Shown here: one piece after another, positions 1 to 64,000 of the stretch
Layout: each line of letters starts with the position of its first letter
How positions within the stretch are numbered: position 1 is the stretch's first letter
Assembly (NCBI RefSeq): GCF_003633755.1
Contig: NZ_RBIL01000001.1
Location: 1,101,426-1,165,425, forward strand
Direction of reading: 5' to 3'
From: Solirubrobacter pauli
GTDB taxonomy: Bacteria; Actinomycetota; Thermoleophilia; Solirubrobacterales; Solirubrobacteraceae
DNA: 64,000 nucleotides
Program-made: the position numbers and the translations under genes
The notes under the pieces: model-generated
The model's database searches: none
Told to the model about the DNA's origin: nothing
Seen by the model: only the letters and a program-made list of their open reading frames with translations

Positions 1-420
1 GATCAGGAAGTCGACGACCGCCGCGTGGTGGTCGGCGACCAGCGCGGCGTCGCGACGCTGCAGCTCGGGCTCGCGGTCGAGCACGCGCAGCATCGTCCCG
101 TCCGATGCGGGGTCGTCCAGGCGCAGCATCGCCAGCAACGCGCCGACGAGCGCGTCGAGCGCGCCCTGGTCCGCGGGCTGCGCGTCCAGCAGCTGCGCGA
201 ACCGACCGACCTGCTCGGCGTGACGGTGGAAGACGATGTCCTCCTTGCGCGGGAAGTGCCGGAAGACGGTCCGCGGCGCGACGCCGGCCGCCTCGGCGAT
301 CTGCTCGACCGAGGTGGCGGCGAACCCCTGGGCGAGGAAGAGCCGCTGCGCCGCCGCGACGATCTCCGCTCGCGCACGGGCGCGGTTGCGTTCACGGAGC
401 GACGGATGCGGGTCTGGCAC
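1..420 (-). CDS. TetR/AcrR-family repressor (3' end outside window)
   Basis: DNA-binding repressor, 140 codons visible; the C-terminal ligand domain continues beyond the window edge. The N-terminal helix-turn-helix is clear at about residues 10-55, with the recognition region TSVEQIAEAAGVAPRTVF followed by the family-typical FRHFPRKEDIV. The start is a GTG at 420, directly after the short Arg-rich lead-in PDPHPSLRERNRARARAEI. It is divergent from the MMPL exporter gene with only 66 nt between starts and an inverted repeat in that gap, so it most likely represses the exporter and itself. Inducer unknown. Confidence 0.88.
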   Translation of the reverse strand, partial: MPDPHPSLRERNRARARAEIVAAAQRLFLAQGFAATSVEQIAEAAGVAPRTVFRHFPRKEDIVFHRHAEQVGRFAQLLDAQPADQGALDALVGALLAMLRLDDPASDGTMLRVLDREPELQRRDAALVADHHAAVVDFLI

Positions 421-438
421 AGCGAAAATCCTAACCGC

Positions 439-464
439 CTAAGCTGACAGTCACTGCCACTTAG
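439..464. promoter_or_regulatory. Candidate TetR operator between regulator and exporter
   Basis: An imperfect dyad with outer arms CTAAG and CTTAG and an inner palindrome CAGTCACTG lies midway in the divergent gap. The related half-motif CAGT recurs at about 466-469 and 476-479. Position and symmetry are what a TetR-family repressor would use to control both divergent genes; binding is inferred only. Confidence 0.45.
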
Positions 465-486
465 ACAGTTGGAGTCAGTTCTCACG

Positions 487-2505
487 ATGCAACGCCTTCT
501 TCTCCTGCCCACGGGCCGCCGATCGCGGTACGTGGTCGCCGTGCTCGCCGTGCTGATCGCGGGCGGGTTGTCCTCGCAGGCGGGCAAGCTCGAGTCGGTC
601 CAGAAGCGCGACCTGGCGGCGTTCCTGCCCGGTGACGCCGAGTCCGTCGCGGCGCTGAAGGCGACGCGCGGGTTCCCGTCCGGCGACGTGAGCCCCGCCG
701 TGGTCGTCGTCGCGCGCGAGGCCGGGCTGACCGAGCAGGACCGACAGGCGCTGAACGCGCTGCGCGAGCTCGACCTGCCGCTCGCGTCTCCCCGCGCACC
801 GGAGCCGACGTTCACCGAGGACGGGCAGGCCGGCCTGCTGGCGCTGCCGCTGAAGGGCGAGAACTCCGACACCGTGTCCGAGGCGGTCGAGCGGCTGCGC
901 GACCAGTCGTTCCCCGACGGGCTCCAGCACGCCGTCACGGGGCCCGCGGGCTTCTCCACCGACCTCAAGAACGTCTTCGCCGGCGCGGACACGCGGCTGC
1001 TCGCGGTCACCGGCGGCCTCGTCCTGCTCCTGCTGATCCTGATCTACCGCTCGCCGATCTTCTGGCTGATCCCGTTCTTCACGGTGATCCTCACCGAGGG
1101 CGCGACCCGTGGCCTCGCGGCGCTGCTGGGCGAGGCCGGCCTGGTCATCAACGGCCAGAACGCCGGCATCCTCTCCGTGCTCGTCTTCGGCGCCGCGACG
1201 GACTACGCGCTGCTGCTGGTCGCGCGCTACCGGGAGGAGCTCACGCGTCACGAGACCTCCGGCGCCGCGATGGCGCAGGCGCTCAAGGGCGCCGCCCCCG
1301 CGATCCTCGCGTCGGGCGCGACCGTCATCGCCGGCCTGCTGACGCTCGTGTTCGCCGCGGTCGACTCGTCCGCGTCGATCGGCCCGCTCGGCGCCGCGGG
1401 CGTCGCCGTCGCGCTCGCCTTGAGCGTCACCCTCCTCCCCGCCACGCTCGTGATCGCCGGACGGCGGGCGTTCTGGCCGCGGATCCCGCACCATGGCGAC
1501 GACGTGAGCGACGACCACCGCGTCTGGCACCGCCTCGGCGGCGCGATCGCCAAGCGCCCACGCCCGTTGTGGGTCGGCTCGACCGTCGTGCTGGTGATCC
1601 TCGCGCTCGGCCTGACCGGCCTGGACACGTCGCTCACGCAGGAGCAGCAGCTGCGCGGGAACCCGGAGGCGGTCGCCGGCCAGGAGCTGCTGGGCGAGCA
1701 CTTCCCGGCCGGGCTGTCGGCGCCGGCGAGCGTGATCGTCCCGCGCGGCGGTGACGTGCAGGCCGTCAAGAACGCGATCGACAACGACATCCAGCGCGAG
1801 GAGGAGGGCGAGCCGGGCACGCAGCTCAGCGTCGTCCTCGCCGACGACCCGTTTAGCGAGGACGCCGTGCAGGCGATCCCGCGGCTGCGCGCCGCGGTCC
1901 ACGCGGCCGAGCCGAAGGCGCTCGTCGGCGGCCAGACCGCGCAGTCCTACGACCTGCGTGACGCGGCCGAGCGCGACAACCTCGTGATCCCGCCGCTGAC
2001 GCTCGGCGTCGTCCTGCTCGTGCTGATCCTGCTGCTGCGCGCCCTGGTCGCGCCGCTGCTCCTGCTGGTCGCGACCGCGCTGTCGGCCGCCGCCGCGCTC
2101 GGTGCCGGCGTCGTGATCTTCGACGTCATCCTCGACCTGCCCGCGGTCGACCCCGCGCTGCCGCTGCTGGCGTTCGTGTTCCTCGTCGCCCTCGGGATCG
2201 ACTACACGATCTTCCTGATGGCCCGCGCGCGCGAGGAGACCGAGCAGGTCGGCACCCGCCGGGGCGTGCTGGCCGCGCTGGCGGTCACCGGCGGGGTGAT
2301 CACGTCGGCGGGCATCGTGCTCGCGGGGACGTTCTCCGCGCTCGCCGTGCTCCCGCTGGTCGTGCTGACGCAGCTGGGCACGGTGGTCGCGTTCGGCGTC
2401 CTGCTGGACACGCTGCTCGTGCGCAGCGTGCTCGTCCCGGCGCTCGTGCATGACGTCGGCGCCAAGGTCTGGCTGCCGTCGAGGCTCGCCCGCCGCGACG
2501 AGTAG
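487..2505 (+). CDS. MMPL/RND-family membrane transporter
   Basis: Proton-driven export pump of the MmpL/YdfJ class, about 672 residues. The order is typical: one N-terminal membrane helix (about 12-32), an extracytoplasmic domain, a block of helices at about 170-330, a helix near 361-380 opening the second half, a second extracytoplasmic domain, and a final helix block at about 505-655. Both blocks carry the family GAATDYALLLVARYREEL / GIDYTIFLMARAREE signature after a helix. I place the start at ATG 487, because GGAG at 471-474 is a usable ribosome site; an in-frame TTG at 469 sits upstream of it. The substrate cannot be told from sequence; TetR control suggests an inducible lipid or drug exporter. 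Confidence 0.9.
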   Translation: MQRLLLLPTGRRSRYVVAVLAVLIAGGLSSQAGKLESVQKRDLAAFLPGDAESVAALKATRGFPSGDVSPAVVVVAREAGLTEQDRQALNALRELDLPLASPRAPEPTFTEDGQAGLLALPLKGENSDTVSEAVERLRDQSFPDGLQHAVTGPAGFSTDLKNVFAGADTRLLAVTGGLVLLLLILIYRSPIFWLIPFFTVILTEGATRGLAALLGEAGLVINGQNAGILSVLVFGAATDYALLLVARYREELTRHETSGAAMAQALKGAAPAILASGATVIAGLLTLVFAAVDSSASIGPLGAAGVAVALALSVTLLPATLVIAGRRAFWPRIPHHGDDVSDDHRVWHRLGGAIAKRPRPLWVGSTVVLVILALGLTGLDTSLTQEQQLRGNPEAVAGQELLGEHFPAGLSAPASVIVPRGGDVQAVKNAIDNDIQREEEGEPGTQLSVVLADDPFSEDAVQAIPRLRAAVHAAEPKALVGGQTAQSYDLRDAAERDNLVIPPLTLGVVLLVLILLLRALVAPLLLLVATALSAAAALGAGVVIFDVILDLPAVDPALPLLAFVFLVALGIDYTIFLMARAREETEQVGTRRGVLAALAVTGGVITSAGIVLAGTFSALAVLPLVVLTQLGTVVAFGVLLDTLLVRSVLVPALVHDVGAKVWLPSRLARRDE

Positions 2506-2516
2506 GGTCAAGCGCC

Positions 2517-3878
2517 ATGCGGACCTTCGATGTGGTGGTGATCGGGGCAGGACCGGCCGGCGAGGTGGCCGCGGGGCGCCTCGCGGAGCACGGCCTCGAC
2601 GTGGCGATCGTCGAGGATCGGCTCGTCGGCGGCGAGTGCTCGTTCTGGGCGTGCATGCCGTCGAAGGCGCTGCTGCGCCCGTACGAGGCGCTGGCCGAGG
2701 CCAAGCGGATCCCCGGCGCGGCCGAGGCGGTGACCGGGGCGCTCGACGTGGCGGCGGTGCTCGCCCGCCGCGACGAGATCATCCACGACCTCGACGACAG
2801 CGCGCAGCTGCCGTGGCTGGAGGACCGCAAGGTCACGCTGATCCGCGGTCACGGCCGGCTGAGCGGCGAGCGGCGCGTCCGGGTCGGTGACGAGGAAGTC
2901 GAGGCGCGCAAGGCCGTCTTCCTCGCCCCCGGCTCGTTGCCGCTGATGCCGCCGATCGAGGGCCTGGACGCGATCGACGACGCGTGGACGAACCGCGACG
3001 CGACGACCACCAAGGAGATCCCCGAGAGCATGGTCGTGATGGGCGGCGGCGTCGTCGGCGTCGAGATGTCCCAGGCGTTCCAGACGCTCGGCTGCCAGGT
3101 CACGCTGATCGAGGGCGCGCGCCGGCTGCTTCCCAACGAGGAGGAGTTCGCCTGCATCCAGCTCACGGAGGCGCTCGAGGCGCTCGGCGTGAACATCCGC
3201 ACGGGGCGCAAGGCGACCAAGGTCGAGCAGGAAGCCGACGGCATGGTCACCGTGCACATGGACGACGGCACCACGGCCACCGGCGAGAAGCTGCTGGTCG
3301 CGCTCGGGCGTGATCCGTCGACGAAGGACCTCGGGCTCGAGGTCGTCGGGCTCGAGCCGGGCAAGACGATCGACGTCGACGAGCAGCACCGCGTGCCCGG
3401 CCACGACTGGCTGTACGCGCTCGGCGACGTCAACGGCATCGCGCTGTTCACGCACATGGGCAAGTACCAGGCCCGACTGGCCGCCGACCACGTGCTCGGC
3501 CAGGACCACTCGCTCACGCACGGCGCGAACGGGAAGCTGTCCCCCCGCGTGGTCTTCACCGAGCCGCAGGTCGCGGCGGTCGGGCACACGTCGGAGACCG
3601 CGACGGAGGCCGGCATCGACTTCGAGGTCGTCGAGACGTCGACGTCGGGCAACGCGGGCGGGTCGTTCTACGGCCGCAACGCCGAGGGCACGACGCGCTG
3701 GCTCGTCGACAAGCAGCGCGGCGTGGTGATCGGCTGCACGATCACGGGCGCCGAAGTCGCCGACTTCCTGCACGCGGCGACGATCGCGATCGTCGGCGAG
3801 GTGCCGGTGGCGCGGCTCGCGCACGCGGTGCCGTCCTTCCCCACCCGCAGCGAGATCTGGCTGAAGCTGGCGGGTTAA
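2517..3878 (+). CDS. FAD-dependent pyridine nucleotide-disulfide oxidoreductase
   Basis: Class I flavoprotein disulfide reductase of the dihydrolipoamide dehydrogenase/mercuric reductase superfamily, 453 residues. FAD-binding Rossmann motif VVIGAGPAGEVAAG starts at residue 8; the redox-active pair C41-X4-C46 sits in GGECSFWACMPSK; a second Rossmann motif VMGGGVVGVEM near 173 binds NAD(P)H. The C-terminal dimerisation domain ends in HAVPSFPTRSEIW, which keeps the catalytic-dyad His and Glu region although the usual HAHPT spacing is altered. No lipoamide complex genes are nearby, so lipoamide is not assured; a mycothione or other disulfide reductase role is possible. Starts 12 nt after the MMPL stop, so it may be co-transcribed. 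Confidence 0.85.
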   Translation: MRTFDVVVIGAGPAGEVAAGRLAEHGLDVAIVEDRLVGGECSFWACMPSKALLRPYEALAEAKRIPGAAEAVTGALDVAAVLARRDEIIHDLDDSAQLPWLEDRKVTLIRGHGRLSGERRVRVGDEEVEARKAVFLAPGSLPLMPPIEGLDAIDDAWTNRDATTTKEIPESMVVMGGGVVGVEMSQAFQTLGCQVTLIEGARRLLPNEEEFACIQLTEALEALGVNIRTGRKATKVEQEADGMVTVHMDDGTTATGEKLLVALGRDPSTKDLGLEVVGLEPGKTIDVDEQHRVPGHDWLYALGDVNGIALFTHMGKYQARLAADHVLGQDHSLTHGANGKLSPRVVFTEPQVAAVGHTSETATEAGIDFEVVETSTSGNAGGSFYGRNAEGTTRWLVDKQRGVVIGCTITGAEVADFLHAATIAIVGEVPVARLAHAVPSFPTRSEIWLKLAG

Positions 3879-3889
3879 AGCAAAGGGAC

Positions 3890-3918
3890 GCGGAGGGAGC
3901 CGGTCGAGGTCCCTCCGC
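3890..3918 (+). terminator. Hairpin downstream of the flavin oxidoreductase
   Basis: Perfect 9-bp arms GCGGAGGGA / TCCCTCCGC separated by 11 nt, beginning 12 nt after the stop codon. There is no T-run, so it is a GC-rich hairpin-only terminator candidate. Confidence 0.6.
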
Positions 3919-4062
3919 AGAACGCAGCGCAAGCGCCGGCATTCACGTCGGGCGGCGGGCCTTTCGCCTCATGGCCTCGCTCTTTCCGTCTCAACCTCCG
4001 CGTCTGGGTGAACCCTATTTCGGGCTGAGCGCGCGGCGCAAGGGTCGCTTGTGCGGTTTATC

Positions 4063-4107
4063 ACGCAATCTGCGTAATTTCGAAGCTCGTCGAACTTCTG
4101 GTACGAT
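4063..4107 (+). promoter_or_regulatory. Candidate promoter and operator for small ORF and GST
   Basis: This is the most AT-rich stretch nearby. A dyad ACGCA-ATC-TGCGT (4063-4075) lies just upstream of a possible -35 TTCGAA (4079-4084), followed after exactly 17 bp by TACGAT (4102-4107) as -10. Transcription would start near 4114 and give a leader of about 25 nt carrying the strong AAGGAAGG ribosome site before ATG 4140. The -35 match is only partial. Confidence 0.4.
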
Positions 4108-4139
4108 CGCCATCGAACTATCAGAAGGAAGGTCAGCTC

Positions 4140-4229
4140 ATGCCTCAGACCGCCACTCCCACTCCTGTCGCCACCACGACCGCCAAGCCGCCGTTCCGGC
4201 GGCTGGTGGTGTTCACCGGCAAGCCCTGA
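4140..4229 (+). CDS. 29-residue ORF upstream of the xi-class GST
   Basis: Short ORF (ATG 4140, TGA 4227-4229) preceded by the strongest ribosome site in this region, AAGGAAGG at 4125-4132, 7 nt from the ATG. The first half is Thr/Pro/Ala-rich (TATPTPVATTTA); the second half is basic-hydrophobic, ending FRRLVVFTGKP. It stops 16 nt before the GTG of the GST gene, which has no good ribosome site of its own, so the small ORF may act as a leader for translational coupling. A secreted or modified peptide is possible, but no maturation genes are present. I do not recognise a family. Confidence 0.6.
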   Translation: MPQTATPTPVATTTAKPPFRRLVVFTGKP

Positions 4230-4245
4230 CGGGCATCTCCACCCT

Positions 4246-5079
4246 GTGACCTCCGGAGCCTTCGTCCGCCAGAAGAGCCAGTTCCGCGATCGCCCCGAGG
4301 GCGGTCCGGACCGTCATCACCTGTACGTCGCCCTGGCCTGCCCGTGGTCCCAGCGGGCGGCGATCGTCCGGGCGGTCACAGGGTTGGAGATCGGCATCTC
4401 GTACGCCCATCCGTACCGCGACGAGCGCGGGTGGGCCTTCACCGGTGACCGGTTCACCGACGACGTCAACGGCTTCGCGTTCCTCCAGCAGGCCTATGAC
4501 AGCAGCGACCCGAGCTTCGAAGGCCGCGTCTCCGTCCCCGTGCTGTGGGACAAGGAGGCCGGCCGGATCGTCAACAACGAGTCGGCCGACATCGTCGTGA
4601 TCTTCGACGAGTGGACCGGCGGCACGCTCTACCCGGCCGACAAGCGGGCGGAGATCGACGAGGTCGGGGCCTGGATCTACGAGGCGTTCCAGAACGGCGT
4701 CTACCGCGCCGGGTTCAGCCGCTCACAGCGCGCGTACGACGAGGCGTTCGCCGGCGTCTTCAGCGCGCTGGACCGGATGGAGGCCCTGCTCGCCGACCGC
4801 CGGTACCTGACCGGCGACGCGATCACGCTCGCCGACTGGCGCCTGCTGCCGACGCTCCTGCGGTTCGACGCCGTCTACCACACGCACTTCCGCTGCAACG
4901 GCAGGCGGCTGATCGAGTACCCGAACCTGCTCCGCTACACCCGCGACCTCTACGCCCAGCCGGGCGTCGCCGACACGTTCGCGCTCGACGAGGTCAAGGA
5001 GCACTACTACACGACGCACGACGAGCTGAACCCGAAGCGGATCATCCCCGCCGGGCCGCTCGACCTCGGGTTCACCTAG
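4246..5079 (+). CDS. Xi-class glutathione transferase / glutathionyl-hydroquinone reductase-like
   Basis: Cytosolic thioredoxin-fold reductase of the YqjG/ECM4 family, 277 residues. The catalytic Cys is C32 in LACPWSQRAAIV, preceded by the family lead FVRQKSQFRD; the all-helical C-terminal domain includes YLTGDAITLADWRLLPTLLR and the xi-class Tyr-rich tail. Known members reduce S-glutathionyl hydroquinones. Actinobacteria generally use mycothiol rather than glutathione, so the physiological thiol is open. The start is GTG 4246, giving a protein shorter at the N-terminus than E. coli YqjG. It ends convergently with smpB, sharing CTAG at 5076-5079. Confidence 0.88.
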   Translation: MTSGAFVRQKSQFRDRPEGGPDRHHLYVALACPWSQRAAIVRAVTGLEIGISYAHPYRDERGWAFTGDRFTDDVNGFAFLQQAYDSSDPSFEGRVSVPVLWDKEAGRIVNNESADIVVIFDEWTGGTLYPADKRAEIDEVGAWIYEAFQNGVYRAGFSRSQRAYDEAFAGVFSALDRMEALLADRRYLTGDAITLADWRLLPTLLRFDAVYHTHFRCNGRRLIEYPNLLRYTRDLYAQPGVADTFALDEVKEHYYTTHDELNPKRIIPAGPLDLGFT

Positions 5080-5516
5080 CGGCGGAAGCTCCGCTCGATC
5101 TCGCGCTTCATCTCGCGCTCCTTGATCGAGTGGCGCTTGTCCTTGGCGTCCTTGCCGCGCCCGAGCGCGATCTCGACCTTGGCGTGGCGGCCCTTGAAGT
5201 AGAGCCGCGTCGGGACGAGCGTCAGGCCCTTCTCCTTGGTCTTGCCGATCAGCTTCTCGATCTCACGCCGGTGCATGAGCAGCTTGCGCGGCCGCTCGGG
5301 CTCGTGGTTCTCGCGCGTGGCCTGCGGATACGGCGCGATGTGGACGTTGTGCAGCCACACCTCGCCGTTGTAGACGGTCGCGTACCCGTCCTTGATGACC
5401 GCCTTCTTGTCGCGCAGGGACTTGACCTCGGTGCCGGTGAGCACCATGCCGCACTCCCACTTGTCCAGCAGGTTGTACTTGTACGACGCCTGGCGGTTGT
5501 TGGCGATGTCGGCCAC
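5076..5516 (-). CDS. smpB: SsrA-binding protein SmpB
   Basis: tmRNA-binding protein for rescue of stalled ribosomes, 146 residues, full length. Hallmarks are the OB-fold start NRQASYKYNLLDKWECGMVL, TGTEVKSLRDKKA, and the basic C-terminal helix KDKRHSIKEREMKREIERS that enters the mRNA channel. Start is GTG 5516. It lies 19 nt downstream of the copper-protein gene on the same strand and is probably read from the same transcript. No tmRNA gene is visible next to it. Confidence 0.97.
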   Translation of the reverse strand: MADIANNRQASYKYNLLDKWECGMVLTGTEVKSLRDKKAVIKDGYATVYNGEVWLHNVHIAPYPQATRENHEPERPRKLLMHRREIEKLIGKTKEKGLTLVPTRLYFKGRHAKVEIALGRGKDAKDKRHSIKEREMKREIERSFRR

Positions 5517-5535
5517 ACCCCCATTTTGACAGGAG

Positions 5536-5889
5536 CTACCGCACGTTCAGGACCGTGCGCATCCCCAGCCGTTTGTGGCCCTCGATCGAGCAGTAGAGCT
5601 CCCACTTGCCCTTCGTCAGCTTGCCCCGCCACTCGGCGACGGCGCCGGGCAGCGTCTCCGGCACGGAGGCGATCCGCGCGCGGACCTTGCCGAGCGGGCG
5701 CAGCTTGAGGTCGTGCGGGTCCTCTCCGCGGATCGCGAGCTGGACGATCGCCGGCCCCGGCCTGACCGTCGTGCGCGAGAGCGTGAAGCGGAACTCGGTC
5801 GCCTCGACGAGCACGCGCGACGGCGCCGCGGCCTGCGCGGGGGCAACGAGCGCGAGGAACAGACTCGAACCCACGATCCAGCGCCTCAT
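5536..5889 (-). CDS. Secreted cupredoxin-like blue copper protein
   Basis: Small exported protein of 117 residues: signal peptide (MRRWIVGSSLFLALVAPAQA, cleavage after about residue 20-22) and one beta-sandwich domain. All four type-1 copper ligands are recognisable: H59 in EDPHDLKL, then C100, H105 and M110 in YCSIEGHKRLGM. This predicts one-electron transfer outside the membrane. Its ATG overlaps the DUF1501 stop by 4 nt (ATGA), so it is translationally coupled to that gene. The partner oxidase or reductase is not in the window. Confidence 0.85.
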   Translation of the reverse strand: MRRWIVGSSLFLALVAPAQAAAPSRVLVEATEFRFTLSRTTVRPGPAIVQLAIRGEDPHDLKLRPLGKVRARIASVPETLPGAVAEWRGKLTKGKWELYCSIEGHKRLGMRTVLNVR

Positions 5890-7232
5890 TTGAGGATCAC
5901 CGGGCGGCCGATGTTGCGCGCGTCCGGCAGGACGGCCAGCGGGTCGACGCCGAACCAGTCCCCGCAGAGCGCGCCGTAGAGGCCGCGGAAGTCCGACGTG
6001 GCGCGCAGGTTGCCCTGGGCGTCGAGCTTGTCCACGCCCGGGAACTCGCCGATCATCCGGCCCGCGGCGCGCGTCCCGATCAGGAAGCCGACGCCGGCCG
6101 CGCCGTGGTCGGTGCCCGACCCGTTCTCAGCCGCGCGGCGCCCGAACTCCGACCACACGAGGGTGAGCACGCGGTCGGCGAGCCCGCGCGCCTCGAGATC
6201 GCGCTGGAAGGCGAGCAGCGAGTCGAACGTGAGCTGGAGGTTCTTGGGCAACGTCTCCTCCTGGTTGGCGTGGGTGTCCCACGTGCCGGGAGCGCGGACG
6301 GAGGCGGCCCGCACCGGCAGCCCGGCGGCGAGCATCGCGGCGAAGCCGGCGAGGCGCTTCGGGAAGGCGTCGCTGGACTGCGGGTAGGCGGCAGCCGACG
6401 CGTAGGCGGGCTTGCCGTCGTTGCCGAGCGGGGCGAGCGCGTCGCGCACGGTCCCGGCGAACGCGGCCGCCTGCGCGGCCTGAGCGATCGCGGGGTCGTC
6501 CGCGCCGAGCAGCGAGCGGCCGATGTTCGTGAACGCGGGCACGGCGAGGTCCCCCGCCGGCCCCCAGGCGCCGGGTGCCCAGAAGCCGAAGTCCTCGGGC
6601 TTGTCGAGCGCCGCGACCGGGTTGCGCGCCGTGGCCAGCGACGGCGCCAGCTGGCCGTCGAGGGAGACGCCCTGCAGTGGGTTGTCGGCGGCGCCGATGC
6701 GGTCGAGCACGCGGCCGAGCCAGCCCGTGCGCAGGTTGGCGTCCAGCGCGCCGACCTCCCAGAAGTGCCGCGAGGTGAAGTGCGACTGGTCCGCGCCGGT
6801 GTAGCCGACCGCGGGGAGCACGGACACCTTGCCCTCCGCGTGCAGGTCGGCGAGCGCGTTCACCGACGGGTGCCAACGCAGCCGCGGGTCCTCGGCGAAC
6901 GGGCGGCCGTCTTTCAGCGCCAGCTGCGGGCGCAGGCGCCGGTAGGTCGCGTCCTCCACCGGGGCGAGCACGGACAGCGAGTCCACGCCGCCGTCGAGGA
7001 AGACGTTGAGCAGCACGGTGCCCGGTCCGCCCGCCTGCGCGTGCGCGACGCCGGCCTCGAACACGGGCAGCTTCGCCAGCTTGCCCGCGCCGTACACCGC
7101 CAGGCCGAGGCCGGCGGAGCGCAGCAGCAACGACCGGCGGGACAGCCCGGTGCCGGCCGGCGCGGGCATGCCGGGCTCGATCGCGGGAAGGCCCGCGGAC
7201 GCGCGGGCGTGCTCGGTGCAGCAGGTGTTCAT
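5886..7232 (-). CDS. DUF1501-family Tat-exported protein
   Basis: 448 residues. The N-terminus carries a twin-arginine signal, LSRRSLLLRSAGLGLAVYG, so the protein is exported folded. The rest matches the DUF1501 (sulfatase-like fold) family: FLDGGVDSLSVLAP near the start, WDTHANQE and the metal-site-like WSEFGRRAAENGSGTDHGAA toward the end. The family has no established biochemistry; it almost always sits beside a DUF1800 gene, as here. ATG 7232 overlaps the upstream DUF1800 stop by 4 nt, and its own stop overlaps the cupredoxin start, making a three-gene coupled unit. Confidence 0.9.
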   Translation of the reverse strand: MNTCCTEHARASAGLPAIEPGMPAPAGTGLSRRSLLLRSAGLGLAVYGAGKLAKLPVFEAGVAHAQAGGPGTVLLNVFLDGGVDSLSVLAPVEDATYRRLRPQLALKDGRPFAEDPRLRWHPSVNALADLHAEGKVSVLPAVGYTGADQSHFTSRHFWEVGALDANLRTGWLGRVLDRIGAADNPLQGVSLDGQLAPSLATARNPVAALDKPEDFGFWAPGAWGPAGDLAVPAFTNIGRSLLGADDPAIAQAAQAAAFAGTVRDALAPLGNDGKPAYASAAAYPQSSDAFPKRLAGFAAMLAAGLPVRAASVRAPGTWDTHANQEETLPKNLQLTFDSLLAFQRDLEARGLADRVLTLVWSEFGRRAAENGSGTDHGAAGVGFLIGTRAAGRMIGEFPGVDKLDAQGNLRATSDFRGLYGALCGDWFGVDPLAVLPDARNIGRPVILK

Positions 7233-8572
7233 GAGGTCAGGTAGTCGGGAGAGGTGGCGACGAGCATCCGCAGGGCGTTGACCGCCAGCACGGGGTAGGT
7301 CTTCTTCTTCCAGGGCTCGTCGGCGGTCGCGAGCGTGTCGGCGGCGTAGCGCTCGAGGCCCGCGCGGACGGGGCCGGACAGCGTCGGGTCGCCCCAGAAC
7401 GTCACGGCCTGGCGGACGAGCTCGCCGGCGTCGAGCGGCGCGGTCGCGCCCTTGTCGGGCTCGAGCCGGGCGGGTTCGCAGATGTGCTGGGCCATCATCC
7501 AGCGGGCGCGGAACGTGGCCGTGTCCAGCCAGCGCGAGTCGTCCCAGCCGGAGACGTTCGGCGGCAGGAACAGGTACTGGCCGGCGATCTCGCACAGCCA
7601 CGCCCAGGCGCCGGAGTCGATGCCACGCCCGACCGCGCGCAGCATGCCCGCCGCCTGGACGACGGGCGGCTTGACCATCCGCCGGCGCGGGTCGTAGAGG
7701 TCCGGGTGCGCGAGGATCGCCTCGACCAGCGGGCGCACGTCGCGATCGTGCTTGACGTACAGCTTGATGAGGCCCTTGACGGTCGCCGCCGACGGCTTGG
7801 TCGGGATGAACGCGCCCCACAGCTTCGTGACCAGGAACTCGGGGTGCCGACGGTGCCGCGTGACGAGCTTCACGCCCTCCTGCCAGGTGAACTTCCCGCG
7901 CTTGCCGTAGATCTTCTTCGGCTTGGCGTCGTGGAGCTTCTTGACGTACCGGAAGCGGGTCGGGCCGGAGTCGGTCCAGTCGTTGGCGAAGCCGGTCAGC
8001 GCCCGCGCGAGCTCCCGCACGTCCTGCTCGGTGTAGCCGCGGCCCGCACCGAGGCAGAACAGCTCCTGCAGCTCGCGCGCGTAGTTCTCGTTCGCGCTGT
8101 AGACGTGGTTGTCGGTCCCGTTGAGCCACAGCAGCATCGCCGGGTCCTTCGTGATGTCCAGCGTGAGCCGCTCGAAGTTGCCGAGCGCGTGCCGGCGCAG
8201 CAGCGCGTTCTGGCGCAGCATCAGCTTCTGCGGCACGCCCGACTTGGACGTCGCGAACCAGTCGTGCCAGATCAGCGTCATCCGCTCGACGAGCGGCGCC
8301 TCGGTGCGCACCATCCGGTCCAGCCACCACAGGTGGTCGTGGCCCCACGCGTCGCGCGGCGCGAGCGGCGCGCCGTCGACGGCCGGGTTCGGCCCGAGCA
8401 GCCGCGTGGACTTCGGCCGGGTCAGCGAACGGATCGCGCCCTGCAGGCCGAGCTCGGCCAACTCCGTCGCCTGCCCCGGCTTCGGGCCGAAGCCCGCCCG
8501 CCACAGCAACCGCGTCGCCTGCTCTTCACCGAATGCCCCTTTGTACGACGGAACCCCCACGACGTAAAGCAT
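7229..8572 (-). CDS. DUF1800-family protein
   Basis: About 447 residues from ATG 8572. DUF1800 signatures: the opening GEEQATRLLWRAGFGP, the conserved FATSKSGVPQKLML block, NENYARELQELFCLGAG, and FLPPNVSGWDD. Function is unknown; the family pairs with DUF1501 and is thought to be envelope-associated. No obvious signal peptide is seen. An earlier in-frame ATG at 8605 would leave only 26 nt to the divergent fdhA start, so I prefer 8572; GTG 8560 is also possible. First gene of the DUF1800-DUF1501-cupredoxin-smpB run. Confidence 0.87.
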   Translation of the reverse strand: MLYVVGVPSYKGAFGEEQATRLLWRAGFGPKPGQATELAELGLQGAIRSLTRPKSTRLLGPNPAVDGAPLAPRDAWGHDHLWWLDRMVRTEAPLVERMTLIWHDWFATSKSGVPQKLMLRQNALLRRHALGNFERLTLDITKDPAMLLWLNGTDNHVYSANENYARELQELFCLGAGRGYTEQDVRELARALTGFANDWTDSGPTRFRYVKKLHDAKPKKIYGKRGKFTWQEGVKLVTRHRRHPEFLVTKLWGAFIPTKPSAATVKGLIKLYVKHDRDVRPLVEAILAHPDLYDPRRRMVKPPVVQAAGMLRAVGRGIDSGAWAWLCEIAGQYLFLPPNVSGWDDSRWLDTATFRARWMMAQHICEPARLEPDKGATAPLDAGELVRQAVTFWGDPTLSGPVRAGLERYAADTLATADEPWKKKTYPVLAVNALRMLVATSPDYLTS

Positions 8573-8616
8573 CGGACCGCGTACGTCCAACCTGAAGGGG
8601 CCCATCCCCCATCGGC

Positions 8617-8622
8617 GGGTAC
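8617..8622 (+). promoter_or_regulatory. GGGTAC hexamer before fdhA (possible sigma-B-type -10)
   Basis: GGGTAC ends 9 nt before the fdhA ATG. If used as a sigma-B-type -10 element, the transcript would begin within a few nt of the start codon, which agrees with the lack of a ribosome site. No convincing -35 is seen. Confidence 0.3.
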
Positions 8623-8631
8623 AGCAGACAC

Positions 8632-9849
8632 ATGCCTGACAATCGAGGGGTTGCCTACATGGGCCCCGGGGAGGTCGAGGTTCAGACCATCGACTTCCCG
8701 AGCTTCACCGTCCAGGATGGCCCCGGTGTACCGCAGGAGAACGTCGGCCGAGAGTGCCACCACGGCGTCATCCTGAAGATCGTCTCGACCAACATCTGCG
8801 GCTCCGACCAGCACATGGTCCGTGGCCGCACGACCGCGCCCGAAGGGCTGATCCTCGGGCACGAGATCACCGGCGAGGTGGTCGAGAAGGGGCGGGACGT
8901 CGAGTTCCTCGACGAAGGGGACCTCGTCTCCGTGCCCTTCAACATCGCGTGCGGCCGCTGCCGCAACTGCAAGCAGCAGGACACCGGCATCTGTTTGACC
9001 GTGAACCCGGAGCGTCCCGGCGCGGCCTACGGCTACGTCGACATGGGTGGCTGGGTCGGCGGCCAGGCCGAGTACGTGATGGTCCCCTACGCCGACTTCA
9101 ACTGCCTGAAGTTCCCCGACAAGGCGCAGGCGATGGAGAAGATCCTCGACCTGACGATGTTGTCGGACATCTTCCCGACCGGCTTCCACGGCTGCGTGAC
9201 CGCGGGCGTGCGTCCCGGGAGCACCGTCTACGTCGCCGGAGCCGGACCGGTGGGCCTGGCGGCGGCGCACAGCGCGCAGCTGCTCGGCGCGGCGGTCGTG
9301 ATCGTCGGCGACCTGAACGAGGCGCGGCTCAAGCAGGCCGCGTCGTTCGGCTGTGAGACCGTCGACGTCTCCAAGGGCGACCCGAAGGACCAGATCGAGC
9401 AGATCCTGGGCGTGCCGGAGGTGGACGCCGGCGTCGACGCGGTCGGCTTCGAGGCGCGCGGCCACGGTGAGCACGCGGCCGAGGAAGCACCCGCGACCGT
9501 GCTCAACAGCCTGATGGACCTGACCCGCGCGGGCGGCGCGCTCGGCATCCCCGGGCTCTACGTGACCGGCGACCCGGGCGCGTCCGACGACGCCGCCAAG
9601 GAGGGCTCGCTGTCGATCCGGATCGGGCTCGGCTGGGCCAAGTCGCACAGCTTCGCCACCGGCCAGTGCCCGGTCATGAAGTACCACCGCGACCTGATGC
9701 AGGCCATCCTCAACGACCGCGCGCAGATCGCCAAGGCCGTCAACGCGCAGGTGATCTCACTCGACGACGCGCCGCAGGGCTACAAGGACTTCGACAAGGG
9801 CGAGTCCGTGAAGTTCGTGATCAACCCGAACGGGCTGGTCCGAACCTAG
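8632..9849 (+). CDS. fdhA: Zinc- and NAD-dependent formaldehyde dehydrogenase (glutathione-independent type)
   Basis: Medium-chain dehydrogenase of 405 residues, closest in pattern to the Pseudomonas putida glutathione-independent formaldehyde dehydrogenase. Catalytic zinc ligands C56 (NICGSDQHM) and H77 (ILGHEITGE); structural-zinc cysteines C107, C110, C113 and C121; Rossmann motif VAGAGPVGLAAAHSA near 200. The YVDMGGWVGGQAEY insertion is typical of this subgroup, which retains NAD tightly. No ribosome site is visible. The last four bases, CTAG, are shared with the convergent RNase R gene. Confidence 0.9.
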   Translation: MPDNRGVAYMGPGEVEVQTIDFPSFTVQDGPGVPQENVGRECHHGVILKIVSTNICGSDQHMVRGRTTAPEGLILGHEITGEVVEKGRDVEFLDEGDLVSVPFNIACGRCRNCKQQDTGICLTVNPERPGAAYGYVDMGGWVGGQAEYVMVPYADFNCLKFPDKAQAMEKILDLTMLSDIFPTGFHGCVTAGVRPGSTVYVAGAGPVGLAAAHSAQLLGAAVVIVGDLNEARLKQAASFGCETVDVSKGDPKDQIEQILGVPEVDAGVDAVGFEARGHGEHAAEEAPATVLNSLMDLTRAGGALGIPGLYVTGDPGASDDAAKEGSLSIRIGLGWAKSHSFATGQCPVMKYHRDLMQAILNDRAQIAKAVNAQVISLDDAPQGYKDFDKGESVKFVINPNGLVRT

Positions 9850-11498
9850 ATTTCGACCGGCAGGAGGTCGACGCGTCCACGCGGCGCGTCGATCTTCTCC
9901 ACCTGGACCGTGACCTCGTCCCCGAGGCGGATGCGCATGCCGCTCTTGGTGGCGATCAGCATCGTCTCCTCCTCGTTGAGCTCCCACCAGTCGTCGCGGA
10001 GCTTGCGAACGGGCAGCAGGCCCTCGTACCCGTCGAAGGCGACGAACGCGCCCGCGCCGATCAGCCCCCGCACCTGGCCGCGGAACTCGCGCTGCCAGCC
10101 GCCGGTCCGGAACAGCTCGCTCTCGAGCAGGAAGGCGCGGGCGACGTTGTCGGCGGCGCGCTCGATCGTCATCGCGTCGCGCTCACGCTGCGAGCAGTGC
10201 TCGGCGGCCGGCTCGAGGTCGGAGACGCGCACGGTCGGCTCCGGGAACCCGATCGCCGACAGCAGCGCGCGGTGGCAGATCAGGTCCGGGTAGCGGCGGA
10301 TCGGCGAGGTGAAGTGGCAGTAGCGCTCCGACCGCAGCCCGAAGTGGCCGAGGTTCTTGTCGCTGTAGCGCGCCTGCTTGAGCGATCGCAGGATCAGCGA
10401 TGTGTACGCGGGCCCGCGGACCCTGCGCGCGGCCTCCTCGACGAGCTCGCCGGCCTGGTTGGCGGTCATGTGCTCGGGCGCGGGTGGCGTCGGCAGGTCC
10501 AGCGACGCGAGCTGGTCCAGCAGGCGCGCCACGCGCGCCGGGTCCGGCGGCTCGTGCACGCGGAACATGCCCGGCAGCTTGCGCTTCTCCAGCAGGTCGG
10601 CGACCGCCTCGTTGGCCGCGATCATCAGGAACTCGATCAGCTCGTGCGCCTCGGTCGTCTCGCTCGCCTCGACGCTCTTGACGTGGCCGTCAGGGGTGAA
10701 CTCGAACTCGGGCTCGGTCGACTCCACGGTCAGCGCACCGCGCGCCGCCCGCTTCTCCGCCAGGGTCCGGGCCACGCGCCGCGCCTCCGCCAGCCCCGCC
10801 GGCCCGGCCTCGCCACGCGCGAACAGGTCGTCCACCTCGGGGTAGGAGAGCCGCGCATCGGAGCGGATGATCGACCGGTGGAACGCGGTGCGGCGCACCG
10901 TGGCGCCGTCGAGCTCGAGCTCGACCGTCACCGCCAGCCGGTCCTGGTGCGGGACGAGCGAGCAGGCCCCGTTCGAGAGCGCCTCGGGCAGCATCGGCTC
11001 GACGAGCCCGGGCACGTACACGGACGTGCCGCGCCGGAACGCCTCACGGTCGAGCGCCGACCCGGGCTTCACGTAGGCGGACACGTCCGCGATGTGCACC
11101 CACACGCGGACGGCGCCGTCGGGGAGCGCCTCGGCGGAGATCGCGTCGTCGAAGTCGCGGGCGGACGGCGGGTCGATCGTGAACGTCGGCAGGTCGCGCA
11201 GGTCGCGGCGTCCTTCGTGGGACGGCTCCGCCGAGCGCGCCTCGCGCTCCACCAGGGGGTCGAAGCGCCGCCGCAGCCCGCGGTGCAGCATCAGCCCTTC
11301 CAGCACGTCGCGGGCGACGTCGGGGCGCCCCAGCCGCCGGACGAGCCGGAATCGCCGGCCCTTCGCGGGCGCCGCCAGCACCAGGTCCCCGATCCGCTCG
11401 CGCCGCGGCTTGTCGACCTCGACGCGCTGCCCGGGCTCGAAGAACGGCGTGACCGCGTAGTGCTTGCCGTGCTTCTCGAGGACCCCGACCAGCGTCAA
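9846..11498 (-). CDS. rnr: Short RNase R-type 3'-5' exoribonuclease
   Basis: RNB-domain exoribonuclease, 550 residues. The catalytic segment TIDPPSARDFDDAIS near residue 107 holds the metal-binding aspartates; HIADVSAYVKPGS, MLPEALSNGACSL and HFTSPIRRYPDLICHR follow. A C-terminal S1 domain is present (residues about 475-548). It is much shorter than E. coli RNase R: the winged-helix and first cold-shock domains are largely missing. The start is TTG 11498, overlapping the stop of the upstream protease gene in TTGA, implying translational coupling. Confidence 0.88.
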   Translation of the reverse strand: MTLVGVLEKHGKHYAVTPFFEPGQRVEVDKPRRERIGDLVLAAPAKGRRFRLVRRLGRPDVARDVLEGLMLHRGLRRRFDPLVEREARSAEPSHEGRRDLRDLPTFTIDPPSARDFDDAISAEALPDGAVRVWVHIADVSAYVKPGSALDREAFRRGTSVYVPGLVEPMLPEALSNGACSLVPHQDRLAVTVELELDGATVRRTAFHRSIIRSDARLSYPEVDDLFARGEAGPAGLAEARRVARTLAEKRAARGALTVESTEPEFEFTPDGHVKSVEASETTEAHELIEFLMIAANEAVADLLEKRKLPGMFRVHEPPDPARVARLLDQLASLDLPTPPAPEHMTANQAGELVEEAARRVRGPAYTSLILRSLKQARYSDKNLGHFGLRSERYCHFTSPIRRYPDLICHRALLSAIGFPEPTVRVSDLEPAAEHCSQRERDAMTIERAADNVARAFLLESELFRTGGWQREFRGQVRGLIGAGAFVAFDGYEGLLPVRKLRDDWWELNEEETMLIATKSGMRIRLGDEVTVQVEKIDAPRGRVDLLPVEI

Positions 11499-12667
11499 CC
11501 CGCGGCCACCGTCTCCAGGGCCTTGTCGAGCGCCTCGTCGCGCTCGGTCTTCGGGTCGTCGGACGCCTGGATGTCCGGGGTTATACCCGCGCCCTTGCGC
11601 ACCCCACCACCGCCGAGGTTGCGGCCGGACGGGGTGAAGTACTCGCCCACCGTGATGTCGAGCGCGCCGCCGTTGTCGAGCTGCTCGATCTCCTGGAAGA
11701 CGCCCTTGCCGAACGTGCGCGTGCCGACGACCTTGGCACGCTTGCGGTCCTGCAGCGCGCCGGTGACGATCTCCGACGCCGACGCGGAGCCCTCGTCGAC
11801 GAGCACGACCACCGGGATCTTGTCGTCGATCGCGCCGCCGGTCGCGTTGTAGACGCGCTCCGGCCGCGCACGGCCCTTGGTCGACACGACGCGTCCCTCC
11901 GGAAGGAACACGGACGCGACCTCGACCGCCTCGTTGAGCAGCCCGCCGCCGTTGTGGCGCAGGTCGAAGACGATGCCGGTCGCGCCCTTCTTGAGCTCGT
12001 CCTTGACCGCCTTCTCGACGTCGTCGCCCGAGCCGGACGTGAAGCCCGCCAGCGAGACCCAGCCGATCTTCTTGCCGTCCTGCGTCTCCTGCCGGTGCTG
12101 GACGATCGGGATGTCCACCTTGGCGCGCTTGAGCTTGAAGACGCGACCGGTCTTGAGCTTGAGCGTGACCTCGCTGCCCGCCGGCCCCTTGATCAGGGCG
12201 GTCGACTGGTCGGAGTTCTTCCCCTCCAGCGACTTCCCGTCGGCCTCGACGATCACGTCGCCTTCCTTGAGCCCGCCCTCCTTGGCCGGCGAGCCGTCGT
12301 AGACCTGCGTCACGCGCAGGCCCTCGGGCACCTCGGCGACGCTCATGCCGACGCCCTCGAACGCACCCTCGGTGTCGAGCTGGAACGAGTGGTACTCGCT
12401 CGGCGAGAAGTAGTGCGAGAACTGGTCGTCAAGGCTCTCGACCGCGGACTCGAGCGACTTGTTCAGCAGCTTCTCGCGATCGACCTTGCGGTAGTAGTCG
12501 GCCTCGATCTTGTCGATCGCCTGCTCGTACTGGCGACCGTCGGAGTCGGCGACGAGCGTGTCGCGCGCGAAGCCCGGCAGCCAGTCAGGATGCCCGCCGA
12601 GCAGGATCCCGATGACGAGCGCGAGCGGGATGAGAAGGGCGAGAAGAGCGGTGCGCAGCCGTCGCAT
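11495..12667 (-). CDS. S41-family C-terminal processing peptidase
   Basis: Periplasmic/extracellular tail-specific serine protease, 390 residues. Single N-terminal membrane anchor (about residues 6-24), peptidase N-terminal region with SPSEYHSFQLDTEGAFEGVG, a PDZ domain at about 100-175, and the catalytic Ser in EGSASASEI (293-300) with Lys321 in TFGKG. The substrate motif region FDLRHNGGG is intact. It precedes the RNase gene in a coupled pair and is divergent in position from nothing regulatory; the stretch to the anti-sigma gene is only 39 nt. Confidence 0.93.
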   Translation of the reverse strand: MRRLRTALLALLIPLALVIGILLGGHPDWLPGFARDTLVADSDGRQYEQAIDKIEADYYRKVDREKLLNKSLESAVESLDDQFSHYFSPSEYHSFQLDTEGAFEGVGMSVAEVPEGLRVTQVYDGSPAKEGGLKEGDVIVEADGKSLEGKNSDQSTALIKGPAGSEVTLKLKTGRVFKLKRAKVDIPIVQHRQETQDGKKIGWVSLAGFTSGSGDDVEKAVKDELKKGATGIVFDLRHNGGGLLNEAVEVASVFLPEGRVVSTKGRARPERVYNATGGAIDDKIPVVVLVDEGSASASEIVTGALQDRKRAKVVGTRTFGKGVFQEIEQLDNGGALDITVGEYFTPSGRNLGGGGVRKGAGITPDIQASDDPKTERDEALDKALETVAAG

Positions 12668-12706
12668 GGCGATCGCTCACGGTACCGCGCGTTCTGTCAG
12701 GCCACG

Positions 12707-13075
12707 CTAAGGACGGTCCAGCTCGAACCAGACGACCGTGGGGTTCTCCTCGATCCCCCAGCGGTTCGCGACCAGGCCCGTGAAGTGCAGACCCCAGCCG
12801 CGCTCGTCGCGCGCGTTGCCGGCGCGCGGCACGTAGGTGAAGCCCGGACCGTCGTTGGTCACCTCGATGCGCAGCCGCCCGTCGGCCAGATCCACGCGGA
12901 CCTCGACCGCACCGTCCCCCGGCACGTGCTCCACCGCGTTGGCGACCAGCTCGGACACCAGCAGACGGGCGTCGTCGAGCGTCGATTCCGGCAACTCGGC
13001 GTCCAACCGCTCCATCAGCTGGCGGGCACCGGCAGAAGCCGCGGGTGATTTTGGGAAGCTTTGCGAGTAGAACAT
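12707..13075 (-). CDS. RsbW/SpoIIAB-like anti-sigma kinase (HATPase)
   Basis: 122-residue GHKL ATPase domain alone. N-box LLVSELVANAVEH, G1 box VTNDGPGF and G2 region GWGLHFTGLVANRWG are all present. Family members bind a sigma factor and phosphorylate a STAS antagonist on Ser/Thr. The STAS partner begins 40 nt away on the opposite strand, followed by the PP2C phosphatase, so this completes a partner switch. The start is ATG 13075. The target sigma factor is not next to it; the ECF gene at 18.5 kb is the nearest sigma gene but belongs to a class not usually controlled this way. Confidence 0.88.
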   Translation of the reverse strand: MFYSQSFPKSPAASAGARQLMERLDAELPESTLDDARLLVSELVANAVEHVPGDGAVEVRVDLADGRLRIEVTNDGPGFTYVPRAGNARDERGWGLHFTGLVANRWGIEENPTVVWFELDRP

Positions 13076-13087
13076 GGGCCGAACGCC

Positions 13088-13103
13088 GGGTACACCCGTA
13101 CCC
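13088..13103. promoter_or_regulatory. Palindromic GGGTAC dyad between the divergent switch genes
   Basis: Perfect arms GGGTAC and GTACCC separated by ACCC, lying centrally between the STAS and HATPase starts. Each arm, read toward its gene, is the GGGTAC hexamer known as the -10 of Streptomyces sigma-B-type promoters; leaders of about 15 nt would result in both directions. No clear GTTT-like -35 is visible, so a plain operator is the alternative. Confidence 0.45.
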
Positions 13104-13115
13104 GCAAGGAACTCA

Positions 13116-13430
13116 ATGCTCCCATTTACCGTCGAGAGACAGCAGACAAACGGGAAGGTCCGCGTCATTGTGCGCGGCGAGCTCGACATGGAAACCGGCC
13201 CTCGCGCGGAAGAGGAGCTGCGACGCGCCGAGAACGACAAGCCGCCCGTGCTGGTGCTCGACCTGCAGGGGGTGACGTTCTTCGACTCCACGGGGCTGCA
13301 GCTCGTGCTGGACGCCGACGTCCGGGCCCGCGAGGAGGGCCGCACGTTCATCGTGTCGCCCGGCGACGGTGAGCCGCGCCGCGTCCTCGAGCTGGCCGAA
13401 GTGATCGATCGGCTGAACCTGGAGTCGTAG
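13116..13430 (+). CDS. STAS-domain anti-sigma factor antagonist
   Basis: 104-residue SpoIIAA/RsbV-type protein. The phosphorylatable serine is S58 in TFFDSTGLQL, the canonical position. In this family the unphosphorylated form captures the anti-sigma kinase and frees sigma; PP2C dephosphorylates it. The start is ATG 13116, set by AAGGA at 13105-13109, 6 nt upstream; an upstream in-frame start near 13074 would overlap the divergent gene. The LOV phosphatase gene starts 3 nt after its stop. Confidence 0.93.
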   Translation: MLPFTVERQQTNGKVRVIVRGELDMETGPRAEEELRRAENDKPPVLVLDLQGVTFFDSTGLQLVLDADVRAREEGRTFIVSPGDGEPRRVLELAEVIDRLNLES

Positions 13431-13433
13431 GTC

Positions 13434-14966
13434 GTGGCGGGGCTGGACCTCTCCGACACCGGCTTCCTGCTCACCGATCCGCGGCGCGACGATCACCCGA
13501 TCGTCTACGTCAACGACCCGTTCCTGGAGATGACGGGCTACGCGGCCGACGAGGTGCTCGGCCGCAACTGCCGCTTCCTGCAGGGCGAGGGGACCGACCC
13601 CGCCGCGATCGACGAGCTGCGCCGCGCGATCGCGGACGAGCGCCCGACGACGGTCGAGGTCCTCAACTACCGCAAGGACGGCTCGCCGTTCTGGAACCAG
13701 GTGTACATCACGCCGGTGCGCGACGGCGACGGCCACGTGGTGCACTTCATCGGCCTGCAGATCGACGTCACGGCCCGGCGGGCCGCCGTCCTGCAGCAGC
13801 GCCGCTCCTCGTTCCTGGCCGACGCGGGCCCGTTGCTGGACGCCTCGCTGGACCCCGACTCCACGCTGGACTCGCTGACGAGGATGTCCGTGCCCTTCCT
13901 CGGCGACGTGTGCATCGTCGAGGAGATCCGGCACGACGAGGTGCGCCGGCTCGCGGCCACGGGGACGGACCGCAGCGCGATGCGAGAGGCGCGCCCGGAC
14001 GACCCGGTCGTCCGCGCCGTGCGCAGCGGCCGTGCGGAGATCGTCCGGACCGACCGCCTGCTCGGCCGCCCCGCGACGGCGATCATCGCGCCGCTGAAGG
14101 CGCGCGGGACGATCCGCGGCGCGGTCGTCTTCGCGTCGTTCTCCCCCGGCCGCGAATACGGCGCGCAGGACCTCGTCCTGGCAGAGGACCTCGCGCTGCG
14201 CGCCGCGCTGGCGATCGACAACGCGCGCCTGTACGAGAACCTCGGTGCGGTCGCCCACTCGCTCCAGCAGGGGCTGCTTCCGGAGCGCCTGCCGACGCTC
14301 GCGGGCATGGACCTCGCGGCGCGCTACCGCCCGGCCGGCGACGGCAGCCTGATCGGCGGCGACTTCTACGACGTGCTCCCCCGTCGTGACGGGCTGGACC
14401 TCGTGATCGGCGACGTCACCGGCAAGGGCGCGCGCGCCGCCGCGTTGACGGCGCAGGTCCGCCACACGCTGCGCACGGCCGCGCAGTACGAGGACAGCCC
14501 GAGCCGCATCCTCGACGTCGTCAACCGCACGCTGCTCGCCGAGCGCGGCGAAGGCGGCGGGCGCTACTGCACGGTCGCGATGGCGCGGATCGAGCTCAAC
14601 GGCAGCGCGCACGCGACGATCTGCTGCGCCGGGCACCCGATGCCGTTCGTCGTCCGCTCGGGCGGCGACGTGGAGCCGGTCGGCAAGCCGGGATCGGTGC
14701 TCGGCTGGGTGCCGGACCCGAAGCTGCTCGACGTCACGTTCGAGCTCGGCCGCCAGGAGTCGCTCGTGCTGTTCACCGACGGTGTGACCGAGGCCCGCAC
14801 GACGGGCGACCAGTACGGGCTCGCCGGCCTCCAGGAGCTGCTGCGCGCGGCGGCGCGCGAGGACGCGTCGGGCATCGCGACCCGGGTCGACCGGGCCGCG
14901 GCGCACGCGGGCGCGCGCCGCGACGACGTGGCCGTGCTCGTCGCACGGCACGTCGGCAACGGCTAG
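13434..14966 (+). CDS. LOV-GAF-PP2C blue-light-regulated phosphatase (RsbU/SpoIIE type)
   Basis: 510-residue sensor phosphatase. Residues about 5-115 are a LOV/PAS domain with the photoactive cysteine C46 in GRNCRFLQG and the flavin-contacting NYRKDGSPFWNQ and FIGLQIDVT strands, so flavin-cysteinyl adduct chemistry is expected. Residues about 130-265 form a GAF-like domain. Residues about 280-505 are the PP2C/SpoIIE phosphatase, with metal-site motifs LIGGDFYDV, IGDVTGKGA, LFTDGVTEAR and RRDDVAVLV. Start GTG 13434, with GGAG at 13421-13424 inside the STAS end. It should dephosphorylate the adjacent STAS protein in a light-dependent way. It ends in a CTAG shared with ftsX. Confidence 0.93.
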   Translation: MAGLDLSDTGFLLTDPRRDDHPIVYVNDPFLEMTGYAADEVLGRNCRFLQGEGTDPAAIDELRRAIADERPTTVEVLNYRKDGSPFWNQVYITPVRDGDGHVVHFIGLQIDVTARRAAVLQQRRSSFLADAGPLLDASLDPDSTLDSLTRMSVPFLGDVCIVEEIRHDEVRRLAATGTDRSAMREARPDDPVVRAVRSGRAEIVRTDRLLGRPATAIIAPLKARGTIRGAVVFASFSPGREYGAQDLVLAEDLALRAALAIDNARLYENLGAVAHSLQQGLLPERLPTLAGMDLAARYRPAGDGSLIGGDFYDVLPRRDGLDLVIGDVTGKGARAAALTAQVRHTLRTAAQYEDSPSRILDVVNRTLLAERGEGGGRYCTVAMARIELNGSAHATICCAGHPMPFVVRSGGDVEPVGKPGSVLGWVPDPKLLDVTFELGRQESLVLFTDGVTEARTTGDQYGLAGLQELLRAAAREDASGIATRVDRAAAHAGARRDDVAVLVARHVGNG

Positions 14967-15856
14967 ACCCGGAGGAACTTCCGCAGGCTGAGGCCGGAGC
15001 CCAGCGCGGAGACCGCGACCGCGGCCACCAGCAGGAGGCCGATCAGCAGCGGGAAGTCGATCGTGTCCGGCGCCGCGATCAGCGCGAAGTCGGCGGCCAG
15101 CGGGTCGACGACCGCGATCTTGACGACCGCGAGCAGGATGATCGCGAGCAGGCCGCCGAACAGGCCGACGATCACGCCCTCGAGCACGAACGGCCAGCGG
15201 ATGAACCAGTCGGTCGCGCCCACGAGCTTCATGACCTCGACCTCGCGCCGGCGGGCGTAGAGGGAGAGGCGGATCGTGTTCGCGATCAGCAGCATCGAGG
15301 CGATGCCCAGCAGGCCCGCGAGCAGCGCCATCGTGATCTTCACGACGCCCGTGACGGCGAGGATCTTGTTGGTGTCCTCCTCGCGGTTGCGGACCTCGTC
15401 GATCGCCGGGTCGACGACCGTGCGGCCACCGCCGGCGGCCTCGGGCGCCAGGGCGTCCTTGATCTTGGAGATGTCGTCCGGGTTGCGCGGCGTGATCCGG
15501 AACGTGTCCGGCAGCGGGTTGGACCCGAGCAGCTCGTACGCCTTCGGGTTGCGCTTGCGCTCGGTCTGGTACGCCTGGTCGCTCGAGATGAACTCGACCT
15601 TGCTGATCATCGGCTCGGCCTTCAGCAGCCGGTCGACGCGGGCGACGTCCGCCTGCTTGGCGTCCGTCTTGAGGTAGACGTCGGCGATGACCTTGCCGCG
15701 GACCTCGTTCGCGGCGCCGGTCGTGGCCTGCACGACCGGGATGAAGACGCCGAGCACGAGCACCGTGACGAGCACGGTGGCCATGGCGGCGAAGCTGGGG
15801 ATCGCGTTGCGCTTGAGCGCGCGGAGCGCCTCGCGCAGGAAGAAGACGGGACGCAT
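14963..15856 (-). CDS. ftsX: Cell division membrane protein FtsX
   Basis: 297-residue permease-like subunit of FtsEX. Four membrane helices: one after the N-terminus (about 20-42) and three after the extracytoplasmic loop (about 170-290), with the conserved RLSLYARRREVEVMKLVGAT segment. The loop (about 45-165) is where FtsX contacts peptidoglycan hydrolase partners. ATG 15856 follows directly on the ftsE stop with no gap. FtsEX in actinobacteria activates wall hydrolases rather than transporting a solute. Confidence 0.95.
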   Translation of the reverse strand: MRPVFFLREALRALKRNAIPSFAAMATVLVTVLVLGVFIPVVQATTGAANEVRGKVIADVYLKTDAKQADVARVDRLLKAEPMISKVEFISSDQAYQTERKRNPKAYELLGSNPLPDTFRITPRNPDDISKIKDALAPEAAGGGRTVVDPAIDEVRNREEDTNKILAVTGVVKITMALLAGLLGIASMLLIANTIRLSLYARRREVEVMKLVGATDWFIRWPFVLEGVIVGLFGGLLAIILLAVVKIAVVDPLAADFALIAAPDTIDFPLLIGLLLVAAVAVSALGSGLSLRKFLRV

Positions 15857-16675
15857 CTAGCCGAGGGCTCCCCGCATGCGGATGGCGAACTCGCGCGTGT
15901 TCTCGTTCGCGGCGTACGCGCCGGCCTGCTCGTCGCGGACGATCTTGCCGTCGGCGAGCTCGATCACGCGGCGGCGCATCTTGTCCACCATCGCCACGTC
16001 GTGGGTGGCGACGAGCACGGTCGTGCCGGTCTGGTTGATGCGGTAGAGCAGCTGCATGATCCCGATCGACGTCTCGGGATCGAGGTTGCCGGTCGGCTCG
16101 TCCGCGATCAGCAGCGGCGGGTGGTTGACGAACGCGCGCGCGATCGCCACGCGCTGCTGCTCGCCGCCGGAGAGCTGGTCGGGGTAGTTGTGCAGCTTCG
16201 TGCTCAGGCCGGTGAGGCGCAGGATGTCCGGCACCTTGTCGCGGATCTCGCGGCGGCCGCCGCCCGTGACCTGCAGCGCGTACGCGACGTTCTCGTACAC
16301 GGTGCGGTTCGGGAGCAGCTTGTAGTCCTGGAAGATCACGCCGAGGTTGCGCCGGTAGTACGGCACGCGGGGGCGCGGGATCTTCTGCAGGTCGCGACCC
16401 GCCACGCGGATCTCGCCGGCGGTCGGCTCGAGCTCCTTGATGAGGAGCTTCATCGCCGTCGACTTGCCGGAGCCGGAATGGCCCACGAGGAAGACGAACT
16501 CTCCCGGGAAGATGTCGAAGGAGATCCCGTCCAGAGCGGAGTCGGTCGCGCTGTAGCGCTTCTCCACGCCGCTGAAGGAGATCACCGCGCCGGTGGCGGG
16601 CGAGTGCGGAGCAGCAGTTCTATGAGCGCCTTCGCGTGCGCGGCGTCGGCGTAGATGTCGTTCTGTTGCAGCCAT
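15857..16675 (-). CDS. ftsE: Cell division ATPase FtsE
   Basis: ABC ATPase partner of FtsX. Walker [11 protein letters not shown]-loop [19 protein letters not shown], signature [15 protein letters not shown], Walker [16 protein letters not shown] and H-loop [11 protein letters not shown] are intact. The family usually starts at the strand [10 protein letters not shown]; here the frame extends 30 residues upstream with an Arg-rich segment ([11 protein letters not shown]), and ATG 16675 has a good ribosome site (GAGGA, 6 nt away), so I accept the extension. GTG 16585 is the alternative start. Confidence 0.94.
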
Positions 16676-16760
16676 GGGGCGTCCTCAGTCGAGGGTACGG
16701 CGGGGTGTTCGCGGAGAACGCAAGGTTCCCTGCAACGCCTCTTGAGTAGGCTGATCTGCC

Positions 16761-18011
16761 ATGGCGCGCATCGAGTCCTCCTCCCTGCCGAACGGCCTGC
16801 CGCTGCACCGGGTGGAGCTCCCCACACGGTCGACGACGATCCTCGTCGCCTTTGACGCGGGCGCGCGCACGGAGCGCCCCGAGGAGAACGGCATGGCCCA
16901 CTTCTTGGAGCATCTGGTCTTCAAGGGCGGGCAGAAGTACGACGACTACCGCAAGGTCAACCAGACCGCGGAGACGATGGGCGCCGTGCTGAACGCGTAC
17001 ACGTCGCACGACCTCGTGGCCTTCCACATCACGTGCCGCGCGGAGGTCGCCGCCGAGGCGATCGACCTGCTGACGGACTTCGTGGGCCGCCCGAAGATCG
17101 ACGCCGAGGAGCTCGACCGCGAGCGCGGCGTCGTCATCCAGGAGATCGCGCGCTCCAACGACCAGCCGTCGGTCATCGCCGAGCACCTGATCGACCGCGC
17201 GGCGTTCGGCGACCACCCGCTCGGCCGCCCGGTGCTGGGGCCGGAGGAGCACCTGCGCGACACGTTCACGCGTGACGGCATCCTCGCCTTCCGCCGCCGC
17301 CAGTGGGTGGGCTCGCGCGGTGGCGCCTTCATCGTCGGCAACGTCGACCACCTGCCCGAGGACAACGAGCTGGCCGAGCTGTTCGGCCGCTTCCCGTCGA
17401 TCTCGGCCAACGGCGGCTCCGAGCCGGCGCCGCCGTTCGCGCCGACGACGCTGGTCGAGCAGCGCGAGTCCGCCCAGTCGCACCTGCGGATGTCCTACCG
17501 GCCGTCGATCGACCCGCGCGCGCCCGCCGAACGCGCCGCGCTGGCCGTGTACTCGACGCTCCTGGGCGGCTCGATGGGCTCGCGCCTGTTCGACGAGATC
17601 CGCGAGCAGCGCGGGCTCGCCTACTCCGTGTACGCGCTGGACCACTCGTTCGCGGACGTGCCGATCCTGCAGCTGTCCGCCGGCCTCGAGTCGGGCAAGT
17701 GCGTCGAGGCCTTTACGCGCATGCGCGAGATCGTCGACGAGCTGCGCACCGAAGGGCCGTCGGAGGAAGAGGTCGAGCGGGCGCGGGCGTACGCCGCCGG
17801 CCGGCGCGTGCTGGCCTTCGAGAACACGAACGCGGTCGCGCGCCACGCGGCGCAGCAGACGGTCGTCTTCGGCCAGGACATCGATCCCGACAAGGCGATC
17901 GAGGCCCTGGACGCGGTCACCTACGAGCAGGTCGTCGAGGTCGGTCGCGGCATCTCCGAGCAGCTCTCGGTCGCCTGCGTCGGCCCTCACGATCAGGCCG
18001 AGTTCTCATAG
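16761..18011 (+). CDS. M16-family zinc metallopeptidase
   Basis: 416-residue insulinase/processing-peptidase-type protein. The inverted zinc motif H47-F-L-E50-H51 is intact, and the third ligand glutamate lies downstream in the RERGVVIQEIARS helix. The C-terminal inactive half carries the family R/Y element in GLAYSVYALDHS. It resembles the bacterial processing peptidase often found near polynucleotide phosphorylase in Gram-positives, but here it faces ftsE. A GGGTAC hexamer lies at 16693-16698 in the divergent gap. The substrate is unknown. Confidence 0.92.
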   Translation: MARIESSSLPNGLPLHRVELPTRSTTILVAFDAGARTERPEENGMAHFLEHLVFKGGQKYDDYRKVNQTAETMGAVLNAYTSHDLVAFHITCRAEVAAEAIDLLTDFVGRPKIDAEELDRERGVVIQEIARSNDQPSVIAEHLIDRAAFGDHPLGRPVLGPEEHLRDTFTRDGILAFRRRQWVGSRGGAFIVGNVDHLPEDNELAELFGRFPSISANGGSEPAPPFAPTTLVEQRESAQSHLRMSYRPSIDPRAPAERAALAVYSTLLGGSMGSRLFDEIREQRGLAYSVYALDHSFADVPILQLSAGLESGKCVEAFTRMREIVDELRTEGPSEEEVERARAYAAGRRVLAFENTNAVARHAAQQTVVFGQDIDPDKAIEALDAVTYEQVVEVGRGISEQLSVACVGPHDQAEFS

Positions 18012-18055
18012 AGACCCTTGCCGTTGGTGGTTGCGTCGTCCACAATGGGTTGTGG

Positions 18056-18418
18056 GTGACCAGCTTCGACGAGCTCAACCACCGCGAGCTCGAGCGCTAC
18101 GTGCGCCGGGTCTCGGACCGGTGGCCCCTTGACCGCGCGCTGCTCGGCGGCGCGCGGGTCGCGGACATGCGCGGAGCCGGCCCGCAGCGCGAGCGCGGTC
18201 CCGAGTACGTGATCGTGCTCGTGTCCGAGCACTTCGACGGCGTCCCGTGGCTGGAGCGCGTGTACGTGACCGGCACGCTCTGGGACGCCTACGAGATGGG
18301 CGCGCCCGCCGACGTGCACGCCTACACGCCGGTCGAGTTCGAGCGCCGCCGCGAGAACCTCCCGGCCGTGCACGACGCGGCCGAGTGGGGCCTCGAGCTG
18401 CTCCCCGAGCACGCCTGA
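18056..18418 (+). CDS. Degenerate nucleotidyltransferase-like protein
   Basis: 120 residues from GTG 18056. The arrangement LLGGARVADMRG, then EYVIVLVSEHFDGVPWLERVYV, then DVHAYTPVEFERR, resembles small MNT-type nucleotidyltransferases (GSRARG, SDIDLLVV, PVDVLPYTPEEFE). The acidic pair expected in the central strand is absent (EYVIVLV instead of DIDLLVV) and the glycine-serine motif is altered, so it is probably catalytically dead. The match is by pattern only. It lies 44 nt after the M16 gene, and its stop is 7 nt before the left copy of a 34-bp inverted repeat. Confidence 0.6.
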   Translation: MTSFDELNHRELERYVRRVSDRWPLDRALLGGARVADMRGAGPQRERGPEYVIVLVSEHFDGVPWLERVYVTGTLWDAYEMGAPADVHAYTPVEFERRRENLPAVHDAAEWGLELLPEHA

Positions 18419-18425
18419 CACCGAA

Positions 18426-18459
18426 GCAAGCAGCCCCTCCGCCCCACCCCGATCATCCG
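18426..18459 (+). repeat. Left copy of 34-bp inverted repeat
   Basis: Perfect 34-base match (core AGCCCCTCCGCCCCACCCCG) to the reverse complement of 20507-20540. It begins 7 nt after the stop of the nucleotidyltransferase-like gene. The flank CGAA just before it is also shared in part with the other copy. The two copies bracket about 2.05 kb holding the ECF sigma gene and the calcium-binding protein gene. Confidence 0.9.
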
Positions 18460-18481
18460 ACCTCGGTCGAACCGATGATGC

Positions 18482-19828
18482 GTGCGCTGCGTACAGCGGC
18501 GTGGGGTGGTCCTCCTTCGCACGCAGTCCGATGAGCGTCTGGTCGCGCTGGCGCGCGCCGGGAACGAGGCCGCGTTCGAGGCGATCGTCCGCCGCTACCG
18601 GCCACTGCTCGTCCGCGCGGCCCGTCGCTACCTGAGCGACGCCCGTGCCGAGGACGCCGTCCAGCAGGCCTTCCTCGCCGCCTGGAGCGCCCTGCAGCGC
18701 GGCGACCAGGTCCGCGACCTCCGCCCCTGGCTCTACCGCATCGTCCACAACACGGCGCTGAACGCCCTCCGCGCCGCCGGCCCAGACTGGGCCGAGCTCC
18801 CGGACACGGTGCCCAGCGGCGAATCCGAGCTGGACCGCCGGATGGACCTCCACGAGGCCCTGACGGGCCTGGCCGCGCTTCCCGAGCGCCAGCGTGAGGC
18901 GTTGCTGCGCGTCGCCGTCGAAGGCCGCCCCCAGACCGAGGTCGCCGCCGAGCTGGGCGTGAGCGAAGGCGCGGTCCGCCAGCTCGTCCACCGAGCCCGG
19001 CTGACGCTCCGCGCCGCGGCGACGGCGATCACGCCGCTGCCGCTGATCACGTGGGCCGCAGGCGCGGGCGGCGCGGGCGGCGCGAGCGCGGGCGACGCGG
19101 GCGGCGCAGCCGCTGGTGGCGCGGCCTCGGTCGGTGCGAGTGCCGGTGCGGGCGCCGCGGGAGCGGGGTCGGCCGGGGCGGGCGGGTTCGTGGCCAAGGT
19201 CGGTGTCGGTGCCGTGCTCGCCAGTGCGGCCGTCGCCGTGCCGGTGGTCGTGGTGCGTGAGGAGCCGCGTGCGCCCGCCACCGCGGAGGCGGCGACGCCG
19301 GCGCCCACGCGCACGGCTGCGCCGACGTCGACGCCGCGCGTCTCGTCGCCCGTCGTGACGCGCACGCCGACCGCGTCCCCGCGCGCTCGGCGGCGTCCCC
19401 GGGCCGCGTCGACGCCGCGGGCCACCGCCACGCCGCGGGCCGCGTCCACGCCGCGCGCCGTCGCGCCGCGCGCCGAGCCGACGGCACGTCCGCCGCACCG
19501 GCCGACCGCCACCGCCACCGCCACCGCGACGCCGCGGCGCGAGCCCGCTCCGACATCGACACCGCGGCCCGAGCCGACGGTCGCCGCCACCCCCACGGAA
19601 GCGCCGCGCGCGGACGATCCACCGCGCGCGGACAACTCCGGGCCGGGGTCGGCGAACTCGGGCCCCGGCAGCAGCTCGTCCGGCTCGGGCTCGGACCACT
19701 CCGGGCCCGGCAGCGACTCGTCCGGCGGCGGCTCGTCCGGGTCCGGTTCAGACCACTCCGGCCCCGGCGGCGGCTCGTCCGGCTCGGGCTCGTCGGGCTC
19801 CAGCGGCCACGACGACGACTCGCACTGA
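18482..19828 (+). CDS. ECF sigma factor with transmembrane anchor and long extracellular low-complexity tail
   Basis: 448 residues. Region 2 spans about 16-85 (DERLVALARAGNEAAFEAIV, then EDAVQQAFLAAWSAL) and region 4 about 120-175 (LPERQREALLR, then EVAAELGVSEGAVRQLVHRA). An Ala/Gly linker (about 190-235) leads to one membrane helix (about 236-258), then roughly 190 residues of Thr/Pro/Arg repeats followed by Ser/Gly/Asp repeats (SGSGSDHSGPG units) ending in His-Asp-rich residues. The tail would lie outside the cell, so sigma is predicted to be membrane-tethered and to need release. No separate anti-sigma gene is adjacent. The start is uncertain: GTG 18482 or 18506. Confidence 0.85.
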   Translation: MRCVQRRGVVLLRTQSDERLVALARAGNEAAFEAIVRRYRPLLVRAARRYLSDARAEDAVQQAFLAAWSALQRGDQVRDLRPWLYRIVHNTALNALRAAGPDWAELPDTVPSGESELDRRMDLHEALTGLAALPERQREALLRVAVEGRPQTEVAAELGVSEGAVRQLVHRARLTLRAAATAITPLPLITWAAGAGGAGGASAGDAGGAAAGGAASVGASAGAGAAGAGSAGAGGFVAKVGVGAVLASAAVAVPVVVVREEPRAPATAEAATPAPTRTAAPTSTPRVSSPVVTRTPTASPRARRRPRAASTPRATATPRAASTPRAVAPRAEPTARPPHRPTATATATATPRREPAPTSTPRPEPTVAATPTEAPRADDPPRADNSGPGSANSGPGSSSSGSGSDHSGPGSDSSGGGSSGSGSDHSGPGGGSSGSGSSGSSGHDDDSH

Positions 19829-19860
19829 AGTTCTCGGGCTGTCCGGTCGATGACGAGAGC

Positions 19861-20493
19861 ATGCGCAAGCTCGGCCCTCTCGCCCTCGTGGCCACTCTCC
19901 TGCTCGTCCCCGTCGACTCCGCGTCTGCGAAGACCAAGGTCGATGCGTTCGCCGCCAAGTACCACCTCAAGGGCACCTGGAAGGCCAAGGACGCCGACAA
20001 GGACGGGCTGAAGAACCTCAAGGAGTTCAAGCTCGGCACCGACCCGCGCAAGGCCGACAGCGACAAGGACGGGCTCAAGGACGGCGACGAGGTCACGTCC
20101 GGCAACAACCCGCGCAAGGCCGACACCGACGGCGACCGGGTCAAGGACGGCGCCGAGCACGCCGGCGTGGTGACGGCCTTCGACGGCACGTCGATCACGA
20201 TCCGCGAGTTCGCGACCGGCAAGAAGCTCAAGGCCACGCTCGACACGGACTGCACGCCCGCGCTCGCCGAGGACGAGACCGCTGACGACTCCGGCTTCGA
20301 CGACGACGACTCGGTCGACGTGACCGAGGACGACGAGCTCGGCGGGTTCTTCCAGGGCGAGGAGGAAGAGGAGGAGGACGTCGACCCCAACGCCGACGCC
20401 TCCACCTGCACCGACGACGAGCTCGAGAAGGGCGTCGTCCTCCAGAGCGCCGAGCTCGAGGACGACTACCTCGTCGACTACACGTTGGCCTGA
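19861..20493 (+). CDS. Secreted calcium-binding protein with thrombospondin type 3-like repeats
   Basis: 210 residues with a signal peptide (about 1-23, ending DSASA). Residues about 40-100 hold three Asp-rich repeats of the DxDxDGLxDxxE type (DADKDGLKNLKEF, DSDKDGLKDGDE, DTDGDRVKDGAE), which coordinate calcium in thrombospondin type 3/EF-hand-like modules. The remainder is a short beta-rich stretch and a very acidic tail (DDDDSVDVTEDDE, EEEEEEDVD) with two cysteines. Lies 32 nt after the sigma gene, probably co-transcribed; possibly a ligand or target of that sigma system. Confidence 0.85.
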   Translation: MRKLGPLALVATLLLVPVDSASAKTKVDAFAAKYHLKGTWKAKDADKDGLKNLKEFKLGTDPRKADSDKDGLKDGDEVTSGNNPRKADTDGDRVKDGAEHAGVVTAFDGTSITIREFATGKKLKATLDTDCTPALAEDETADDSGFDDDDSVDVTEDDELGGFFQGEEEEEEDVDPNADASTCTDDELEKGVVLQSAELEDDYLVDYTLA

Positions 20494-20506
20494 CGCACCC
20501 GAAGGC

Positions 20507-20540
20507 CGGATGATCGGGGTGGGGCGGAGGGGCTGCTTGC
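20507..20540 (-). repeat. Right copy of 34-bp inverted repeat
   Basis: Exact reverse complement of 18426-18459. It lies 13 nt after the stop of the calcium-binding protein gene and 5 nt from the nadA stop on the other strand. Relative to the outer gene on each side (nucleotidyltransferase-like, nadA), both copies have the same orientation and nearly the same distance from the stop codon. Confidence 0.9.
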
Positions 20541-20545
20541 CTTCG

Positions 20546-21523
20546 TCATCCGATCGCCACCATGCGCTCGATCGGGAGCCGGGCGCGCTCGGCGATCGCC
20601 TCGGGCACCTTCACGACTCCGCTCCCGTCACGCAGCGTGTCGCGCAGCTTCGGCAGCGTGATCATCTTCATGAAGCGGCACGCCGCCTCCTCGTTGGCGG
20701 CGACGAAGTCGATGTCGGGCCGCGCCATCTGCAGCGGGTGCAGCATCCCGGTCTCCGTGGCCATGATCGCCGTGGCGCCCGCGGGCGCCTGAGCGGCCCA
20801 CGTCATCATCCCGCCGGTCGAGAGCATGTGGACGCCCTCGGCGTCCACGTCGCCGGCCGCGACGTACTCCATGACGCTCGTCGAGCACCCGCACTCGGGG
20901 TGGACGAGGAAGTCCGCGCCCGGGTGCGACTCGCGCATCGCCGAGATGTCCGACGGGCGGATGCCCGCGTGCACGTGGCACTCGCCGTCCCAGACATGCA
21001 TCTTGCGGCCGACCTGCTTCTCCACATACGCGCCGAGGAACATGTCCGGGCCGAACAGGATCTCGGTGTCCGGGCCGTGCTCGCGGTAGATGTGCTCGAC
21101 CACCTGGACGGCGTTGGAGGACGTGACGCAGTAGTCAGTCTCAGCCTTTACCTCAGCCGTAGTGTTGACGTACATCACGACGAGCGCGCCCGGGTGCTTG
21201 GCCTTCCACGCCCGCAGCTGGGCCGCCGTGATCGAGTCGGCGAGCGAGCAGCCCGCATCCATGTCCGGCAGCAGCACGGTCTTGTGCGGCGACAGCACGG
21301 ACGCCGTCTCGGCCATGAAGTGCACGCCGCAGAAGGCGATCACGTCCGCGTCGGTCTTCGCGGCCTGCTGCGAGAGCGCGAGCGAATCACCCACGAAGTC
21401 CGCGACGTCCTGGACCTCGGGGAGCTGGTAGTTGTGCGCGAGGATCACGGCACCGCGCTCTTCGGCGAGCGCCCGAACCTCGGCCTGCAGGGCCGGCACG
21501 GATTCAAGGGTGAGCAGGTTCAC
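20546..21523 (-). CDS. nadA: Quinolinate synthase NadA
   Basis: [4Fe-4S] enzyme condensing iminoaspartate with dihydroxyacetone phosphate to quinolinate, 325 residues. Cluster cysteines by position are C92 (MDAGCSLADSI), C182 (WDGECHVH) and C282 (AACRFMKM). Other signatures are LAHNYQLPEVQDVADFVGDS and HPECGCSTSV. Start is GTG 21523, overlapping the nadC stop by 4 nt. No L-aspartate oxidase (nadB) gene is present in the visible part of the cluster, where nadB commonly lies, so iminoaspartate must come from elsewhere. Confidence 0.96.
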   Translation of the reverse strand: MNLLTLESVPALQAEVRALAEERGAVILAHNYQLPEVQDVADFVGDSLALSQQAAKTDADVIAFCGVHFMAETASVLSPHKTVLLPDMDAGCSLADSITAAQLRAWKAKHPGALVVMYVNTTAEVKAETDYCVTSSNAVQVVEHIYREHGPDTEILFGPDMFLGAYVEKQVGRKMHVWDGECHVHAGIRPSDISAMRESHPGADFLVHPECGCSTSVMEYVAAGDVDAEGVHMLSTGGMMTWAAQAPAGATAIMATETGMLHPLQMARPDIDFVAANEEAACRFMKMITLPKLRDTLRDGSGVVKVPEAIAERARLPIERMVAIG

Positions 21524-22353
21524 TGGACGGTCTCCAAGATCAGCGACAGATCGAGGACCGGCGCGGAGTGGGTCAAAGCACCGATCGAGACGTAGTCTAC
21601 ACCACTAATAGTCGCGTAGACCAAAACTGTGTCGGAGTCCACACCGCCGGACACCTCGAGCTCCGCGCGCCCGCCCACCTGGGCGACCGCCGCGCGCACC
21701 TCGTCAGGGCTCATGTTGTCCAGCAGCAGCCGCGGCGCGCCCGCCTCCAGCGCCTCGGCGATCTCCGCCGCGTCACGCACCTCGACCGCCAGCGGCAGGT
21801 CCGGCCGCGCGGCCCGCGCACGCCGCACCGCCTCCCCCACGCCGCCCGCCGACGCGGAGTGGTTCTCCTTGATGAGGATGAAGTCGAACAGCCCGACGCG
21901 GTGGTTAACGCCGCCGCCGTCCACGACCGCCTGCTTCTCGAGCAGCCGCATCCCGGGCGTCGTCTTGCGCGTGTCGAGGATCTTCGCCGCGTCCGGCGGC
22001 AGCGAGCGCACCACGCGTGCCGCCGCGGTGGCCACACCCGACAGCCGGCCGAGGAAGTTCAGCGCCGTGCGCTCCGCGGTCAGCAGCGCCCGCGCGGAGC
22101 CGGTCACGCGCAGCACCGGACCGTGCTCGCGCCATTCGCCTTCCGGCCCGAGCCGCTCGACGACGGCGTCCGGGTCGAGCCGCAGGAACACGGCCTCGGC
22201 GACCGCGAGCCCGGAGATCACCCCGGGCGCCTTCTGCGTGATCGTCGCCTGCGCCCGCGCGCCCTCGTCGACGGTGGCCAGGGTCGTCACGTCGCCGCCG
22301 CCGACGTCCTCGGCCAGCGCGCGCTCGATCAGGTCTTCAGTCACGCCGACCAT
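21520..22353 (-). CDS. nadC: Nicotinate-nucleotide pyrophosphorylase NadC
   Basis: Quinolinate phosphoribosyltransferase, 277 residues, second step with NadA in de novo NAD synthesis. Family motifs: EDVGGGDVTT, TAERTALNFLGRLSGVAT, ILDTRKTTPGMRLLEKQAV, and DFILIKENH. ATG 22353 lies in the loop of a perfect 11-bp hairpin (22340-22368) that also covers the 25-nt gap after prfB, so initiation is likely to be regulated by structure or by a protein binding the DNA palindrome. Confidence 0.96.
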   Translation of the reverse strand: MVGVTEDLIERALAEDVGGGDVTTLATVDEGARAQATITQKAPGVISGLAVAEAVFLRLDPDAVVERLGPEGEWREHGPVLRVTGSARALLTAERTALNFLGRLSGVATAAARVVRSLPPDAAKILDTRKTTPGMRLLEKQAVVDGGGVNHRVGLFDFILIKENHSASAGGVGEAVRRARAARPDLPLAVEVRDAAEIAEALEAGAPRLLLDNMSPDEVRAAVAQVGGRAELEVSGGVDSDTVLVYATISGVDYVSIGALTHSAPVLDLSLILETVQ

Positions 22354-22368
22354 AATAGTCGGCGTGAC
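22340..22368 (-). promoter_or_regulatory. 11-bp perfect hairpin/palindrome enclosing the nadC start codon
   Basis: Arms GTCACGCCGAC (22340-22350) and GTCGGCGTGAC (22358-22368) with a 7-nt AT-rich loop containing the nadC ATG. As RNA it would hold the start codon in the loop and the upstream leader in the stem; as DNA it is a 29-bp palindrome suited to a dimeric repressor. No NAD regulator gene (NrtR, NiaR) is in the window. Confidence 0.75.
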
Positions 22369-22378
22369 CTAAAGCTGG

Positions 22379-23485
22379 CTACGCACGGGATTTGGCGTTC
22401 GACTCGAGCCAGCTGCGCACGAAGCCGTCGAGATCGCCGTCCAGCACCCCGCCGGCGTTGCCGACCTCGAAGTCCGTCCGGTGGTCCTTGACCATCGTGT
22501 ACGGGTGCAGGACGTACGAGCGGATCTGCGAGCCGAAGTTCACGTCGAGCGTCTCGCCACGCGCCTTGGCGATCTCCGCCTGGCGCTCGGCCTCCTGGCG
22601 CTCGATCAGCTTCGAGCGCAGCATCGCCATCGCGGTCGCGCGGTTCGCCGACTGCGAGCGCTCGTTCTGGCACTGCACGACGATGCCGGACGGCCGGTGC
22701 GTGATGCGCACGGCGGAGTCGGTCTTGTTGACGTGCTGGCCACCGGCGCCGGACGCGCGGTAGGTGTCCACCTGCAGGTCGTCGTCGTCGATCTGGATGT
22801 CGCCCGCCTCCTCGACCACCGGCGCGACCTCGACGCCCGCGAAGGACGTCTGGCGGCGGTTCGCCGAGTCGAACGGGGACAGCCGGACGAGCCGGTGCAC
22901 GCCCTTCTCGGCCGAGTACAGCCCGTACGCGTTGTCGCCGCTGACGCGGAAGGTCGCGGACTTGATGCCGGCCTCTTCCCCGGGGCTCGCCTCGAGCAGC
23001 TCGGTCTTGAACCCGCGCGAGTCGGCCCAGCGCATCTCCATGCGCAGCACCATCTCGGCCCAGTCCTGGGCGTCGGTGCCGCCGGCACCGGCGTTGACGG
23101 TCACGAGCGCGTCGCCGGCGTCGTAGTCGCCGGTGAACAGGCGCGCTTCCTCGGCTTCGCCCAGGCGCGCCTCGACCGACGCGATCGCGCCCTCGAGCTC
23201 CGCCGCGATCTCCGCGTCCTCTTCCGCGAGCTCGGCGAGGCCTTCGAGGTCCTCGGCGTCGGCCTGGAGCTTGGTGAACGCTTCCAGGCGGCGCTGCGTG
23301 CGCGTGTGCTCCGCGCTGACCTTCGCGGCGTGATCCGGGGCGTCCCAGAAGCCGGTGGCGCCCATCTCGTCCTCGAGCGTGCTCAGGCGCTCCTGCATGC
23401 CGGCCGGGTCCACGAAGTCCGCCAGCAGCGTCATCTGCTCACGGATGGCGGCCAACCGCTGGTTGGTGGACTGATCGGAGGCCAT
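22379..23485 (-). CDS. prfB: Peptide chain release factor 2
   Basis: Release factor for UGA and UAA codons, 368 residues from ATG 23485. The anticodon-like SPF tripeptide is in LSPFDSANRRQTSF and the catalytic GGQ is in SGAGGQHVNKTDSAVR. The reading frame is continuous: there is no internal UGA near codon 25, so the autoregulatory +1 frameshift of E. coli prfB is absent. Its stop lies 25 nt upstream of nadC. Confidence 0.97.
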   Translation of the reverse strand: MASDQSTNQRLAAIREQMTLLADFVDPAGMQERLSTLEDEMGATGFWDAPDHAAKVSAEHTRTQRRLEAFTKLQADAEDLEGLAELAEEDAEIAAELEGAIASVEARLGEAEEARLFTGDYDAGDALVTVNAGAGGTDAQDWAEMVLRMEMRWADSRGFKTELLEASPGEEAGIKSATFRVSGDNAYGLYSAEKGVHRLVRLSPFDSANRRQTSFAGVEVAPVVEEAGDIQIDDDDLQVDTYRASGAGGQHVNKTDSAVRITHRPSGIVVQCQNERSQSANRATAMAMLRSKLIERQEAERQAEIAKARGETLDVNFGSQIRSYVLHPYTMVKDHRTDFEVGNAGGVLDGDLDGFVRSWLESNAKSRA

Positions 23486-23501
23486 GGCGGATGACAGTAG
23501 C

Positions 23502-23507
23502 GGGTAC
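23502..23507 (+). promoter_or_regulatory. GGGTAC hexamer before the phospholipase D-like gene
   Basis: GGGTAC ends 10 nt before ATG 23518, in a 32-nt divergent gap with prfB. Same hexamer and spacing as before fdhA; the gene has no good ribosome site, consistent with a near-leaderless transcript. Weak evidence on its own. Confidence 0.3.
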
Positions 23508-23517
23508 GCAGTCAGGC

Positions 23518-24957
23518 ATGAGGGCACTCGATCGGGTCGACGCCGCCATCGGAGGCGGGATCGAGCACGCGATGATCCACCACCACATGCGGCGGATGCG
23601 GCGCCACGGTCAGCTGGACGCGCTCGCACCGGCCACGGACGGTCTGTGGGCGACGCAGCACGCCGCTCCGCCACGCCCCGGCAACGCGATGGAGGTGCTG
23701 ATCGACGGCGCCAACGCGCTCCCGCGCATGGCCGAGGCGATCCGCGGCGCGCGCCGCCACGTGCACGTGTGCTCGTGGCACCTGGAGCCCGACTTCGACC
23801 CAGGCCCGCGCAAGTCCACGCCGGTGAGGGACCTGCTGGCCGACGTCGCCGAGCGCGTGCCCGTGCGCGTCATCGTGTGGGCGGGCGCGCCGGTGCCGGT
23901 CTTCCAGCCCCGCCGCGCGGCGGTGCGCGCCGCGCGTGAGCGGCTCGTGCGCGGCACGAAGATCCAGTGCCAGCTCGACGCGTGCACGCGGCTGATGCAC
24001 TGCCACCACGAGAAGCTCGTGATCGTCGACGACGAGCTCGCGTTCGTCGGCGGCATCGACCTCACCACGCTCGCCGGCGACCGCTACGACTCCAACGACC
24101 ATCCGCACAAGCACGAGCAGATCGGCTGGCACGACGCGACCGCGCTGCTCCGCGGCCCGATCGTGCGCGACGTCGCCGCGCACTTCGCGATGCGCTGGGA
24201 GGCGACCGCGGACGAGGCGCTCGCGTTGCCCGAGGACGTGCCGCCCGCCGGCGACACCACCGTCCAGTTCACCCGCACCGTGCCCGAGGGCGCCTACAAG
24301 GTCCTGCCGCGCGGCGAGTTCTCCGTGCTCGAGACGTACGTGCGCGCGTTGCGCAGCGCGCAGCGGCTGATCTACCTCGAGAACCAGTTCCTGTGGTCCC
24401 CCGAGATCGTCCACATCCTCGAGGCCAAGCTCCGCCGGCCGCCGTCTCCGGACTTCCGCGTCGTCGTGCTGCTGCCGCACAAGGCCAACAACGGCCAGGA
24501 CGACACGCGCGGCATGCTCGGCCGGCTCGTGGAGGCCGACGGCGGGCGCAACCAGTTCCTGGCGGCGACGATCATGTCGCGCTCGGGCGAGCGGTCGGGT
24601 CCGCTCTACGTGCACGCGAAGATCGGCATCGTCGACGACGAGTGGCTCGCGATCGGCTCGGCCAACCTCAACGAGCACTCGCTGTTCAACGACACCGAGG
24701 TCGACGTCGTCACGTGCGACCCCGACCTCGCCCGCGCCACCCGGCACACGCTGTGGGCCGAGCACCTCGAGCGCGACGACGCCTCCGGCGACGCCACGAC
24801 CCTCGTCGACGAGGCGTGGCGCCCGATCGCGAACGAGCAGCTCGAGCGCCAGCGCGCGGGCGCGCCGCTCACCCACCACCTCGTCGAGCTGCCGGGCGTC
24901 TCGCGCCGCTCCCGGCGCCTGCTCGGCCCGCTCGACGCGCTGGTGGTCGACGGCTGA
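23518..24957 (+). CDS. Phospholipase D-like / cardiolipin synthase-type protein
   Basis: About 479 residues with two HKD catalytic motifs, HCHHEKLVIVDDELAFVGG in the first half and VHAKIGIVDDEWLAIGSAN in the second, each followed by the conserved Gly/Ser-Asn segment. There is no N-terminal membrane helix pair, unlike classical cardiolipin synthases, so a soluble or peripherally bound phosphatidyltransferase/phospholipase is likely. ATG 23518 is chosen because ATG 23491 would begin 5 nt from the divergent prfB start. It ends 5 nt before the convergent purU stop. Confidence 0.88.
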   Translation: MRALDRVDAAIGGGIEHAMIHHHMRRMRRHGQLDALAPATDGLWATQHAAPPRPGNAMEVLIDGANALPRMAEAIRGARRHVHVCSWHLEPDFDPGPRKSTPVRDLLADVAERVPVRVIVWAGAPVPVFQPRRAAVRAARERLVRGTKIQCQLDACTRLMHCHHEKLVIVDDELAFVGGIDLTTLAGDRYDSNDHPHKHEQIGWHDATALLRGPIVRDVAAHFAMRWEATADEALALPEDVPPAGDTTVQFTRTVPEGAYKVLPRGEFSVLETYVRALRSAQRLIYLENQFLWSPEIVHILEAKLRRPPSPDFRVVVLLPHKANNGQDDTRGMLGRLVEADGGRNQFLAATIMSRSGERSGPLYVHAKIGIVDDEWLAIGSANLNEHSLFNDTEVDVVTCDPDLARATRHTLWAEHLERDDASGDATTLVDEAWRPIANEQLERQRAGAPLTHHLVELPGVSRRSRRLLGPLDALVVDG

Positions 24958-24962
24958 GCTGA

Positions 24963-25787
24963 CTAGAAGACGACGGTGCGGTTGCCGTAGACGAGCACTC
25001 GGTCGTCCAGGTGGGCCTTGACGGCGCGGGCGAGCACGGTGCGCTCGATGTCACGGCCGAGGGCGACCATCGTCTCCGCGGGCTCGCGGTGCGTGACGCG
25101 GGCGACGTCCTGCTCGATGATCGGGCCGGCGTCGAGCTCCTCGGTCACGTAGTGGGCGGTGGCGCCGATGATCTTCACGCCGCGCTCGTAGGCGCGCTGG
25201 TACGGGTTCGCGCCCGCGAAGGCCGGCAGGAAGGAGTGGTGGATGTTGATGATCGGCACCCCGACCTGCGCGAGGAAGTCCCCGGAGAGGATGCGCATGT
25301 AGCGGGCGAGCACGACGAGGTCGCAGCTCCCGCGCAGCAGCTCGATCAGCTCCGGCTCGTTCGGGAACGGCACGTGGTGGTAGGCGATGCCGAAGCCGGC
25401 GACGTCGTTGGCCCAGTCCGGGTGGTTGGACGCGACGAGCGGGATCGTGGCGTTCAGGTCCCCGCGCCGGTGGCGCCACAGCAGGTCGACCAGGCAGTGG
25501 TCCTCCTTGGAGACGAGCACGGCCATGCGCTTCGGGGCGGTGCCGTCCGTCAGGCGCCAGCGCATGTCGAAGCGCTCCGCCACCTCCTGCGAGAACGCGC
25601 GGCCCAGCGACTCGAGGTCGCCGGACTCGAAGTTGAACTCCATGCGCATGAAGAACTCGCCGCCCTCGGGGTCGGTCGAGTGCTGGTCGGAGCTGATGAT
25701 GTTCGCCCCGGACGCCGCGAGGAAGCCCGCGACGGCGGCGACGATGCCGTGCCGGTCGTGGCAGTGGATGAGCAGCCGGCCGTTCAC
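24963..25787 (-). CDS. purU: Formyltetrahydrofolate deformylase PurU
   Basis: Hydrolyses 10-formyl-THF to formate and THF, balancing one-carbon pools; 274 residues. N-terminal ACT domain ([20 protein letters not shown], about 8-85) and C-terminal formyl transferase-like domain with the catalytic Asn-His-Asp set in [12 protein letters not shown] and [14 protein letters not shown]. Start GTG 25787. It could also dispose of one-carbon units generated by the formaldehyde dehydrogenase branch at 8.6 kb, though not adjacent. Confidence 0.95.
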
Positions 25788-25811
25788 ACGGCCAGCGTAC
25801 TCACCGCTCCA

Positions 25812-28670
<2,859 letters not shown>

Positions 28671-28715
28671 AGCTACCTAGCGTAGCGGTAGCGCGCCCCC
28701 GGCCGGGTGTGCGGT

Positions 28716-29084
28716 TTACAGGCTGCCGGGCGCTTCTTCGAACGTCGCCGGGGTGGTGCGCGCGACGTCCGCCGCGGCCCTCGACTCGCGCCGGCCACGC
28801 CGTTTGTCACGGTGGCGCTTGACCTGGCGCTCCAAGTTGTCCGCGACGAGGTTGATCGCGTGCTTCGGGTCCTTCGAGACCTCTTTCGCCCGCAGCTCCG
28901 TGCCCTTGAGCCTGAGCACGACCTCCGCCGCTATCGGGTCGCCCGGGACGTTCTCGTCGGCCACCTCGAGATCCAACTCGGCCAGTTCGGACACCTGCTT
29001 GGCGGTCTTCGCGAACCGCTGCTCGGCGTACTCCCTGATCTCGTCGGTGACCTGAAGGTTGCGTCCCTTAACCTCGATTTGCAT
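28716..29084 (-). CDS. hpf: Short ribosome hibernation-promoting factor
   Basis: 122 residues: the N-terminal beta-alpha-beta-beta-beta-alpha RaiA/HPF domain (MQIEVKGRNLQVTDEIREYA to about residue 100) followed by a short basic then low-complexity tail. The C-terminal dimerisation domain found in long HPFs of many actinobacteria and firmicutes is absent, so this protein could bind ribosomes but not drive 100S dimers by that route. Good ribosome site (AGGAG). A GGGTAT hexamer at 29120-29125, reading toward hpf, is a possible stress-sigma -10. Confidence 0.9.
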   Translation of the reverse strand: MQIEVKGRNLQVTDEIREYAEQRFAKTAKQVSELAELDLEVADENVPGDPIAAEVVLRLKGTELRAKEVSKDPKHAINLVADNLERQVKRHRDKRRGRRESRAAADVARTTPATFEEAPGSL

Positions 29085-29162
29085 GGGACTCCTCTGTCGG
29101 GGTCAACTATTTGTGAACCATACCCCCTCAAGGCGCAGGCTCACGCGGCCGACATGTAGGTT

Positions 29163-30407
29163 GTGGCCATCTCCGTGCCAGCCGATCCCGCTTCTGGCCG
29201 GTCAGGCCCCCAGGAAGTAGCGGTCGTCCGTCATCCGATCGCCGATGCCCGCAACATCGTCGTCGGCTACGAGCTGCGCTTCGGCGGGTCGATCGACCTC
29301 GGCGACCCGGCGATGGACGCGAAGGCCACCTCCGCCCTGCTGGTCGAGGCGTTCGGGGACATCGGGCTCGAGACGCTCGCCGGCCGCCACCCCGCCTGGG
29401 TGACGATCGCGCGCAACTTCCTCGTGGAGATCGGCCCGCCGCCGGTCCGCCCCGACCGCGCGGTCCTGCAGATCAAGGCCTACCACGCCCGCGAGGACCT
29501 GCTCCAGATCCTGCAGCGGCTGTCGCGCTCGGGGTACACGATCGCCCTGGACGAGTGGGAGGGCGACCTCGGCGCCAACGTCGAAGAGCTGATGTCGCTG
29601 TGCTCGATCGTGCGCGTCGACGTGTCGCGGATCCCGGCCGCCGAGCTGCCGCGCGTGCTGCGCGTGCCGAAGATGCAGGGCGCGCTGCTCGTGGCCACCG
29701 AGGTCGGCGACCACGCCGCCTTCCTGCGCTGCCAGGAGCTCGGCTTCACCTACTTCCAGGGCGAGTACTTCGCCCAGCCCCGCACCTTCAAGCACCGCGG
29801 CGTCGCCACCGCCGGCCTCGGCTCCCTGCGCCGCCTGAACAAGCTCACCAGCGGCGACATCTCCTTCGAGGACCTCGAGCGGATCATCTCCTCCGACGTC
29901 GGCCTGTCCCTGAAGCTGCTCCGCTACGTCAACAGCGCCTTCTTCTCGCTGCCCCGCAACGTGTCGTCGGTGCACGAGGCGCTGTCGCTCCTCGGCGTGC
30001 GCACCGTCCGCCGCTGGGCGACCGTCATGGTCCTCGCCTCGATCCCCGACGTGCCCGACGAGCTCGTCTCCCTCGGCCTCCGCCGCGCCCACATGTGCGA
30101 GATCCTCGTCGGCCACACCACCACCGAGGAGCGCGAGATGATGTTCACCATCGGCCTCTTCTCGGTGGCCGACGCGCTGCTCGACATGCCGATGGCCGAC
30201 GTCCTCGAGTCCCTCCCCTTCACCGAAGAGCTCCAGGCCGCCCTCCTCCGCCGCGAAGGCCCGAAGGGCGAGCTCCTCGCCGCCGTCACCGCCTACGAGC
30301 GCGGTGAGTTCCCGACGCTGCCGACCAGCGACACCCGGCCCACGCTAGCCGGTGCCTACCGCGCGGCGCTCGAGTGGGCGGACGAGACGGGGCGCGCGAT
30401 CGCGTAG
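29163..30407 (+). CDS. EAL-HDOD domain signalling protein
   Basis: 414 residues from GTG 29163. The N-terminal half (about 20-200) is a degenerate EAL domain: VGYELRFGG replaces the EAL motif and the metal-binding set is incomplete, so it should bind but not hydrolyse c-di-GMP. The C-terminal half (about 205-400) is an HDOD domain with KLTSGDISFEDLERIISSD and NSAFFSLPRNVSSVHEALSLLG, the usual HDOD core. This YuxH-type pairing is common in signalling and stress outputs. It is divergent from hpf with 78 nt between. Confidence 0.9.
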   Translation: MAISVPADPASGRSGPQEVAVVRHPIADARNIVVGYELRFGGSIDLGDPAMDAKATSALLVEAFGDIGLETLAGRHPAWVTIARNFLVEIGPPPVRPDRAVLQIKAYHAREDLLQILQRLSRSGYTIALDEWEGDLGANVEELMSLCSIVRVDVSRIPAAELPRVLRVPKMQGALLVATEVGDHAAFLRCQELGFTYFQGEYFAQPRTFKHRGVATAGLGSLRRLNKLTSGDISFEDLERIISSDVGLSLKLLRYVNSAFFSLPRNVSSVHEALSLLGVRTVRRWATVMVLASIPDVPDELVSLGLRRAHMCEILVGHTTTEEREMMFTIGLFSVADALLDMPMADVLESLPFTEELQAALLRREGPKGELLAAVTAYERGEFPTLPTSDTRPTLAGAYRAALEWADETGRAIA

Positions 30408-30572
30408 TCCTTGAGCGCGACGGCTCTCGCGTGGCGCTCAGCTCGACTGGCGCACGCCGGGCCTTCGTCGCGTCGGGAAGCACACCGTCGGGCGTCGCGC
30501 TCTTGTGCGGGTGAGCCGCTCCGCCGGGTCCCACCCGGGCGCGGACCGGGCCCCCAACACGCCACTGGTCAC

Positions 30573-30595
30573 TTTGCTGGGCAGAGCCCAGCAAA
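30573..30595. terminator. Bidirectional hairpin terminator
   Basis: Perfect 10-bp arms TTTGCTGGGC / GCCCAGCAAA with a 3-nt loop, in the 271-bp space between the convergent EAL-HDOD and comF genes. The A/T bases at both outer ends give short U-runs in either direction. Apart from this, the gap (30408-30678) holds only GC-rich sequence with no gene I can support. Confidence 0.75.
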
Positions 30596-30678
30596 CCCAC
30601 CACTCGCACCGCGGACGATCGCGCGGCCCGCGCCCGGGCGCACGCAGCCCGGCGCGCGCCACCCGGGCTGAACGCCGC

Positions 30679-31356
30679 TCACAACGTCCGCGCGTACGAC
30701 ACCACCGCCAGCACGCCCCCGCCCGCCTCGGTGAGCGCCCGCGCGCACGCGTCCAGCGTCGCGCCCGTCGTGTGGACGTCGTCGACGAGGATCGCGATCG
30801 GCGGCGGATCGCCGCGCACGCGCACGGAGATCCGGCCGGCCGCGCGACGGGACGCGCGGCCGGTGCCGACCTGGCGGCCCGCGCGGTCCTCGCGCACGAG
30901 GCAGCGGACGACGGGGCGTTCGACGCGACGGCCGAGCGCGTCGGTCAGCACGCTCGCGGGGTCGAAGCCGCGCGCCCGGCGACGGGCGCGCTGGGCGGGG
31001 ACGGGGACCAGCACCGCGGCGGGATCACGGAGCGCCGCCGGCAGGTTCGCGGCCAGGTGCGCCGCCATGAGGTCCGCCACCGGCAGCGCGGCATGGAACT
31101 TCAACGCCGCGACGAGCCGGCGCGTGACGCCCTGGTACGCGAGCGGCGCCCACGCACGCGGGAACGCGGCCGTCGCGGCCGGGCAGCCGGCGCCACGGTG
31201 ACGCGGCAGGCCACAGCGCTCGCAGCCGGGCCGCAACCACGGCAACGCGACCGTGCACGCACGGCACAGCCGGTCGTCCGCCCGCGCGAGCGGCCGACGG
31301 CACGCCACGCACGCGGGCGGCGCGATCGCCGCGACCAGCTCAGCGAGAACGCGCAC
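30679..31356 (-). CDS. ComF-family phosphoribosyltransferase-like protein
   Basis: About 225 residues. An N-terminal zinc-finger-like segment (PPACVACRRPLARADDRLCRAC, CERCG) precedes a phosphoribosyltransferase domain whose PRPP loop is ILVDDVHTTGATLDACA. ComF proteins act in DNA uptake or recombination, but outside competent species the role is open; no other competence gene is in the window. The start is uncertain. I use GTG 31356, close before the zinc finger; the frame stays open upstream through a 21-bp tandem repeat, which would add an improbable Arg/Pro/Ala heptad-repeat extension. Confidence 0.82.
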   Translation of the reverse strand: MRVLAELVAAIAPPACVACRRPLARADDRLCRACTVALPWLRPGCERCGLPRHRGAGCPAATAAFPRAWAPLAYQGVTRRLVAALKFHAALPVADLMAAHLAANLPAALRDPAAVLVPVPAQRARRRARGFDPASVLTDALGRRVERPVVRCLVREDRAGRQVGTGRASRRAAGRISVRVRGDPPPIAILVDDVHTTGATLDACARALTEAGGGVLAVVSYARTL

Positions 31357-31387
31357 GGGCCGGAAGAGCCGACGACGGCGCGATGCG

Positions 31388-31570
31388 GAGCGCGCGCGGC
31401 GCGGGCGCGGGAGCGCGCAGCGCGGGCCGGAGAACGCGCAGGGCGGGCGGGAGAACGCGCAGGGCGGCAACGAAAGCGCGCGGCGCGGGCGCGAGAGCGC
31501 GCGGCGCGGGCGGTAGAGCGCGCGGCGCGGCAGCGAAAGCGTGCGGCGCGGGAGCGCGCGGCGCGGCCCG
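31388..31570. repeat. 21-bp GC-rich tandem repeat in the comF-ctaG gap
   Basis: Nine degenerate units with a 21-bp period, of the type GAGCGCGCGGCGCGGGCG plus 3 variable bases; the unit at 31495-31515 is close to consensus, and the first and last two units are 23, 15 and 19 bp. The period is a multiple of 3, so both strands stay open as heptapeptide repeats. This fills most of the 331-bp space between comF (start 31356) and ctaG (start 31688), where I see no other gene. Confidence 0.9.
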
Positions 31571-31687
31571 GCGAGCCGGCAGCGCGGCCGACCAGGCGGG
31601 CGGCGTGGCGGGCGGGAGGGCGGGCATGTCCACATTGTCCGGATCGGCGCGTGGCGTGTCTGTGGCGACGCGTCACAATCCTGTGCG

Positions 31688-32530
31688 GTGTTTGTGCCGA
31701 CTTTGCTGGGCGCTGCGGAGCCCGTCGACGCGGGGTGGAACTTCGCGCCGATCATCCTCGTGGCGCTGATCGCGTACGTGTGGGTCTATGTGGCCCGTTG
31801 GCGGACGTCGCGCAGGGAAGGCGGGGCGCGCGCGGCGGGCTACGGGCGGCTGGCGTTGTGGCTGCTCGGGATCGCGCTGCTCGCGGTCGCGCTGCTGTCG
31901 CCGGTGGACCGGCTGGGCGAGCAGTTCGCGACGTTCCACATGGTCCAGCACCTGATCCTCGCGGACCTGGTGCCGATCTGCCTGACGGTGGCGCTGACCA
32001 AGCACATCCTGCGGCCGGTGACGCGCCGGATCCACTGGCTGGAGCGGAAGGCCGGGCCGTTCGGGCATCCGGCGTTCGGCGTGGTCGCGTACGCGGCGTC
32101 GATGTGGATCTGGCACATCCCGGTGATGTACGAGGCGGCGCTCGAGCACAGCTTCATCCACACGCTCGAGCACCTGAGCTTCGCCGCGGCGGGCGCGCTG
32201 TACTGGTGGCACCTGCTGTCGCCGATCCGCAGCCGCATGCGGCTCGGCGGGCTCGGTCCCGTGCTGTACATGGCCAGCACGAAGATCGCGGTCGGCTTCC
32301 TCGGGATCATGCTCGGCTTCGCGCCGAACGTCCTCTACGACTACTACGCCAACGAGGGCACGCGGTGGGGCCTGAGCGCCATCGACGACCAGCACATCGC
32401 GGGCGTCCTGATGGCGCTGGAGCAGTCGCTGGTGATGGGCGTCGCGCTCGCCTACCTGTTCATCCGCATGCTCTCGGAGGCGGACGAGGCCGACGAGCGC
32501 GAGGAGCGCTACGGCGCCGCGCCCCGGTAG
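31688..32530 (+). CDS. CtaG-family cytochrome c oxidase assembly protein
   Basis: Integral membrane protein of about 280 residues (caa3-type CtaG, COG3336). Seven predicted helices, with conserved His-rich family motifs FHMVQHLILADLVP, MWIWHIPVMYEAAL, HTLEHLSFAAAGALYWW and DQHIAGVLMALEQS. It assists copper delivery or assembly of the terminal oxidase; no oxidase genes are in the window. Start is GTG 31688 or the next in-frame GTG at 31694. Its stop overlaps the convergent CDP-alcohol phosphotransferase gene by 22 bp. Confidence 0.87.
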   Translation: MFVPTLLGAAEPVDAGWNFAPIILVALIAYVWVYVARWRTSRREGGARAAGYGRLALWLLGIALLAVALLSPVDRLGEQFATFHMVQHLILADLVPICLTVALTKHILRPVTRRIHWLERKAGPFGHPAFGVVAYAASMWIWHIPVMYEAALEHSFIHTLEHLSFAAAGALYWWHLLSPIRSRMRLGGLGPVLYMASTKIAVGFLGIMLGFAPNVLYDYYANEGTRWGLSAIDDQHIAGVLMALEQSLVMGVALAYLFIRMLSEADEADEREERYGAAPR

Positions 32531-33153
32531 GGCTCGCGCGCCGCGAGCACCCGCAGGTTCGAGCACGCCCGCGCGAGCAGCGCGAGCAGCATCACGGCCG
32601 CACCGCCCAGCGCGACGAGGTCGAGCAGCGTGAGCCCGAGCCACGACACCTCGACGCCGAGCGCCACCACCGAGAGCAGCGCGATCAGCGCGATCCGCGC
32701 CTCGGTCGGCCCGAGCCGGCCGTACCCGAGCGAGAAGCGTCCGAACGCGTGCGTCTCCAGGTACGAGTTGATCGACAGCGCCAGGTAGGCGACCACGAGC
32801 ACGAGCCCGGCCGTCAGGTGCATCGACGCCGACAGCCCGAGGCCGAGGCCGACGAGCGCGGTCGCCGCGGCGTCCGCCAGGTGGTCGACGTAGTAGCCGT
32901 AGCGCGGCCGCTCCGCCTTCCGGACCCGCGCGAGCGTCCCGTCCAACGAGTCGCCGAACCAGTGCACGACCAGCAGCGCCGCTGCCGTCCAGAAGTGCCC
33001 GGTCGCCGCCGCCACCGCGAACGCGACCGCCGCGGCCAGCGCCAGCACCGTCAGGTGGTCCGGCCGCACGCAGCCGGGCAGCCGCTTCGCGATCGCCCGC
33101 AGCAGCCACCGCTCCGGCCGGGCCAGGAGGAATGTCGTCTCGCGCTCTTCCAT
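32509..33153 (-). CDS. CDP-alcohol phosphatidyltransferase family protein
   Basis: 214-residue membrane enzyme. The CDP-OH motif DSLDGTLARVRKAERPRYGYYVDHLAD holds the full D-x2-DG-x2-AR-x8-G-x3-D-x3-D pattern (residues about 67-93). About six helices. It transfers a phosphoalcohol from a CDP-lipid to an acceptor alcohol, but the acceptor cannot be read from sequence. ATG 33153 has GGAG 8 nt upstream. The palindrome at 33164-33186 overlaps its promoter region. Confidence 0.88.
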   Translation of the reverse strand: MEERETTFLLARPERWLLRAIAKRLPGCVRPDHLTVLALAAAVAFAVAAATGHFWTAAALLVVHWFGDSLDGTLARVRKAERPRYGYYVDHLADAAATALVGLGLGLSASMHLTAGLVLVVAYLALSINSYLETHAFGRFSLGYGRLGPTEARIALIALLSVVALGVEVSWLGLTLLDLVALGGAAVMLLALLARACSNLRVLAAREPYRGAAP

Positions 33154-33163
33154 CGCCGCTCTC

Positions 33164-33186
33164 CTTGTTGACCGTCGTTCAACAAG
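33164..33186. promoter_or_regulatory. Palindromic operator of TetR type
   Basis: Perfect 8-bp arms CTTGTTGA / TCAACAAG with a 7-nt spacer CCGTCGT, 11 nt upstream of the CDP-alcohol phosphotransferase start and 92 nt from the divergent phzF-like start. The form resembles TetR-family sites. The regulator is not encoded next to it. Confidence 0.6.
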
Positions 33187-33277
33187 ACATAACCGAATGC
33201 CGCAACGGGGTTACACGTTCCGTGATGACGAGCTAGCCACACCGCCCGCGCACCGGCCCGCTGCGACGATCGGGCCC

Positions 33278-34120
33278 ATGACCGCGATCTTGAGCTACGC
33301 CGCTTTCACCGAGACCCCCGACGGCGGGAACCCCGCCGGCGTCGTCCTGGACGCGACCGGCCTGCAGGCCGACGACATGCTCCGGATCGCGGCCGACCTC
33401 GGGTACAGCGAGACCGCGTTCGTGACCGCCCGCGAGGACGCCCCGAACGAGTACGACGTGCGCTACTTCGCGCCGGAGGCCGAGGTGCCGTTCTGCGGGC
33501 ACGCGACGATCGCCACCGGCGTCGCGCTCGCCGAGCGCGACGGCACCGGCACGCTGGTCTTCCACACCAAGGCGGGCACCGTGCCCGTCCACACCGAGGG
33601 CTCCAGCGGCAACGTCACTGCGACGCTGACCAGCGTCGTGCCGCACGTCGAGGACCTCCCGAGCGAGACGCTGCACGGCGCGCTCAACGCGCTGCGCTGG
33701 ATCGTCGAGGACCTCGACGCCGACCTGCCGCCGAAGATCGCCTACGCCGGCGCCCGCCACCTGATCCTCGCCGCCGCGACGCGTGAGCGCCTCGCGCACC
33801 TCGACTACGACTTCGACGCGCTCAAGGCGCTGATGCTCGAGCACGAGCTCATCACGGTCGACCTCGTCTACCGCGAGGACGCGACCACGTTCCACGCGCG
33901 CAACCCGTTCCCGGTCGGCGGCGTCGTCGAGGACCCGGCGACCGGCGCCGCGGCGGCCGCGTTCGGCAACTACCTGCGCGAGACCGGCGCGGTCACTCCG
34001 CCGACGACGATCACGATCCACCAGGGCGTCGACATGGGCCGCCCGTCGCTGCTGACCGTGACGATCGACGAGGCGAGCCGCCCCGAGATCCGCGTCAGCG
34101 GCCGGGCGGTGGCGATGTGA
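33278..34120 (+). CDS. PhzF-like isomerase/epimerase-fold protein
   Basis: 280 residues, PhzF/DapF-like double-hotdog-like barrel fold. Family motifs: YAAFTETPDGGNPAGVVLDA at the N-terminus, VRYFAPEAEVPFCGHATIATG, and NPFPVGGVVEDPATGAAAAAFGNYL. The catalytic Glu of PhzF is expected in the SETAFV segment, which is present. Phenazine genes are absent, so this is one of the many PhzF homologues of unknown substrate. The 3' end overlaps the convergent hydrolase gene by 26 bp. Confidence 0.88.
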   Translation: MTAILSYAAFTETPDGGNPAGVVLDATGLQADDMLRIAADLGYSETAFVTAREDAPNEYDVRYFAPEAEVPFCGHATIATGVALAERDGTGTLVFHTKAGTVPVHTEGSSGNVTATLTSVVPHVEDLPSETLHGALNALRWIVEDLDADLPPKIAYAGARHLILAAATRERLAHLDYDFDALKALMLEHELITVDLVYREDATTFHARNPFPVGGVVEDPATGAAAAAFGNYLRETGAVTPPTTITIHQGVDMGRPSLLTVTIDEASRPEIRVSGRAVAM

Positions 34121-35273
34121 GCGAGCGGTAGGCGGCCTGCTCGGGCGTCAGCTCGTCGATCTCGACGCCCAGCGCCGCCAGCTTCAGCGCGGCGACCTCA
34201 CGCTCGATCCCGTCGGGCACGGGATGCACGCCCGGGGTGAACGACCCCGTGGCCAGCGCTTCCGCCGCCAGCGCCTGCAGCGCGAACGACACGTCCATCA
34301 CCGCCGCCGGATGCCCTTCGGCGGCGGCGAGGTTCACGACCCGCCCGCCGGCGAGCAGGTTCAGCCGCCGGCCGCCGAGGTCGTACTGGCGCACGAGCGG
34401 CAGCACGTCACGCACCGACTGCGCCGCGGAGCGCAGATCGGGCAGCGAGATCTCGACGTCGAAGTGCCCCGCGTTGGCCAGCACCGCGCCGTCCTTCATC
34501 ACCGCGAAGTGCTCGGCGCGCAGCACGTCCTGCCCGCCGGTGACGGTGATGAACACGTCGCCGCGCGCGGCCGCGTCCAGCGACCGCGTGACGGAGAAGC
34601 CCTCCATCCGCGCCTCGAGCGCGCGGAGCGGGTCGACCTCGCAGACGATCACGGACGCCCCCAGGCCCTGGGCCGCGAGCGCGACCCCGCGCCCGGTCCA
34701 GCCGTAGCCGAGAACGACGACGGTCTGCCCGGCGAGCAGCACGTTCGTCGCGCGGAGGATGCCGTCCATCACGGACTGCCCGGTGCCGAACCGGTCGTTG
34801 AGCGCCTTCTCGGCGCGCGCCTCGTTGACCGCCAGCACCGGGACGGCGAGGTCCATCGCGCGTAGCCGCGCGAGCCCCGTCGTCGTCTCCTCGGTGCCGC
34901 CGAGCATGCCCTCGAGCAGCTGCGGCACGCTGTGGAGCGCGGTCAGGAGGTCGGCTCCGTCGTCGAGCACGATCCGCGGTGCGCGGGCCGCGACGGCGGC
35001 CACGCTGTCGGCCCAGTCGTCGGGCGCGCCGACGTGGACCTCCGCGATGTCGCCCAACGCGGCGGCGACGTCCGCCTGCGTGGCGTACGGGTTCGAGGCG
35101 CACAGCACCACGTCCGCGCCGCCGGCGGACAACGCCCGCACGAGCACCCCTGTCTCGGAGGTGATGTGCAGGCACAACCCCACGACCAGCCCGTCAAGGG
35201 GCCGGTCGCGGGAGAACCGCTCGCGGATCGACCGGAGGACGGGCATCTGCCCGTCCGCCCAGTCAATGCGCAA
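34095..35273 (-). CDS. Short-type S-adenosylhomocysteine (or S-inosylhomocysteine) hydrolase paralogue
   Basis: 392 residues, second of two SAHH-fold genes in tandem. Active-site elements retained: LHITSETGVL (His), VLDDGAD, GGTEETTTG, and K-x3-D in EKALNDRFGTGQS; NAD-binding VLGYGWTGRGVALAAQGLGA. It lacks the roughly 40-residue insertion of classical bacterial AhcY and also lacks the C-terminal Lys/Tyr tail (ends SPPPGR) that completes the partner NAD site. This shape matches archaeal-type enzymes, some of which act on S-inosylhomocysteine. Start is TTG 35273; ATG 35246 is the alternative. Confidence 0.85.
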   Translation of the reverse strand: MRIDWADGQMPVLRSIRERFSRDRPLDGLVVGLCLHITSETGVLVRALSAGGADVVLCASNPYATQADVAAALGDIAEVHVGAPDDWADSVAAVAARAPRIVLDDGADLLTALHSVPQLLEGMLGGTEETTTGLARLRAMDLAVPVLAVNEARAEKALNDRFGTGQSVMDGILRATNVLLAGQTVVVLGYGWTGRGVALAAQGLGASVIVCEVDPLRALEARMEGFSVTRSLDAAARGDVFITVTGGQDVLRAEHFAVMKDGAVLANAGHFDVEISLPDLRSAAQSVRDVLPLVRQYDLGGRRLNLLAGGRVVNLAAAEGHPAAVMDVSFALQALAAEALATGSFTPGVHPVPDGIEREVAALKLAALGVEIDELTPEQAAYRSLTSPPPGR

Positions 35274-35274
35274 T

Positions 35275-35289
35275 AAGCCGGATGACGGC

Positions 35290-35291
<2 letters not shown>
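35275..35291 (-). terminator. Small hairpin between the two hydrolase genes
   Basis: AAGCCG / CGGCTT with a 5-nt loop, overlapping the ahcY stop and ending 2 nt before the next start. It may attenuate expression of the second hydrolase; it is weak as a terminator. Confidence 0.35.
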
Positions 35292-36707
<1,416 letters not shown>

Positions 36708-36711
<4 letters not shown>

Positions 36712-37094
36712 ACGGTCTCCGGGGTGGGGGTGGGGATGCGGCGCGCCAGCGCGGCGAGGAGGCGCTCGTGCTTCGTCTGCTCGAAGCGCAGCCAGTCGGA
36801 CGACGACACGTCCTCCGGGCGCTGCGCCTCGGCCTCGAACCAGGCGTCCGTGGCCTGGCGGAGCTCACCGTCACGGCGCAGCCGCAGGGCGAACGCGAGA
36901 TCGGACAGGCCGATGTCGTGCTCGTCCAGCAGCTCGCGCAAGGTGCGCAGGCGCTGCAGCTCGGCCGGGCCGTACAGCCGGTAGCCGGCGGCCGAGCGCT
37001 TGGGCTCGAGGAGCCCGACGCGTTCGACGTAACGGAGCATCCGCGGGCTCCAGCCCGTGGTCTCAGCCGCTTCGTTGATCGTGAGCGCGTCCAC
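36708..37094 (-). CDS. MerR-family regulator of the ahcY operon
   Basis: 128 residues. N-terminal winged helix ([26 protein letters not shown], residues about 4-70) and a short C-terminal helix region without metal-binding cysteines, so a non-metal MerR. Start GTG 37094. Upstream lies a 9-bp-arm palindrome (37114-37137), the expected autoregulatory operator. Coupling to ahcY suggests it senses a methyl-cycle or thiol metabolite; the ligand is unknown. Confidence 0.87.
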
Positions 37095-37113
37095 TGGGGG
37101 CCAGTGTAGCGAG

Positions 37114-37137
37114 ACCTTGACAGAGTTGTGTCAAGGT
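37114..37137. promoter_or_regulatory. Palindromic MerR operator with embedded TTGACA on both strands
   Basis: Perfect arms ACCTTGACA / TGTCAAGGT separated by 6 nt. TTGACA occurs in each arm on each strand, so -35 elements for the merR-ahcY operon and for the divergent small ORF overlap the operator. This is the usual layout for MerR-family autoregulation. Confidence 0.75.
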
Positions 37138-37172
37138 TTGCCTTTGTGAGCGCTTGAGGGTCTGTGGGCAGG

Positions 37173-37334
37173 ATGACCGCCATGCCCCTGATGAAGACCC
37201 TGATGAAGTTCGCCCGGACCCCACAGGGCCGCAAGCTCACCAACCAGGCGATGACCTACGCGCGCAGCCCGCAGGGCCGCAAGACGCTCGCCCAGGTGCA
37301 GCGCCAGCTCAGCCAGCGACGTAAGCCGCGCTGA
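37173..37334 (+). CDS. Small basic protein with duplicated PQGRK motif
   Basis: 53 codons from ATG 37173, or 50 from ATG 37182, which has the better-spaced ribosome site (AGGA, 8 nt). The protein is basic and carries an internal duplication: FARTPQGRKLTNQA and YARSPQGRKTLAQV, each predicted helical. It diverges from merR across the palindromic operator, so it may belong to the same regulon. Its end overlaps the convergent GGDEF gene by 26 bp. Short actinobacterial proteins with this type of repeat exist, but I cannot name a function. Confidence 0.7.
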   Translation: MTAMPLMKTLMKFARTPQGRKLTNQAMTYARSPQGRKTLAQVQRQLSQRRKPR

Positions 37335-38760
37335 CGTCGGCGGCGGGATCGGCCAGGCCGAGCCGCCGTCCGAACTCGCCCGCCAGCGCCGCGGCGCGTG
37401 CCTCGTCCTCGCCGCGCTCATCCAGCAGCGCCACGAGGACGGCGCGCGCCTGCTCGGCCTGTCCGGCGCGCCGGTGGCGCTTGCGCGCGTACATGCGCTC
37501 GTCGGCGAGGCGCAGCGCGTCCTCGACCCTGCCCGCCTCCTCCGGGATCAGCACGAGGCCGTGCGAGGCCGTGATCTGGAAGCCCTCGCCGCGCTCACCG
37601 AGCGCGGCCACCGCGCGCGCCACGCGGGGCGCGTCGTCGCCGAGCGCGTGCGGCAGCAACAAGCAGAACTCGTCCCCGCCCAGGCGGAACGCGCGCCCGC
37701 CGACCATGGCCAGGCGCGGGGCGAGGCGCTGCAGCAGCGCGTCGCCCGCGGCGTGCCCGAAGTCGTCGTTGTAGGCCTTGAACCCGTCGAGGTCGAAGAA
37801 GGCGAGCGTGTGCGGACGTTGCCCGGCGATGGCACGATCGAGCTGGAGCAGCAGCGCCCGCCGATTCGGGAGACCGGTCAGCTTGTCGGTGAGCGCCTCG
37901 CGCCGCGCGGAATGCAGCAACCCGAGGTTCTCGCGCAGCATCAGCACCGCGCGGGCCAGCGCGGCCAGCAGCGCGCCGGCGGCCATGAAGGCCGCGACCG
38001 GCTCGCCGGACGCGATGCCGCAGTAGAGCGCGACCGCGATGGCAACCGCCCCGGCGCCAAGCGGCAGCGCGGCCGTCGACCACCCGACCCGCGTAGCCGT
38101 CGGCGTCGGCGTCGGCTGCCAGGACGCGAGCGCGATGAAGATGAGCGCGGTCGCCCACAGCACCTGGACGAGCGGGCCCGTCGTCTCGCCGAACACCACC
38201 AGCATGTCCCCCGTGGAGGTCACGACGAGCCCGATGCCGGCGAACAGCCAGGCGCGTCCCGGGCGCCAGCTCGTCGCCGCGAAGCCGACCAGGACGAGCG
38301 CCAGCAGCACGAGGTCGCAGACGATGTTGGCCAGCAGCCCGGCGACGATGTGCGGCTCGCTGTGGGTCGCGCCGCGCAGCGGCCCGTAGGCGAGTGCTCC
38401 CAGCGCGGCGAGCGTGAACGCCGCCAGCACGCCGTCCACGGCGAGCCAGACGGGGAACGGGCGGATGCGGCCGTGCAGGAAGAGGCTCAACCCGAGGAAC
38501 TCGCAGGCGAACATGCCGGCGAACAGGACGCCCGCGACCGCATCCCAGCCGAGGTCCAGCGCGATGCCGCCGGCGACCCACTGCCCGATGCCGACCGCCG
38601 CGAGCGCCCACACGCGACGGTTGCGCGGGACGGTGACCGCCCGGACGCCGATCAGCGCGGCGGCCGCGGCCTCGGCCGCCACGAACAGCGCGTGCCAGCC
38701 GGTCACAGCCAGGACCGCGACGGCGCCGATCAAGAGGGCGAAGGCCAAGCGGATTCCCAT
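37309..38760 (-). CDS. Membrane-bound GGDEF diguanylate cyclase (copy 1)
   Basis: 483 residues: eight or more helices across about 5-270, then a GGDEF domain (about 290-440) with the intact signature LGGDEF near 358 and FFDLDGFKAYNDDFGHAAGD. It should make c-di-GMP. The RxxD inhibitory site normally five residues before GGDEF is missing (GRAFRLGGDEF), so product inhibition is not expected. The tail (RRAGQAEQARAVLV, LAGEFGRRLGL) is shared with the next gene. ATG 38760. Confidence 0.92.
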   Translation of the reverse strand: MGIRLAFALLIGAVAVLAVTGWHALFVAAEAAAAALIGVRAVTVPRNRRVWALAAVGIGQWVAGGIALDLGWDAVAGVLFAGMFACEFLGLSLFLHGRIRPFPVWLAVDGVLAAFTLAALGALAYGPLRGATHSEPHIVAGLLANIVCDLVLLALVLVGFAATSWRPGRAWLFAGIGLVVTSTGDMLVVFGETTGPLVQVLWATALIFIALASWQPTPTPTATRVGWSTAALPLGAGAVAIAVALYCGIASGEPVAAFMAAGALLAALARAVLMLRENLGLLHSARREALTDKLTGLPNRRALLLQLDRAIAGQRPHTLAFFDLDGFKAYNDDFGHAAGDALLQRLAPRLAMVGGRAFRLGGDEFCLLLPHALGDDAPRVARAVAALGERGEGFQITASHGLVLIPEEAGRVEDALRLADERMYARKRHRRAGQAEQARAVLVALLDERGEDEARAAALAGEFGRRLGLADPAADVSAAYVAG

Positions 38761-38796
38761 CCCTCCTGGATTCGGCCGCCGGGCCGAGATCTGAAG

Positions 38797-40227
38797 TCAG
38801 CCGGTGGGGACCGCCGCGACCATGCGCGGGTCGTCCGCGGCCGCGCCGGTCAGGCCCAGTCGTCGCCCGAACTCGCCCGCGAGCACCGCGGCGTCGTCCT
38901 CGTCCTCGCCGCGCTCGAGCAGCAGCTGCACCAGCACGGCCCGCGCCTGGCTCGCCTGGCCGGCGCGACGGCGCCGCTTGCGCGCGTACATCCGCTCGTC
39001 GGCGCGCCGCAGCGCCTCGCCCGGGTTGTCGACCTCGTCCGGGATCAGCACGAGCCCGTGCGAGGCGCTGATCTCGAAGCCGTCCCCCTGCTCGCGCAGC
39101 GCGAGGACCGCCGCGACGAGCTCGGGCGAGGCGTCGTCGAGCCGCGCGGGCACGAGCAGGCAGAACTCGTCGCCGCCGAGGCGGTAGGAGCGGCCCGCGC
39201 ACGCGTCCAGCTGCGGGGCGAGCCGCTGCAGCAGCGCGTCGCCGGCCGCGTGGCCGAACGCGTCGTTGTACTCCTTGAAGCCGTCGAGGTCGAAGAACAC
39301 CAGCGTGTGCGGCGTCCGGGCGGCGAGCGCGGCGTCGAGGCCGTCGAGGAGCGCACGGCGGTTGGGGAGCCCGGTGAGCTTGTCGGTGACCGCTTCGGCG
39401 CGGGCGACCCGCACGAGCTGCTGGTTCTCGGCGAGCAGGAGCGCCGCCCGGATCAGGCCGACGAGCAGCGCGCCGCCGGCGAGCACGACCGTGACCGGGT
39501 TGCCGCCGGTCAGCGCGGCGTGCATCAGGAGGCCGACGCTGAGCGCGCCGCCGGTGATCGGGACGGCCGCGGCGACGACGCCGCCGACGCGGCGCTCACG
39601 CGGCGCGGACGGGTGGAAGGCGGCGTACGAGGTGAGGATCAGCGCCGCGCACCAGGCGGCCAGCGCGGTCCGCGGCGGGTCGAGCGGGTTCGTGAGCGTG
39701 AGGTCGTTGGCGACGAGGAACGCCTCGCCGGCCGCGATCACCCACCAGGCACGGGCGGGCCGCCAGCCGTTGACGGCGAAGGCCAGCACGATCGTCGTCA
39801 CCAGCATCGCGTCGCCGGCGAGCGCCGTGGCGGGCACGCGCAGGCCGAGCCCGACGAGCGAGTCGCTGACGAAGGCGGTCAGGATCGCGCCCGCCGTGAG
39901 GCCGACGATGATCCCGTCGAACGCGAGCCAGCGGCTGCGCAGCTGCGTCGCGGCGAGCGACACGAGGCCCGCCTGGGCGAAGGCGAAGGAGACCAGGAAG
40001 AGGGCGTTGAGCCGCTGGGGGTCGAGGTCGCCGATCGCCCACGCGACGTTGGCGACGGTCAGCAGCGCGAACGCGAGCCGCGCCTGCGGGCGGCGCACCG
40101 TCTGGATCGCGAGCAGCGTGACCGCGATCAGCTGCGCGCCGAGGCGCAGGACGTCGAGGCCCGTCAGCAGGTAGGCGGCGCAGGCAGCGAGCAGGACGCC
40201 GAACACGGCGTGAGGGAAACGGGCCAC
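38797..40227 (-). CDS. Membrane-bound GGDEF diguanylate cyclase (copy 2)
   Basis: 476 residues from GTG 40227. Same architecture as the downstream neighbour: multi-helix membrane sensor (about 8-265), GGDEF domain with LGGDEF near 348 and FFDLDGFKEYNDAFGHAAGD, no RxxD inhibitory site (GRSYRLGGDEF), and the same C-terminal segment. The GGDEF and tail are far more alike between the two copies than the membrane parts, suggesting tandem duplication followed by divergence of the sensor. 36 nt separate the two genes. Confidence 0.92.
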   Translation of the reverse strand: MARFPHAVFGVLLAACAAYLLTGLDVLRLGAQLIAVTLLAIQTVRRPQARLAFALLTVANVAWAIGDLDPQRLNALFLVSFAFAQAGLVSLAATQLRSRWLAFDGIIVGLTAGAILTAFVSDSLVGLGLRVPATALAGDAMLVTTIVLAFAVNGWRPARAWWVIAAGEAFLVANDLTLTNPLDPPRTALAAWCAALILTSYAAFHPSAPRERRVGGVVAAAVPITGGALSVGLLMHAALTGGNPVTVVLAGGALLVGLIRAALLLAENQQLVRVARAEAVTDKLTGLPNRRALLDGLDAALAARTPHTLVFFDLDGFKEYNDAFGHAAGDALLQRLAPQLDACAGRSYRLGGDEFCLLVPARLDDASPELVAAVLALREQGDGFEISASHGLVLIPDEVDNPGEALRRADERMYARKRRRRAGQASQARAVLVQLLLERGEDEDDAAVLAGEFGRRLGLTGAAADDPRMVAAVPTG

Positions 40228-40290
40228 TGGCGTCGCGATCGGTAGATCCCGCGGGAACTTGAGGGCCGTGGGTCGGATAGCGTCAGGAGC

Positions 40291-41901
40291 ATGTCCAGTG
40301 GAGCCGAAGTTGTCGTCGCGGCGCTCGAGCGGGCAGGGGTCGAAGTGGCGTTCGGGCTGCCGGGCGTGCACAACCTCGCGCTCTGGTCCGCGCTGCGGGA
40401 GTCGTCCATCCGTCTGGTCGGCGTGCGCCACGAGCAGGCCGCGGCCTACGCCGCCGACGGCTACGCGCGGGCGACCGGCAAGCTCGGCGTCGCGATCGTC
40501 ACCACGGGCCCGGGTGCGGCGAACACGCTCGGCGCCGTCGGCGAGGCGTGGGCGTCGCGCTCGCCGATCCTGGTGATCGCGACCGACATCCCGTCGGTGC
40601 TGCGGCGCCCCGACGACTACCGCGGCGTCCTGCACGAGACCGACGGCCAGCCGGCGATGTTCGCCCCGGTCACCAAGGCGGTCCATGTCGCGCACGCGGC
40701 GGGCGTGGTCGAGCAGGCCGCGGAGGCTGCGATCCACGCCGCGCTGACCGCCCCGACACGGCCCGTGTACCTCGAGATCGCGACGGACCTGCTGGCGACG
40801 CAGGTCCCGAGCGTCGACGACCTCCCGGGCGGTCTCGACCGTCCGGCCACGATGCCCGTGGACGCGCCGGACCTCTCCCCCGCGCTGCGCGCGCTGGACG
40901 GCGCCCGGCGCCCGTTGATCTGGGCCGGTGGCGGCGCCCGCGACGCGGCCGGAGCCGTCCACGCGCTGGCCGAGGCGCTCGCCGCGCCGGTGCTCACCAC
41001 GTACGGCGCCGCCGGCCTCCTCGGCCCCGGCCACCCGCTGGCGGTCGGCCTACCGCCGCACGTGGAGGCCGCCGGCCGGCTGTGGGACGAGGCGGACGTC
41101 GTGGTCGCGGTCGGCTCGGACCTGGACGGCGTCCAGACCCAGAACTTCGCCCAGCCGCAGCCCGAGACGCTGATCGCCATCGGGCTCGAGGCGCCGACGA
41201 ACTACCACGTCGACGTCTTCCTGGCCGGCGACGCGGCCGTCGCCGGCGAGCTGGCGGCGGCGCTGCCCCCGCGCACCGGGGCGGCGCGCGACCTGGCGGC
41301 GGTCCGCGCCGACGCCTGCGCCGCGCTGGACGCGACCGCGCTGCGCTTCCTGGACGCGATCCGCTTCGCGCTCCCGGCCGACGGCAACCTCGTCGTCGAC
41401 ATGTGCATCCCCGGCTACTGGCTGGCCGGCTTCCACACGCCGGCCACACCGCGGCGGCTGCAGGTGCCGCTCGGCTGGGGGACGCTCGGCTACGCGTTCC
41501 CGGCCGCGCTCGGCACCGCCCTGGCCGGCACGGGCCCGACGGTCTCGATCTCCGGCGACGGCGGCTTCCTGTTCGCCGCGGGCGAGCTCGCGACGATGGC
41601 GCAGGAGCAGCTCCCGCTGACCGCCGTGATCGTCGACGACGGCGGCTACGGCATGCTCCGCTACGACCAGGTCCGCGCTGGCGTCGAGACCTACGGCGTG
41701 GACCTGCACACCCCGGACTTCGAAGCGCTCGCGGCGTCCTTCGGCGTCTGGTCGGAGACGGTGTTCGGCCTCGACGACGACTTCGGCGAGGCGCTCGCCC
41801 GCCACATCGAGTCCGGCCAGCCGTCCGTGCTCGTGGCCAAGACGCCCGAGCCGCTCGTGCCGCCGCCCAACACGTCGCCGAACTGGTACCGCAAGCGCTA
41901 G
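40291..41901 (+). CDS. Thiamine diphosphate-dependent enzyme, acetolactate synthase-like
   Basis: 536 residues with the three ThDP-enzyme domains. Catalytic Glu is E48 in VRHEQAAAYAADGYAR; the cofactor motif GDGGFLFAAGELATMA through DDGGYGM is complete near 425-455. The FAD-binding features of true acetolactate synthase are not evident, so it may be a decarboxylase or lyase (oxalyl-CoA decarboxylase, sulfopyruvate or benzoylformate-like). It converges on an aldehyde dehydrogenase (stops adjacent: TAG then CTA), which fits a decarboxylase producing an aldehyde for that enzyme. Confidence 0.85.
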   Translation: MSSGAEVVVAALERAGVEVAFGLPGVHNLALWSALRESSIRLVGVRHEQAAAYAADGYARATGKLGVAIVTTGPGAANTLGAVGEAWASRSPILVIATDIPSVLRRPDDYRGVLHETDGQPAMFAPVTKAVHVAHAAGVVEQAAEAAIHAALTAPTRPVYLEIATDLLATQVPSVDDLPGGLDRPATMPVDAPDLSPALRALDGARRPLIWAGGGARDAAGAVHALAEALAAPVLTTYGAAGLLGPGHPLAVGLPPHVEAAGRLWDEADVVVAVGSDLDGVQTQNFAQPQPETLIAIGLEAPTNYHVDVFLAGDAAVAGELAAALPPRTGAARDLAAVRADACAALDATALRFLDAIRFALPADGNLVVDMCIPGYWLAGFHTPATPRRLQVPLGWGTLGYAFPAALGTALAGTGPTVSISGDGGFLFAAGELATMAQEQLPLTAVIVDDGGYGMLRYDQVRAGVETYGVDLHTPDFEALAASFGVWSETVFGLDDDFGEALARHIESGQPSVLVAKTPEPLVPPPNTSPNWYRKR

Positions 41902-43464
41902 CTACAAGCGGAAGTCCTGGTCCGAGGGCAGCTCGACGTTGTCCATCTGGGCCTTCTGCAGCTTGCCGGCGTAGTCCCAGTTCATCGACTGCCAGCGCGT
42001 GAACTGGTCGAGCACCCAGATGCCGGACTGGCGGGAGCCGTTGCCGGACTTGCCGTTGCCGCCGAACGGCAGGTGCGCCTCGGCCCCGCTCGTCGAGTTG
42101 TTGACGGAGACCATGCCGGCGGTGATGCGCTCGCGGAAGCGGAACGCGTTCTCGCCCGAGCGCGTGTAGATCGCGCTCGAGAGGCCGTAGCCGTGGCCGT
42201 TGGCGAGCTCCATCGCCTCGTCGAAGTCGCTGAACTTGGCGACGCCGACGATCGGGCCGAACGTCTCGGTCGAGTAGATCTCGTCGTCGGCGGTCACGCC
42301 GACGACGAGCGTCGGGTGGTAGAAGATCCCGCCGTCGGGGTCGCCGACGAAGCCGTCGCGCGGGTTGTCGGCCGTGATCCGGCCGCGCGGGCCGACGACG
42401 TCGTGGTGGTCGCGGATCAGGCCGAGCCAGTCCTCGAAGCGCTCGGCGAAGCGCTCGTGGATCATCGGGCCGTAGAGCACGCCGTCCGCGGTCGGGTCGC
42501 CCACCGGGGAGGCGCTCAGGCGCTCGCGCAGCTTGGCGACGAACTCGTCGTGGACCGACTCGTGGACGATCGCGGTGCCGAGCGACGTGCAGCGCTGGCC
42601 GGCGGTGCCGTAGCCGCCGAAGAGGGCGCCTTCGACGGCGAGGTCGACGTCGGCGTCGTCCATCACGACCATCGGGTTCTTGCCGCCGAGCTCCAGGCAC
42701 GGCGACTGCAGGTGACGCCCGCAGAGCGCGCCGATCTCCGCGCCGACCGCGCTCGAGCCGGTGAAGCCCACCTTGTCGACCAGGCCGGCTTCCAAGGACG
42801 CCTTCAGGCCCTCGAAGGTGTCCGTCCCGCTCGCCTGCACCAGGTGCAGGACGCCCGCGGGCACGCCGCCGGCGTGGAAGATCCGGACCATCGCGTCGCC
42901 GAGCGCGGCGCTGTACTCCGCCGGCTTCCAGACGACCGCGTTGCCGCACAGGATCGCGGGCACGAGGTACCAGGCGGGCACCGCGACCGGGAAGTTGCCG
43001 GCCGTGATGATCGCGGCCACGCCGACCGGCACGCGGAACGTGAACAGCTGCTTGTCCGGCATCTCCGACGGCACCGTCTGGCCGTACAGCCGCCGCCCTT
43101 CGCCGAGGAAGAAGTCGCACGTGTCGACGATCTCCTGGACCTCGCCGAGCGCCTCCGGGTACGGCTTGCCGATCTCGCGCGTGACGAGCGCGGCGAGCGC
43201 CTCCTTGTTGGCCTCGAACAGCCGTCCCACCTGCGCGATCACGCGCCCGCGCGCAGGCGCGGGGACCTTCGCCCAGTCCTTCTGCGCGGCGCGCGCGGCC
43301 GCCGCGGCGTCGACGAAGGTCTGCGCGTCGCCGAGCAGGATCTCGGCGACCGCGTCGTCGAGCTTGGCGGGGTTGGTGGACGTCAGGCGGCCGCCGGGAG
43401 CGTCCTGGCGCGCCTCGCCGTCGACGATCGAGGCGACGGTGGTCGCGGCAACGGTGGAGGACAT
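41902..43464 (-). CDS. NAD(P)-dependent aldehyde dehydrogenase
   Basis: 520 residues from ATG 43464. Family motifs: ITAGNFPVAVPAWYLVPAIL, VVWKPAEYS, GFTGSSAVGAEI (cofactor), the catalytic Glu in LELGGKNPMVV, and the nucleophile Cys in GTAGQRCTS near residue 292. The subgroup looks nearest to semialdehyde dehydrogenases, but the substrate cannot be set from sequence. Divergent from the PAP2 gene with 48 nt between, convergent with the ThDP enzyme. Confidence 0.88.
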   Translation of the reverse strand: MSSTVAATTVASIVDGEARQDAPGGRLTSTNPAKLDDAVAEILLGDAQTFVDAAAAARAAQKDWAKVPAPARGRVIAQVGRLFEANKEALAALVTREIGKPYPEALGEVQEIVDTCDFFLGEGRRLYGQTVPSEMPDKQLFTFRVPVGVAAIITAGNFPVAVPAWYLVPAILCGNAVVWKPAEYSAALGDAMVRIFHAGGVPAGVLHLVQASGTDTFEGLKASLEAGLVDKVGFTGSSAVGAEIGALCGRHLQSPCLELGGKNPMVVMDDADVDLAVEGALFGGYGTAGQRCTSLGTAIVHESVHDEFVAKLRERLSASPVGDPTADGVLYGPMIHERFAERFEDWLGLIRDHHDVVGPRGRITADNPRDGFVGDPDGGIFYHPTLVVGVTADDEIYSTETFGPIVGVAKFSDFDEAMELANGHGYGLSSAIYTRSGENAFRFRERITAGMVSVNNSTSGAEAHLPFGGNGKSGNGSRQSGIWVLDQFTRWQSMNWDYAGKLQKAQMDNVELPSDQDFRL

Positions 43465-43512
43465 GACCACAGACGGTACTCGCGCACCGGTGGTTGGGTA
43501 GCGCCTGCGGAA

Positions 43513-44358
43513 GTGAAGCTCGCCCGGGACGCGTTCCTCGTCCTCGCCGCGCTCGCGCTGTGCCCCGTGGTGGCGCTGCTCGCGCCGGACGAGGCACCTC
43601 TCGATCGGACCCGCGCGCTCGCTGACGCCGAGCGCGCGCTGGGCCTGTTTTTCGAGCCGGCCGTGCACGAGTGGGTCGCGGCGCGGCCGGCGCTCCTCAC
43701 CGCCGCCGGGCTGTTCTACGTGTGGGTGCACGTGCCGGCGACGATCGGCGCGCTGATCTGGGCCCGGCTCGAGCGGCCCCGCGCGTTCCCGTTCGCGCGC
43801 GACGTGTTCCTGGTGACCCAGGCGATCACCGTCGCCGGGTACCTGGCGTTCCCGGTCGCGCCGCCGCGGATGGCGCCGGAGCTCGGCTTCACGGACACGC
43901 TGAGCGCCGTGTACGGGACGGGCGGCGAGGCGCTCGCGCACTCGGTCCAGAGCCCCTACGCGGCGATGCCGAGCGGGCACGTGGCGTTCGCGCTGATCGC
44001 GGCGGGAACGGTGTTCGCGCTCGTGCGCTCCCGGGTGCTGCGGGTCGGCGCCGTGCTCTACGTCGGGCTCGTGGTGGCGATCATCATCGGCACCGCCAAC
44101 CACTTCTGGGTCGACGCCGCGGGTGGGGCGCTCGCCGCGGCGCTCGGGTTGCTGACAATTTCGATCCAACGGCGCGTCGGCGCCCGTATGAGGGGTGATG
44201 ACGGTGACGGCGCTCAGGAAGCGCTCACGCGCGGTGGTGATCGGCGCGGGCCTGGGCGGCCTGGCGCTGGCGCTGCGGCTGCAGGGGCAGGGCTACGAGG
44301 TGACGGTGCTCGAGCAGCGCTCCGCGCCCGGCGGCCGGGCCGCTCAGCTGCGCGATAG
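43513..44358 (+). CDS. PAP2-family membrane phosphatase overlapping crtI
   Basis: 281 residues from GTG 43513 with about six helices. Phosphatase motifs MPSGHVAF (near 153) and ANHFWVDAAGG (near 195) are present, as in AUR1-like PAP2 proteins; the first motif (KxxxxxxRP) is not obvious. The frame runs on past the last helix for about 60 hydrophilic residues (RRVGARMRG onward) and ends 161 bp inside crtI in a different frame, an unusually long same-strand overlap. Possibly a prenyl or lipid phosphate phosphatase linked to the carotenoid operon. Confidence 0.72.
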   Translation: MKLARDAFLVLAALALCPVVALLAPDEAPLDRTRALADAERALGLFFEPAVHEWVAARPALLTAAGLFYVWVHVPATIGALIWARLERPRAFPFARDVFLVTQAITVAGYLAFPVAPPRMAPELGFTDTLSAVYGTGGEALAHSVQSPYAAMPSGHVAFALIAAGTVFALVRSRVLRVGAVLYVGLVVAIIIGTANHFWVDAAGGALAAALGLLTISIQRRVGARMRGDDGDGAQEALTRGGDRRGPGRPGAGAAAAGAGLRGDGARAALRARRPGRSAAR

Positions 44359-45673
44359 CGGCTTCACGTGGGACAAGGGCCCATCCCTGATCACGATGCC
44401 GTGGGTGCTCGAGGACGCGTTCGCCGCGGGCGGGCTCGACCTGCATTCCGAGGTGACGCTGCACCGGCTGGACCCGATGTACCGGATCCGCTGGGCCGGC
44501 GAGGAGCGGACGTTCGACTTCGGCGACTCCGTCGACGCCCTGCGCGAGGAGATCGCGCGCTTCGACGCCCGCGACGCCGCCGCCCTCGACGGCTTCCTGG
44601 CCGCCTTGAAGCCGATCTACGACGAAGGGCTCGTCGGCGCCGGCTCGCGGCCGTTCACCGACCTGCAGTCGTTCCTGGCCCTGGTGCCGTCGATGGCGCG
44701 GCTGCGCGCGGTGCTGCCGCTGCACCGGTTCGTCGCCCGCCACTTCCGCAACGAGCGGGTGCGCGAGGCGTTCTCGTTCCACTCGCTGTTCATCGGTGGC
44801 GACCCGTACCGCGTGCCCGCGATCTACGCCGCGCTCGTGTACCTGCAGATCCAGGACGGCGGCTGGTACACGGACGGCGGCGTGTACTCGCTCGTGGAGG
44901 CGATGGCGCGGCCGCTGGACGTGCGCTGCGACGCCCGCGTGGAGTCGGTCGAGACGGGCGCCGACGGCGTGCGCGCGGTGTGGCTGGAGGGCGGCGAGCG
45001 GATCGCGGCCGACGTCGTGGTCTCCAACGCGGACGTGCTGCGCACGCACGAGCTGCTCGGCCGGCGCGCGCCCGTGCGGCGGCTGCGCCCGACGATGTCG
45101 TGCTTCCTGCTGTACCTGGGGTGCGACCGCCGGTTCGACGAGCTGCTGCACCACACGCTGCTGGTCGGCCACGGCTACCGCGACTTCATCGCGGACGTGA
45201 CGCGACGCGGGCGGCTGGCGAAGACGTTCTCGACGTACGTGCACGCGCCGGCGCGGACCGAGGCCGCGATGGCCACGCCCGGCGGGGACTCGCTCGCCGT
45301 GCTCCTGCCGGTGCCCAACCTGCGCGGCGACGTCGACTGGGACCGCGCCGCCGACGGCCTCCGGGACGCGCTCGTGCGCGACATGGAGCAGACGTTCGGG
45401 CTGACCGGGCTGGACGCGTCCGTATGCGTGGAGCACCGGATGGCGCCGCCGGACTTCGCGCGCGACCTTGGGGCCGTGGACGGCAACGCGTTCGCCGTGG
45501 AGCCCACGCTGCACCAGTCGGCGTACTTCCGCGCGCCCAACCGCGTGGCGGGCGTGCCGGGCTTCTACCACGTCGGCGGCGGGACCCACCCGGGCGCCGG
45601 CATCCCCGGCGTGCTGATGGGCGCGGCGGTCACGGCGGGGCTGATCGAGGCGGATGCGGGGGTGCGGGTGTGA
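44198..45673 (+). CDS. crtI: Phytoene desaturase CrtI
   Basis: FAD-dependent carotenoid desaturase, about 491 residues. Dinucleotide-binding VVIGAGLGGLALALRLQGQG, then EQRSAPGGRAAQLRDSGFTWD, FSFHSLFIGGDPYRVPAIYA and the C-terminal YHVGGGTHPGAGIPGVLMGA are all CrtI hallmarks. It converts phytoene to lycopene (or a less desaturated product). Start options are GTG 44195, ATG 44198 and GTG 44204; the last fits best to the GAGGGG at 44190-44195. Coupled to crtB through GTGA. Confidence 0.94.
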   Translation: MTVTALRKRSRAVVIGAGLGGLALALRLQGQGYEVTVLEQRSAPGGRAAQLRDSGFTWDKGPSLITMPWVLEDAFAAGGLDLHSEVTLHRLDPMYRIRWAGEERTFDFGDSVDALREEIARFDARDAAALDGFLAALKPIYDEGLVGAGSRPFTDLQSFLALVPSMARLRAVLPLHRFVARHFRNERVREAFSFHSLFIGGDPYRVPAIYAALVYLQIQDGGWYTDGGVYSLVEAMARPLDVRCDARVESVETGADGVRAVWLEGGERIAADVVVSNADVLRTHELLGRRAPVRRLRPTMSCFLLYLGCDRRFDELLHHTLLVGHGYRDFIADVTRRGRLAKTFSTYVHAPARTEAAMATPGGDSLAVLLPVPNLRGDVDWDRAADGLRDALVRDMEQTFGLTGLDASVCVEHRMAPPDFARDLGAVDGNAFAVEPTLHQSAYFRAPNRVAGVPGFYHVGGGTHPGAGIPGVLMGAAVTAGLIEADAGVRV

Positions 45674-46470
45674 GCGCGGTCCTCAACGAGGCGCGGACGA
45701 CGACCAAGCAGGTCGCGCGGACCTTCGCGCTGGCCTGCCGGCTGCTGCCGCGCGACGTGCGCGACGACGTCTACCTGCTGTACCTCGTCTTCCGGACCCT
45801 CGACGACCTCGTCGACGACGGCCGCCCCGAGGCCGCCGAGCGGGTCGACGCCGTGGCCGCGTGGGCGGAGGGCCTCGAGGGCACCGAGACGCCCGAGATC
45901 GCCATCCTCGCCGACCTCGACTCCCGCTACGACCTCCCGCGCGACGCGCTGATCGACTTCTGCGCCGGCATGCACGACGACCTCGACGGCGCGATCTACG
46001 AGACCGAGGCCGACGTGGACCGCTACTGCTACCGCGTTGCCGGTACCGTCGGCGTCGTGATGGCCGCGCTCCTCGGCACCGACGATCCCGTCCGCGCCCG
46101 CCCCGCGGCCGCCGCGCTCGGCATGGCGATGCAGCGCACGAACATCCTCCGGGACATCGACGAGGACCTGGCGAACGGGCGCGTGTACTTCGCCAGCGAG
46201 ACGCTGGCCGTCCACGGCAGCCTCGAGCCGGGCCGCCGCGAGGCGATCCTGCGCGACCAGATCGCCCGCGCCGACGCCCTCTACGAGCAGGGCATCGCCG
46301 GCATCTCCGAGCTGCGCCGCGGGCGCCGCGCGATCGCCGCCGCCGCGAGCATGTACCGCGAGCTGCTCCGGCGCCTCGAGGCCGAAGGCTACGGCGCGCG
46401 GCCCGGCCGCGCGGTCGTGCCGCGCTCGCGCAAGCTCACGATCGCGGCCCGCGCCGCGTGGCGCGCGTGA
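45670..46470 (+). CDS. crtB: Phytoene synthase CrtB
   Basis: Trans-isoprenyl diphosphate synthase of 266 residues, joining two GGPP. Aspartate-rich motifs DDLVDDG near 46 and RDIDEDLANGRVYF near 161; MQRTNILRDIDED is characteristic. Start GTG 45670 overlaps the crtI stop by 4 nt, and its own stop overlaps the next start. No GGPP synthase (crtE) gene is in the window. Confidence 0.95.
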   Translation: MSAVLNEARTTTKQVARTFALACRLLPRDVRDDVYLLYLVFRTLDDLVDDGRPEAAERVDAVAAWAEGLEGTETPEIAILADLDSRYDLPRDALIDFCAGMHDDLDGAIYETEADVDRYCYRVAGTVGVVMAALLGTDDPVRARPAAAALGMAMQRTNILRDIDEDLANGRVYFASETLAVHGSLEPGRREAILRDQIARADALYEQGIAGISELRRGRRAIAAAASMYRELLRRLEAEGYGARPGRAVVPRSRKLTIAARAAWRA

Positions 46471-47468
46471 GCCGCGCCGGCGCGGCGGGTCGAGCCACGC
46501 GTTTGGGGGGAGCGCCGACCGCGCGCGGGGCCGCCACGGCACGCCTCGCGCGCGGCGGCGGAGGACCGGCGGCGCGAGTCGGCGCGGCCGTGCGCGCGGC
46601 GGGCCGCGGCGGGGCGCCCGCCGGGCGCGTCGGCGCGGCGCTCGCCGGCGCCGGGCTCGCGCCGCGGCGCAACGCTCCGGCCGGCCGTGTCGGCGCTGCG
46701 CTGGCCGGCGCGGGGCTCGCGCCGCGGCGCAACGCTCCGGCCGGCCGTGTCGGCGCCGCGCTGGCCGGCGCCGGGCTCGTCGGACGCGGGCGCGCGTTCC
46801 CCATCCTGTTCGGTGCCCTCGCGGCCTCGCAGGTCGTGTACGGGCGGACGTCGCGGCCGCCCGCCGCGACGCGCGGGATCGTCGGGCTGATGCTCGCCAC
46901 GTCGCTCGTCGAGGCGCGGCGGCCTGCGCCGGTCGTGGCGGCCGGCGCGGTCGGATTCGGCGCGGAGCTCGTCGGCGTGGCGACCGGCAAGCCGTTCGGG
47001 CACTACTCGTACTCCGAGCGGCTGGGACCGCGGGTGCGCGGCGTGCCACTGCTCGCCGCCGCGGCGTGGGCGATGATGGCGCGGCCGTCGTGGGCCATCG
47101 CCGGGCGGATCGCGCGGCGGCCGGCCGCGCGGGTGCCGCTCGCCGCCGCCGCGCTCACCGCCTGGGACGTGTACCTGGACCCGCGCATGGTCCGCGAGGG
47201 CTACTGGTCGTGGCCCGGCGGCGGGCGCTACGAGGGCATCCCGGCCTCGAACTTCGCGGGCTGGTTCGCCACCGGGCTGCTCGTGTTCGCCGCCTACGCC
47301 GCGCTCGACCGCGAGCCGGACGACGACGGCGCCGTCGCGCTGTACGTGTGGACGTGGCTGGGCGAGGCGATCGCCAACGCGTTCATCTGGCGGCACCCGC
47401 GCGTCGCCCTCGCCGGCGGCGCGGCGATGGGCGCGTTCGCCGTTCCCGCCCTCCTGCGCCGCGCATGA
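46467..47468 (+). CDS. CruF-like carotenoid 1',2'-hydratase (DUF422) with repeat-bearing N-terminus
   Basis: 333 residues from GTG 46467. Residues about 110-330 are a membrane domain with the DUF422/CruF signatures GKPFGHYSYSERLGPRVRGV, AWDVYLDPRMVREGYWSWPG and GIPASNFAGWF. Known members hydrate the acyclic psi end or act in C50 carotenoid synthesis. The first ~110 residues are Ala/Gly/Arg-rich and include a 20-residue unit (GRVGAALAGAGLAPRRNAPA) repeated in tandem, which is not part of the family; the true start could lie after it, near the FPILFGALAASQVVYG helix. Coupled by GTGA and ATGA to its neighbours. Confidence 0.85.
   Translation: MSRAGAAGRATRLGGAPTARGAATARLARGGGGPAARVGAAVRAAGRGGAPAGRVGAALAGAGLAPRRNAPAGRVGAALAGAGLAPRRNAPAGRVGAALAGAGLVGRGRAFPILFGALAASQVVYGRTSRPPAATRGIVGLMLATSLVEARRPAPVVAAGAVGFGAELVGVATGKPFGHYSYSERLGPRVRGVPLLAAAAWAMMARPSWAIAGRIARRPAARVPLAAAALTAWDVYLDPRMVREGYWSWPGGGRYEGIPASNFAGWFATGLLVFAAYAALDREPDDDGAVALYVWTWLGEAIANAFIWRHPRVALAGGAAMGAFAVPALLRRA
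46621..46779 (+). repeat. 60-bp tandem repeat inside the cruF-like gene
   Basis: Two full 60-bp units (46621-46680, 46681-46740) and a third of about 39 bp, differing at only a few positions. The period keeps the frame and encodes a 20-residue repeat. High identity at third positions points to recent duplication. Confidence 0.92.
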
Positions 47469-48814
47469 AGGTCGCGATCGTCGGAGCGGGCGTCGGCGGG
47501 TTGGCCGGTGCGGTCGAGCTCGCGCAGGGCGGGCACGAGGTCACGGTCTTCGAGCGCGCCGCCGCGCCCGGCGGCAAGTGCGCGCGGGTCACGGCCGGCG
47601 GGTTCGAGTGGGACGCCGGGCCTTCGCTGCTGACGATGCCGTGGGTGTTCAAAGACCTCGACGTGGAGCTCGAGCGCGTCGAGCCCGTCACCCGGTACGA
47701 GTTCGCGGACGGCTCCGTGCTCGAGCTCTCGGCGGACCTGCCGCGCGCGCTGGCCGCGCTCGAGGACTGGTCGCCGGGTGCGGGCGCGGACTGGATGCGC
47801 TTCCTGTCGGTGTGCTCGTCGATGTGGCGCGCGTCGGAGCGGTTCCTCACGGGTCCGCCTCCGTTCCCGCCCCGACGCCCCGAGCCGGGTGAGCCGCCCC
47901 CGGACCCGCGCGACGCGCTGGCCGTCAAGCCGTGGTGGACGCTGCGGGACCTCGCCCGCGCGACGGTTCGTGACCCGCGCCTGCAGATGGTCGTCGAGCG
48001 CTTCGCCACGTACGCCGGCGCCGACCCGCGCCGCGCCCCGGCCGCGCTCGCGGTGGCGGGGTACGTCGAGCACGCGTTCGGCGCGTGGCATCCGCGCGGC
48101 GGCATGTACGAGCTCGTCCGCGCGCTGGTCCGCGCGCTGGAGAGGCTGGGCGGCGAGCTGCGGCTGGGCTGCGAGGTGCAGCGCATCGGCGTCTCGCACG
48201 GCCGCGTCTGGGGCGTCGAGACGGCGGCCGGCGCGTTCGTCGCCGACGCCGTGATCACCGACGTCGACGAGCGCGTCGTGCGCACCCGGCTGCTCGGCCG
48301 GCGCGCCCGCCGGCGCACGCCATCGCTGTCCGGCCTGGCGCTGCTGCTCGGCGTCGACGACCCCGCACCCGCGCATCACCGGATCCTGTTCCCACATGAC
48401 TACGACGCCGAGTTCGACGACGTCTTCACGCACCGCCGGATGCCCCGCGACCCCACGCTGTACGTGTGCGCACCGCCCGGCCAGGGCTGGTTCGTGCTCG
48501 TCAACGCTCCCGCCTCGCCCGCCGACTGGGACACGACGCAGCACGCGGTGATCGAGCGGCTGGGCGTCACGCCGAGCGTCGTCGAGCGCGTCACGCCCGC
48601 GGACCTCGGCGGCCCGATCTACGGTGCCGCCCCGCACGGCCGGCTCGGCGCGATGCGGCGTCCCGGCAACCGCATCCGCGGCATCGACGGCCTCTGGCTC
48701 ACCGGCGGCACCGTCCACCCGGGCGGCGGGCTGCCGCTCGTGACGCTCGGCGGCCGCAGCGTCGCCCGTCAGCTCAGCGGGTCGCGTCCGTCCCAGGTGC
48801 CTTCGGCGCCGTAG
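47465..48814 (+). CDS. CrtD/CrtI-family carotenoid desaturase
   Basis: 449 residues; second amine-oxidase-fold desaturase of the cluster. [45 protein letters not shown] and the C-terminal [22 protein letters not shown] identify the family. It differs strongly from the first CrtI, as expected for a C-3,4 desaturase (methoxyneurosporene dehydrogenase type) that follows the hydratase step. ATG 47465 overlaps the hydratase stop in ATGA. The last 46 bp overlap the convergent crtA-like gene. Confidence 0.88.
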
Positions 48815-49446
48815 GGCACGAACCGCGCGAACAGCTCCTCCGAGTACCACCGCTCCGCCCGCGTGCGCCGCACCACCTCGGCGTGCGCCGCGTTGCGGTA
48901 GGCGTAGCCCTTGACCGCGTCGAGGTCGCGCCAGAGGGAGAACGTGGCCTGCCGGACGACCGGCACCTCGCCGATCGCGACCGACGCGAGCAGACCCGGC
49001 GACCCCTGGAGCGCCCGCGCGGGCCGGGGGACGGCACGGTGGAACGCGAGCAGCTGCCGGGGCCGGATGGCCGCGCGCGTGAGGACCGCGACGGCGCCTT
49101 CGCCGGCAGCGCTCGTCGCTCCCGCGAGCGGGTCCCGCCCACCCCAGGCGCCGTGCCAGCGGACCGGCGCCAGGCGCACCGTGTAGCACTCGACCGTGCG
49201 CCAGCGCGCGGCGATCTCCGAGCCCGCCAGAAAAGCGTCGAGCGCGGCGTCGTCGTCCCACACGGCGAACAGCGCCCAGCGACGCAGGTCGGCGGACAGC
49301 GTCATGGTGTCGCCGGCGCCGGTGCCGAGCAGGCGGAAGAAGCGCAGGCCGGCCGTGCCCTTCAGGATGGGACGGTCCCAGGCCATGTACGGAACGCCTT
49401 CGCGGATTCCTGGGTAGCGAACGAGGTGGAACGAGGCGACGGGCAC
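48769..49446 (-). CDS. crtA: CrtA-like (spheroidene monooxygenase family) carotenoid 2-ketolase
   Basis: 225 residues from GTG 49446. The family pattern is clear: [23 protein letters not shown], then [14 protein letters not shown], then [20 protein letters not shown], then [20 protein letters not shown]. CrtA proteins oxidise C-2 of acyclic carotenoids to a keto group. Its start lies only 2 nt from the divergent plsY-like ATG, so both promoters must lie inside the opposite gene. Its presence with a hydratase and no cyclase predicts an acyclic ketocarotenoid. Confidence 0.88.
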
Positions 49447-49448
49447 GG

Positions 49449-50030
49449 ATGGAGTACGGACTAGCAGCAGTGGTGGGCTACTTGTGCGGCGCGATCCCGG
49501 TCGCGTGGCTGGTCGCGCGGCGGTACGGCGTGGACCTGCTGACGACGGGCGACGGCAACCCGGGCGCCTGGAACGCGCTCGACCAGCTCGGTGCACGGCG
49601 CGCGCTGCCGGCGTTCCTGGGCGACGGTGCGAAGGCGTTCATCCCCGCGGCGGTGTTCCATCTGGCCTTCGGCTTCTGGCCCGCGTACGTCGCCGTCGCC
49701 GCCGCGATGGCCGGCCACGCGTTCCCACTCCCGCACCCGAGCCGCGGGGGCAAGTCGATCATGTGCTTCGTCGGCGGTGCGTTCGCGCTCTCGCCGCTCC
49801 CGGCGCTCATCTGCGGCGTGCTCGCGATCGCCATCACGCTCGCGACCTCCTTCAAGTACGGCGCACGCGTCGCCATCTTCGCGTTCCCGCTGGTCCAGCT
49901 CGCCACCGACCCCGTGGAGCACGTGATGGCGACCGGCGGGCTGATGACGTTCATCGGCGTCCTGTTCGTCACGCGTCGTCGTACGAGCGTCCCCGCCAGC
50001 GCCGGGCCGGACGCACCGCCGACCAGGTGA
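49449..50030 (+). CDS. PlsY-like membrane acyltransferase with altered motifs
   Basis: 193 residues with five or six helices; fold and order match PlsY (acyl-phosphate:glycerol-3-phosphate acyltransferase). The three family motifs are changed: GSGNxGAxN reads GDGNPGAWN, DxxKG reads DGAKA, and GHxFPxxxxFKGGKG reads [15 protein letters not shown]. The changes fall on substrate-contacting positions, so the acceptor may differ from glycerol-3-phosphate. It is wedged between the crtA-like gene and a carotenoid-type glycosyltransferase (62-bp convergent overlap), so acylation of a carotenoid glycoside is a possibility. Plain plsY is the alternative. Confidence 0.78.
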
Positions 50031-51081
50031 GCCGCACGGCCGCGGGCACGTCGGCCAGGGGCGAGAGCCAGTAGGGCAGGCCGCGCCGCGCGTACGACGG
50101 CGCGAACGCCACGGTCATCAGCAGCCGCAGCCCGAGCAGCGCCACGTCCAGCCGACCGGCCCGGCGACCGGCCAGCCGCAGCCACGGCAGCCCGAGCGTC
50201 AGCCACACCACGCCCACGTCCGCCGCCCGCCACGCCGGCGACGTCACGTCCGGCAGCGCGATCGAGCGGCCCCACTCGCGCCACGTCTCCTCCACGGACT
50301 CGTGCATGTCGACGTCGATCAGGCCGCCGCCGTCGTGGAACACCACGCGCCAGCCGCGCCGGGCGAGCCCGCGCGCGAACGCCGCGTCGTCGGTCATGTG
50401 CCCCGAGGCCTCCGCGTACCCGCCCGCGTCCAGCAGGGCGCGCCGCCGCACCGCCGTGCACTGCCCGTTGATCATCAGCCGCGAGACGGCCACCGACGCG
50501 TCCGCGTCCGGCGGCCCGTACCGGTACACGAGCGTCGCGAGCAGCGCCGGGTGCAGGAACCGCTCGCCCGCGCTGGTGCAGACGAAGCGCGTGCCGACGC
50601 TGACGAGCACGGGGCCGGCGCCACGCACCGCGGCCACGCCCGTGGGCGAGGCAGCGCCGGCCGCGGCGTCGCCCGAGGCGCCGTCGGCCTCCGCTGCGAC
50701 CAGCGCGGCGGCCGCGGCGGCCCCCAGCCCCGCGCGCGGGCGCGTGTCCGCGTCGACGGACACGACGATGTCGCCGCGTGCCTCCTCCAGCCCGCGCTGG
50801 AGCGCCCACGGCTTGCCGACCCAACCCGCCGGCGGCTCGCCGGCCGTGACCACCCGTGCGCCACGTGCGGCCGCGATCTCGGCGGTGCCGTCGGTCGAGC
50901 CGTCGTCGACCACGACCACCTCGAGCACGGCCGGATCGGCCAGCAGCCCGTCCAGGCACGGCCCGATCCGCTCTGCCTCGTCGCGCGCCGGGATCACGAC
51001 CGACACGGTCCCGTCGACCGTCGCGCCGGCCGCCAGCGGTGCCCGCCGGACCCGCCCACGCCCCAGCCGGGCGAGGACCAC
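49969..51081 (-). CDS. Family 2 glycosyltransferase, CrtQ/CruG-like
   Basis: About 370 residues from GTG 51081. Nucleotide-sugar fold with VSVVIPARDEAERI, VVVDDGSTDGTAE, the family WVGKPWALQRGL and SVDADTRP, later GHMTDDAAFARGLARRGW and MHESVEETWREWGRSI; two C-terminal helices anchor it. The GWxGKxWA plus M-x-S-x-x-E-x-W arrangement is that of carotenoid glycosyltransferases CrtQ and CruG. The gene ends the PGI/PMI operon on the minus strand and sits 22 nt after that gene, linking sugar supply to carotenoid glycosylation. The start is uncertain, as no ATG is available upstream. Confidence 0.8.
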   Translation of the reverse strand: MVLARLGRGRVRRAPLAAGATVDGTVSVVIPARDEAERIGPCLDGLLADPAVLEVVVVDDGSTDGTAEIAAARGARVVTAGEPPAGWVGKPWALQRGLEEARGDIVVSVDADTRPRAGLGAAAAAALVAAEADGASGDAAAGAASPTGVAAVRGAGPVLVSVGTRFVCTSAGERFLHPALLATLVYRYGPPDADASVAVSRLMINGQCTAVRRRALLDAGGYAEASGHMTDDAAFARGLARRGWRVVFHDGGGLIDVDMHESVEETWREWGRSIALPDVTSPAWRAADVGVVWLTLGLPWLRLAGRRAGRLDVALLGLRLLMTVAFAPSYARRGLPYWLSPLADVPAAVRLTWSAVRPARRWRGRSYDDA

Positions 51082-51101
51082 GCCGGCGGCGACCCCTTGA
51101 A

Positions 51102-52148
51102 TCAGCGCGAGGACAGCGACGCCTTCAGCGAGTCGATCGCCGGGATGTCGACCGGATCGGCGCCACGCAGCACGGCGGCGTAGATCGAGACGAGGTCCCC
51201 GAGCAGCACGAGCGACACCAGCCGCTCCACGCGCGTCTCGCCGCGGGCCTTCACGCGCAGGACAGGTGTCGCGCCCGCCTCGGCGATCTCCGCCACGAGC
51301 TCGGACCGGAGCAGGTTGCGCTCGTGCGCGCCCGGGTCTTCCAGCGACACGTACGAGAAGCGCCCGAGCTCGCGCGCGGACTCCCAGCCCACGACCTCGT
51401 TGTGGTTCATCTCCGGCACGGTCGACGCGAACGCCGGCAGCTGCGCGTTCTCGTTGAACTGGCACTTCCAGCGGTACGCCGCCGCGGCCGCGAGCTCGGC
51501 GCCCGCGATCACCGGCACGGTGCCGTGCAGCGCCCGCGCGATCGCCTTCGCCTCGGAGTCCGCGCCGGACCCCGGGCCCCACTCGACCGCGAGCGTCTCC
51601 GCCAGGTCCGCCGCCGCTTCGATCTCGTCGCGCAGCGACGGAGCCGCACCGCCCAGCGCCGCCGCCTCCAGCGCGGACACGAGCGCGTAGCCGATCGCCG
51701 CCCGCGGCTGGAAGCCGCCCGGGATCGGGATCACCGGGACGTTGTCGCGCCGCGCGCGCTCCACCAGCTCGCCGCCCGTGGACGCGACGAGCCGCGGCGC
51801 GCCGCGCTCGCTCGCGTCGTCATACGCCGAGAGCGTCTCCTCCGTGGTGCCGGAGTAGCTCGAGTGCAGGACGAGCGTCGACGGGCCCGCCCAGCCGGGC
51901 AACGCGTAGCCGTCGGCGACCACCAGCGGGCGCTGCATGCGGGGCCCGATCGCGCCCTGCGCCAGCCGGCCGCCGGACGCCGAGCCGCCCATGCCCGAGA
52001 TGATCACGCCGCCCGTCGCGTCGACCGGCCGCGCCTGCGAGGAGTCGACCCGCCACAGCGCGTCGCGTAGGTGCTCGGACAGGCCGAGCACCTCGTCGAG
52101 CTGCCCCGTGGTGTCGAGGCCGAAGTCGAAGTCGAGGGCGGTGGTCAA
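51102..52148 (-). CDS. Bifunctional phosphoglucose/phosphomannose isomerase
   Basis: 348-residue SIS-domain isomerase of the archaeal/actinobacterial PGI/PMI family. Sugar-phosphate-binding SSYSGTTEETLSAYDDA in the first SIS domain; catalytic His/Glu region FNENAQLPAFASTVPEMNHNEVVGW. It links fructose-6-P to both glucose-6-P and mannose-6-P, feeding the two sugar-nucleotide genes upstream. Start TTG 52148 overlaps the upstream stop in TTGA. Confidence 0.92.
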   Translation of the reverse strand: MTTALDFDFGLDTTGQLDEVLGLSEHLRDALWRVDSSQARPVDATGGVIISGMGGSASGGRLAQGAIGPRMQRPLVVADGYALPGWAGPSTLVLHSSYSGTTEETLSAYDDASERGAPRLVASTGGELVERARRDNVPVIPIPGGFQPRAAIGYALVSALEAAALGGAAPSLRDEIEAAADLAETLAVEWGPGSGADSEAKAIARALHGTVPVIAGAELAAAAAYRWKCQFNENAQLPAFASTVPEMNHNEVVGWESARELGRFSYVSLEDPGAHERNLLRSELVAEIAEAGATPVLRVKARGETRVERLVSLVLLGDLVSIYAAVLRGADPVDIPAIDSLKASLSSR

Positions 52149-53245
52149 AACAGAAGGGCCCTTTCGGGAAGCGAGATGCCCGGGAACAGCCGAGCACCCC
52201 TCGAAACGGTGTTTCCGTCTCCAAGGCTAACGTCGGCGCCGACGACCGCCAGGTCGTCGATCACGCAATGGTCGCCGATCTTCACGCCGGGGCCGACGAC
52301 GCAGCCGTTGAGATGGCAGTGCGCGCCGATCTGCGCACCGGCCATCACGACCGCCTGCTCGATGATCGTGCCTTCGCCGACGACGACGTCCCGCTCGAGC
52401 ACCGCGCGCCCGCCGATCCGCGCGCCCTTGCCGATCCGGCACCCCGCCTCGACCAGCGCGGCGGGCACGATCCGGCCCTCGTTGAAGACCTCGTCCTCGA
52501 CGCACACGTACGAGGTGCCCAGGCGGTCGGCGACCTCGGTGCGGACGTTGCCCTCGAGGATGTCGAACGTCGCTTCGAGGTACCGCTGCGGCGTGCCGAT
52601 GTCCATCCAGTAGCCGTCCAGCACGTGACCGTAGAGCCCGTCGCCGACGAGGCGCGGGAACACGTCCCGCTCGATCGACGCCTTCTCCCCGTGCACGAGC
52701 AGGTCCAGCACCGACTTGTCGAGCACGTAGGCGCCGGCGTTGACGTTGTTCGTGTCGATCTGGTCGGGCGCCGGCTTCTCGAGGAACTCACGCACGGCGT
52801 CGTCGGCTTCGAGTCGCACCAGGCCGTACGCGCTCGGGTCCTCGACCGGGTAGAGCGCGAGCGTCGCCCGCGCGCCGGTCTGCTCGTGCGCGGCGATCTG
52901 CGCCGTCAGATCGATGTCCGTGAGGACGTCGCCGTTGAGCATCAGGAAGCGGTCGTCCAGCCACTCCTCCGCGAACTTGAGCGCCCCGCCCGTGCCGAGC
53001 GGCTTGGGCTCCTCGACGTAGCGCAGGCGCACGCCGACGCCGGACCCGTCGCCCAGCACGTTCCGCACGCCGTCGGCCAGGTGCCCGCACGACATGATCA
53101 CGTCGTCCACGCCGTGGCTACGCAGCCAGTCGATCATGAAGACGATGAACGGCCGGTCGACCAGCGGGACGACCGGCTTGGGCACCGACGAGGTCAACGG
53201 CCGCAGCCGCGTGCCCTCGCCTCCGGCGAGGATGAGGGCCTGCAC
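52145..53245 (-). CDS. Mannose-1-phosphate guanylyltransferase-type sugar nucleotidyltransferase
   Basis: 366 residues from GTG 53245, fixed by GGAGGT 9 nt upstream. N-terminal nucleotidyltransferase domain with ALILAGGEGTRLRPLTSSVP, the EKPAPDQ sugar-phosphate segment and FLMLNGDVLTDIDL; C-terminal left-handed beta-helix hexapeptide repeats (about 250-355). Next to PGI/PMI, GDP-mannose synthesis is the likeliest role; UTP- or dTTP-linked activity is not excluded. 5 nt after ugd. Confidence 0.87.
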   Translation of the reverse strand: MQALILAGGEGTRLRPLTSSVPKPVVPLVDRPFIVFMIDWLRSHGVDDVIMSCGHLADGVRNVLGDGSGVGVRLRYVEEPKPLGTGGALKFAEEWLDDRFLMLNGDVLTDIDLTAQIAAHEQTGARATLALYPVEDPSAYGLVRLEADDAVREFLEKPAPDQIDTNNVNAGAYVLDKSVLDLLVHGEKASIERDVFPRLVGDGLYGHVLDGYWMDIGTPQRYLEATFDILEGNVRTEVADRLGTSYVCVEDEVFNEGRIVPAALVEAGCRIGKGARIGGRAVLERDVVVGEGTIIEQAVVMAGAQIGAHCHLNGCVVGPGVKIGDHCVIDDLAVVGADVSLGDGNTVSRGARLFPGISLPERALLF

Positions 53246-53250
53246 GCTGC

Positions 53251-54564
53251 TCAGACCTCCTGATGCGCGGCGCTCGAAGCCCGCCCGACCCCTTCGTAGA
53301 GCAGACCGGCGTCGCGGACCTGACCCGGGTCGAACAGGTTGCGCCCGTCGACCAGCAGGTCCCCGGCCATCGCGTTCTTGACCTCGACGAGGTCCAGCTC
53401 GGCGAACTCGGGCCACTCGGTCACGAGCACGACGGCGTCGGCGCCCTCGATCGCGTCGAGCGCGGTCGACTTGAAGGACACGCCGCGGATGAGCTTGCGC
53501 GCCTCCTCCTCGGCCACGGGGTCGTAGGCGCGCACGTGCGCGCCCGCGGCTTGCAGGCGGGAGGACAGGACGAGCGAGGACGCCTCGCGCATGTCGTCCG
53601 TGTTCGGCTTGAAGGCCAGGCCGAGCAGCGCGATCTTCTTGTCCACGAGCTTGCCGAGGTGCTTCTCGAGCTTCGCGATCACGCGCCGCTTCTGCAGCTC
53701 GTTGACCTCGATCACCGAGTTCAGCAGCTGGAAGTGGTAGCCCGAGTTGCCGGCGAGCTGCTTGAGCGCCGTGACGTCCTTCGGGAAGCAGGAGCCGCCG
53801 AAGCCGATGCCGGCCTGCAGGAACTTCGGGCCGATGCGGTTGTCCAGGCCCATGCCCTTGGCGACCTCGACGACGTCGGCGCCGGTCTCCTCGCACACGT
53901 TGGCGATCTCGTTGATGAAGGATATCTTGGTCGCCAGGAAGGCGTTGGAGGCGAGCTTGACCATCTCGGCGCTCTTGATGTCCGTGCGGACGAGCTCGGC
54001 GCCGAGCGGGGCGTAGAGCTCCACCACCGCGTCACCGGCCCAGTCGCCGTCGTCGCCGACGACGACGCGGTCGGGCTCCAGGAAGTCCTTGATCGCCGAG
54101 CCCTCCTTGAGGAACTCGGGGCACGACACGTACCGGAAGCCGGCCTTGCCCTGCTCGCGGAAGACGCGCTTGATCGTCTCGCCCGTGCCGACCGGCACGG
54201 TGGACTTCATCACCAGCGCGTGCTGGTCGGAGGGCGGCATCGCGTCGACCACGGCGTTGACCGCGGACAGGTCGGCATCACCGGAGTACGTCGGCGGCGT
54301 GCCGACGGCGACGAACAGCAGCCGCGCGTGCTCCAGGGCGTCGCTGAGGTTGGTGGAGAAGTGCAGGCGATCGCGGTGCTTGGCGATCAGCTCCTCCAGG
54401 CCCGGCTCCCAGATGGGAATCTGACCGTTCTTCAGGCCTTCGATCTTCTCGCTGTCGATGTCGACGCAGTAGACCTCGTTGCCGAGCTCCGCGAATCCCG
54501 CGGCGGTGACCAGCCCGACATAGCCCGTGCCGATCACGCCGATCGGTTCTCGATTGGTGCTCAT
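53251..54564 (-). CDS. ugd: UDP-glucose 6-dehydrogenase
   Basis: 437-residue NAD-dependent oxidase of UDP-glucose to UDP-glucuronate. GVIGTGYVGLVTAAGFAELG (NAD), the nucleophile Cys in GIGFGGSCFPKD near 258, AFKPNTDDMREASS and the C-terminal UDP-binding domain are intact. GDP-mannose dehydrogenases share the fold; the neighbouring GDP-mannose-type gene keeps that option open. First gene of a leftward operon: ugd, nucleotidyltransferase, PGI/PMI, glycosyltransferase. Confidence 0.9.
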   Translation of the reverse strand: MSTNREPIGVIGTGYVGLVTAAGFAELGNEVYCVDIDSEKIEGLKNGQIPIWEPGLEELIAKHRDRLHFSTNLSDALEHARLLFVAVGTPPTYSGDADLSAVNAVVDAMPPSDQHALVMKSTVPVGTGETIKRVFREQGKAGFRYVSCPEFLKEGSAIKDFLEPDRVVVGDDGDWAGDAVVELYAPLGAELVRTDIKSAEMVKLASNAFLATKISFINEIANVCEETGADVVEVAKGMGLDNRIGPKFLQAGIGFGGSCFPKDVTALKQLAGNSGYHFQLLNSVIEVNELQKRRVIAKLEKHLGKLVDKKIALLGLAFKPNTDDMREASSLVLSSRLQAAGAHVRAYDPVAEEEARKLIRGVSFKSTALDAIEGADAVVLVTEWPEFAELDLVEVKNAMAGDLLVDGRNLFDPGQVRDAGLLYEGVGRASSAAHQEV

Positions 54565-54606
54565 AAGGGCGCTTCAGCTTAGAAGGCAGGGGTCGATAAG
54601 AGGAGC

Positions 54607-55815
54607 ATGTCCTTCCGGCTCCCCGCTCTCCTCGCCACGACGCTCGTCGCCGCGCTGGCCCCGGCCGCGATCGCCGACGCGAAGTCCATCACCGGGTCGA
54701 ACGCCGCCGAGGCGCTCACCGGCACCGAGGGCCCGGACACCATCAACGGCAACGGCGGCGCGGACCGGATCCGCGGCCAGGGCGGCAACGATCGCCTGTA
54801 CGGCAACACCGGGCCGGACGACATCGCGGGCGGTCCCGGCGACGACATCCTCGACGGCAGCTCCGGGGACGAGATCCTCAGCGGCGACGAAGGCAACGAC
54901 GTCCTCCTCGGCGGCTTCGGCCACGACACGCTCTACGGCGGCGCCGGCGACGACAACCTCGACGGCGGCGCGGCCCCGGACCGCGTCGAGGGCGGCGAGG
55001 GCAACGACACGATCCACGGCGGCTCCGGCGGCGACGAGCTCTTCGGCGGCCCCGGGAACGACACCATCTACTTCGACAGCGGTCCCGACCACATCTTCGG
55101 CGAGGACGGCGACGACGTCATCTACATCAACGGCGACAGCCTGGTGGACGACGTCGACTGCGGCAACGGCAACGACACGCTCTACGTCCCGCCGCGCGGC
55201 ACCCAGTGGGGGCGCGCCGTCGCCGCCCGCATCCGCGACGGCAAGATCGTCAACTGCGAGACCGTGATCGAGCAGGCCGCGGCGGTCGACCCGACCAAGG
55301 GCATCAGCGCGACCACCGGCAACAAGGGCGGCAGCCGCTCCGGCACCGAGCTCAACGACAACCTGCGCGGCGGTGCCGGCTCGGACAAGATCCAGGGCCT
55401 CGGCGGCGACGACGTGCTCTGGGGCGACCAGAACCACACCGCGCTCGCCGGTGCCAAGGACGCGAACGACACTCTCGACGGCGGCGCCGGCAACGACACC
55501 ATCTACGGCGGCCGCGGCACCAACACGATCTTCGGCCAGGACGGCGACGACTTCCTGCAGGGCGGCGGCCTGCGCTCGCTGATCTACGGCGGCGCCGGCA
55601 ACGACACGATCAAGGTCACCTCGGGCGCGAAGACCACCGTCGACGCCGGTGACGGCGACGACACGGTCACGGCGATCATCGCCCGCGGCCGCGCGACCAT
55701 CAAGTGCGGCCCCGGCAACGACACGGTCATCGAGTCCGAGTGGCCCGGCAACCGCAAGCTCGTGAAGATCGACGCCGACTGCGAGAAGCGCACCCGCCAC
55801 CAGACTTCCAAGTAG
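54607..55815 (+). CDS. Secreted RTX-like (hemolysin-type) calcium-binding repeat protein
   Basis: 402 residues, signal peptide (about 1-24), then two blocks of nonapeptide repeats of the GGxGxDxUx type (GNGGADRIRGQGGNDRLYGN; later GGAGSDKIQGLGGDDVLWGD), separated by a linker near 205-245 containing two cysteines. The repeats fold as a calcium-loaded beta-roll. No catalytic domain is visible and no type I exporter is adjacent; the signal peptide indicates Sec export. Strong ribosome site AGAGGAG before ATG 54607. Confidence 0.9.
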   Translation: MSFRLPALLATTLVAALAPAAIADAKSITGSNAAEALTGTEGPDTINGNGGADRIRGQGGNDRLYGNTGPDDIAGGPGDDILDGSSGDEILSGDEGNDVLLGGFGHDTLYGGAGDDNLDGGAAPDRVEGGEGNDTIHGGSGGDELFGGPGNDTIYFDSGPDHIFGEDGDDVIYINGDSLVDDVDCGNGNDTLYVPPRGTQWGRAVAARIRDGKIVNCETVIEQAAAVDPTKGISATTGNKGGSRSGTELNDNLRGGAGSDKIQGLGGDDVLWGDQNHTALAGAKDANDTLDGGAGNDTIYGGRGTNTIFGQDGDDFLQGGGLRSLIYGGAGNDTIKVTSGAKTTVDAGDGDDTVTAIIARGRATIKCGPGNDTVIESEWPGNRKLVKIDADCEKRTRHQTSK

Positions 55816-55861
55816 TCGCGAAGTTAAACGTCCTGGACGTTCATGTTCCGCGCAACTACTT
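55810..55861. terminator. Extended palindrome, bidirectional terminator for RTX-like and LCP genes
   Basis: Outer arms AAGTAGT / ACTACTT with CGCG inside each, and an inner perfect AACGTCC-T-GGACGTT, together covering both stop codons of the convergent pair. The symmetry is too extended for chance, but the outer arms have a 2-nt offset. Confidence 0.55.
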
Positions 55862-57400
55862 CAGGCGCTTGAGCGAGCCCGCGATCGCGATCAGGCGCGA
55901 GTTCGGGATCGACAGGGTCAGCGTGTTCGTGACCCAGTAGGCGGCCTTCGAGGTGCGCCAGGCGACGAGCCGCAGGTGCGAGCCGTCGTAGAAGAGCTCC
56001 AGCTTGCGCCCGTCGACCTCGCGGACCCGGTCGGGATCGTCGAGGATCGGCGGGCTGCGCCACGTCGTGCCCTGGATGCCGTAGTACTCGCTCCAGCTGC
56101 CCGCGTTGAGCGTGAGCCGGTAGGCGCGGTGCAGCTTGCCCTCGCCGTCGCGGAGCGAGTAGACGCGCGGCTCCGGGTCCGCGTAGCGCGAGCCGGTCTT
56201 GCGCAGCGTCGGGAAGTAGAACGGGAACTTGAGCTTGCCCTCGCTCGCGACGACGACGGCCATGTTCTCGCCCTCGGTGCGCGTCTGCTCGAGGCCCTCG
56301 ACCGAGGACTTCTTGTTCTTCTTCTTGACGCGCGCCGGGGTGGCCGTGGCCTTGGGGCGGGTCGTCTCGTCGAGGCGGCGCGGGTTCGAGGAGCCCTCGC
56401 CGGTCATGAACTCGTCGAACGTCTTCTTGAGGTCGGAGTCCTTGACGTACAGGTACGAGTCGACCGCGGGGTTCTTGGCCTCGGTGGCCGGGAAGCGCAC
56501 CTCGTTGACCGGCGCCTTCTCCTGCGCCATGTAGAGGCCGAGCTGGCCGAGCGCGATCAGGTTGCCCGAGTCGGTGAAGCTGTCGTCGACCTCGAAGTAG
56601 CGGCCGAAGATCCGCGCGAGCTCGTGCCGCTTGCTGACGTCCAGCAGCTGGCGGATCGCGTCCTGGTGCGTGAGCTGGCGCAGGAAGTCCTGCTGGCGCG
56701 AGGCGCGGAAGAAGTCGTTGTCGCCGTGGCGGTAGCGGACGTAGTCGAGCGCGTCCTGGCCCTTGAGCTTCTGGTAGCCCGGCTGGACGTCGATCGTCGC
56801 GTAGTTCTCGCCCGGGCCGGCGGTCGAGTTGTCGTTGTAGTAGCGGCGGTCGATGTCGACGTAGACGCCGCCGACGTAGTCGACGGCGCGCCGGAAGCCG
56901 CCGAAGGACACCGCGATCACGTTCGTGATCGGGAACGGCTCGCCGGTCGCGTCCCGGAACAGCTTCTTGATCGTCGACACCGTCTTGCCGGGGCCGCCGA
57001 TCTCGTAGGCGACGTTGATCTTGTTCGTGCCCGACCCGGGGATCTTGACCTTGAGGTCACGTGGGAGCGACATCAGCGCGATGCGCCGGCTCTTCGGGTC
57101 GACGCGGGCGAGCAGGATCGTGTCCGACCGCGGCTTGACGCCCGCCTTCTTGTCGGCGTAGCGCTCGTCGGTGCCGAGGATGAGGAACGTGCGCGCGCCG
57201 CCGGCGTCCTCGATGTCGAGCTCCGGGATCTTGACGGTCGTCCGTCCGTCCTGGGTGAAGTCCTTGACGAGGCTGTCGACCTCGTTGAGCACGGCGTAGG
57301 CCACCGCGGTCGCCGACAGGCAGACCGTGAGGATCGCCGCCAGCAGCGCGCGGAAGAGCACGCCGCGGCCCGGCCGCGGTACGCGGTTCGGGTCGCTCAC
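55856..57400 (-). CDS. LytR-CpsA-Psr family wall polymer ligase
   Basis: 514 residues: short cytoplasmic tail, one membrane helix (about 14-36), and the LCP domain (about 65-240) with TFLILGTDERYADK, RSDTILLARVDPKSRRIALMS, LPRDLKVKIPG and the Arg-rich DALDYVRYRHGDNDFFRASR. It attaches undecaprenyl-linked glycopolymers to peptidoglycan. The C-terminal ~250 residues form an additional extracellular region with a basic linker (PARVKKKNKKSS). It sits beyond the sugar-nucleotide operon, consistent with surface polysaccharide assembly. The 82 nt upstream (57401-57482) hold no gene I can support. Confidence 0.9.
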   Translation of the reverse strand: MSDPNRVPRPGRGVLFRALLAAILTVCLSATAVAYAVLNEVDSLVKDFTQDGRTTVKIPELDIEDAGGARTFLILGTDERYADKKAGVKPRSDTILLARVDPKSRRIALMSLPRDLKVKIPGSGTNKINVAYEIGGPGKTVSTIKKLFRDATGEPFPITNVIAVSFGGFRRAVDYVGGVYVDIDRRYYNDNSTAGPGENYATIDVQPGYQKLKGQDALDYVRYRHGDNDFFRASRQQDFLRQLTHQDAIRQLLDVSKRHELARIFGRYFEVDDSFTDSGNLIALGQLGLYMAQEKAPVNEVRFPATEAKNPAVDSYLYVKDSDLKKTFDEFMTGEGSSNPRRLDETTRPKATATPARVKKKNKKSSVEGLEQTRTEGENMAVVVASEGKLKFPFYFPTLRKTGSRYADPEPRVYSLRDGEGKLHRAYRLTLNAGSWSEYYGIQGTTWRSPPILDDPDRVREVDGRKLELFYDGSHLRLVAWRTSKAAYWVTNTLTLSIPNSRLIAIAGSLKRLK

Positions 57401-57482
57401 GCCGCAACCCTCCGCAAGCGCGAGTCCGAGCCCCCTGGGCGAGCGCTCGCAGCGACGCGAGCCGTCAGGCGAGCGTCGCCGT

Positions 57483-58610
57483 TCATGCCAGGCCGCCCTC
57501 CACGGCGCGCAGCCCGTCGCCGTCGGCGTCCACGGGGAAGCGCACGGGCACGTCCCGCGCGAAGTCCACGAGCGCCCGGCGATAGCGCGCGAGCGAGTCG
57601 ATCGACACCCACTCGTCGGGGCCGTGGTGACCGCCGCCGGAGGGGCCGAACTCGACCGCCGGCACGCCCGCCTTCTGGAAGGCCACGGCGTCCGAGGCGC
57701 CGTCGCGCCCGACGCTCATCGACTCGCCGTCCGTGAGCCGCGACGCGGCCGTGCAGAGCGCGAGCACGTACGGGTTGCGCGGCGACACGCGGGCGGGCGG
57801 CCAGATGAACGACCGGGCCACGTGGACGTCCGGGAGCGCGCGGATCTGCGCGAGGAGCTCACCGGGGTCCTGCTCGGGCAAATAGCGGATGTCCACGTCC
57901 ATGGCGCATTCCTCGGGCACCTTGTTGGGCGCGTCACCGCCGACGATCCGCCCCAGGTTCACCGAGGGACGGTCGAACAGCTCCGAGGATTCAAGGGTGA
58001 ACGGCATCGACTCGATTCGCCGGAAGACGTCGATCGCCTTCAACACCGCGTTGTCGCCGAGCCACGGCGTGGAGCCGTGGGCGGACGTGCCGAAGACCAT
58101 GATCCGCAGGGCGAGCACGCCCTTGGCCTGGACCCCGACGTGCAGGTTCGTCGGCTCGCCGGTGATCGCGAAGTCGCCCACGTAGCCCGCCTTGACCAGC
58201 AGGTCCGACGTGCGCTGGTCGATCTCCTCGGACTCCTCGTCGGGCACGGCCACGAAGCGGATGCGGACGTCCTGCTGGTCGCGCAGGTCGTGCATCGCGC
58301 ACATCATCGCCGCGAGCCCGCCCTTCATGTCGTACGAGCCGCGGCCCTCGAGCCGGTCGCCCTGTACGCGCGGCGTGAACTGCTCCGGCCGCGCGGGGAC
58401 GACGTCGTAGTGCCCGTGGAAGACCAGCGTCGGGCCGTCCTTGGGACCCACCTCCGCGGTCAGCGCGAAGAGGTCGCCGTACTGGTGGTCCTCGACCGCG
58501 ATCTCACGCGCCTCGAGCCACCCCTTGATGAACCCGGCGCAGGCCCGGAGGCCTTCGGCGTTCGACGTGTCGTACGAGATCAACCGCTCGGTGAGGAGCC
58601 GTTCGTCCAT
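57483..58610 (-). CDS. M20-family metallopeptidase (ArgE/DapE type)
   Basis: 375 residues from ATG 58610. Two-zinc aminoacylase fold: LVFHGHYDVVPA, GRGSYDMKGGLAAMM, the catalytic PDEESEE, FAITGEPTNLHVGVQAKGVL, and late His in GPSGGGHHGPDEWV. The dimerisation lid domain lies at about 170-285. The substrate may be succinyl-diaminopimelate, an acyl amino acid or a dipeptide; the context does not decide. The gene starts 59 nt after the M14 carboxypeptidase stop with a terminator between. Confidence 0.9.
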   Translation of the reverse strand: MDERLLTERLISYDTSNAEGLRACAGFIKGWLEAREIAVEDHQYGDLFALTAEVGPKDGPTLVFHGHYDVVPARPEQFTPRVQGDRLEGRGSYDMKGGLAAMMCAMHDLRDQQDVRIRFVAVPDEESEEIDQRTSDLLVKAGYVGDFAITGEPTNLHVGVQAKGVLALRIMVFGTSAHGSTPWLGDNAVLKAIDVFRRIESMPFTLESSELFDRPSVNLGRIVGGDAPNKVPEECAMDVDIRYLPEQDPGELLAQIRALPDVHVARSFIWPPARVSPRNPYVLALCTAASRLTDGESMSVGRDGASDAVAFQKAGVPAVEFGPSGGGHHGPDEWVSIDSLARYRRALVDFARDVPVRFPVDADGDGLRAVEGGLA

Positions 58611-58628
58611 CCGCCGGAGGGTAGCGGC

Positions 58629-58659
58629 GGGCCGGTCGGGCGATACGCCCGACCGGCCC
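58629..58659 (-). terminator. Strong 14-bp hairpin after the M14 carboxypeptidase
   Basis: Perfect 14-bp arms GGGCCGGTCGGGCG / CGCCCGACCGGCCC with loop ATA, 10 nt after the stop at 58669. There is no U-run, but the stem is very stable. Confidence 0.8.
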
Positions 58660-58668
58660 AAACGGGGG

Positions 58669-61557
58669 CTACGGCTGAGTGGTGCTCAGCGTGAACGTCA
58701 GCGTCTTGCTGTACGTCCCGGTGCGCAGCGGGTCGGTGGACTTGATCAACTGGTTGAAGCCGATGTCGACCTTGTCGTTGGCGACCGGCGCCGTCCACGT
58801 CGTCTTCGACAGCGAGACGCGCAGCGGCTCCGGCAGCGTGAACGCGCCGTTGGTCAGGTGGCCGGGGTCGGAGACCGAGAGCGTCGCGTCACCCGCGGTC
58901 GAGATGACGTTGGCCTTGGTCTGCGTGGCGTAGTCCTTCTCCACGCCCGGAACGAACGGGCCGAACGAGGGCGTGCCGTCCAGGGTCAGCGCGAGCGTGG
59001 CCGGCACGGTGCCGCCGACGTCGCCCGGCGTCGTGGTGAACGCCTTGGTCTGCACCGCGGACACGTTGCCCTTGAAGTCGACCGCGATCCACTTCAGCGC
59101 CGCGCCCACGGGCACGACGACGGGGTCGGGCTTCTCACGCGGGCGGTTCGGCTTCCACTCGGTCGAGGCCGTGGTGGGCGTCGAGCCGTCCAGCGTGTAG
59201 TAGATCGACGCGGCCTCGTCGCTCTTGAACGTCACCGCACGGTCGGAGCCGGTGACGGCGTCCACCTTGGGCGCCGCGGTGTCGTTCTCGTACGCCAGCG
59301 CCTCGGCGAGCAGCGCGTAGTTGCCGTTGGCGAACTCCATGCCCTCGTCGTGACCCTCGTTGACGAGGTTGGCGTTGCACGTGCCGGTGCCGCCGCCGGT
59401 GCCGACCGCGCCGTAGCACGGCTGGAAGCCGGTGCTCTGGCTCTGGCCGTTCGGCAGGACCTTCGAGGCGCCGATCTCGAAGTCGTAGCCGACGATGCCG
59501 TGGCTGTAGTAGGCCTCGTCCGCCGAGTTGCCCGCGGCCGAGTACAGGACGTCCACGACCGGACCCGTCTGGGACGGGAGCACCGCGGTGTGGCGGTAGT
59601 TGTAGATGCGGTCGAGCACCGCCGCCGCCGTCTGGTCGAAGTAGTTCAGCGTGCCGTAGGGCGGGTACGGGAGCGTCTCGCGCGTGGTCGGCTTGTACGC
59701 GCCCGGGGGCCACATGAAGTAGCCGCCGCTCGAGTGCACGTTCATCGCGAACTTGATGTTCGGGTACGTGGTCTGCACGTACGCCTCGTTGCGCGTCTCG
59801 GGCTCGGAGAGCTCGGACGGGCCGGCGAACGTGTCACCGGTGCAGACGTTGCCCGCGCCCTGGAAGCCGTCGAAGAACGAGCCGACCGTGAAGTTGCGGT
59901 TGAGGTCGACGCCCCAGCTGTTGCGGGCGAACGGGTCGTTGTTGCCCGTCGGGTTCGACGCGCAGTAGTTGACCATGTTGCGGCGCTGCGTGTTGTTGTC
60001 GTACATCGAGTACGCGGCGCCGTCGGCGTTGATCGTCGGGACGATGAAGATGTCGAGGTTGTCGATCAGCTGCGTCGTCTCGGGGTCAGTGCCGTAGTTG
60101 CGCACGAGCCGCTCCGCGGTCTCGAGGCAGACGAGCGGCGTGCCCCACTCGCGGGCGTGCTCCTGGCAGTAGATGAAGACGCCGGTCTTGGTGCCGTCCT
60201 GGTGCTTGCCGATCCGCAGCATCTTCACCGTCTGCGGGCCGCGCGGGTAGGAGGCCGGGGCCTTCAGCCAGTCGCTCAGCAGCGACGTCGCGGTGCCGGG
60301 CGTGACGACGCCGGTGCCGGTGGAGGTCCGGTAGAGGCTCGCCGTGACGAGCTCCGCCGCCTGCGCGTTGCCGTTGATCGCGTCCACCACGTCCTTCGCG
60401 GTGGTCGTGATCGCGCCCGCGGAGTCGGTGGCCAGGTTGACGCGGATCATCCGGTTGTTGGAGACGCCGACGACGAGCGGCTCGTCGGCCGCGCCCGGGT
60501 TGACGAGGCGGATGCCGATGCCGTTGCCGCCCTCATGGCCCCAGGCCTTGGAGGTGACCACGACCGCCTTGGCCTGGTCGGCCGCCGCCGGCAGCGGCGT
60601 GAGCTGCCCCGTGTACGCGGTGGACATGCCGACGATCGTCTGCGCCTTGCGCTGGTAGCCCGCCGTCTTGTTCGGCAGCGCCTGGACCGTGGCGATGTTC
60701 GGGAACTCGTCCGCGAGCGCCGTGATCCGCGCGTAGCCCTCCTGCGGGTCCACGTAGTGCGTGTTGAAGTCCTGCTTGAAGCCCTGCGCGTACTCAGGGG
60801 CACCGTTGCCGACCCACTTGCTGACGGCCATCGTGGCCACGTCGCCCGTGGCGGACGCGATCTTGACCGTCGTGGGCATCGGGGTGCCGATCGTGCTGGC
60901 GTCACCGAGACGGAACTTGCCCGTGTGGTACAGGTAGGGCGCGACCGGCGTGACGTCGGTGTCCAGGTAGGCCTGGAGGGTGCCCGTGCCGACCTGCTGG
61001 CCGTCGGCGCCGTACCAGGACGCGACGAGCGCAGGGCCGGTGTAGGCGCACTGGGCGCGGTTGTTGACGACCGGGCACGGGTTGGTGACCGAGGCCTCGG
61101 TGGTCGTGCCCTCGATCGAGATCCAACGCCCGCCGGCGTCCTCCCAGTAGTCGGCGTGCTGCGCGCGCACGGTGCCGACCGCGGCCTTGCGCGTCTTGGC
61201 GCCCGCGGCGCCGTCGAGCGCCGCCTTGGCGGCCGCCTCGGCGTCGATCGTGGCCTGGCGCTCGGCGCGCAGGGCGTCCACGTCCGCCGGCGTCTGGATC
61301 GTCGCGACGGCCGGGTAGCCCATCGCCTCCAGCTGCGCCTTCTCCTCAGGCGTGACGACGATCGTCGCCTTCACCTGGCCGGGCTGGGACTGGTCGAGGC
61401 CGTCCCCCAGGTCGTAGCCGAGCTTGATCAGCTGCTCGGCCGTCGCCTTGCTCGGCAGCTTGAACTCCAGGACGGACTCGCCGTCCTCCGCCAGCGCGGT
61501 CGCCGGCAGGAAGGCGATCGCGGCCGTGGCCACGAGCGCTCCCATGATTGGCCGCAT
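58669..61557 (-). CDS. Secreted M14 zinc carboxypeptidase, complete
   Basis: 962 residues. Signal peptide (about 1-23, ending TALA), an N-terminal prodomain-like region, and the carboxypeptidase domain at about 440-720: zinc ligands His and Glu in YCQEHAREWGTP, NSWGVDLNRNF, the third ligand in NVHSSGGYFMWPPG, and catalytic Glu in YDFEIGASK. After it come a chitobiase-like beta module (IYYTLDGSTPTTAS) and a ~110-residue C-terminal module (VPATLALTLDGTPSFGPF to LTFTLSTTQP) shared with the next gene. Ribosome site GAGGGGG. Extracellular protein or peptide turnover. Confidence 0.92.
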   Translation of the reverse strand: MRPIMGALVATAAIAFLPATALAEDGESVLEFKLPSKATAEQLIKLGYDLGDGLDQSQPGQVKATIVVTPEEKAQLEAMGYPAVATIQTPADVDALRAERQATIDAEAAAKAALDGAAGAKTRKAAVGTVRAQHADYWEDAGGRWISIEGTTTEASVTNPCPVVNNRAQCAYTGPALVASWYGADGQQVGTGTLQAYLDTDVTPVAPYLYHTGKFRLGDASTIGTPMPTTVKIASATGDVATMAVSKWVGNGAPEYAQGFKQDFNTHYVDPQEGYARITALADEFPNIATVQALPNKTAGYQRKAQTIVGMSTAYTGQLTPLPAAADQAKAVVVTSKAWGHEGGNGIGIRLVNPGAADEPLVVGVSNNRMIRVNLATDSAGAITTTAKDVVDAINGNAQAAELVTASLYRTSTGTGVVTPGTATSLLSDWLKAPASYPRGPQTVKMLRIGKHQDGTKTGVFIYCQEHAREWGTPLVCLETAERLVRNYGTDPETTQLIDNLDIFIVPTINADGAAYSMYDNNTQRRNMVNYCASNPTGNNDPFARNSWGVDLNRNFTVGSFFDGFQGAGNVCTGDTFAGPSELSEPETRNEAYVQTTYPNIKFAMNVHSSGGYFMWPPGAYKPTTRETLPYPPYGTLNYFDQTAAAVLDRIYNYRHTAVLPSQTGPVVDVLYSAAGNSADEAYYSHGIVGYDFEIGASKVLPNGQSQSTGFQPCYGAVGTGGGTGTCNANLVNEGHDEGMEFANGNYALLAEALAYENDTAAPKVDAVTGSDRAVTFKSDEAASIYYTLDGSTPTTASTEWKPNRPREKPDPVVVPVGAALKWIAVDFKGNVSAVQTKAFTTTPGDVGGTVPATLALTLDGTPSFGPFVPGVEKDYATQTKANVISTAGDATLSVSDPGHLTNGAFTLPEPLRVSLSKTTWTAPVANDKVDIGFNQLIKSTDPLRTGTYSKTLTFTLSTTQP

Positions 61558-61667
61558 CGGCCAGACCCCCTCGTTGTAGACCCGTACTGCGAACTGCGTG
61601 TTACTGGCAGCCCGGGTTTGTACGACAGGGCCGTTAGCACCGGAAGAGGTTCTAGACGGACGTACGA

Positions 61668-61686
61668 GTCCGCTTGTGAAGCGGAC
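61668..61686. terminator. Second short hairpin in the M14 intergenic space
   Basis: Perfect arms GTCCGCTT / AAGCGGAC with loop GTG, 3 nt beyond the U-run of the terminator at 61690-61730 as read on the minus strand. It could back up that terminator or lie in the leader of the downstream carboxypeptidase mRNA. Confidence 0.5.
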
Positions 61687-61689
61687 ATG

Positions 61690-61730
61690 AAAAAAGGGCC
61701 GGGTTCCCTCATAAAGAGAGAACCCGGCCC
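61690..61730 (-). terminator. Canonical Rho-independent terminator
   Basis: Stem arms GAACCCGGCCC / GGGCCGGGTTC (11 bp, perfect) with a 13-nt loop, followed on the minus strand by six U residues (A61690-61695 on the plus strand). It lies 16 nt after the stop of the second M14 gene. Confidence 0.92.
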
Positions 61731-61746
61731 CGGTGGAGCTACGTGA

Positions 61747-64000
61747 CTACGGCTGCGTCGTCGACAGCGTGAAGGTCACCGTGCCGGTGTAGGAACCGGT
61801 GCGGAGGGCCTCGTTCTTGCCGATCGACTGCTTGAACGTGGCGACGACCTTCTCGTTGGAGACGGGAGCCGTCCACGCCGTCTTGGCCAGCTGAACCGTG
61901 AACGGCTGGGCCAGCGAGAACGCGCCGTTCGTCAGCTTGCCGGGCGTCGAGACGCTGAGCGTCGCTTCGCCCGCCGTGCTGATGACGTTGAGGTCCGACG
62001 TCGCCGTGTAGTCGCGGTCGACGCCCGGCGTGAACGCGCCGAAGCTGGCCGGAGCGGACACGGTGAGCGCCAGCGTGGCCGGCACGGAGCCGCCGACGCC
62101 GCCGGGCACGTCAACGGTGCCGAGGACCTTCGACGAGACCGCGGACATGTTGCCCTTGAAGTCCGTCGCGATCCACTTGAGCGTCTGACCGGCCGCGACG
62201 TTCACGGGCAGCGGCAGCGCGCGGGCGCGCGGCGGCTTCCACTCGGTCGAGGCGGTCGTCGGCGTGGAGCCGTCGAGCGTGTAGTAGATCGACGACGCCT
62301 CGTTGGACACGAAGCGCACCTGGTACTTGCCGTCGGCCAGGTCGGGCGCCTGGGTGATGGTGACCACCGGCGGCGTCACGTCCTTCGAGTAGTCGTAGGC
62401 CGACTGCAGGAGGCCGTAGTTGCCGTCGGAGAACTCCTGGGCCTCCTCGAAGCCCTCGTTCTCCAGGCACGGGTTGGAGGACGCGCCGAACGGCGGCTGC
62501 TGACCCGGGTTGCAGGTCGTCTCCTCACCCGTGGTCGGGTTCTTATAGTACGCGGTGTCACCGATCTCGAAGTCGTAGCCGATGATGCCGCGCGTGTAGT
62601 ACGCCTCGTCCGCGGAGTTGCCGGCGGCCGAGTAGAGCACGTCGATGACCGGGCCGGTGCGCTGCGGGCGGATGGCCGTGCCGCGGTACTTCTTGATGCC
62701 GTCCAGGACGTGGCGGGCGGCCTCGTCGAAGAAGTTCAGCGTGCCGTACGGCGGGTACGGGAGCGACTCGCGGTTGGGCTTGTACGCGCCGGGCGGCCAC
62801 ATGAAGTAACCACCGGACGAGTGGATGTTGTTCGAGAACTTGATGTTCTTGTACTTGTTCTGAACGTAGATCTCGTTGCGGGTCTCCGGCTCGGAGAGCT
62901 CGAACGGGCCGGCCGTGTTGCCGCCGGAGCAGCTCGAGTTCGCGCCGACGTAGCCGTCGAAGAACGAGCCGATCGAGAAGTTGCGGTTGATGTTGACGCC
63001 GTACGCGTTGCGGTTCGCCGGATCACCGAGGTTCTCGGTGTTGGACGGGTCGTAGCAGTACGGAGCCATGTTGGTGCGGCGCGGGGAGTCGTAGATCGAG
63101 TGGATCACGCCGTCGCCGTTGATCTGCGGGACGAGGAAGATCTCGAGGTTGTCCACGAGCGCGGTCGTCTGCGGATCGGTGCCGTAGTTGCGCACGAGGC
63201 GCTCCGCGGTCTCCAGGCAGACGCCGGAAGTGGCGATCTCGCCCGCGTGCTCCTGGCAGTACAGGTACACGCCGACCTTGGACCCGTCACGCACCTTGCC
63301 GATGCGCAGCAGCGGCTGCGAGAGCGGACCGCGCGGGACGAACGCCGGCGCGCGCAGCAGGTCGCTGAGCGGGGACGTGACGCCCGGCTGGACGATGCCC
63401 TCGCCCGTCGAGTTGCGGTACTTCGTCGCGCGGACGACGCGGTTGGCGTCCGGGTGCGCGTTGATGGCCGCGACCACCTGGTTGGCGGTGCTGGTGACCG
63501 CGCCGGCGGCGTTCGAGGCGAGGTTCACGCGCAGCGCGTTGCCGGTGAAGGTGACGCTGAGCGGCTGGTTCGGACCGGTCGGGGCGAGCAGGCGGGCGGT
63601 GAGCGAGTTGCCGCCCAGGTGGCCCATGACCTTGGACGTGATGACGACGACGCTCGGCGCCGAGGCCGCGGACGGCGTGTCGCCGGCGACCGGGAGGCCG
63701 TTGTCGTCGATGATCACGTACGGCGCCGTCGCGTTCGGGCGCGGGTTGGGCTGCTGCGTGGTCGGCGCGTTCTGGTAGCCGAGCATCGTCGCGGCCGGAC
63801 GCTGGTAGCCCCAGGTCTTCTCGGGCAGGTCCTCGACGGACGCGATGTTCGGGAACTCGGCCGCGAGCGACCGGACCTTCGCGTACGCGTCGGGCGAGTC
63901 GTAATAGCGGGTGACGAAGCCCGACTTGAAGCCGGCGGAGTTCGGCGGCGGGTTCTTGGAGATCCACTCCTTCGCGGCGCCCGTGTCGACGTCGCCGTTC
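61747..64000 (-). CDS. Secreted M14 zinc carboxypeptidase paralogue (N-terminus outside window)
   Basis: Frame runs unbroken to the window edge, so the start and signal peptide are missing; about 751 residues visible. Carboxypeptidase domain with YCQEHAGEIATSGVCLETAE, NAYGVNINRNFSIGS, NNIHSSGGYFMWPPGAYKP and YDFEIGDTAYY; then the chitobiase-like module (SSIYYTLDGSTPTTASTEW) and the same C-terminal ~110-residue module ending VTFTLSTTQP. A tandem paralogue of the gene downstream, arranged head to tail, with a terminator between, so each has its own promoter. Confidence 0.92.
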   Translation of the reverse strand, partial: NGDVDTGAAKEWISKNPPPNSAGFKSGFVTRYYDSPDAYAKVRSLAAEFPNIASVEDLPEKTWGYQRPAATMLGYQNAPTTQQPNPRPNATAPYVIIDDNGLPVAGDTPSAASAPSVVVITSKVMGHLGGNSLTARLLAPTGPNQPLSVTFTGNALRVNLASNAAGAVTSTANQVVAAINAHPDANRVVRATKYRNSTGEGIVQPGVTSPLSDLLRAPAFVPRGPLSQPLLRIGKVRDGSKVGVYLYCQEHAGEIATSGVCLETAERLVRNYGTDPQTTALVDNLEIFLVPQINGDGVIHSIYDSPRRTNMAPYCYDPSNTENLGDPANRNAYGVNINRNFSIGSFFDGYVGANSSCSGGNTAGPFELSEPETRNEIYVQNKYKNIKFSNNIHSSGGYFMWPPGAYKPNRESLPYPPYGTLNFFDEAARHVLDGIKKYRGTAIRPQRTGPVIDVLYSAAGNSADEAYYTRGIIGYDFEIGDTAYYKNPTTGEETTCNPGQQPPFGASSNPCLENEGFEEAQEFSDGNYGLLQSAYDYSKDVTPPVVTITQAPDLADGKYQVRFVSNEASSIYYTLDGSTPTTASTEWKPPRARALPLPVNVAAGQTLKWIATDFKGNMSAVSSKVLGTVDVPGGVGGSVPATLALTVSAPASFGAFTPGVDRDYTATSDLNVISTAGEATLSVSTPGKLTNGAFSLAQPFTVQLAKTAWTAPVSNEKVVATFKQSIGKNEALRTGSYTGTVTFTLSTTQP

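Follow-up and report, generated by a model that had tools for sequence, protein, structure and literature searches.

The window, i.e. the whole stretch of 64,000 nucleotides that was analysed, belongs to a 7.1 Mb genome of the Thermoleophilia, a class of soil actinobacteria. Its minus strand carries three genes in the order DUF1800 (8572-7229), DUF1501 (7232-5886) and cupredoxin (5889-5536). The DUF1800 gene encodes a protein of 447 aa, which matches PF08811 with 299.5 bits for a cut-off of 26.1, and an alternative ATG is found upstream of its start, at position 8605. The DUF1501 product (448 aa) matches PF07394 with 76.4 bits for a cut-off of 27, and the cupredoxin gene encodes a 117-aa protein, in which residues 1-20 (MRRWIVGSSLFLALVAPAQA) form a predicted signal peptide. 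The DUF1800 and DUF1501 genes overlap by four bases (ATGA, 7229..7232, minus strand) and the DUF1501 and cupredoxin genes do the same (ATGA, 5886..5889, minus strand). The initial annotation had described both overlaps, the signal peptide of the cupredoxin and a Tat signal in DUF1501, and all of them were recovered, with the open reading frames at the coordinates given above. Its title spoke of genes that are translationally fused; because the three open reading frames are separate, "translationally coupled" is the right term. Promoters and terminators gave no signal above chance.

The third gene encodes a predicted type 1 copper protein

The 117-aa protein presents H59 (5713..5715), C100 (5590..5592), H105 (5575..5577) and M110 (5560..5562, all on the minus strand) in the canonical cupredoxin order and spacing, and the ligand numbering proposed earlier agrees with the window sequence. 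His/Cys/His/Met is the classic electron-transfer copper site. An alignment of 65 homologues, all taken from genes adjoining the pair, shows no variation at D57, H59 or C100 and hardly any at H105, G109 or M110; the columns of H105 and M110 are at least 90% conserved, and the departures at H105 reflect altered spacing, with the His retained. All 65 intact homologues have the full H/C/H/M set: 60 follow one pattern and 5 have a longer Cys-His spacing.

The window cupredoxin alone gave no Pfam match. Among the 65 homologues, Cupredoxin_1 (PF13473) matches 30 and Copper-bind matches 25. The profile of the family, compared with the PDB, matched type 1 copper domains with a best E of 4.6e-10, namely those of nitrite reductases, auracyanin and plastocyanin, and the entries 2dv6, 6tfd and 1qhq are among these matches. 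The type 1 copper proteins have the same ligand set and the same C-terminal C-x4-H-x4-M spacing as the window protein. Unlike them, the window protein belongs to a distinct group that is secreted, single-domain and linked to DUF1501, and that bears the signature GED-x-HD. By family, the third protein is a type 1 copper cupredoxin, for which copper binding and redox activity are predicted. The homologue of Miltoncostaea oceani, also of the Thermoleophilia, is annotated as 'hypothetical protein'.

The cupredoxin linkage extends through the Thermoleophilia

DUF1800 is present in 90 of 299 Thermoleophilia genomes. The neighbourhood sample consisted of 80 regions around DUF1800, which gave 79 evaluable loci, the window included, and DUF1501 follows DUF1800 in essentially every region of sufficient length. 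A cupredoxin homologue adjoins the pair in 68 of these 79 loci, 55 times downstream of DUF1501 and 13 times upstream of DUF1800. As the cupredoxin profile matches only 7 places in the window genome, an adjacency of this frequency exceeds what chance would give. The adjacent gene is missing in 11 loci, and some genomes without a pair-adjoining cupredoxin hold a similar one elsewhere. The window genome also has a second, diverged DUF1800-DUF1501 pair, which is likewise accompanied by a cupredoxin. The exact 4-base overlap between the cupredoxin and the DUF1501 stop was found in 26 of the 48 measurable downstream cases, i.e. those in which the signal peptide allowed the cupredoxin start to be selected, a choice that carries no bias for proximity to the DUF1800 stop.

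A tree was built from 172 DUF1800 proteins, and its Thermoleophilia members all fall in one clade with a support of 1.0. The deepest split of this clade separates the two paralogues of the window genome and presents cupredoxin linkage on both sides; along the tree, the cupredoxin switched between the downstream and the upstream position with the linkage kept, and the absences are scattered. Since 13 loci have the cupredoxin upstream of DUF1800, the linkage has outlived changes of gene order. The simplest reading of this tree would be a single ancestral gain of the cupredoxin in Thermoleophilia, with later losses and moves. The initial annotation had considered that the association might be unique to its locus, and this was rejected: the link is class-wide (68 of 79 loci), is found in both paralogous lineages and comes with ATGA overlaps and in altered gene order. 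Judged by these comparisons, DUF1800, DUF1501 and the cupredoxin are a conserved three-gene unit with predicted translational coupling.

Outside Thermoleophilia, DUF1501 is still nearly always found directly after DUF1800 (102 loci). No cupredoxin adjoins the pair in 29 loci from other actinobacteria, in one of which a cupredoxin lies nearly 4 kb from the pair, or in 73 loci sampled across about 15 further phyla, and a cupredoxin as a general property of DUF1800-DUF1501 was rejected on these counts. Because it is lacking beside 102 pairs outside the class, the mere presence of the pair does not account for the cupredoxin link. In the other phyla, the surroundings of the pair showed no consistent alternative third gene, cytochrome or electron carrier, the only recurring features being two-component regulators and local synteny. 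Neither glycan genes conserved beside the pair nor natural fusions of cupredoxin and DUF1501 were seen.

The window pair is to be placed within the pan-bacterial DUF1800-DUF1501 (PF08811-PF07394) pair, as it has the same families, the same order and the same Tat signal in DUF1501 as nearly all loci of our sample, in about 15 phyla. Compared with this general pair, the Thermoleophilia form is marked by the cupredoxin as third gene and by a long Cys-bearing n-region of DUF1501; a few other actinobacteria present CxC n-regions without a cupredoxin.

Export signals of the pair

The twin arginine of the DUF1501 Tat signal, R32-R33 (7134..7139, minus strand), precedes a hydrophobic segment, as in Tat substrates. 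R32 is conserved in 76 of 76 sequences, and position 33 holds R in 70 and K in 6 of them. Residues 1-31, which precede the twin arginine, constitute a long n-region with C4-C5 (7140..7232, minus strand). Of 80 Thermoleophilia DUF1501 proteins, all except one or two have a Cys upstream of RR, commonly as CC or CxC, while outside the class the median n-region length is 5 aa and 13 of 99 proteins contain Cys there. Several of these 13 are of the CGC type and come from other actinobacteria. The start codons in this n-region survey were picked for closeness to the DUF1800 stop, which makes it unusable for counting DUF1800/DUF1501 overlaps.

DUF1800 of the window presents no signal peptide, and none of the 80 Thermoleophilia members has a hydrophobic N-terminal segment. 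It is a natural inference from these sequences that DUF1800 would be co-exported with DUF1501 as a Tat hitchhiker. Some Thermoleophilia DUF1800 proteins contain Pro-rich linkers, and the partner protein of the second pair in the window genome has an N-terminal segment that resembles, by eye, a fibronectin type III domain.

DUF1501 model presents an alkaline-phosphatase-superfamily fold

The AlphaFold2 model of DUF1501 (pLDDT 85.8) exhibits an alkaline-phosphatase-superfamily fold. Its closest structure is Xac NPP (7mw8), a bacterial nucleotide pyrophosphatase/phosphodiesterase, with a VIA Z of 18.8 and an rmsd of 3.2 over 241 residues; VIA returned 489 chains at Z >= 8, and the top matches from both aligners are members of this superfamily. 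The nearest folds comprise nucleotide pyrophosphatase/phosphodiesterases, sulfatases, LtaS and phosphoethanolamine transferase. No convincing sequence relative of DUF1501 was found in the PDB. On the predicted model, DUF1501 is an alkaline-phosphatase-superfamily fold, an assignment that, we presume, may already exist as a Pfam clan. To our knowledge, this fold is otherwise that of hydrolytic or transferase enzymes and not of redox enzymes.

Seven residues of DUF1501, H151, D319, H321, E362, R365, D375 and H376, are conserved in Thermoleophilia, and the same seven are kept in other actinobacteria, in planctomycetes and in pairs that other phyla carry on plasmids. S150-H151 (6780..6785, minus strand) is invariant in the class, and H151 is kept in all lineages examined, planctomycetes included. 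D319 and H321 of the D319-T-H321 stretch (6270..6278, minus strand) are conserved from Thermoleophilia to planctomycetes, and so is D375-H376 (6105..6110, minus strand), a DHG motif of the alkaline phosphatase type. DUF1501 shares this motif and the overall fold with the alkaline phosphatase superfamily (nucleotide pyrophosphatase/phosphodiesterase, sulfatases). Unlike in that superfamily, the canonical nucleophile and the first-strand Asp appear not to be conserved: position 147, where the nucleophile is expected, holds Pro or Ala and position 80, that of the first-strand Asp, varies, both positions having been located by motif alignment rather than by superposed coordinates. We infer a metal site in DUF1501 with unusual chemistry.

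DUF1800 is remotely similar to a planctomycete haem-protein domain

The AlphaFold2 model of DUF1800 has a pLDDT of 96 and is mostly helical. No fold match was obtained in the PDB, with no Foldseek match at E <= 0.001 and a VIA Z of at most 3.4 in a comparison that tested mainly the C-terminal helices, and no convincing sequence relative was found there either.

A likeness was detected instead with PSD1, a part of the planctomycete PSCyt1-PSCyt2-PSD1 proteins (PF07635-PF07583-PF07587), for which 20 loci from three genomes were sampled. A comparison of the DUF1800 profile with the PSD1 part (hhalign) gave an alignment of 57 columns at a P of 1.7e-6, and the C-terminal part of DUF1800 alone gave a P of 3.8e-7, while reversed and shuffled controls gave a P of 0.1 or worse. 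A second, weaker match was found to the start of PSCyt2, the order being the same. An HMM search matched 48 of 172 DUF1800 proteins and only one of the 344 decoys made by shuffling or reversal; the reciprocal search matched 16 of the 20 PSD proteins, which took the top 13 places. At the level of profiles, DUF1800 is remotely similar to PSD1.

Each of the 20 PSCyt1-PSCyt2-PSD1 proteins contains at least 2 CxxCH motifs, and a recognisable DUF1501, checked with Pfam, lies directly after nearly all of their genes. As in the window, the downstream DUF1501 has the same conserved site and an electron carrier is part of the unit. The carrier of planctomycetes is a c-type haem inside the partner protein, whereas that of the window is a separate blue-copper protein; the window DUF1800 has no CxxCH, unlike the PSCyt2-PSD1 partner, with which it shares only the remote PSD1 similarity. 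Considering the PSCyt-DUF1501 gene order together with the DUF1800-PSD1 similarity, the same DUF1501 seems to have a partner of the DUF1800/PSD1 type in planctomycetes and Thermoleophilia alike, accompanied by c-type haem in the former and by a cupredoxin in the latter.

The DUF1800-DUF1501 pair and the PSCyt-DUF1501 module are already known as conserved unknowns. The literature available to us gives no function for DUF1800 or DUF1501 and calls their function unknown, nor does it describe the class-wide cupredoxin-coupled form, the alkaline phosphatase fold of the window DUF1501 or the similarity of DUF1800 to PSD1. DUF1800-DUF1501 and PSCyt-DUF1501, which the literature keeps apart, are now joined.

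A proposed extracytoplasmic redox module

A cupredoxin beside the pair suggests that these two proteins, very common and unexplained, take part in oxidation-reduction. We propose, as a reading that falls a little short of an even chance, that DUF1800 and DUF1501 form a Tat-exported metalloprotein complex, which would exchange electrons with its own cupredoxin, the substrate, the metal and the electron transfer all being putative. DUF1800 would fold with DUF1501 in the cytoplasm and leave through Tat as a hitchhiker; DUF1501 would bind a metal ion at H151/D319/H321/E362/D375/H376, and the two proteins would act on an extracytoplasmic substrate, while the cupredoxin would carry single electrons between the complex and the respiratory chain. 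In the planctomycete version of the core, c-type haems would be built into the DUF1800-like partner.

The linkage of the cupredoxin in two gene orders, its complete ligands in 65 of 65 homologues and the di-haem pairing of planctomycetes argue for such a redox module. Against it stand all the other phyla sampled and 11 of the 79 class loci, where the pair does without a neighbouring cupredoxin, and the alkaline-phosphatase fold, which is otherwise that of hydrolytic or transferase enzymes. The extracytoplasmic redox role put forward in the initial annotation stands in part: it gains from the planctomycete di-haem genes that precede DUF1501 and from the DUF1800-PSD1 similarity, and it is limited by the confinement of the cupredoxin to Thermoleophilia in our sample and by the lack of a consistently adjacent electron carrier beside the pair in other phyla.

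The nearest folds of DUF1501, from nucleotide pyrophosphatase/phosphodiesterases and sulfatases to LtaS and phosphoethanolamine transferase, would also suit a hydrolase or transferase of the alkaline phosphatase type, acting on cell-envelope or extracellular polymers, with DUF1800 as a scaffold and the cupredoxin in a separate oxidative step of the same pathway. In some proteobacteria DUF1800-DUF1501 occurs in the context of chitin synthase and is co-transferred with it (PMC5122149), which favours a role in cell-surface polymers over one in electron transfer, and in Verrucomicrobia the PSCyt genes, whose function is unknown, adjoin sulfatase genes and in some cases carry carbohydrate-binding modules (PMC5615132). 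However, the Pro/Ala at the usual nucleophile position 147 and the variable first-strand Asp 80, as placed by motif, and the lack of conserved glycan genes beside the pair count against such an enzyme, which we regard as unlikely, although it is the best of the alternatives.

A copper-delivery role, in which the cupredoxin would act as a metallochaperone instead of an electron carrier and supply DUF1501 (or DUF1800) with copper following export through Tat, appears more doubtful still. It would account for the close coupling of the cupredoxin gene to that of a single putative metalloprotein, which has many His and Asp residues in its conserved site and a Cys pair in its n-region, but the ligand set is the classic one of electron transfer in every one of the 65 homologues, DUF1501 manages without a cupredoxin in other phyla, and its partners in planctomycetes are haem proteins, not copper proteins. 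Neutral linkage, in which the cupredoxin merely rides in the transcript with no functional contact, might explain the 11 class loci without an adjacent gene and the similar cupredoxin kept elsewhere in some of these genomes, but it is very improbable and already disfavoured, as the link persists in both paralogue lineages and through downstream-to-upstream moves, with four-base overlaps conserved.

Returning to the redox module, c-type haem in the planctomycete DUF1800-like partner implies that the electron carrier would be the exchangeable part. In a broader and more tentative form of this reading, which we think rather more apt to fail than to hold, DUF1501 and a DUF1800/PSD1-type partner may be the core of a widespread and hitherto unrecognised extracytoplasmic redox enzyme on an alkaline-phosphatase fold, served by a fused haem in planctomycetes, by a coupled cupredoxin in Thermoleophilia and by free carriers elsewhere. 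A dedicated blue-copper protein offers a measurable handle, through its colour and redox potential, so that the redox activity of the family is directly testable. DUF1501 and its partners are spread over many bacterial phyla, and one planctomycete genome alone presents 68 PSD1 matches.

N-terminal extension of DUF1501

The DUF1501 proteins of the Thermoleophilia, both in the window and in the class homologues (loci L033-L112), carry an extension of 20-45 aa ahead of the twin arginine of the Tat signal, in which a Cys or a CC/CxC motif is conserved (window 7140-7232). CGC-like versions of this extension are found without a cupredoxin in several other actinobacteria (L144-L146, L149 and L157). 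Conceivably, the Cys-bearing extension controls export by sensing metal or redox state.

Genomic context and variant loci

The genes for SmpB and ribonuclease R are frequently adjacent across bacteria. In the window, smpB (5076-5516) and a ribonuclease R-like gene (9846-11498) enclose the DUF1800-DUF1501-cupredoxin unit as well as a divergent gene (8632-9849) that resembles zinc alcohol dehydrogenases and has ADH_N and ADH_zinc_N domains.

The DUF1800 of the second pair of this genome (locus L033; G000:C2:1387105-1397562) has no signal peptide and presents a fibronectin-type-III-like segment at its N-terminus, which suggests that the protein is nevertheless located extracytoplasmically.

In L055 and L174, the entire DUF1800-DUF1501 pair is duplicated in tandem, with a cupredoxin after the second pair only. 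The pair-adjoining cupredoxin gene of L060 (5724-6072) is divided over two frames, reflecting either a frameshift or an assembly error. In a Pedosphaera MAG (L211), a fragment of PSD1, the planctomycete domain remotely similar to DUF1800, and then a DUF1501-like stretch (L211:3-584 and 1316-1873) lie upstream of a DUF1800-DUF1501 pair, and therefore both forms adjoin each other.

What the first reader, a model, noticed from the sequence alone, without database searches (positions are those of the whole stretch)
31388..31570. Nine-unit 21-bp tandem repeat beside comF
Units of about GAGCGCGCGGCGCGGGCG plus 3 nt repeat with nearly constant period between comF and ctaG. The period keeps both strands open as heptapeptide repeats, so it could extend ComF or be a protein-binding array or variable-number repeat controlling the two genes.
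Basis: seen in the sequence. Interest (0 to 1): 0.5.

Follow-up and report, generated by a model that had tools for sequence, protein, structure and literature searches.

The report
GC-rich minisatellite before comF
A real but probably ordinary stretch of repeated GC-rich DNA has swollen the short gap between two divergent genes in one Solirubrobacter species; the evidence speaks against it lengthening the ComF protein, and any effect on the genes is untested.

Summary
The repeat is real. At 31376-31543 there are eight in-register 21-bp units, then a 15-bp unit and degenerate copies to about 31621 (TRF score 180; best of 500 dinucleotide shuffles 109). It fills most of the 331-bp gap between divergent comF and ctaG. 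In the 25 other fetched loci with both genes divergent the projected gap is 32-156 bp, with no TRF row of score 50 or more in it. Five of six frames are open across the array, so the 'open heptapeptide' argument carries no weight. ComF aligns with relatives at GTG 31356, unit differences in its frame are mostly non-synonymous, and the comF-strand RNA folds no better than shuffles. The array sits just downstream of the ancestral comF start site: ATG 31627 opens a 95-codon leader frame, out of frame with comF, overlapping its start by 17 nt. One congener, apparently two, also has extra sequence there. The genome's only GGGNGGGNGGGNGGG match lies at the array's edge, a curiosity. Best reading: a slippage-born minisatellite in the comF 5' region, regulatory effect unproven. 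Strain variation could not be tested.

The parts
31376..31543 (.). Core minisatellite: eight in-register 21-bp units, TRF consensus CGGCGCGGGCGCGAGAGCGCG (+ strand)
   Evidence: TRF score 180; units listed; 0 of 500 shuffles reach the score
31544..31621 (.). Degenerate continuation: one 15-bp and three 21-bp weakly matching units
   Evidence: read by eye; TRF row 31488-31605
31610..31624 (+). GGGCGGGAGGGCGGG, four G3 runs with one-base loops; the only match to that pattern in the held 7.14-Mb genome
31340..31627 (-). Leader frame from ATG 31627, 95 codons, out of frame with comF, stop at 31342-31340 overlapping the comF start by 17 nt; translation unproven
31634..31639 (-). -10-like box GACAAT 6 nt upstream of ATG 31627 (weak: 14% of random ATG/GTG do as well)
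30679..31356 (-). comF coding sequence, start GTG 31356
   Evidence: Pfam DZR_2; orthologues in relatives
31688..32530 (+). ctaG coding sequence, start GTG 31688, -10-like CACAAT at 31674-31679
   Evidence: Pfam Caa3_CtaG E 4.2e-50

Best explanation
It is a lineage-specific GC-rich minisatellite that arose by replication slippage or unequal recombination in the gap between the divergent genes comF and ctaG, just downstream of the ancestral comF start site. It is transcribed, if at all, as the 5' leader of comF, lengthening that leader from about zero to about 270 nt and leaving GTG 31356 as the comF start. Shown: the repeat, its absence from relatives with a readable gap, the conserved ctaG-side flank, and no RNA-structure signal on the comF strand. 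Inferred: the slippage origin, a transcription start near 31627, and a neutral or slight effect on comF expression.
For: The gap is 331 bp here. Of the 30 fetched comF loci, 28 hold ctaG too and 26 score as divergent, the window's own included; the other 25 have projected gaps of 32-156 bp, and no TRF row of score 50 or more falls in those gaps (held against by eye). In the genus the gaps are 61, 63, 64, 64 and 122 bp, the two 64s being two assemblies of one strain. ATG 31627 lies 60 bp from the ctaG start, where congeners G004, G005 and G001 start comF (61, 63, 64 bp). Tandem arrays this strong are common in this genome: 5 merged arrays of score 180 or more in 400 kb of spread stretches, 9 in 464 kb with the window. 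The unit is not dispersed: 4 of 5 own-genome matches to the unit pattern lie in the array (the reversed control pattern gave 3). The comF-strand RNA folds no better than shuffles (z +1.35, 178 of 200 do as well); Rfam gives 0 matches over 30500-32600.
Against: The unit lengths seen are multiples of three (21, and 15), and GC by codon position in the ComF frame peaks at the third position (0.73/0.82/0.945), as coding DNA would give; the coding-like filter also flags the whole frame 30679-31755, array included, though comF makes up most of it. GTG 31356 has neither a -10-like box at 6-9 nt nor an SD-like sequence (by eye), so its translation is unexplained. The tight G4 motif beside the array is unusual: 16 of 5000 local shuffles have one. 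The sister G003 cannot be read, because its contigs end in this gap.
Confidence: 0.75

Rival explanations
1. Leader-peptide control: a leaderless transcript starting at ATG 31627 is translated through the array, and termination at 31340 couples translation to the overlapping comF start.
For: The ATG sits where congeners start comF. A NANNNT box lies 6-9 nt before the chosen start in 7 of 7 sequences (G000-G005 and G021; null fractions 0.07-0.15); the sequences are related, and in G001 and G002 another ATG tried scored worse (0.33, 0.19). TANNNT boxes at that distance precede 46 of 236 predicted starts, so leaderless genes look common. G002 has a 25-codon Arg/Pro/Ala-rich leader frame whose stop overlaps the comF GTG by 4 nt, with GGAGG ahead (by eye). 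In G003 an ATG at that place opens 29 codons to the contig end.
Against: GC by position in this frame (0.946/0.732/0.821) is unlike coding DNA. Open frames are expected (5 of 6 open). The box is weak (0.145). The G003 flank aligns with the array no better than shuffles do (29 of 300 reach it).
Confidence: 0.12
2. N-terminal extension: ComF is translated from ATG 31635 through the array as an Arg/Pro-rich tail.
For: The frame is open from 31755 to the comF stop; unit lengths are multiples of three; GC3 is highest in this frame among the minus frames.
Against: ATG 31635 overlaps the -10-like box and has no box of its own (null fraction 0.73). Congeners G001, G004 and G005 start comF 61-64 bp from ctaG, leaving no room for such a tail. 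G003 has an in-frame stop two codons before its GTG, though that contig end looks partly chimeric. 92 of 108 codon differences between units are non-synonymous (no null was run).
Confidence: 0.05
3. DNA-level regulator: the G-rich array and G4 motif bind proteins or form DNA structure that tunes the divergent promoters.
For: The + strand of the gap has 16 G3 runs against 1 C3 run. GGGNGGGNGGGNGGG occurs once in the genome; 20 shuffles of the window gave one match in all, a rough expectation of 5.6 per genome.
Against: Not conserved: G003 has no match anywhere. The motif was chosen after the fact, and looser G4 motifs are common (33 clusters in 464 kb with loops up to 7). No binding test was possible.
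Confidence: 0.08

Closest known systems
Bacterial intergenic minisatellites / VNTR loci (Burkholderia pseudomallei arrays, PMC1853098, passages read; Mycobacterium tuberculosis repeat copy number, PMC12817950, search listing only)
   Same: Short-unit tandem array in intergenic DNA; the PMC1853098 passage says that arrays upstream of genes can alter regulation in other bacteria
   Different: Longer and more degenerate units (21 bp, 77% match) than the 6-9 bp arrays that form the majority there; copy-number polymorphism not shown here
Leader peptides and translational coupling upstream of bacterial genes (recalled, no paper read)
   Same: A short frame overlaps the downstream start; G002 shows a GTGA-type overlap
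   Different: Here the frame is repeat-made, not shared with most congeners and without a coding signature

Membership tests
Bacterial minisatellite | Head-to-tail copies of a 10-100 bp unit beyond chance | tested here: met
   TRF score 180; 500 shuffles at most 109
VNTR locus | Copy number differs between strains of a species | not testable with these tools
   One genome per species is held; one search returned no second genome of the window's species
VNTR locus | Locus variable between related species | tested here: met
   Gap 331 bp here, 61-122 bp in congeners with a readable gap
ComF N-terminal extension | Homologous or constrained extension in frame with ComF | tested here: not met
   GC3 in that frame is coding-like, a result in favour
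Structured RNA leader | Fold more stable than composition gives, or Rfam match | tested here: not met
   comF strand only: z +1.35; 0 Rfam matches at E up to 1
Dispersed repeat family | Arrays of the same unit elsewhere in the genome | tested here: not met
   4 of 5 own-genome pattern matches lie in this array; other DNA matches are 69% over 304 bp or under 160 bp long, with 40 of 762 candidates scored
Leader peptide coupled to comF | Leader frame translated | not testable with these tools
   frame and overlap only

The most novel reading that the evidence does not exclude
Sequence inserted between the ancestral leaderless start and the body of comF has, in two or three Solirubrobacter species, turned a leaderless gene into one behind an Arg/Pro/Ala-rich leader frame coupled to its start. 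In the window's species that leader is made of a variable-number repeat, with the genome's only tight G4 motif on the comF template strand, so that copy number would set ComF levels.
Probability: 0.07. Interest if true: 0.5.

Novelty: new member of a known kind. Interest (0 to 1): 0.2.

Why it matters
If ordinary, it is a candidate strain-typing locus for this Solirubrobacter species and an example of how a compact divergent promoter region gains length. If the leader reading held, it would show a route from leaderless to leadered translation and a possible variable switch on a competence-type gene.

Tried and rejected
N-terminal extension of ComF: rejected as the main reading. RNA structure: no support on the comF strand or in Rfam; the other strand was not folded. 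Dispersed family of the same unit: no support. Homology between the G003 GC-rich flank and the array: 29 of 300 shuffles did as well, so not shown. Strain comparison: one genome per species is held; the one genome-contig scan returned 4 Solirubrobacter loci and one Dadabacteria MAG, and warned that records of the window's own genome may be left out. Papers, search listings: 'Solirubrobacter' with 'tandem repeat' gave 3 papers, unrelated by title and abstract start; 'ctaG', 'comF', 'divergent' gave 0; two searches gave VNTR papers among unrelated ones. Only PMC1853098 was opened, and of it passages only.

Errors made and mended: the ctaG query was one base out of frame and was redone; one search stopped on a formatting error and was redone; the unit pattern was one base too long and was redone. 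The -10 model was trained on exact TANNNT sites and so is strict; it puts the comF-side boxes in the best 7-15% of 2156 random starts. No null was run for the synonymous counts.

Full report
What is there. TRF reports 31376-31571, period 21, 9.4 copies, 77% matches, score 180. In register there are eight 21-mers from 31376 to 31543, then a 15-bp unit and three degenerate 21-bp units (the last by eye). The best of 500 dinucleotide-preserving shuffles of the surrounding 391 bases scores 109. The array lies between GTG 31356 of comF (minus strand) and GTG 31688 of ctaG (plus strand). CtaG is a Caa3_CtaG protein (E 4.2e-50); the comF product gave the double zinc ribbon DZR_2 and no other Pfam family at E 0.001.

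Relatives. Of 61 genomes searched with ComF (the window's own included), 51 had a match, and loci of the best 30 matches were fetched. ctaG was found in 28 of these 30, and 26 of the 28 scored as divergent neighbours. The window's gap is 331 bp; the other 25 are 32-156 bp, measured between start positions projected from tblastn alignments. No TRF row of score 50 or more falls in those 25 gaps (compared by eye). Within the genus the readable gaps are 61 (G004), 64 (G001 and G006), 122 (G002) and 63 bp (G005). The window thus comes from a Solirubrobacter; no tool named its species.

The sister. G003 is the closest (CtaG 94%, ComF 80%). Its ctaG contig ends 88 bases from the first base of an ATG, in GC-rich sequence, and its comF contig begins 69 bases before the comF GTG. 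Bases 3-47 of that contig match an open frame elsewhere in G003 at 93%, and a place in the window's genome at 89%, so that end looks chimeric. A long GC-rich insert in the sister is plausible but unread, and its homology to the array was not shown (29 of 300 shuffles align as well).

Where it was inserted. The ctaG-side flanks of the window and G003 align without a gap between them up to a -10-like box, and an ATG follows 6 and 7 nt after it. In the window this ATG (31627) lies 60 bp from the ctaG start; congeners start comF at 61, 63 and 64 bp. ComF itself begins with a similar block (LAEL or alike after three residues) in the congeners shown, at GTG 31356 in the window (by eye). So extra sequence lies between the ancestral start and the comF body in the window (271 nt), in G002 (74 nt) and apparently in G003.

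Coding or not. Five of six frames are open across 31361-31621, as base composition and a period divisible by three would give. Synonymous to non-synonymous codon differences among the eight units are 16:92 in the ComF frame, 24:91 in the leader frame and 33:65 in the third minus frame; the plus frames give 22:93, 1:97 and 43:65. The unit pairs are not independent and no null was run, so this only fails to show constraint. GC by codon position in the ComF frame is 0.73/0.82/0.945 against 0.82/0.63/0.93 in the comF body: the third position agrees, the first two do not. The most coding-like profile (0.82/0.73/0.946) is that of the plus frame that holds a stop.

Start signals. Among 236 predicted starts in 464 kb, 46 have TANNNT at 6-9 nt; the other distances from 0 to 40 nt average 0.7 each. 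Leaderless transcription is therefore likely common here (inference). ATG 31627 has GACAAT 6 nt upstream, a weak box that 14% of random starts match as well; GTG 31356 and ATG 31635 have none. From 31627 a 95-codon frame runs through the array, out of frame with comF, and stops 17 nt into it. In G002 the corresponding frame has 25 codons and overlaps the comF start by 4 nt. This makes a coupled leader possible, but the window's frame lacks a coding signature.

Background. In 464 kb of this genome (20 spread stretches of contigs C1 and C2, and the window) 14 merged arrays score 90 or more and 9 score 180 or more; 9 of the 14, the present array among them through the long ComF frame, lie in a coding-like frame by the script's rule. 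Strong arrays are ordinary here. The unit itself is not dispersed: four of five pattern matches in the genome are in this array, and the reversed control gave three.

G4 motif. GGGNGGGNGGGNGGG occurs once in the whole held genome, at 31610-31624, and not at all in G003; the other five genus genomes have 2 to 20 matches, overlapping ones counted. Twenty shuffles of the window gave one match in all, a rough expectation of 5.6 per genome, and 16 of 5000 shuffles of the gap contain one. It was noticed after the fact and is not conserved, so it is recorded as a curiosity.

Verdict. The array is a lineage-specific GC-rich minisatellite in the comF 5' region, most likely slippage-born and near neutral. 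A coupled leader frame is the most interesting rival. Regulation and strain variation remain untested.

Noticed in passing
window 31610-31624: Only GGGNGGGNGGGNGGG match in the 7.14-Mb genome; the seven genus genomes have 0 to 20 matches, overlapping ones counted.
   Followed up: partly
L010 1-47 (G003:C24 start): Bases 3-47 of the sister's comF contig match the middle of an unrelated open frame at 93%, so the contig end looks chimeric.
   Followed up: partly
window 46619-46779: GC-rich array of period 60, 2.7 copies, 93% match, not in a coding-like frame by the script's rule.
   Followed up: no
window 54829-55063: 27/54-bp array whose consensus reads like GGAGDDILD nonapeptides, resembling RTX calcium-binding repeats (read by eye, motif recalled).
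   Followed up: no
window and L059-L078: 46 of 236 predicted starts carry TANNNT 6-9 nt upstream, a strong sign of leaderless genes in this genome.
   Followed up: partly
L014 (G002), upstream of comF: A 25-codon Arg/Pro/Ala-rich leader frame ends in a GTGA overlap with the comF start, with GGAGG ahead of it.
   Followed up: partly
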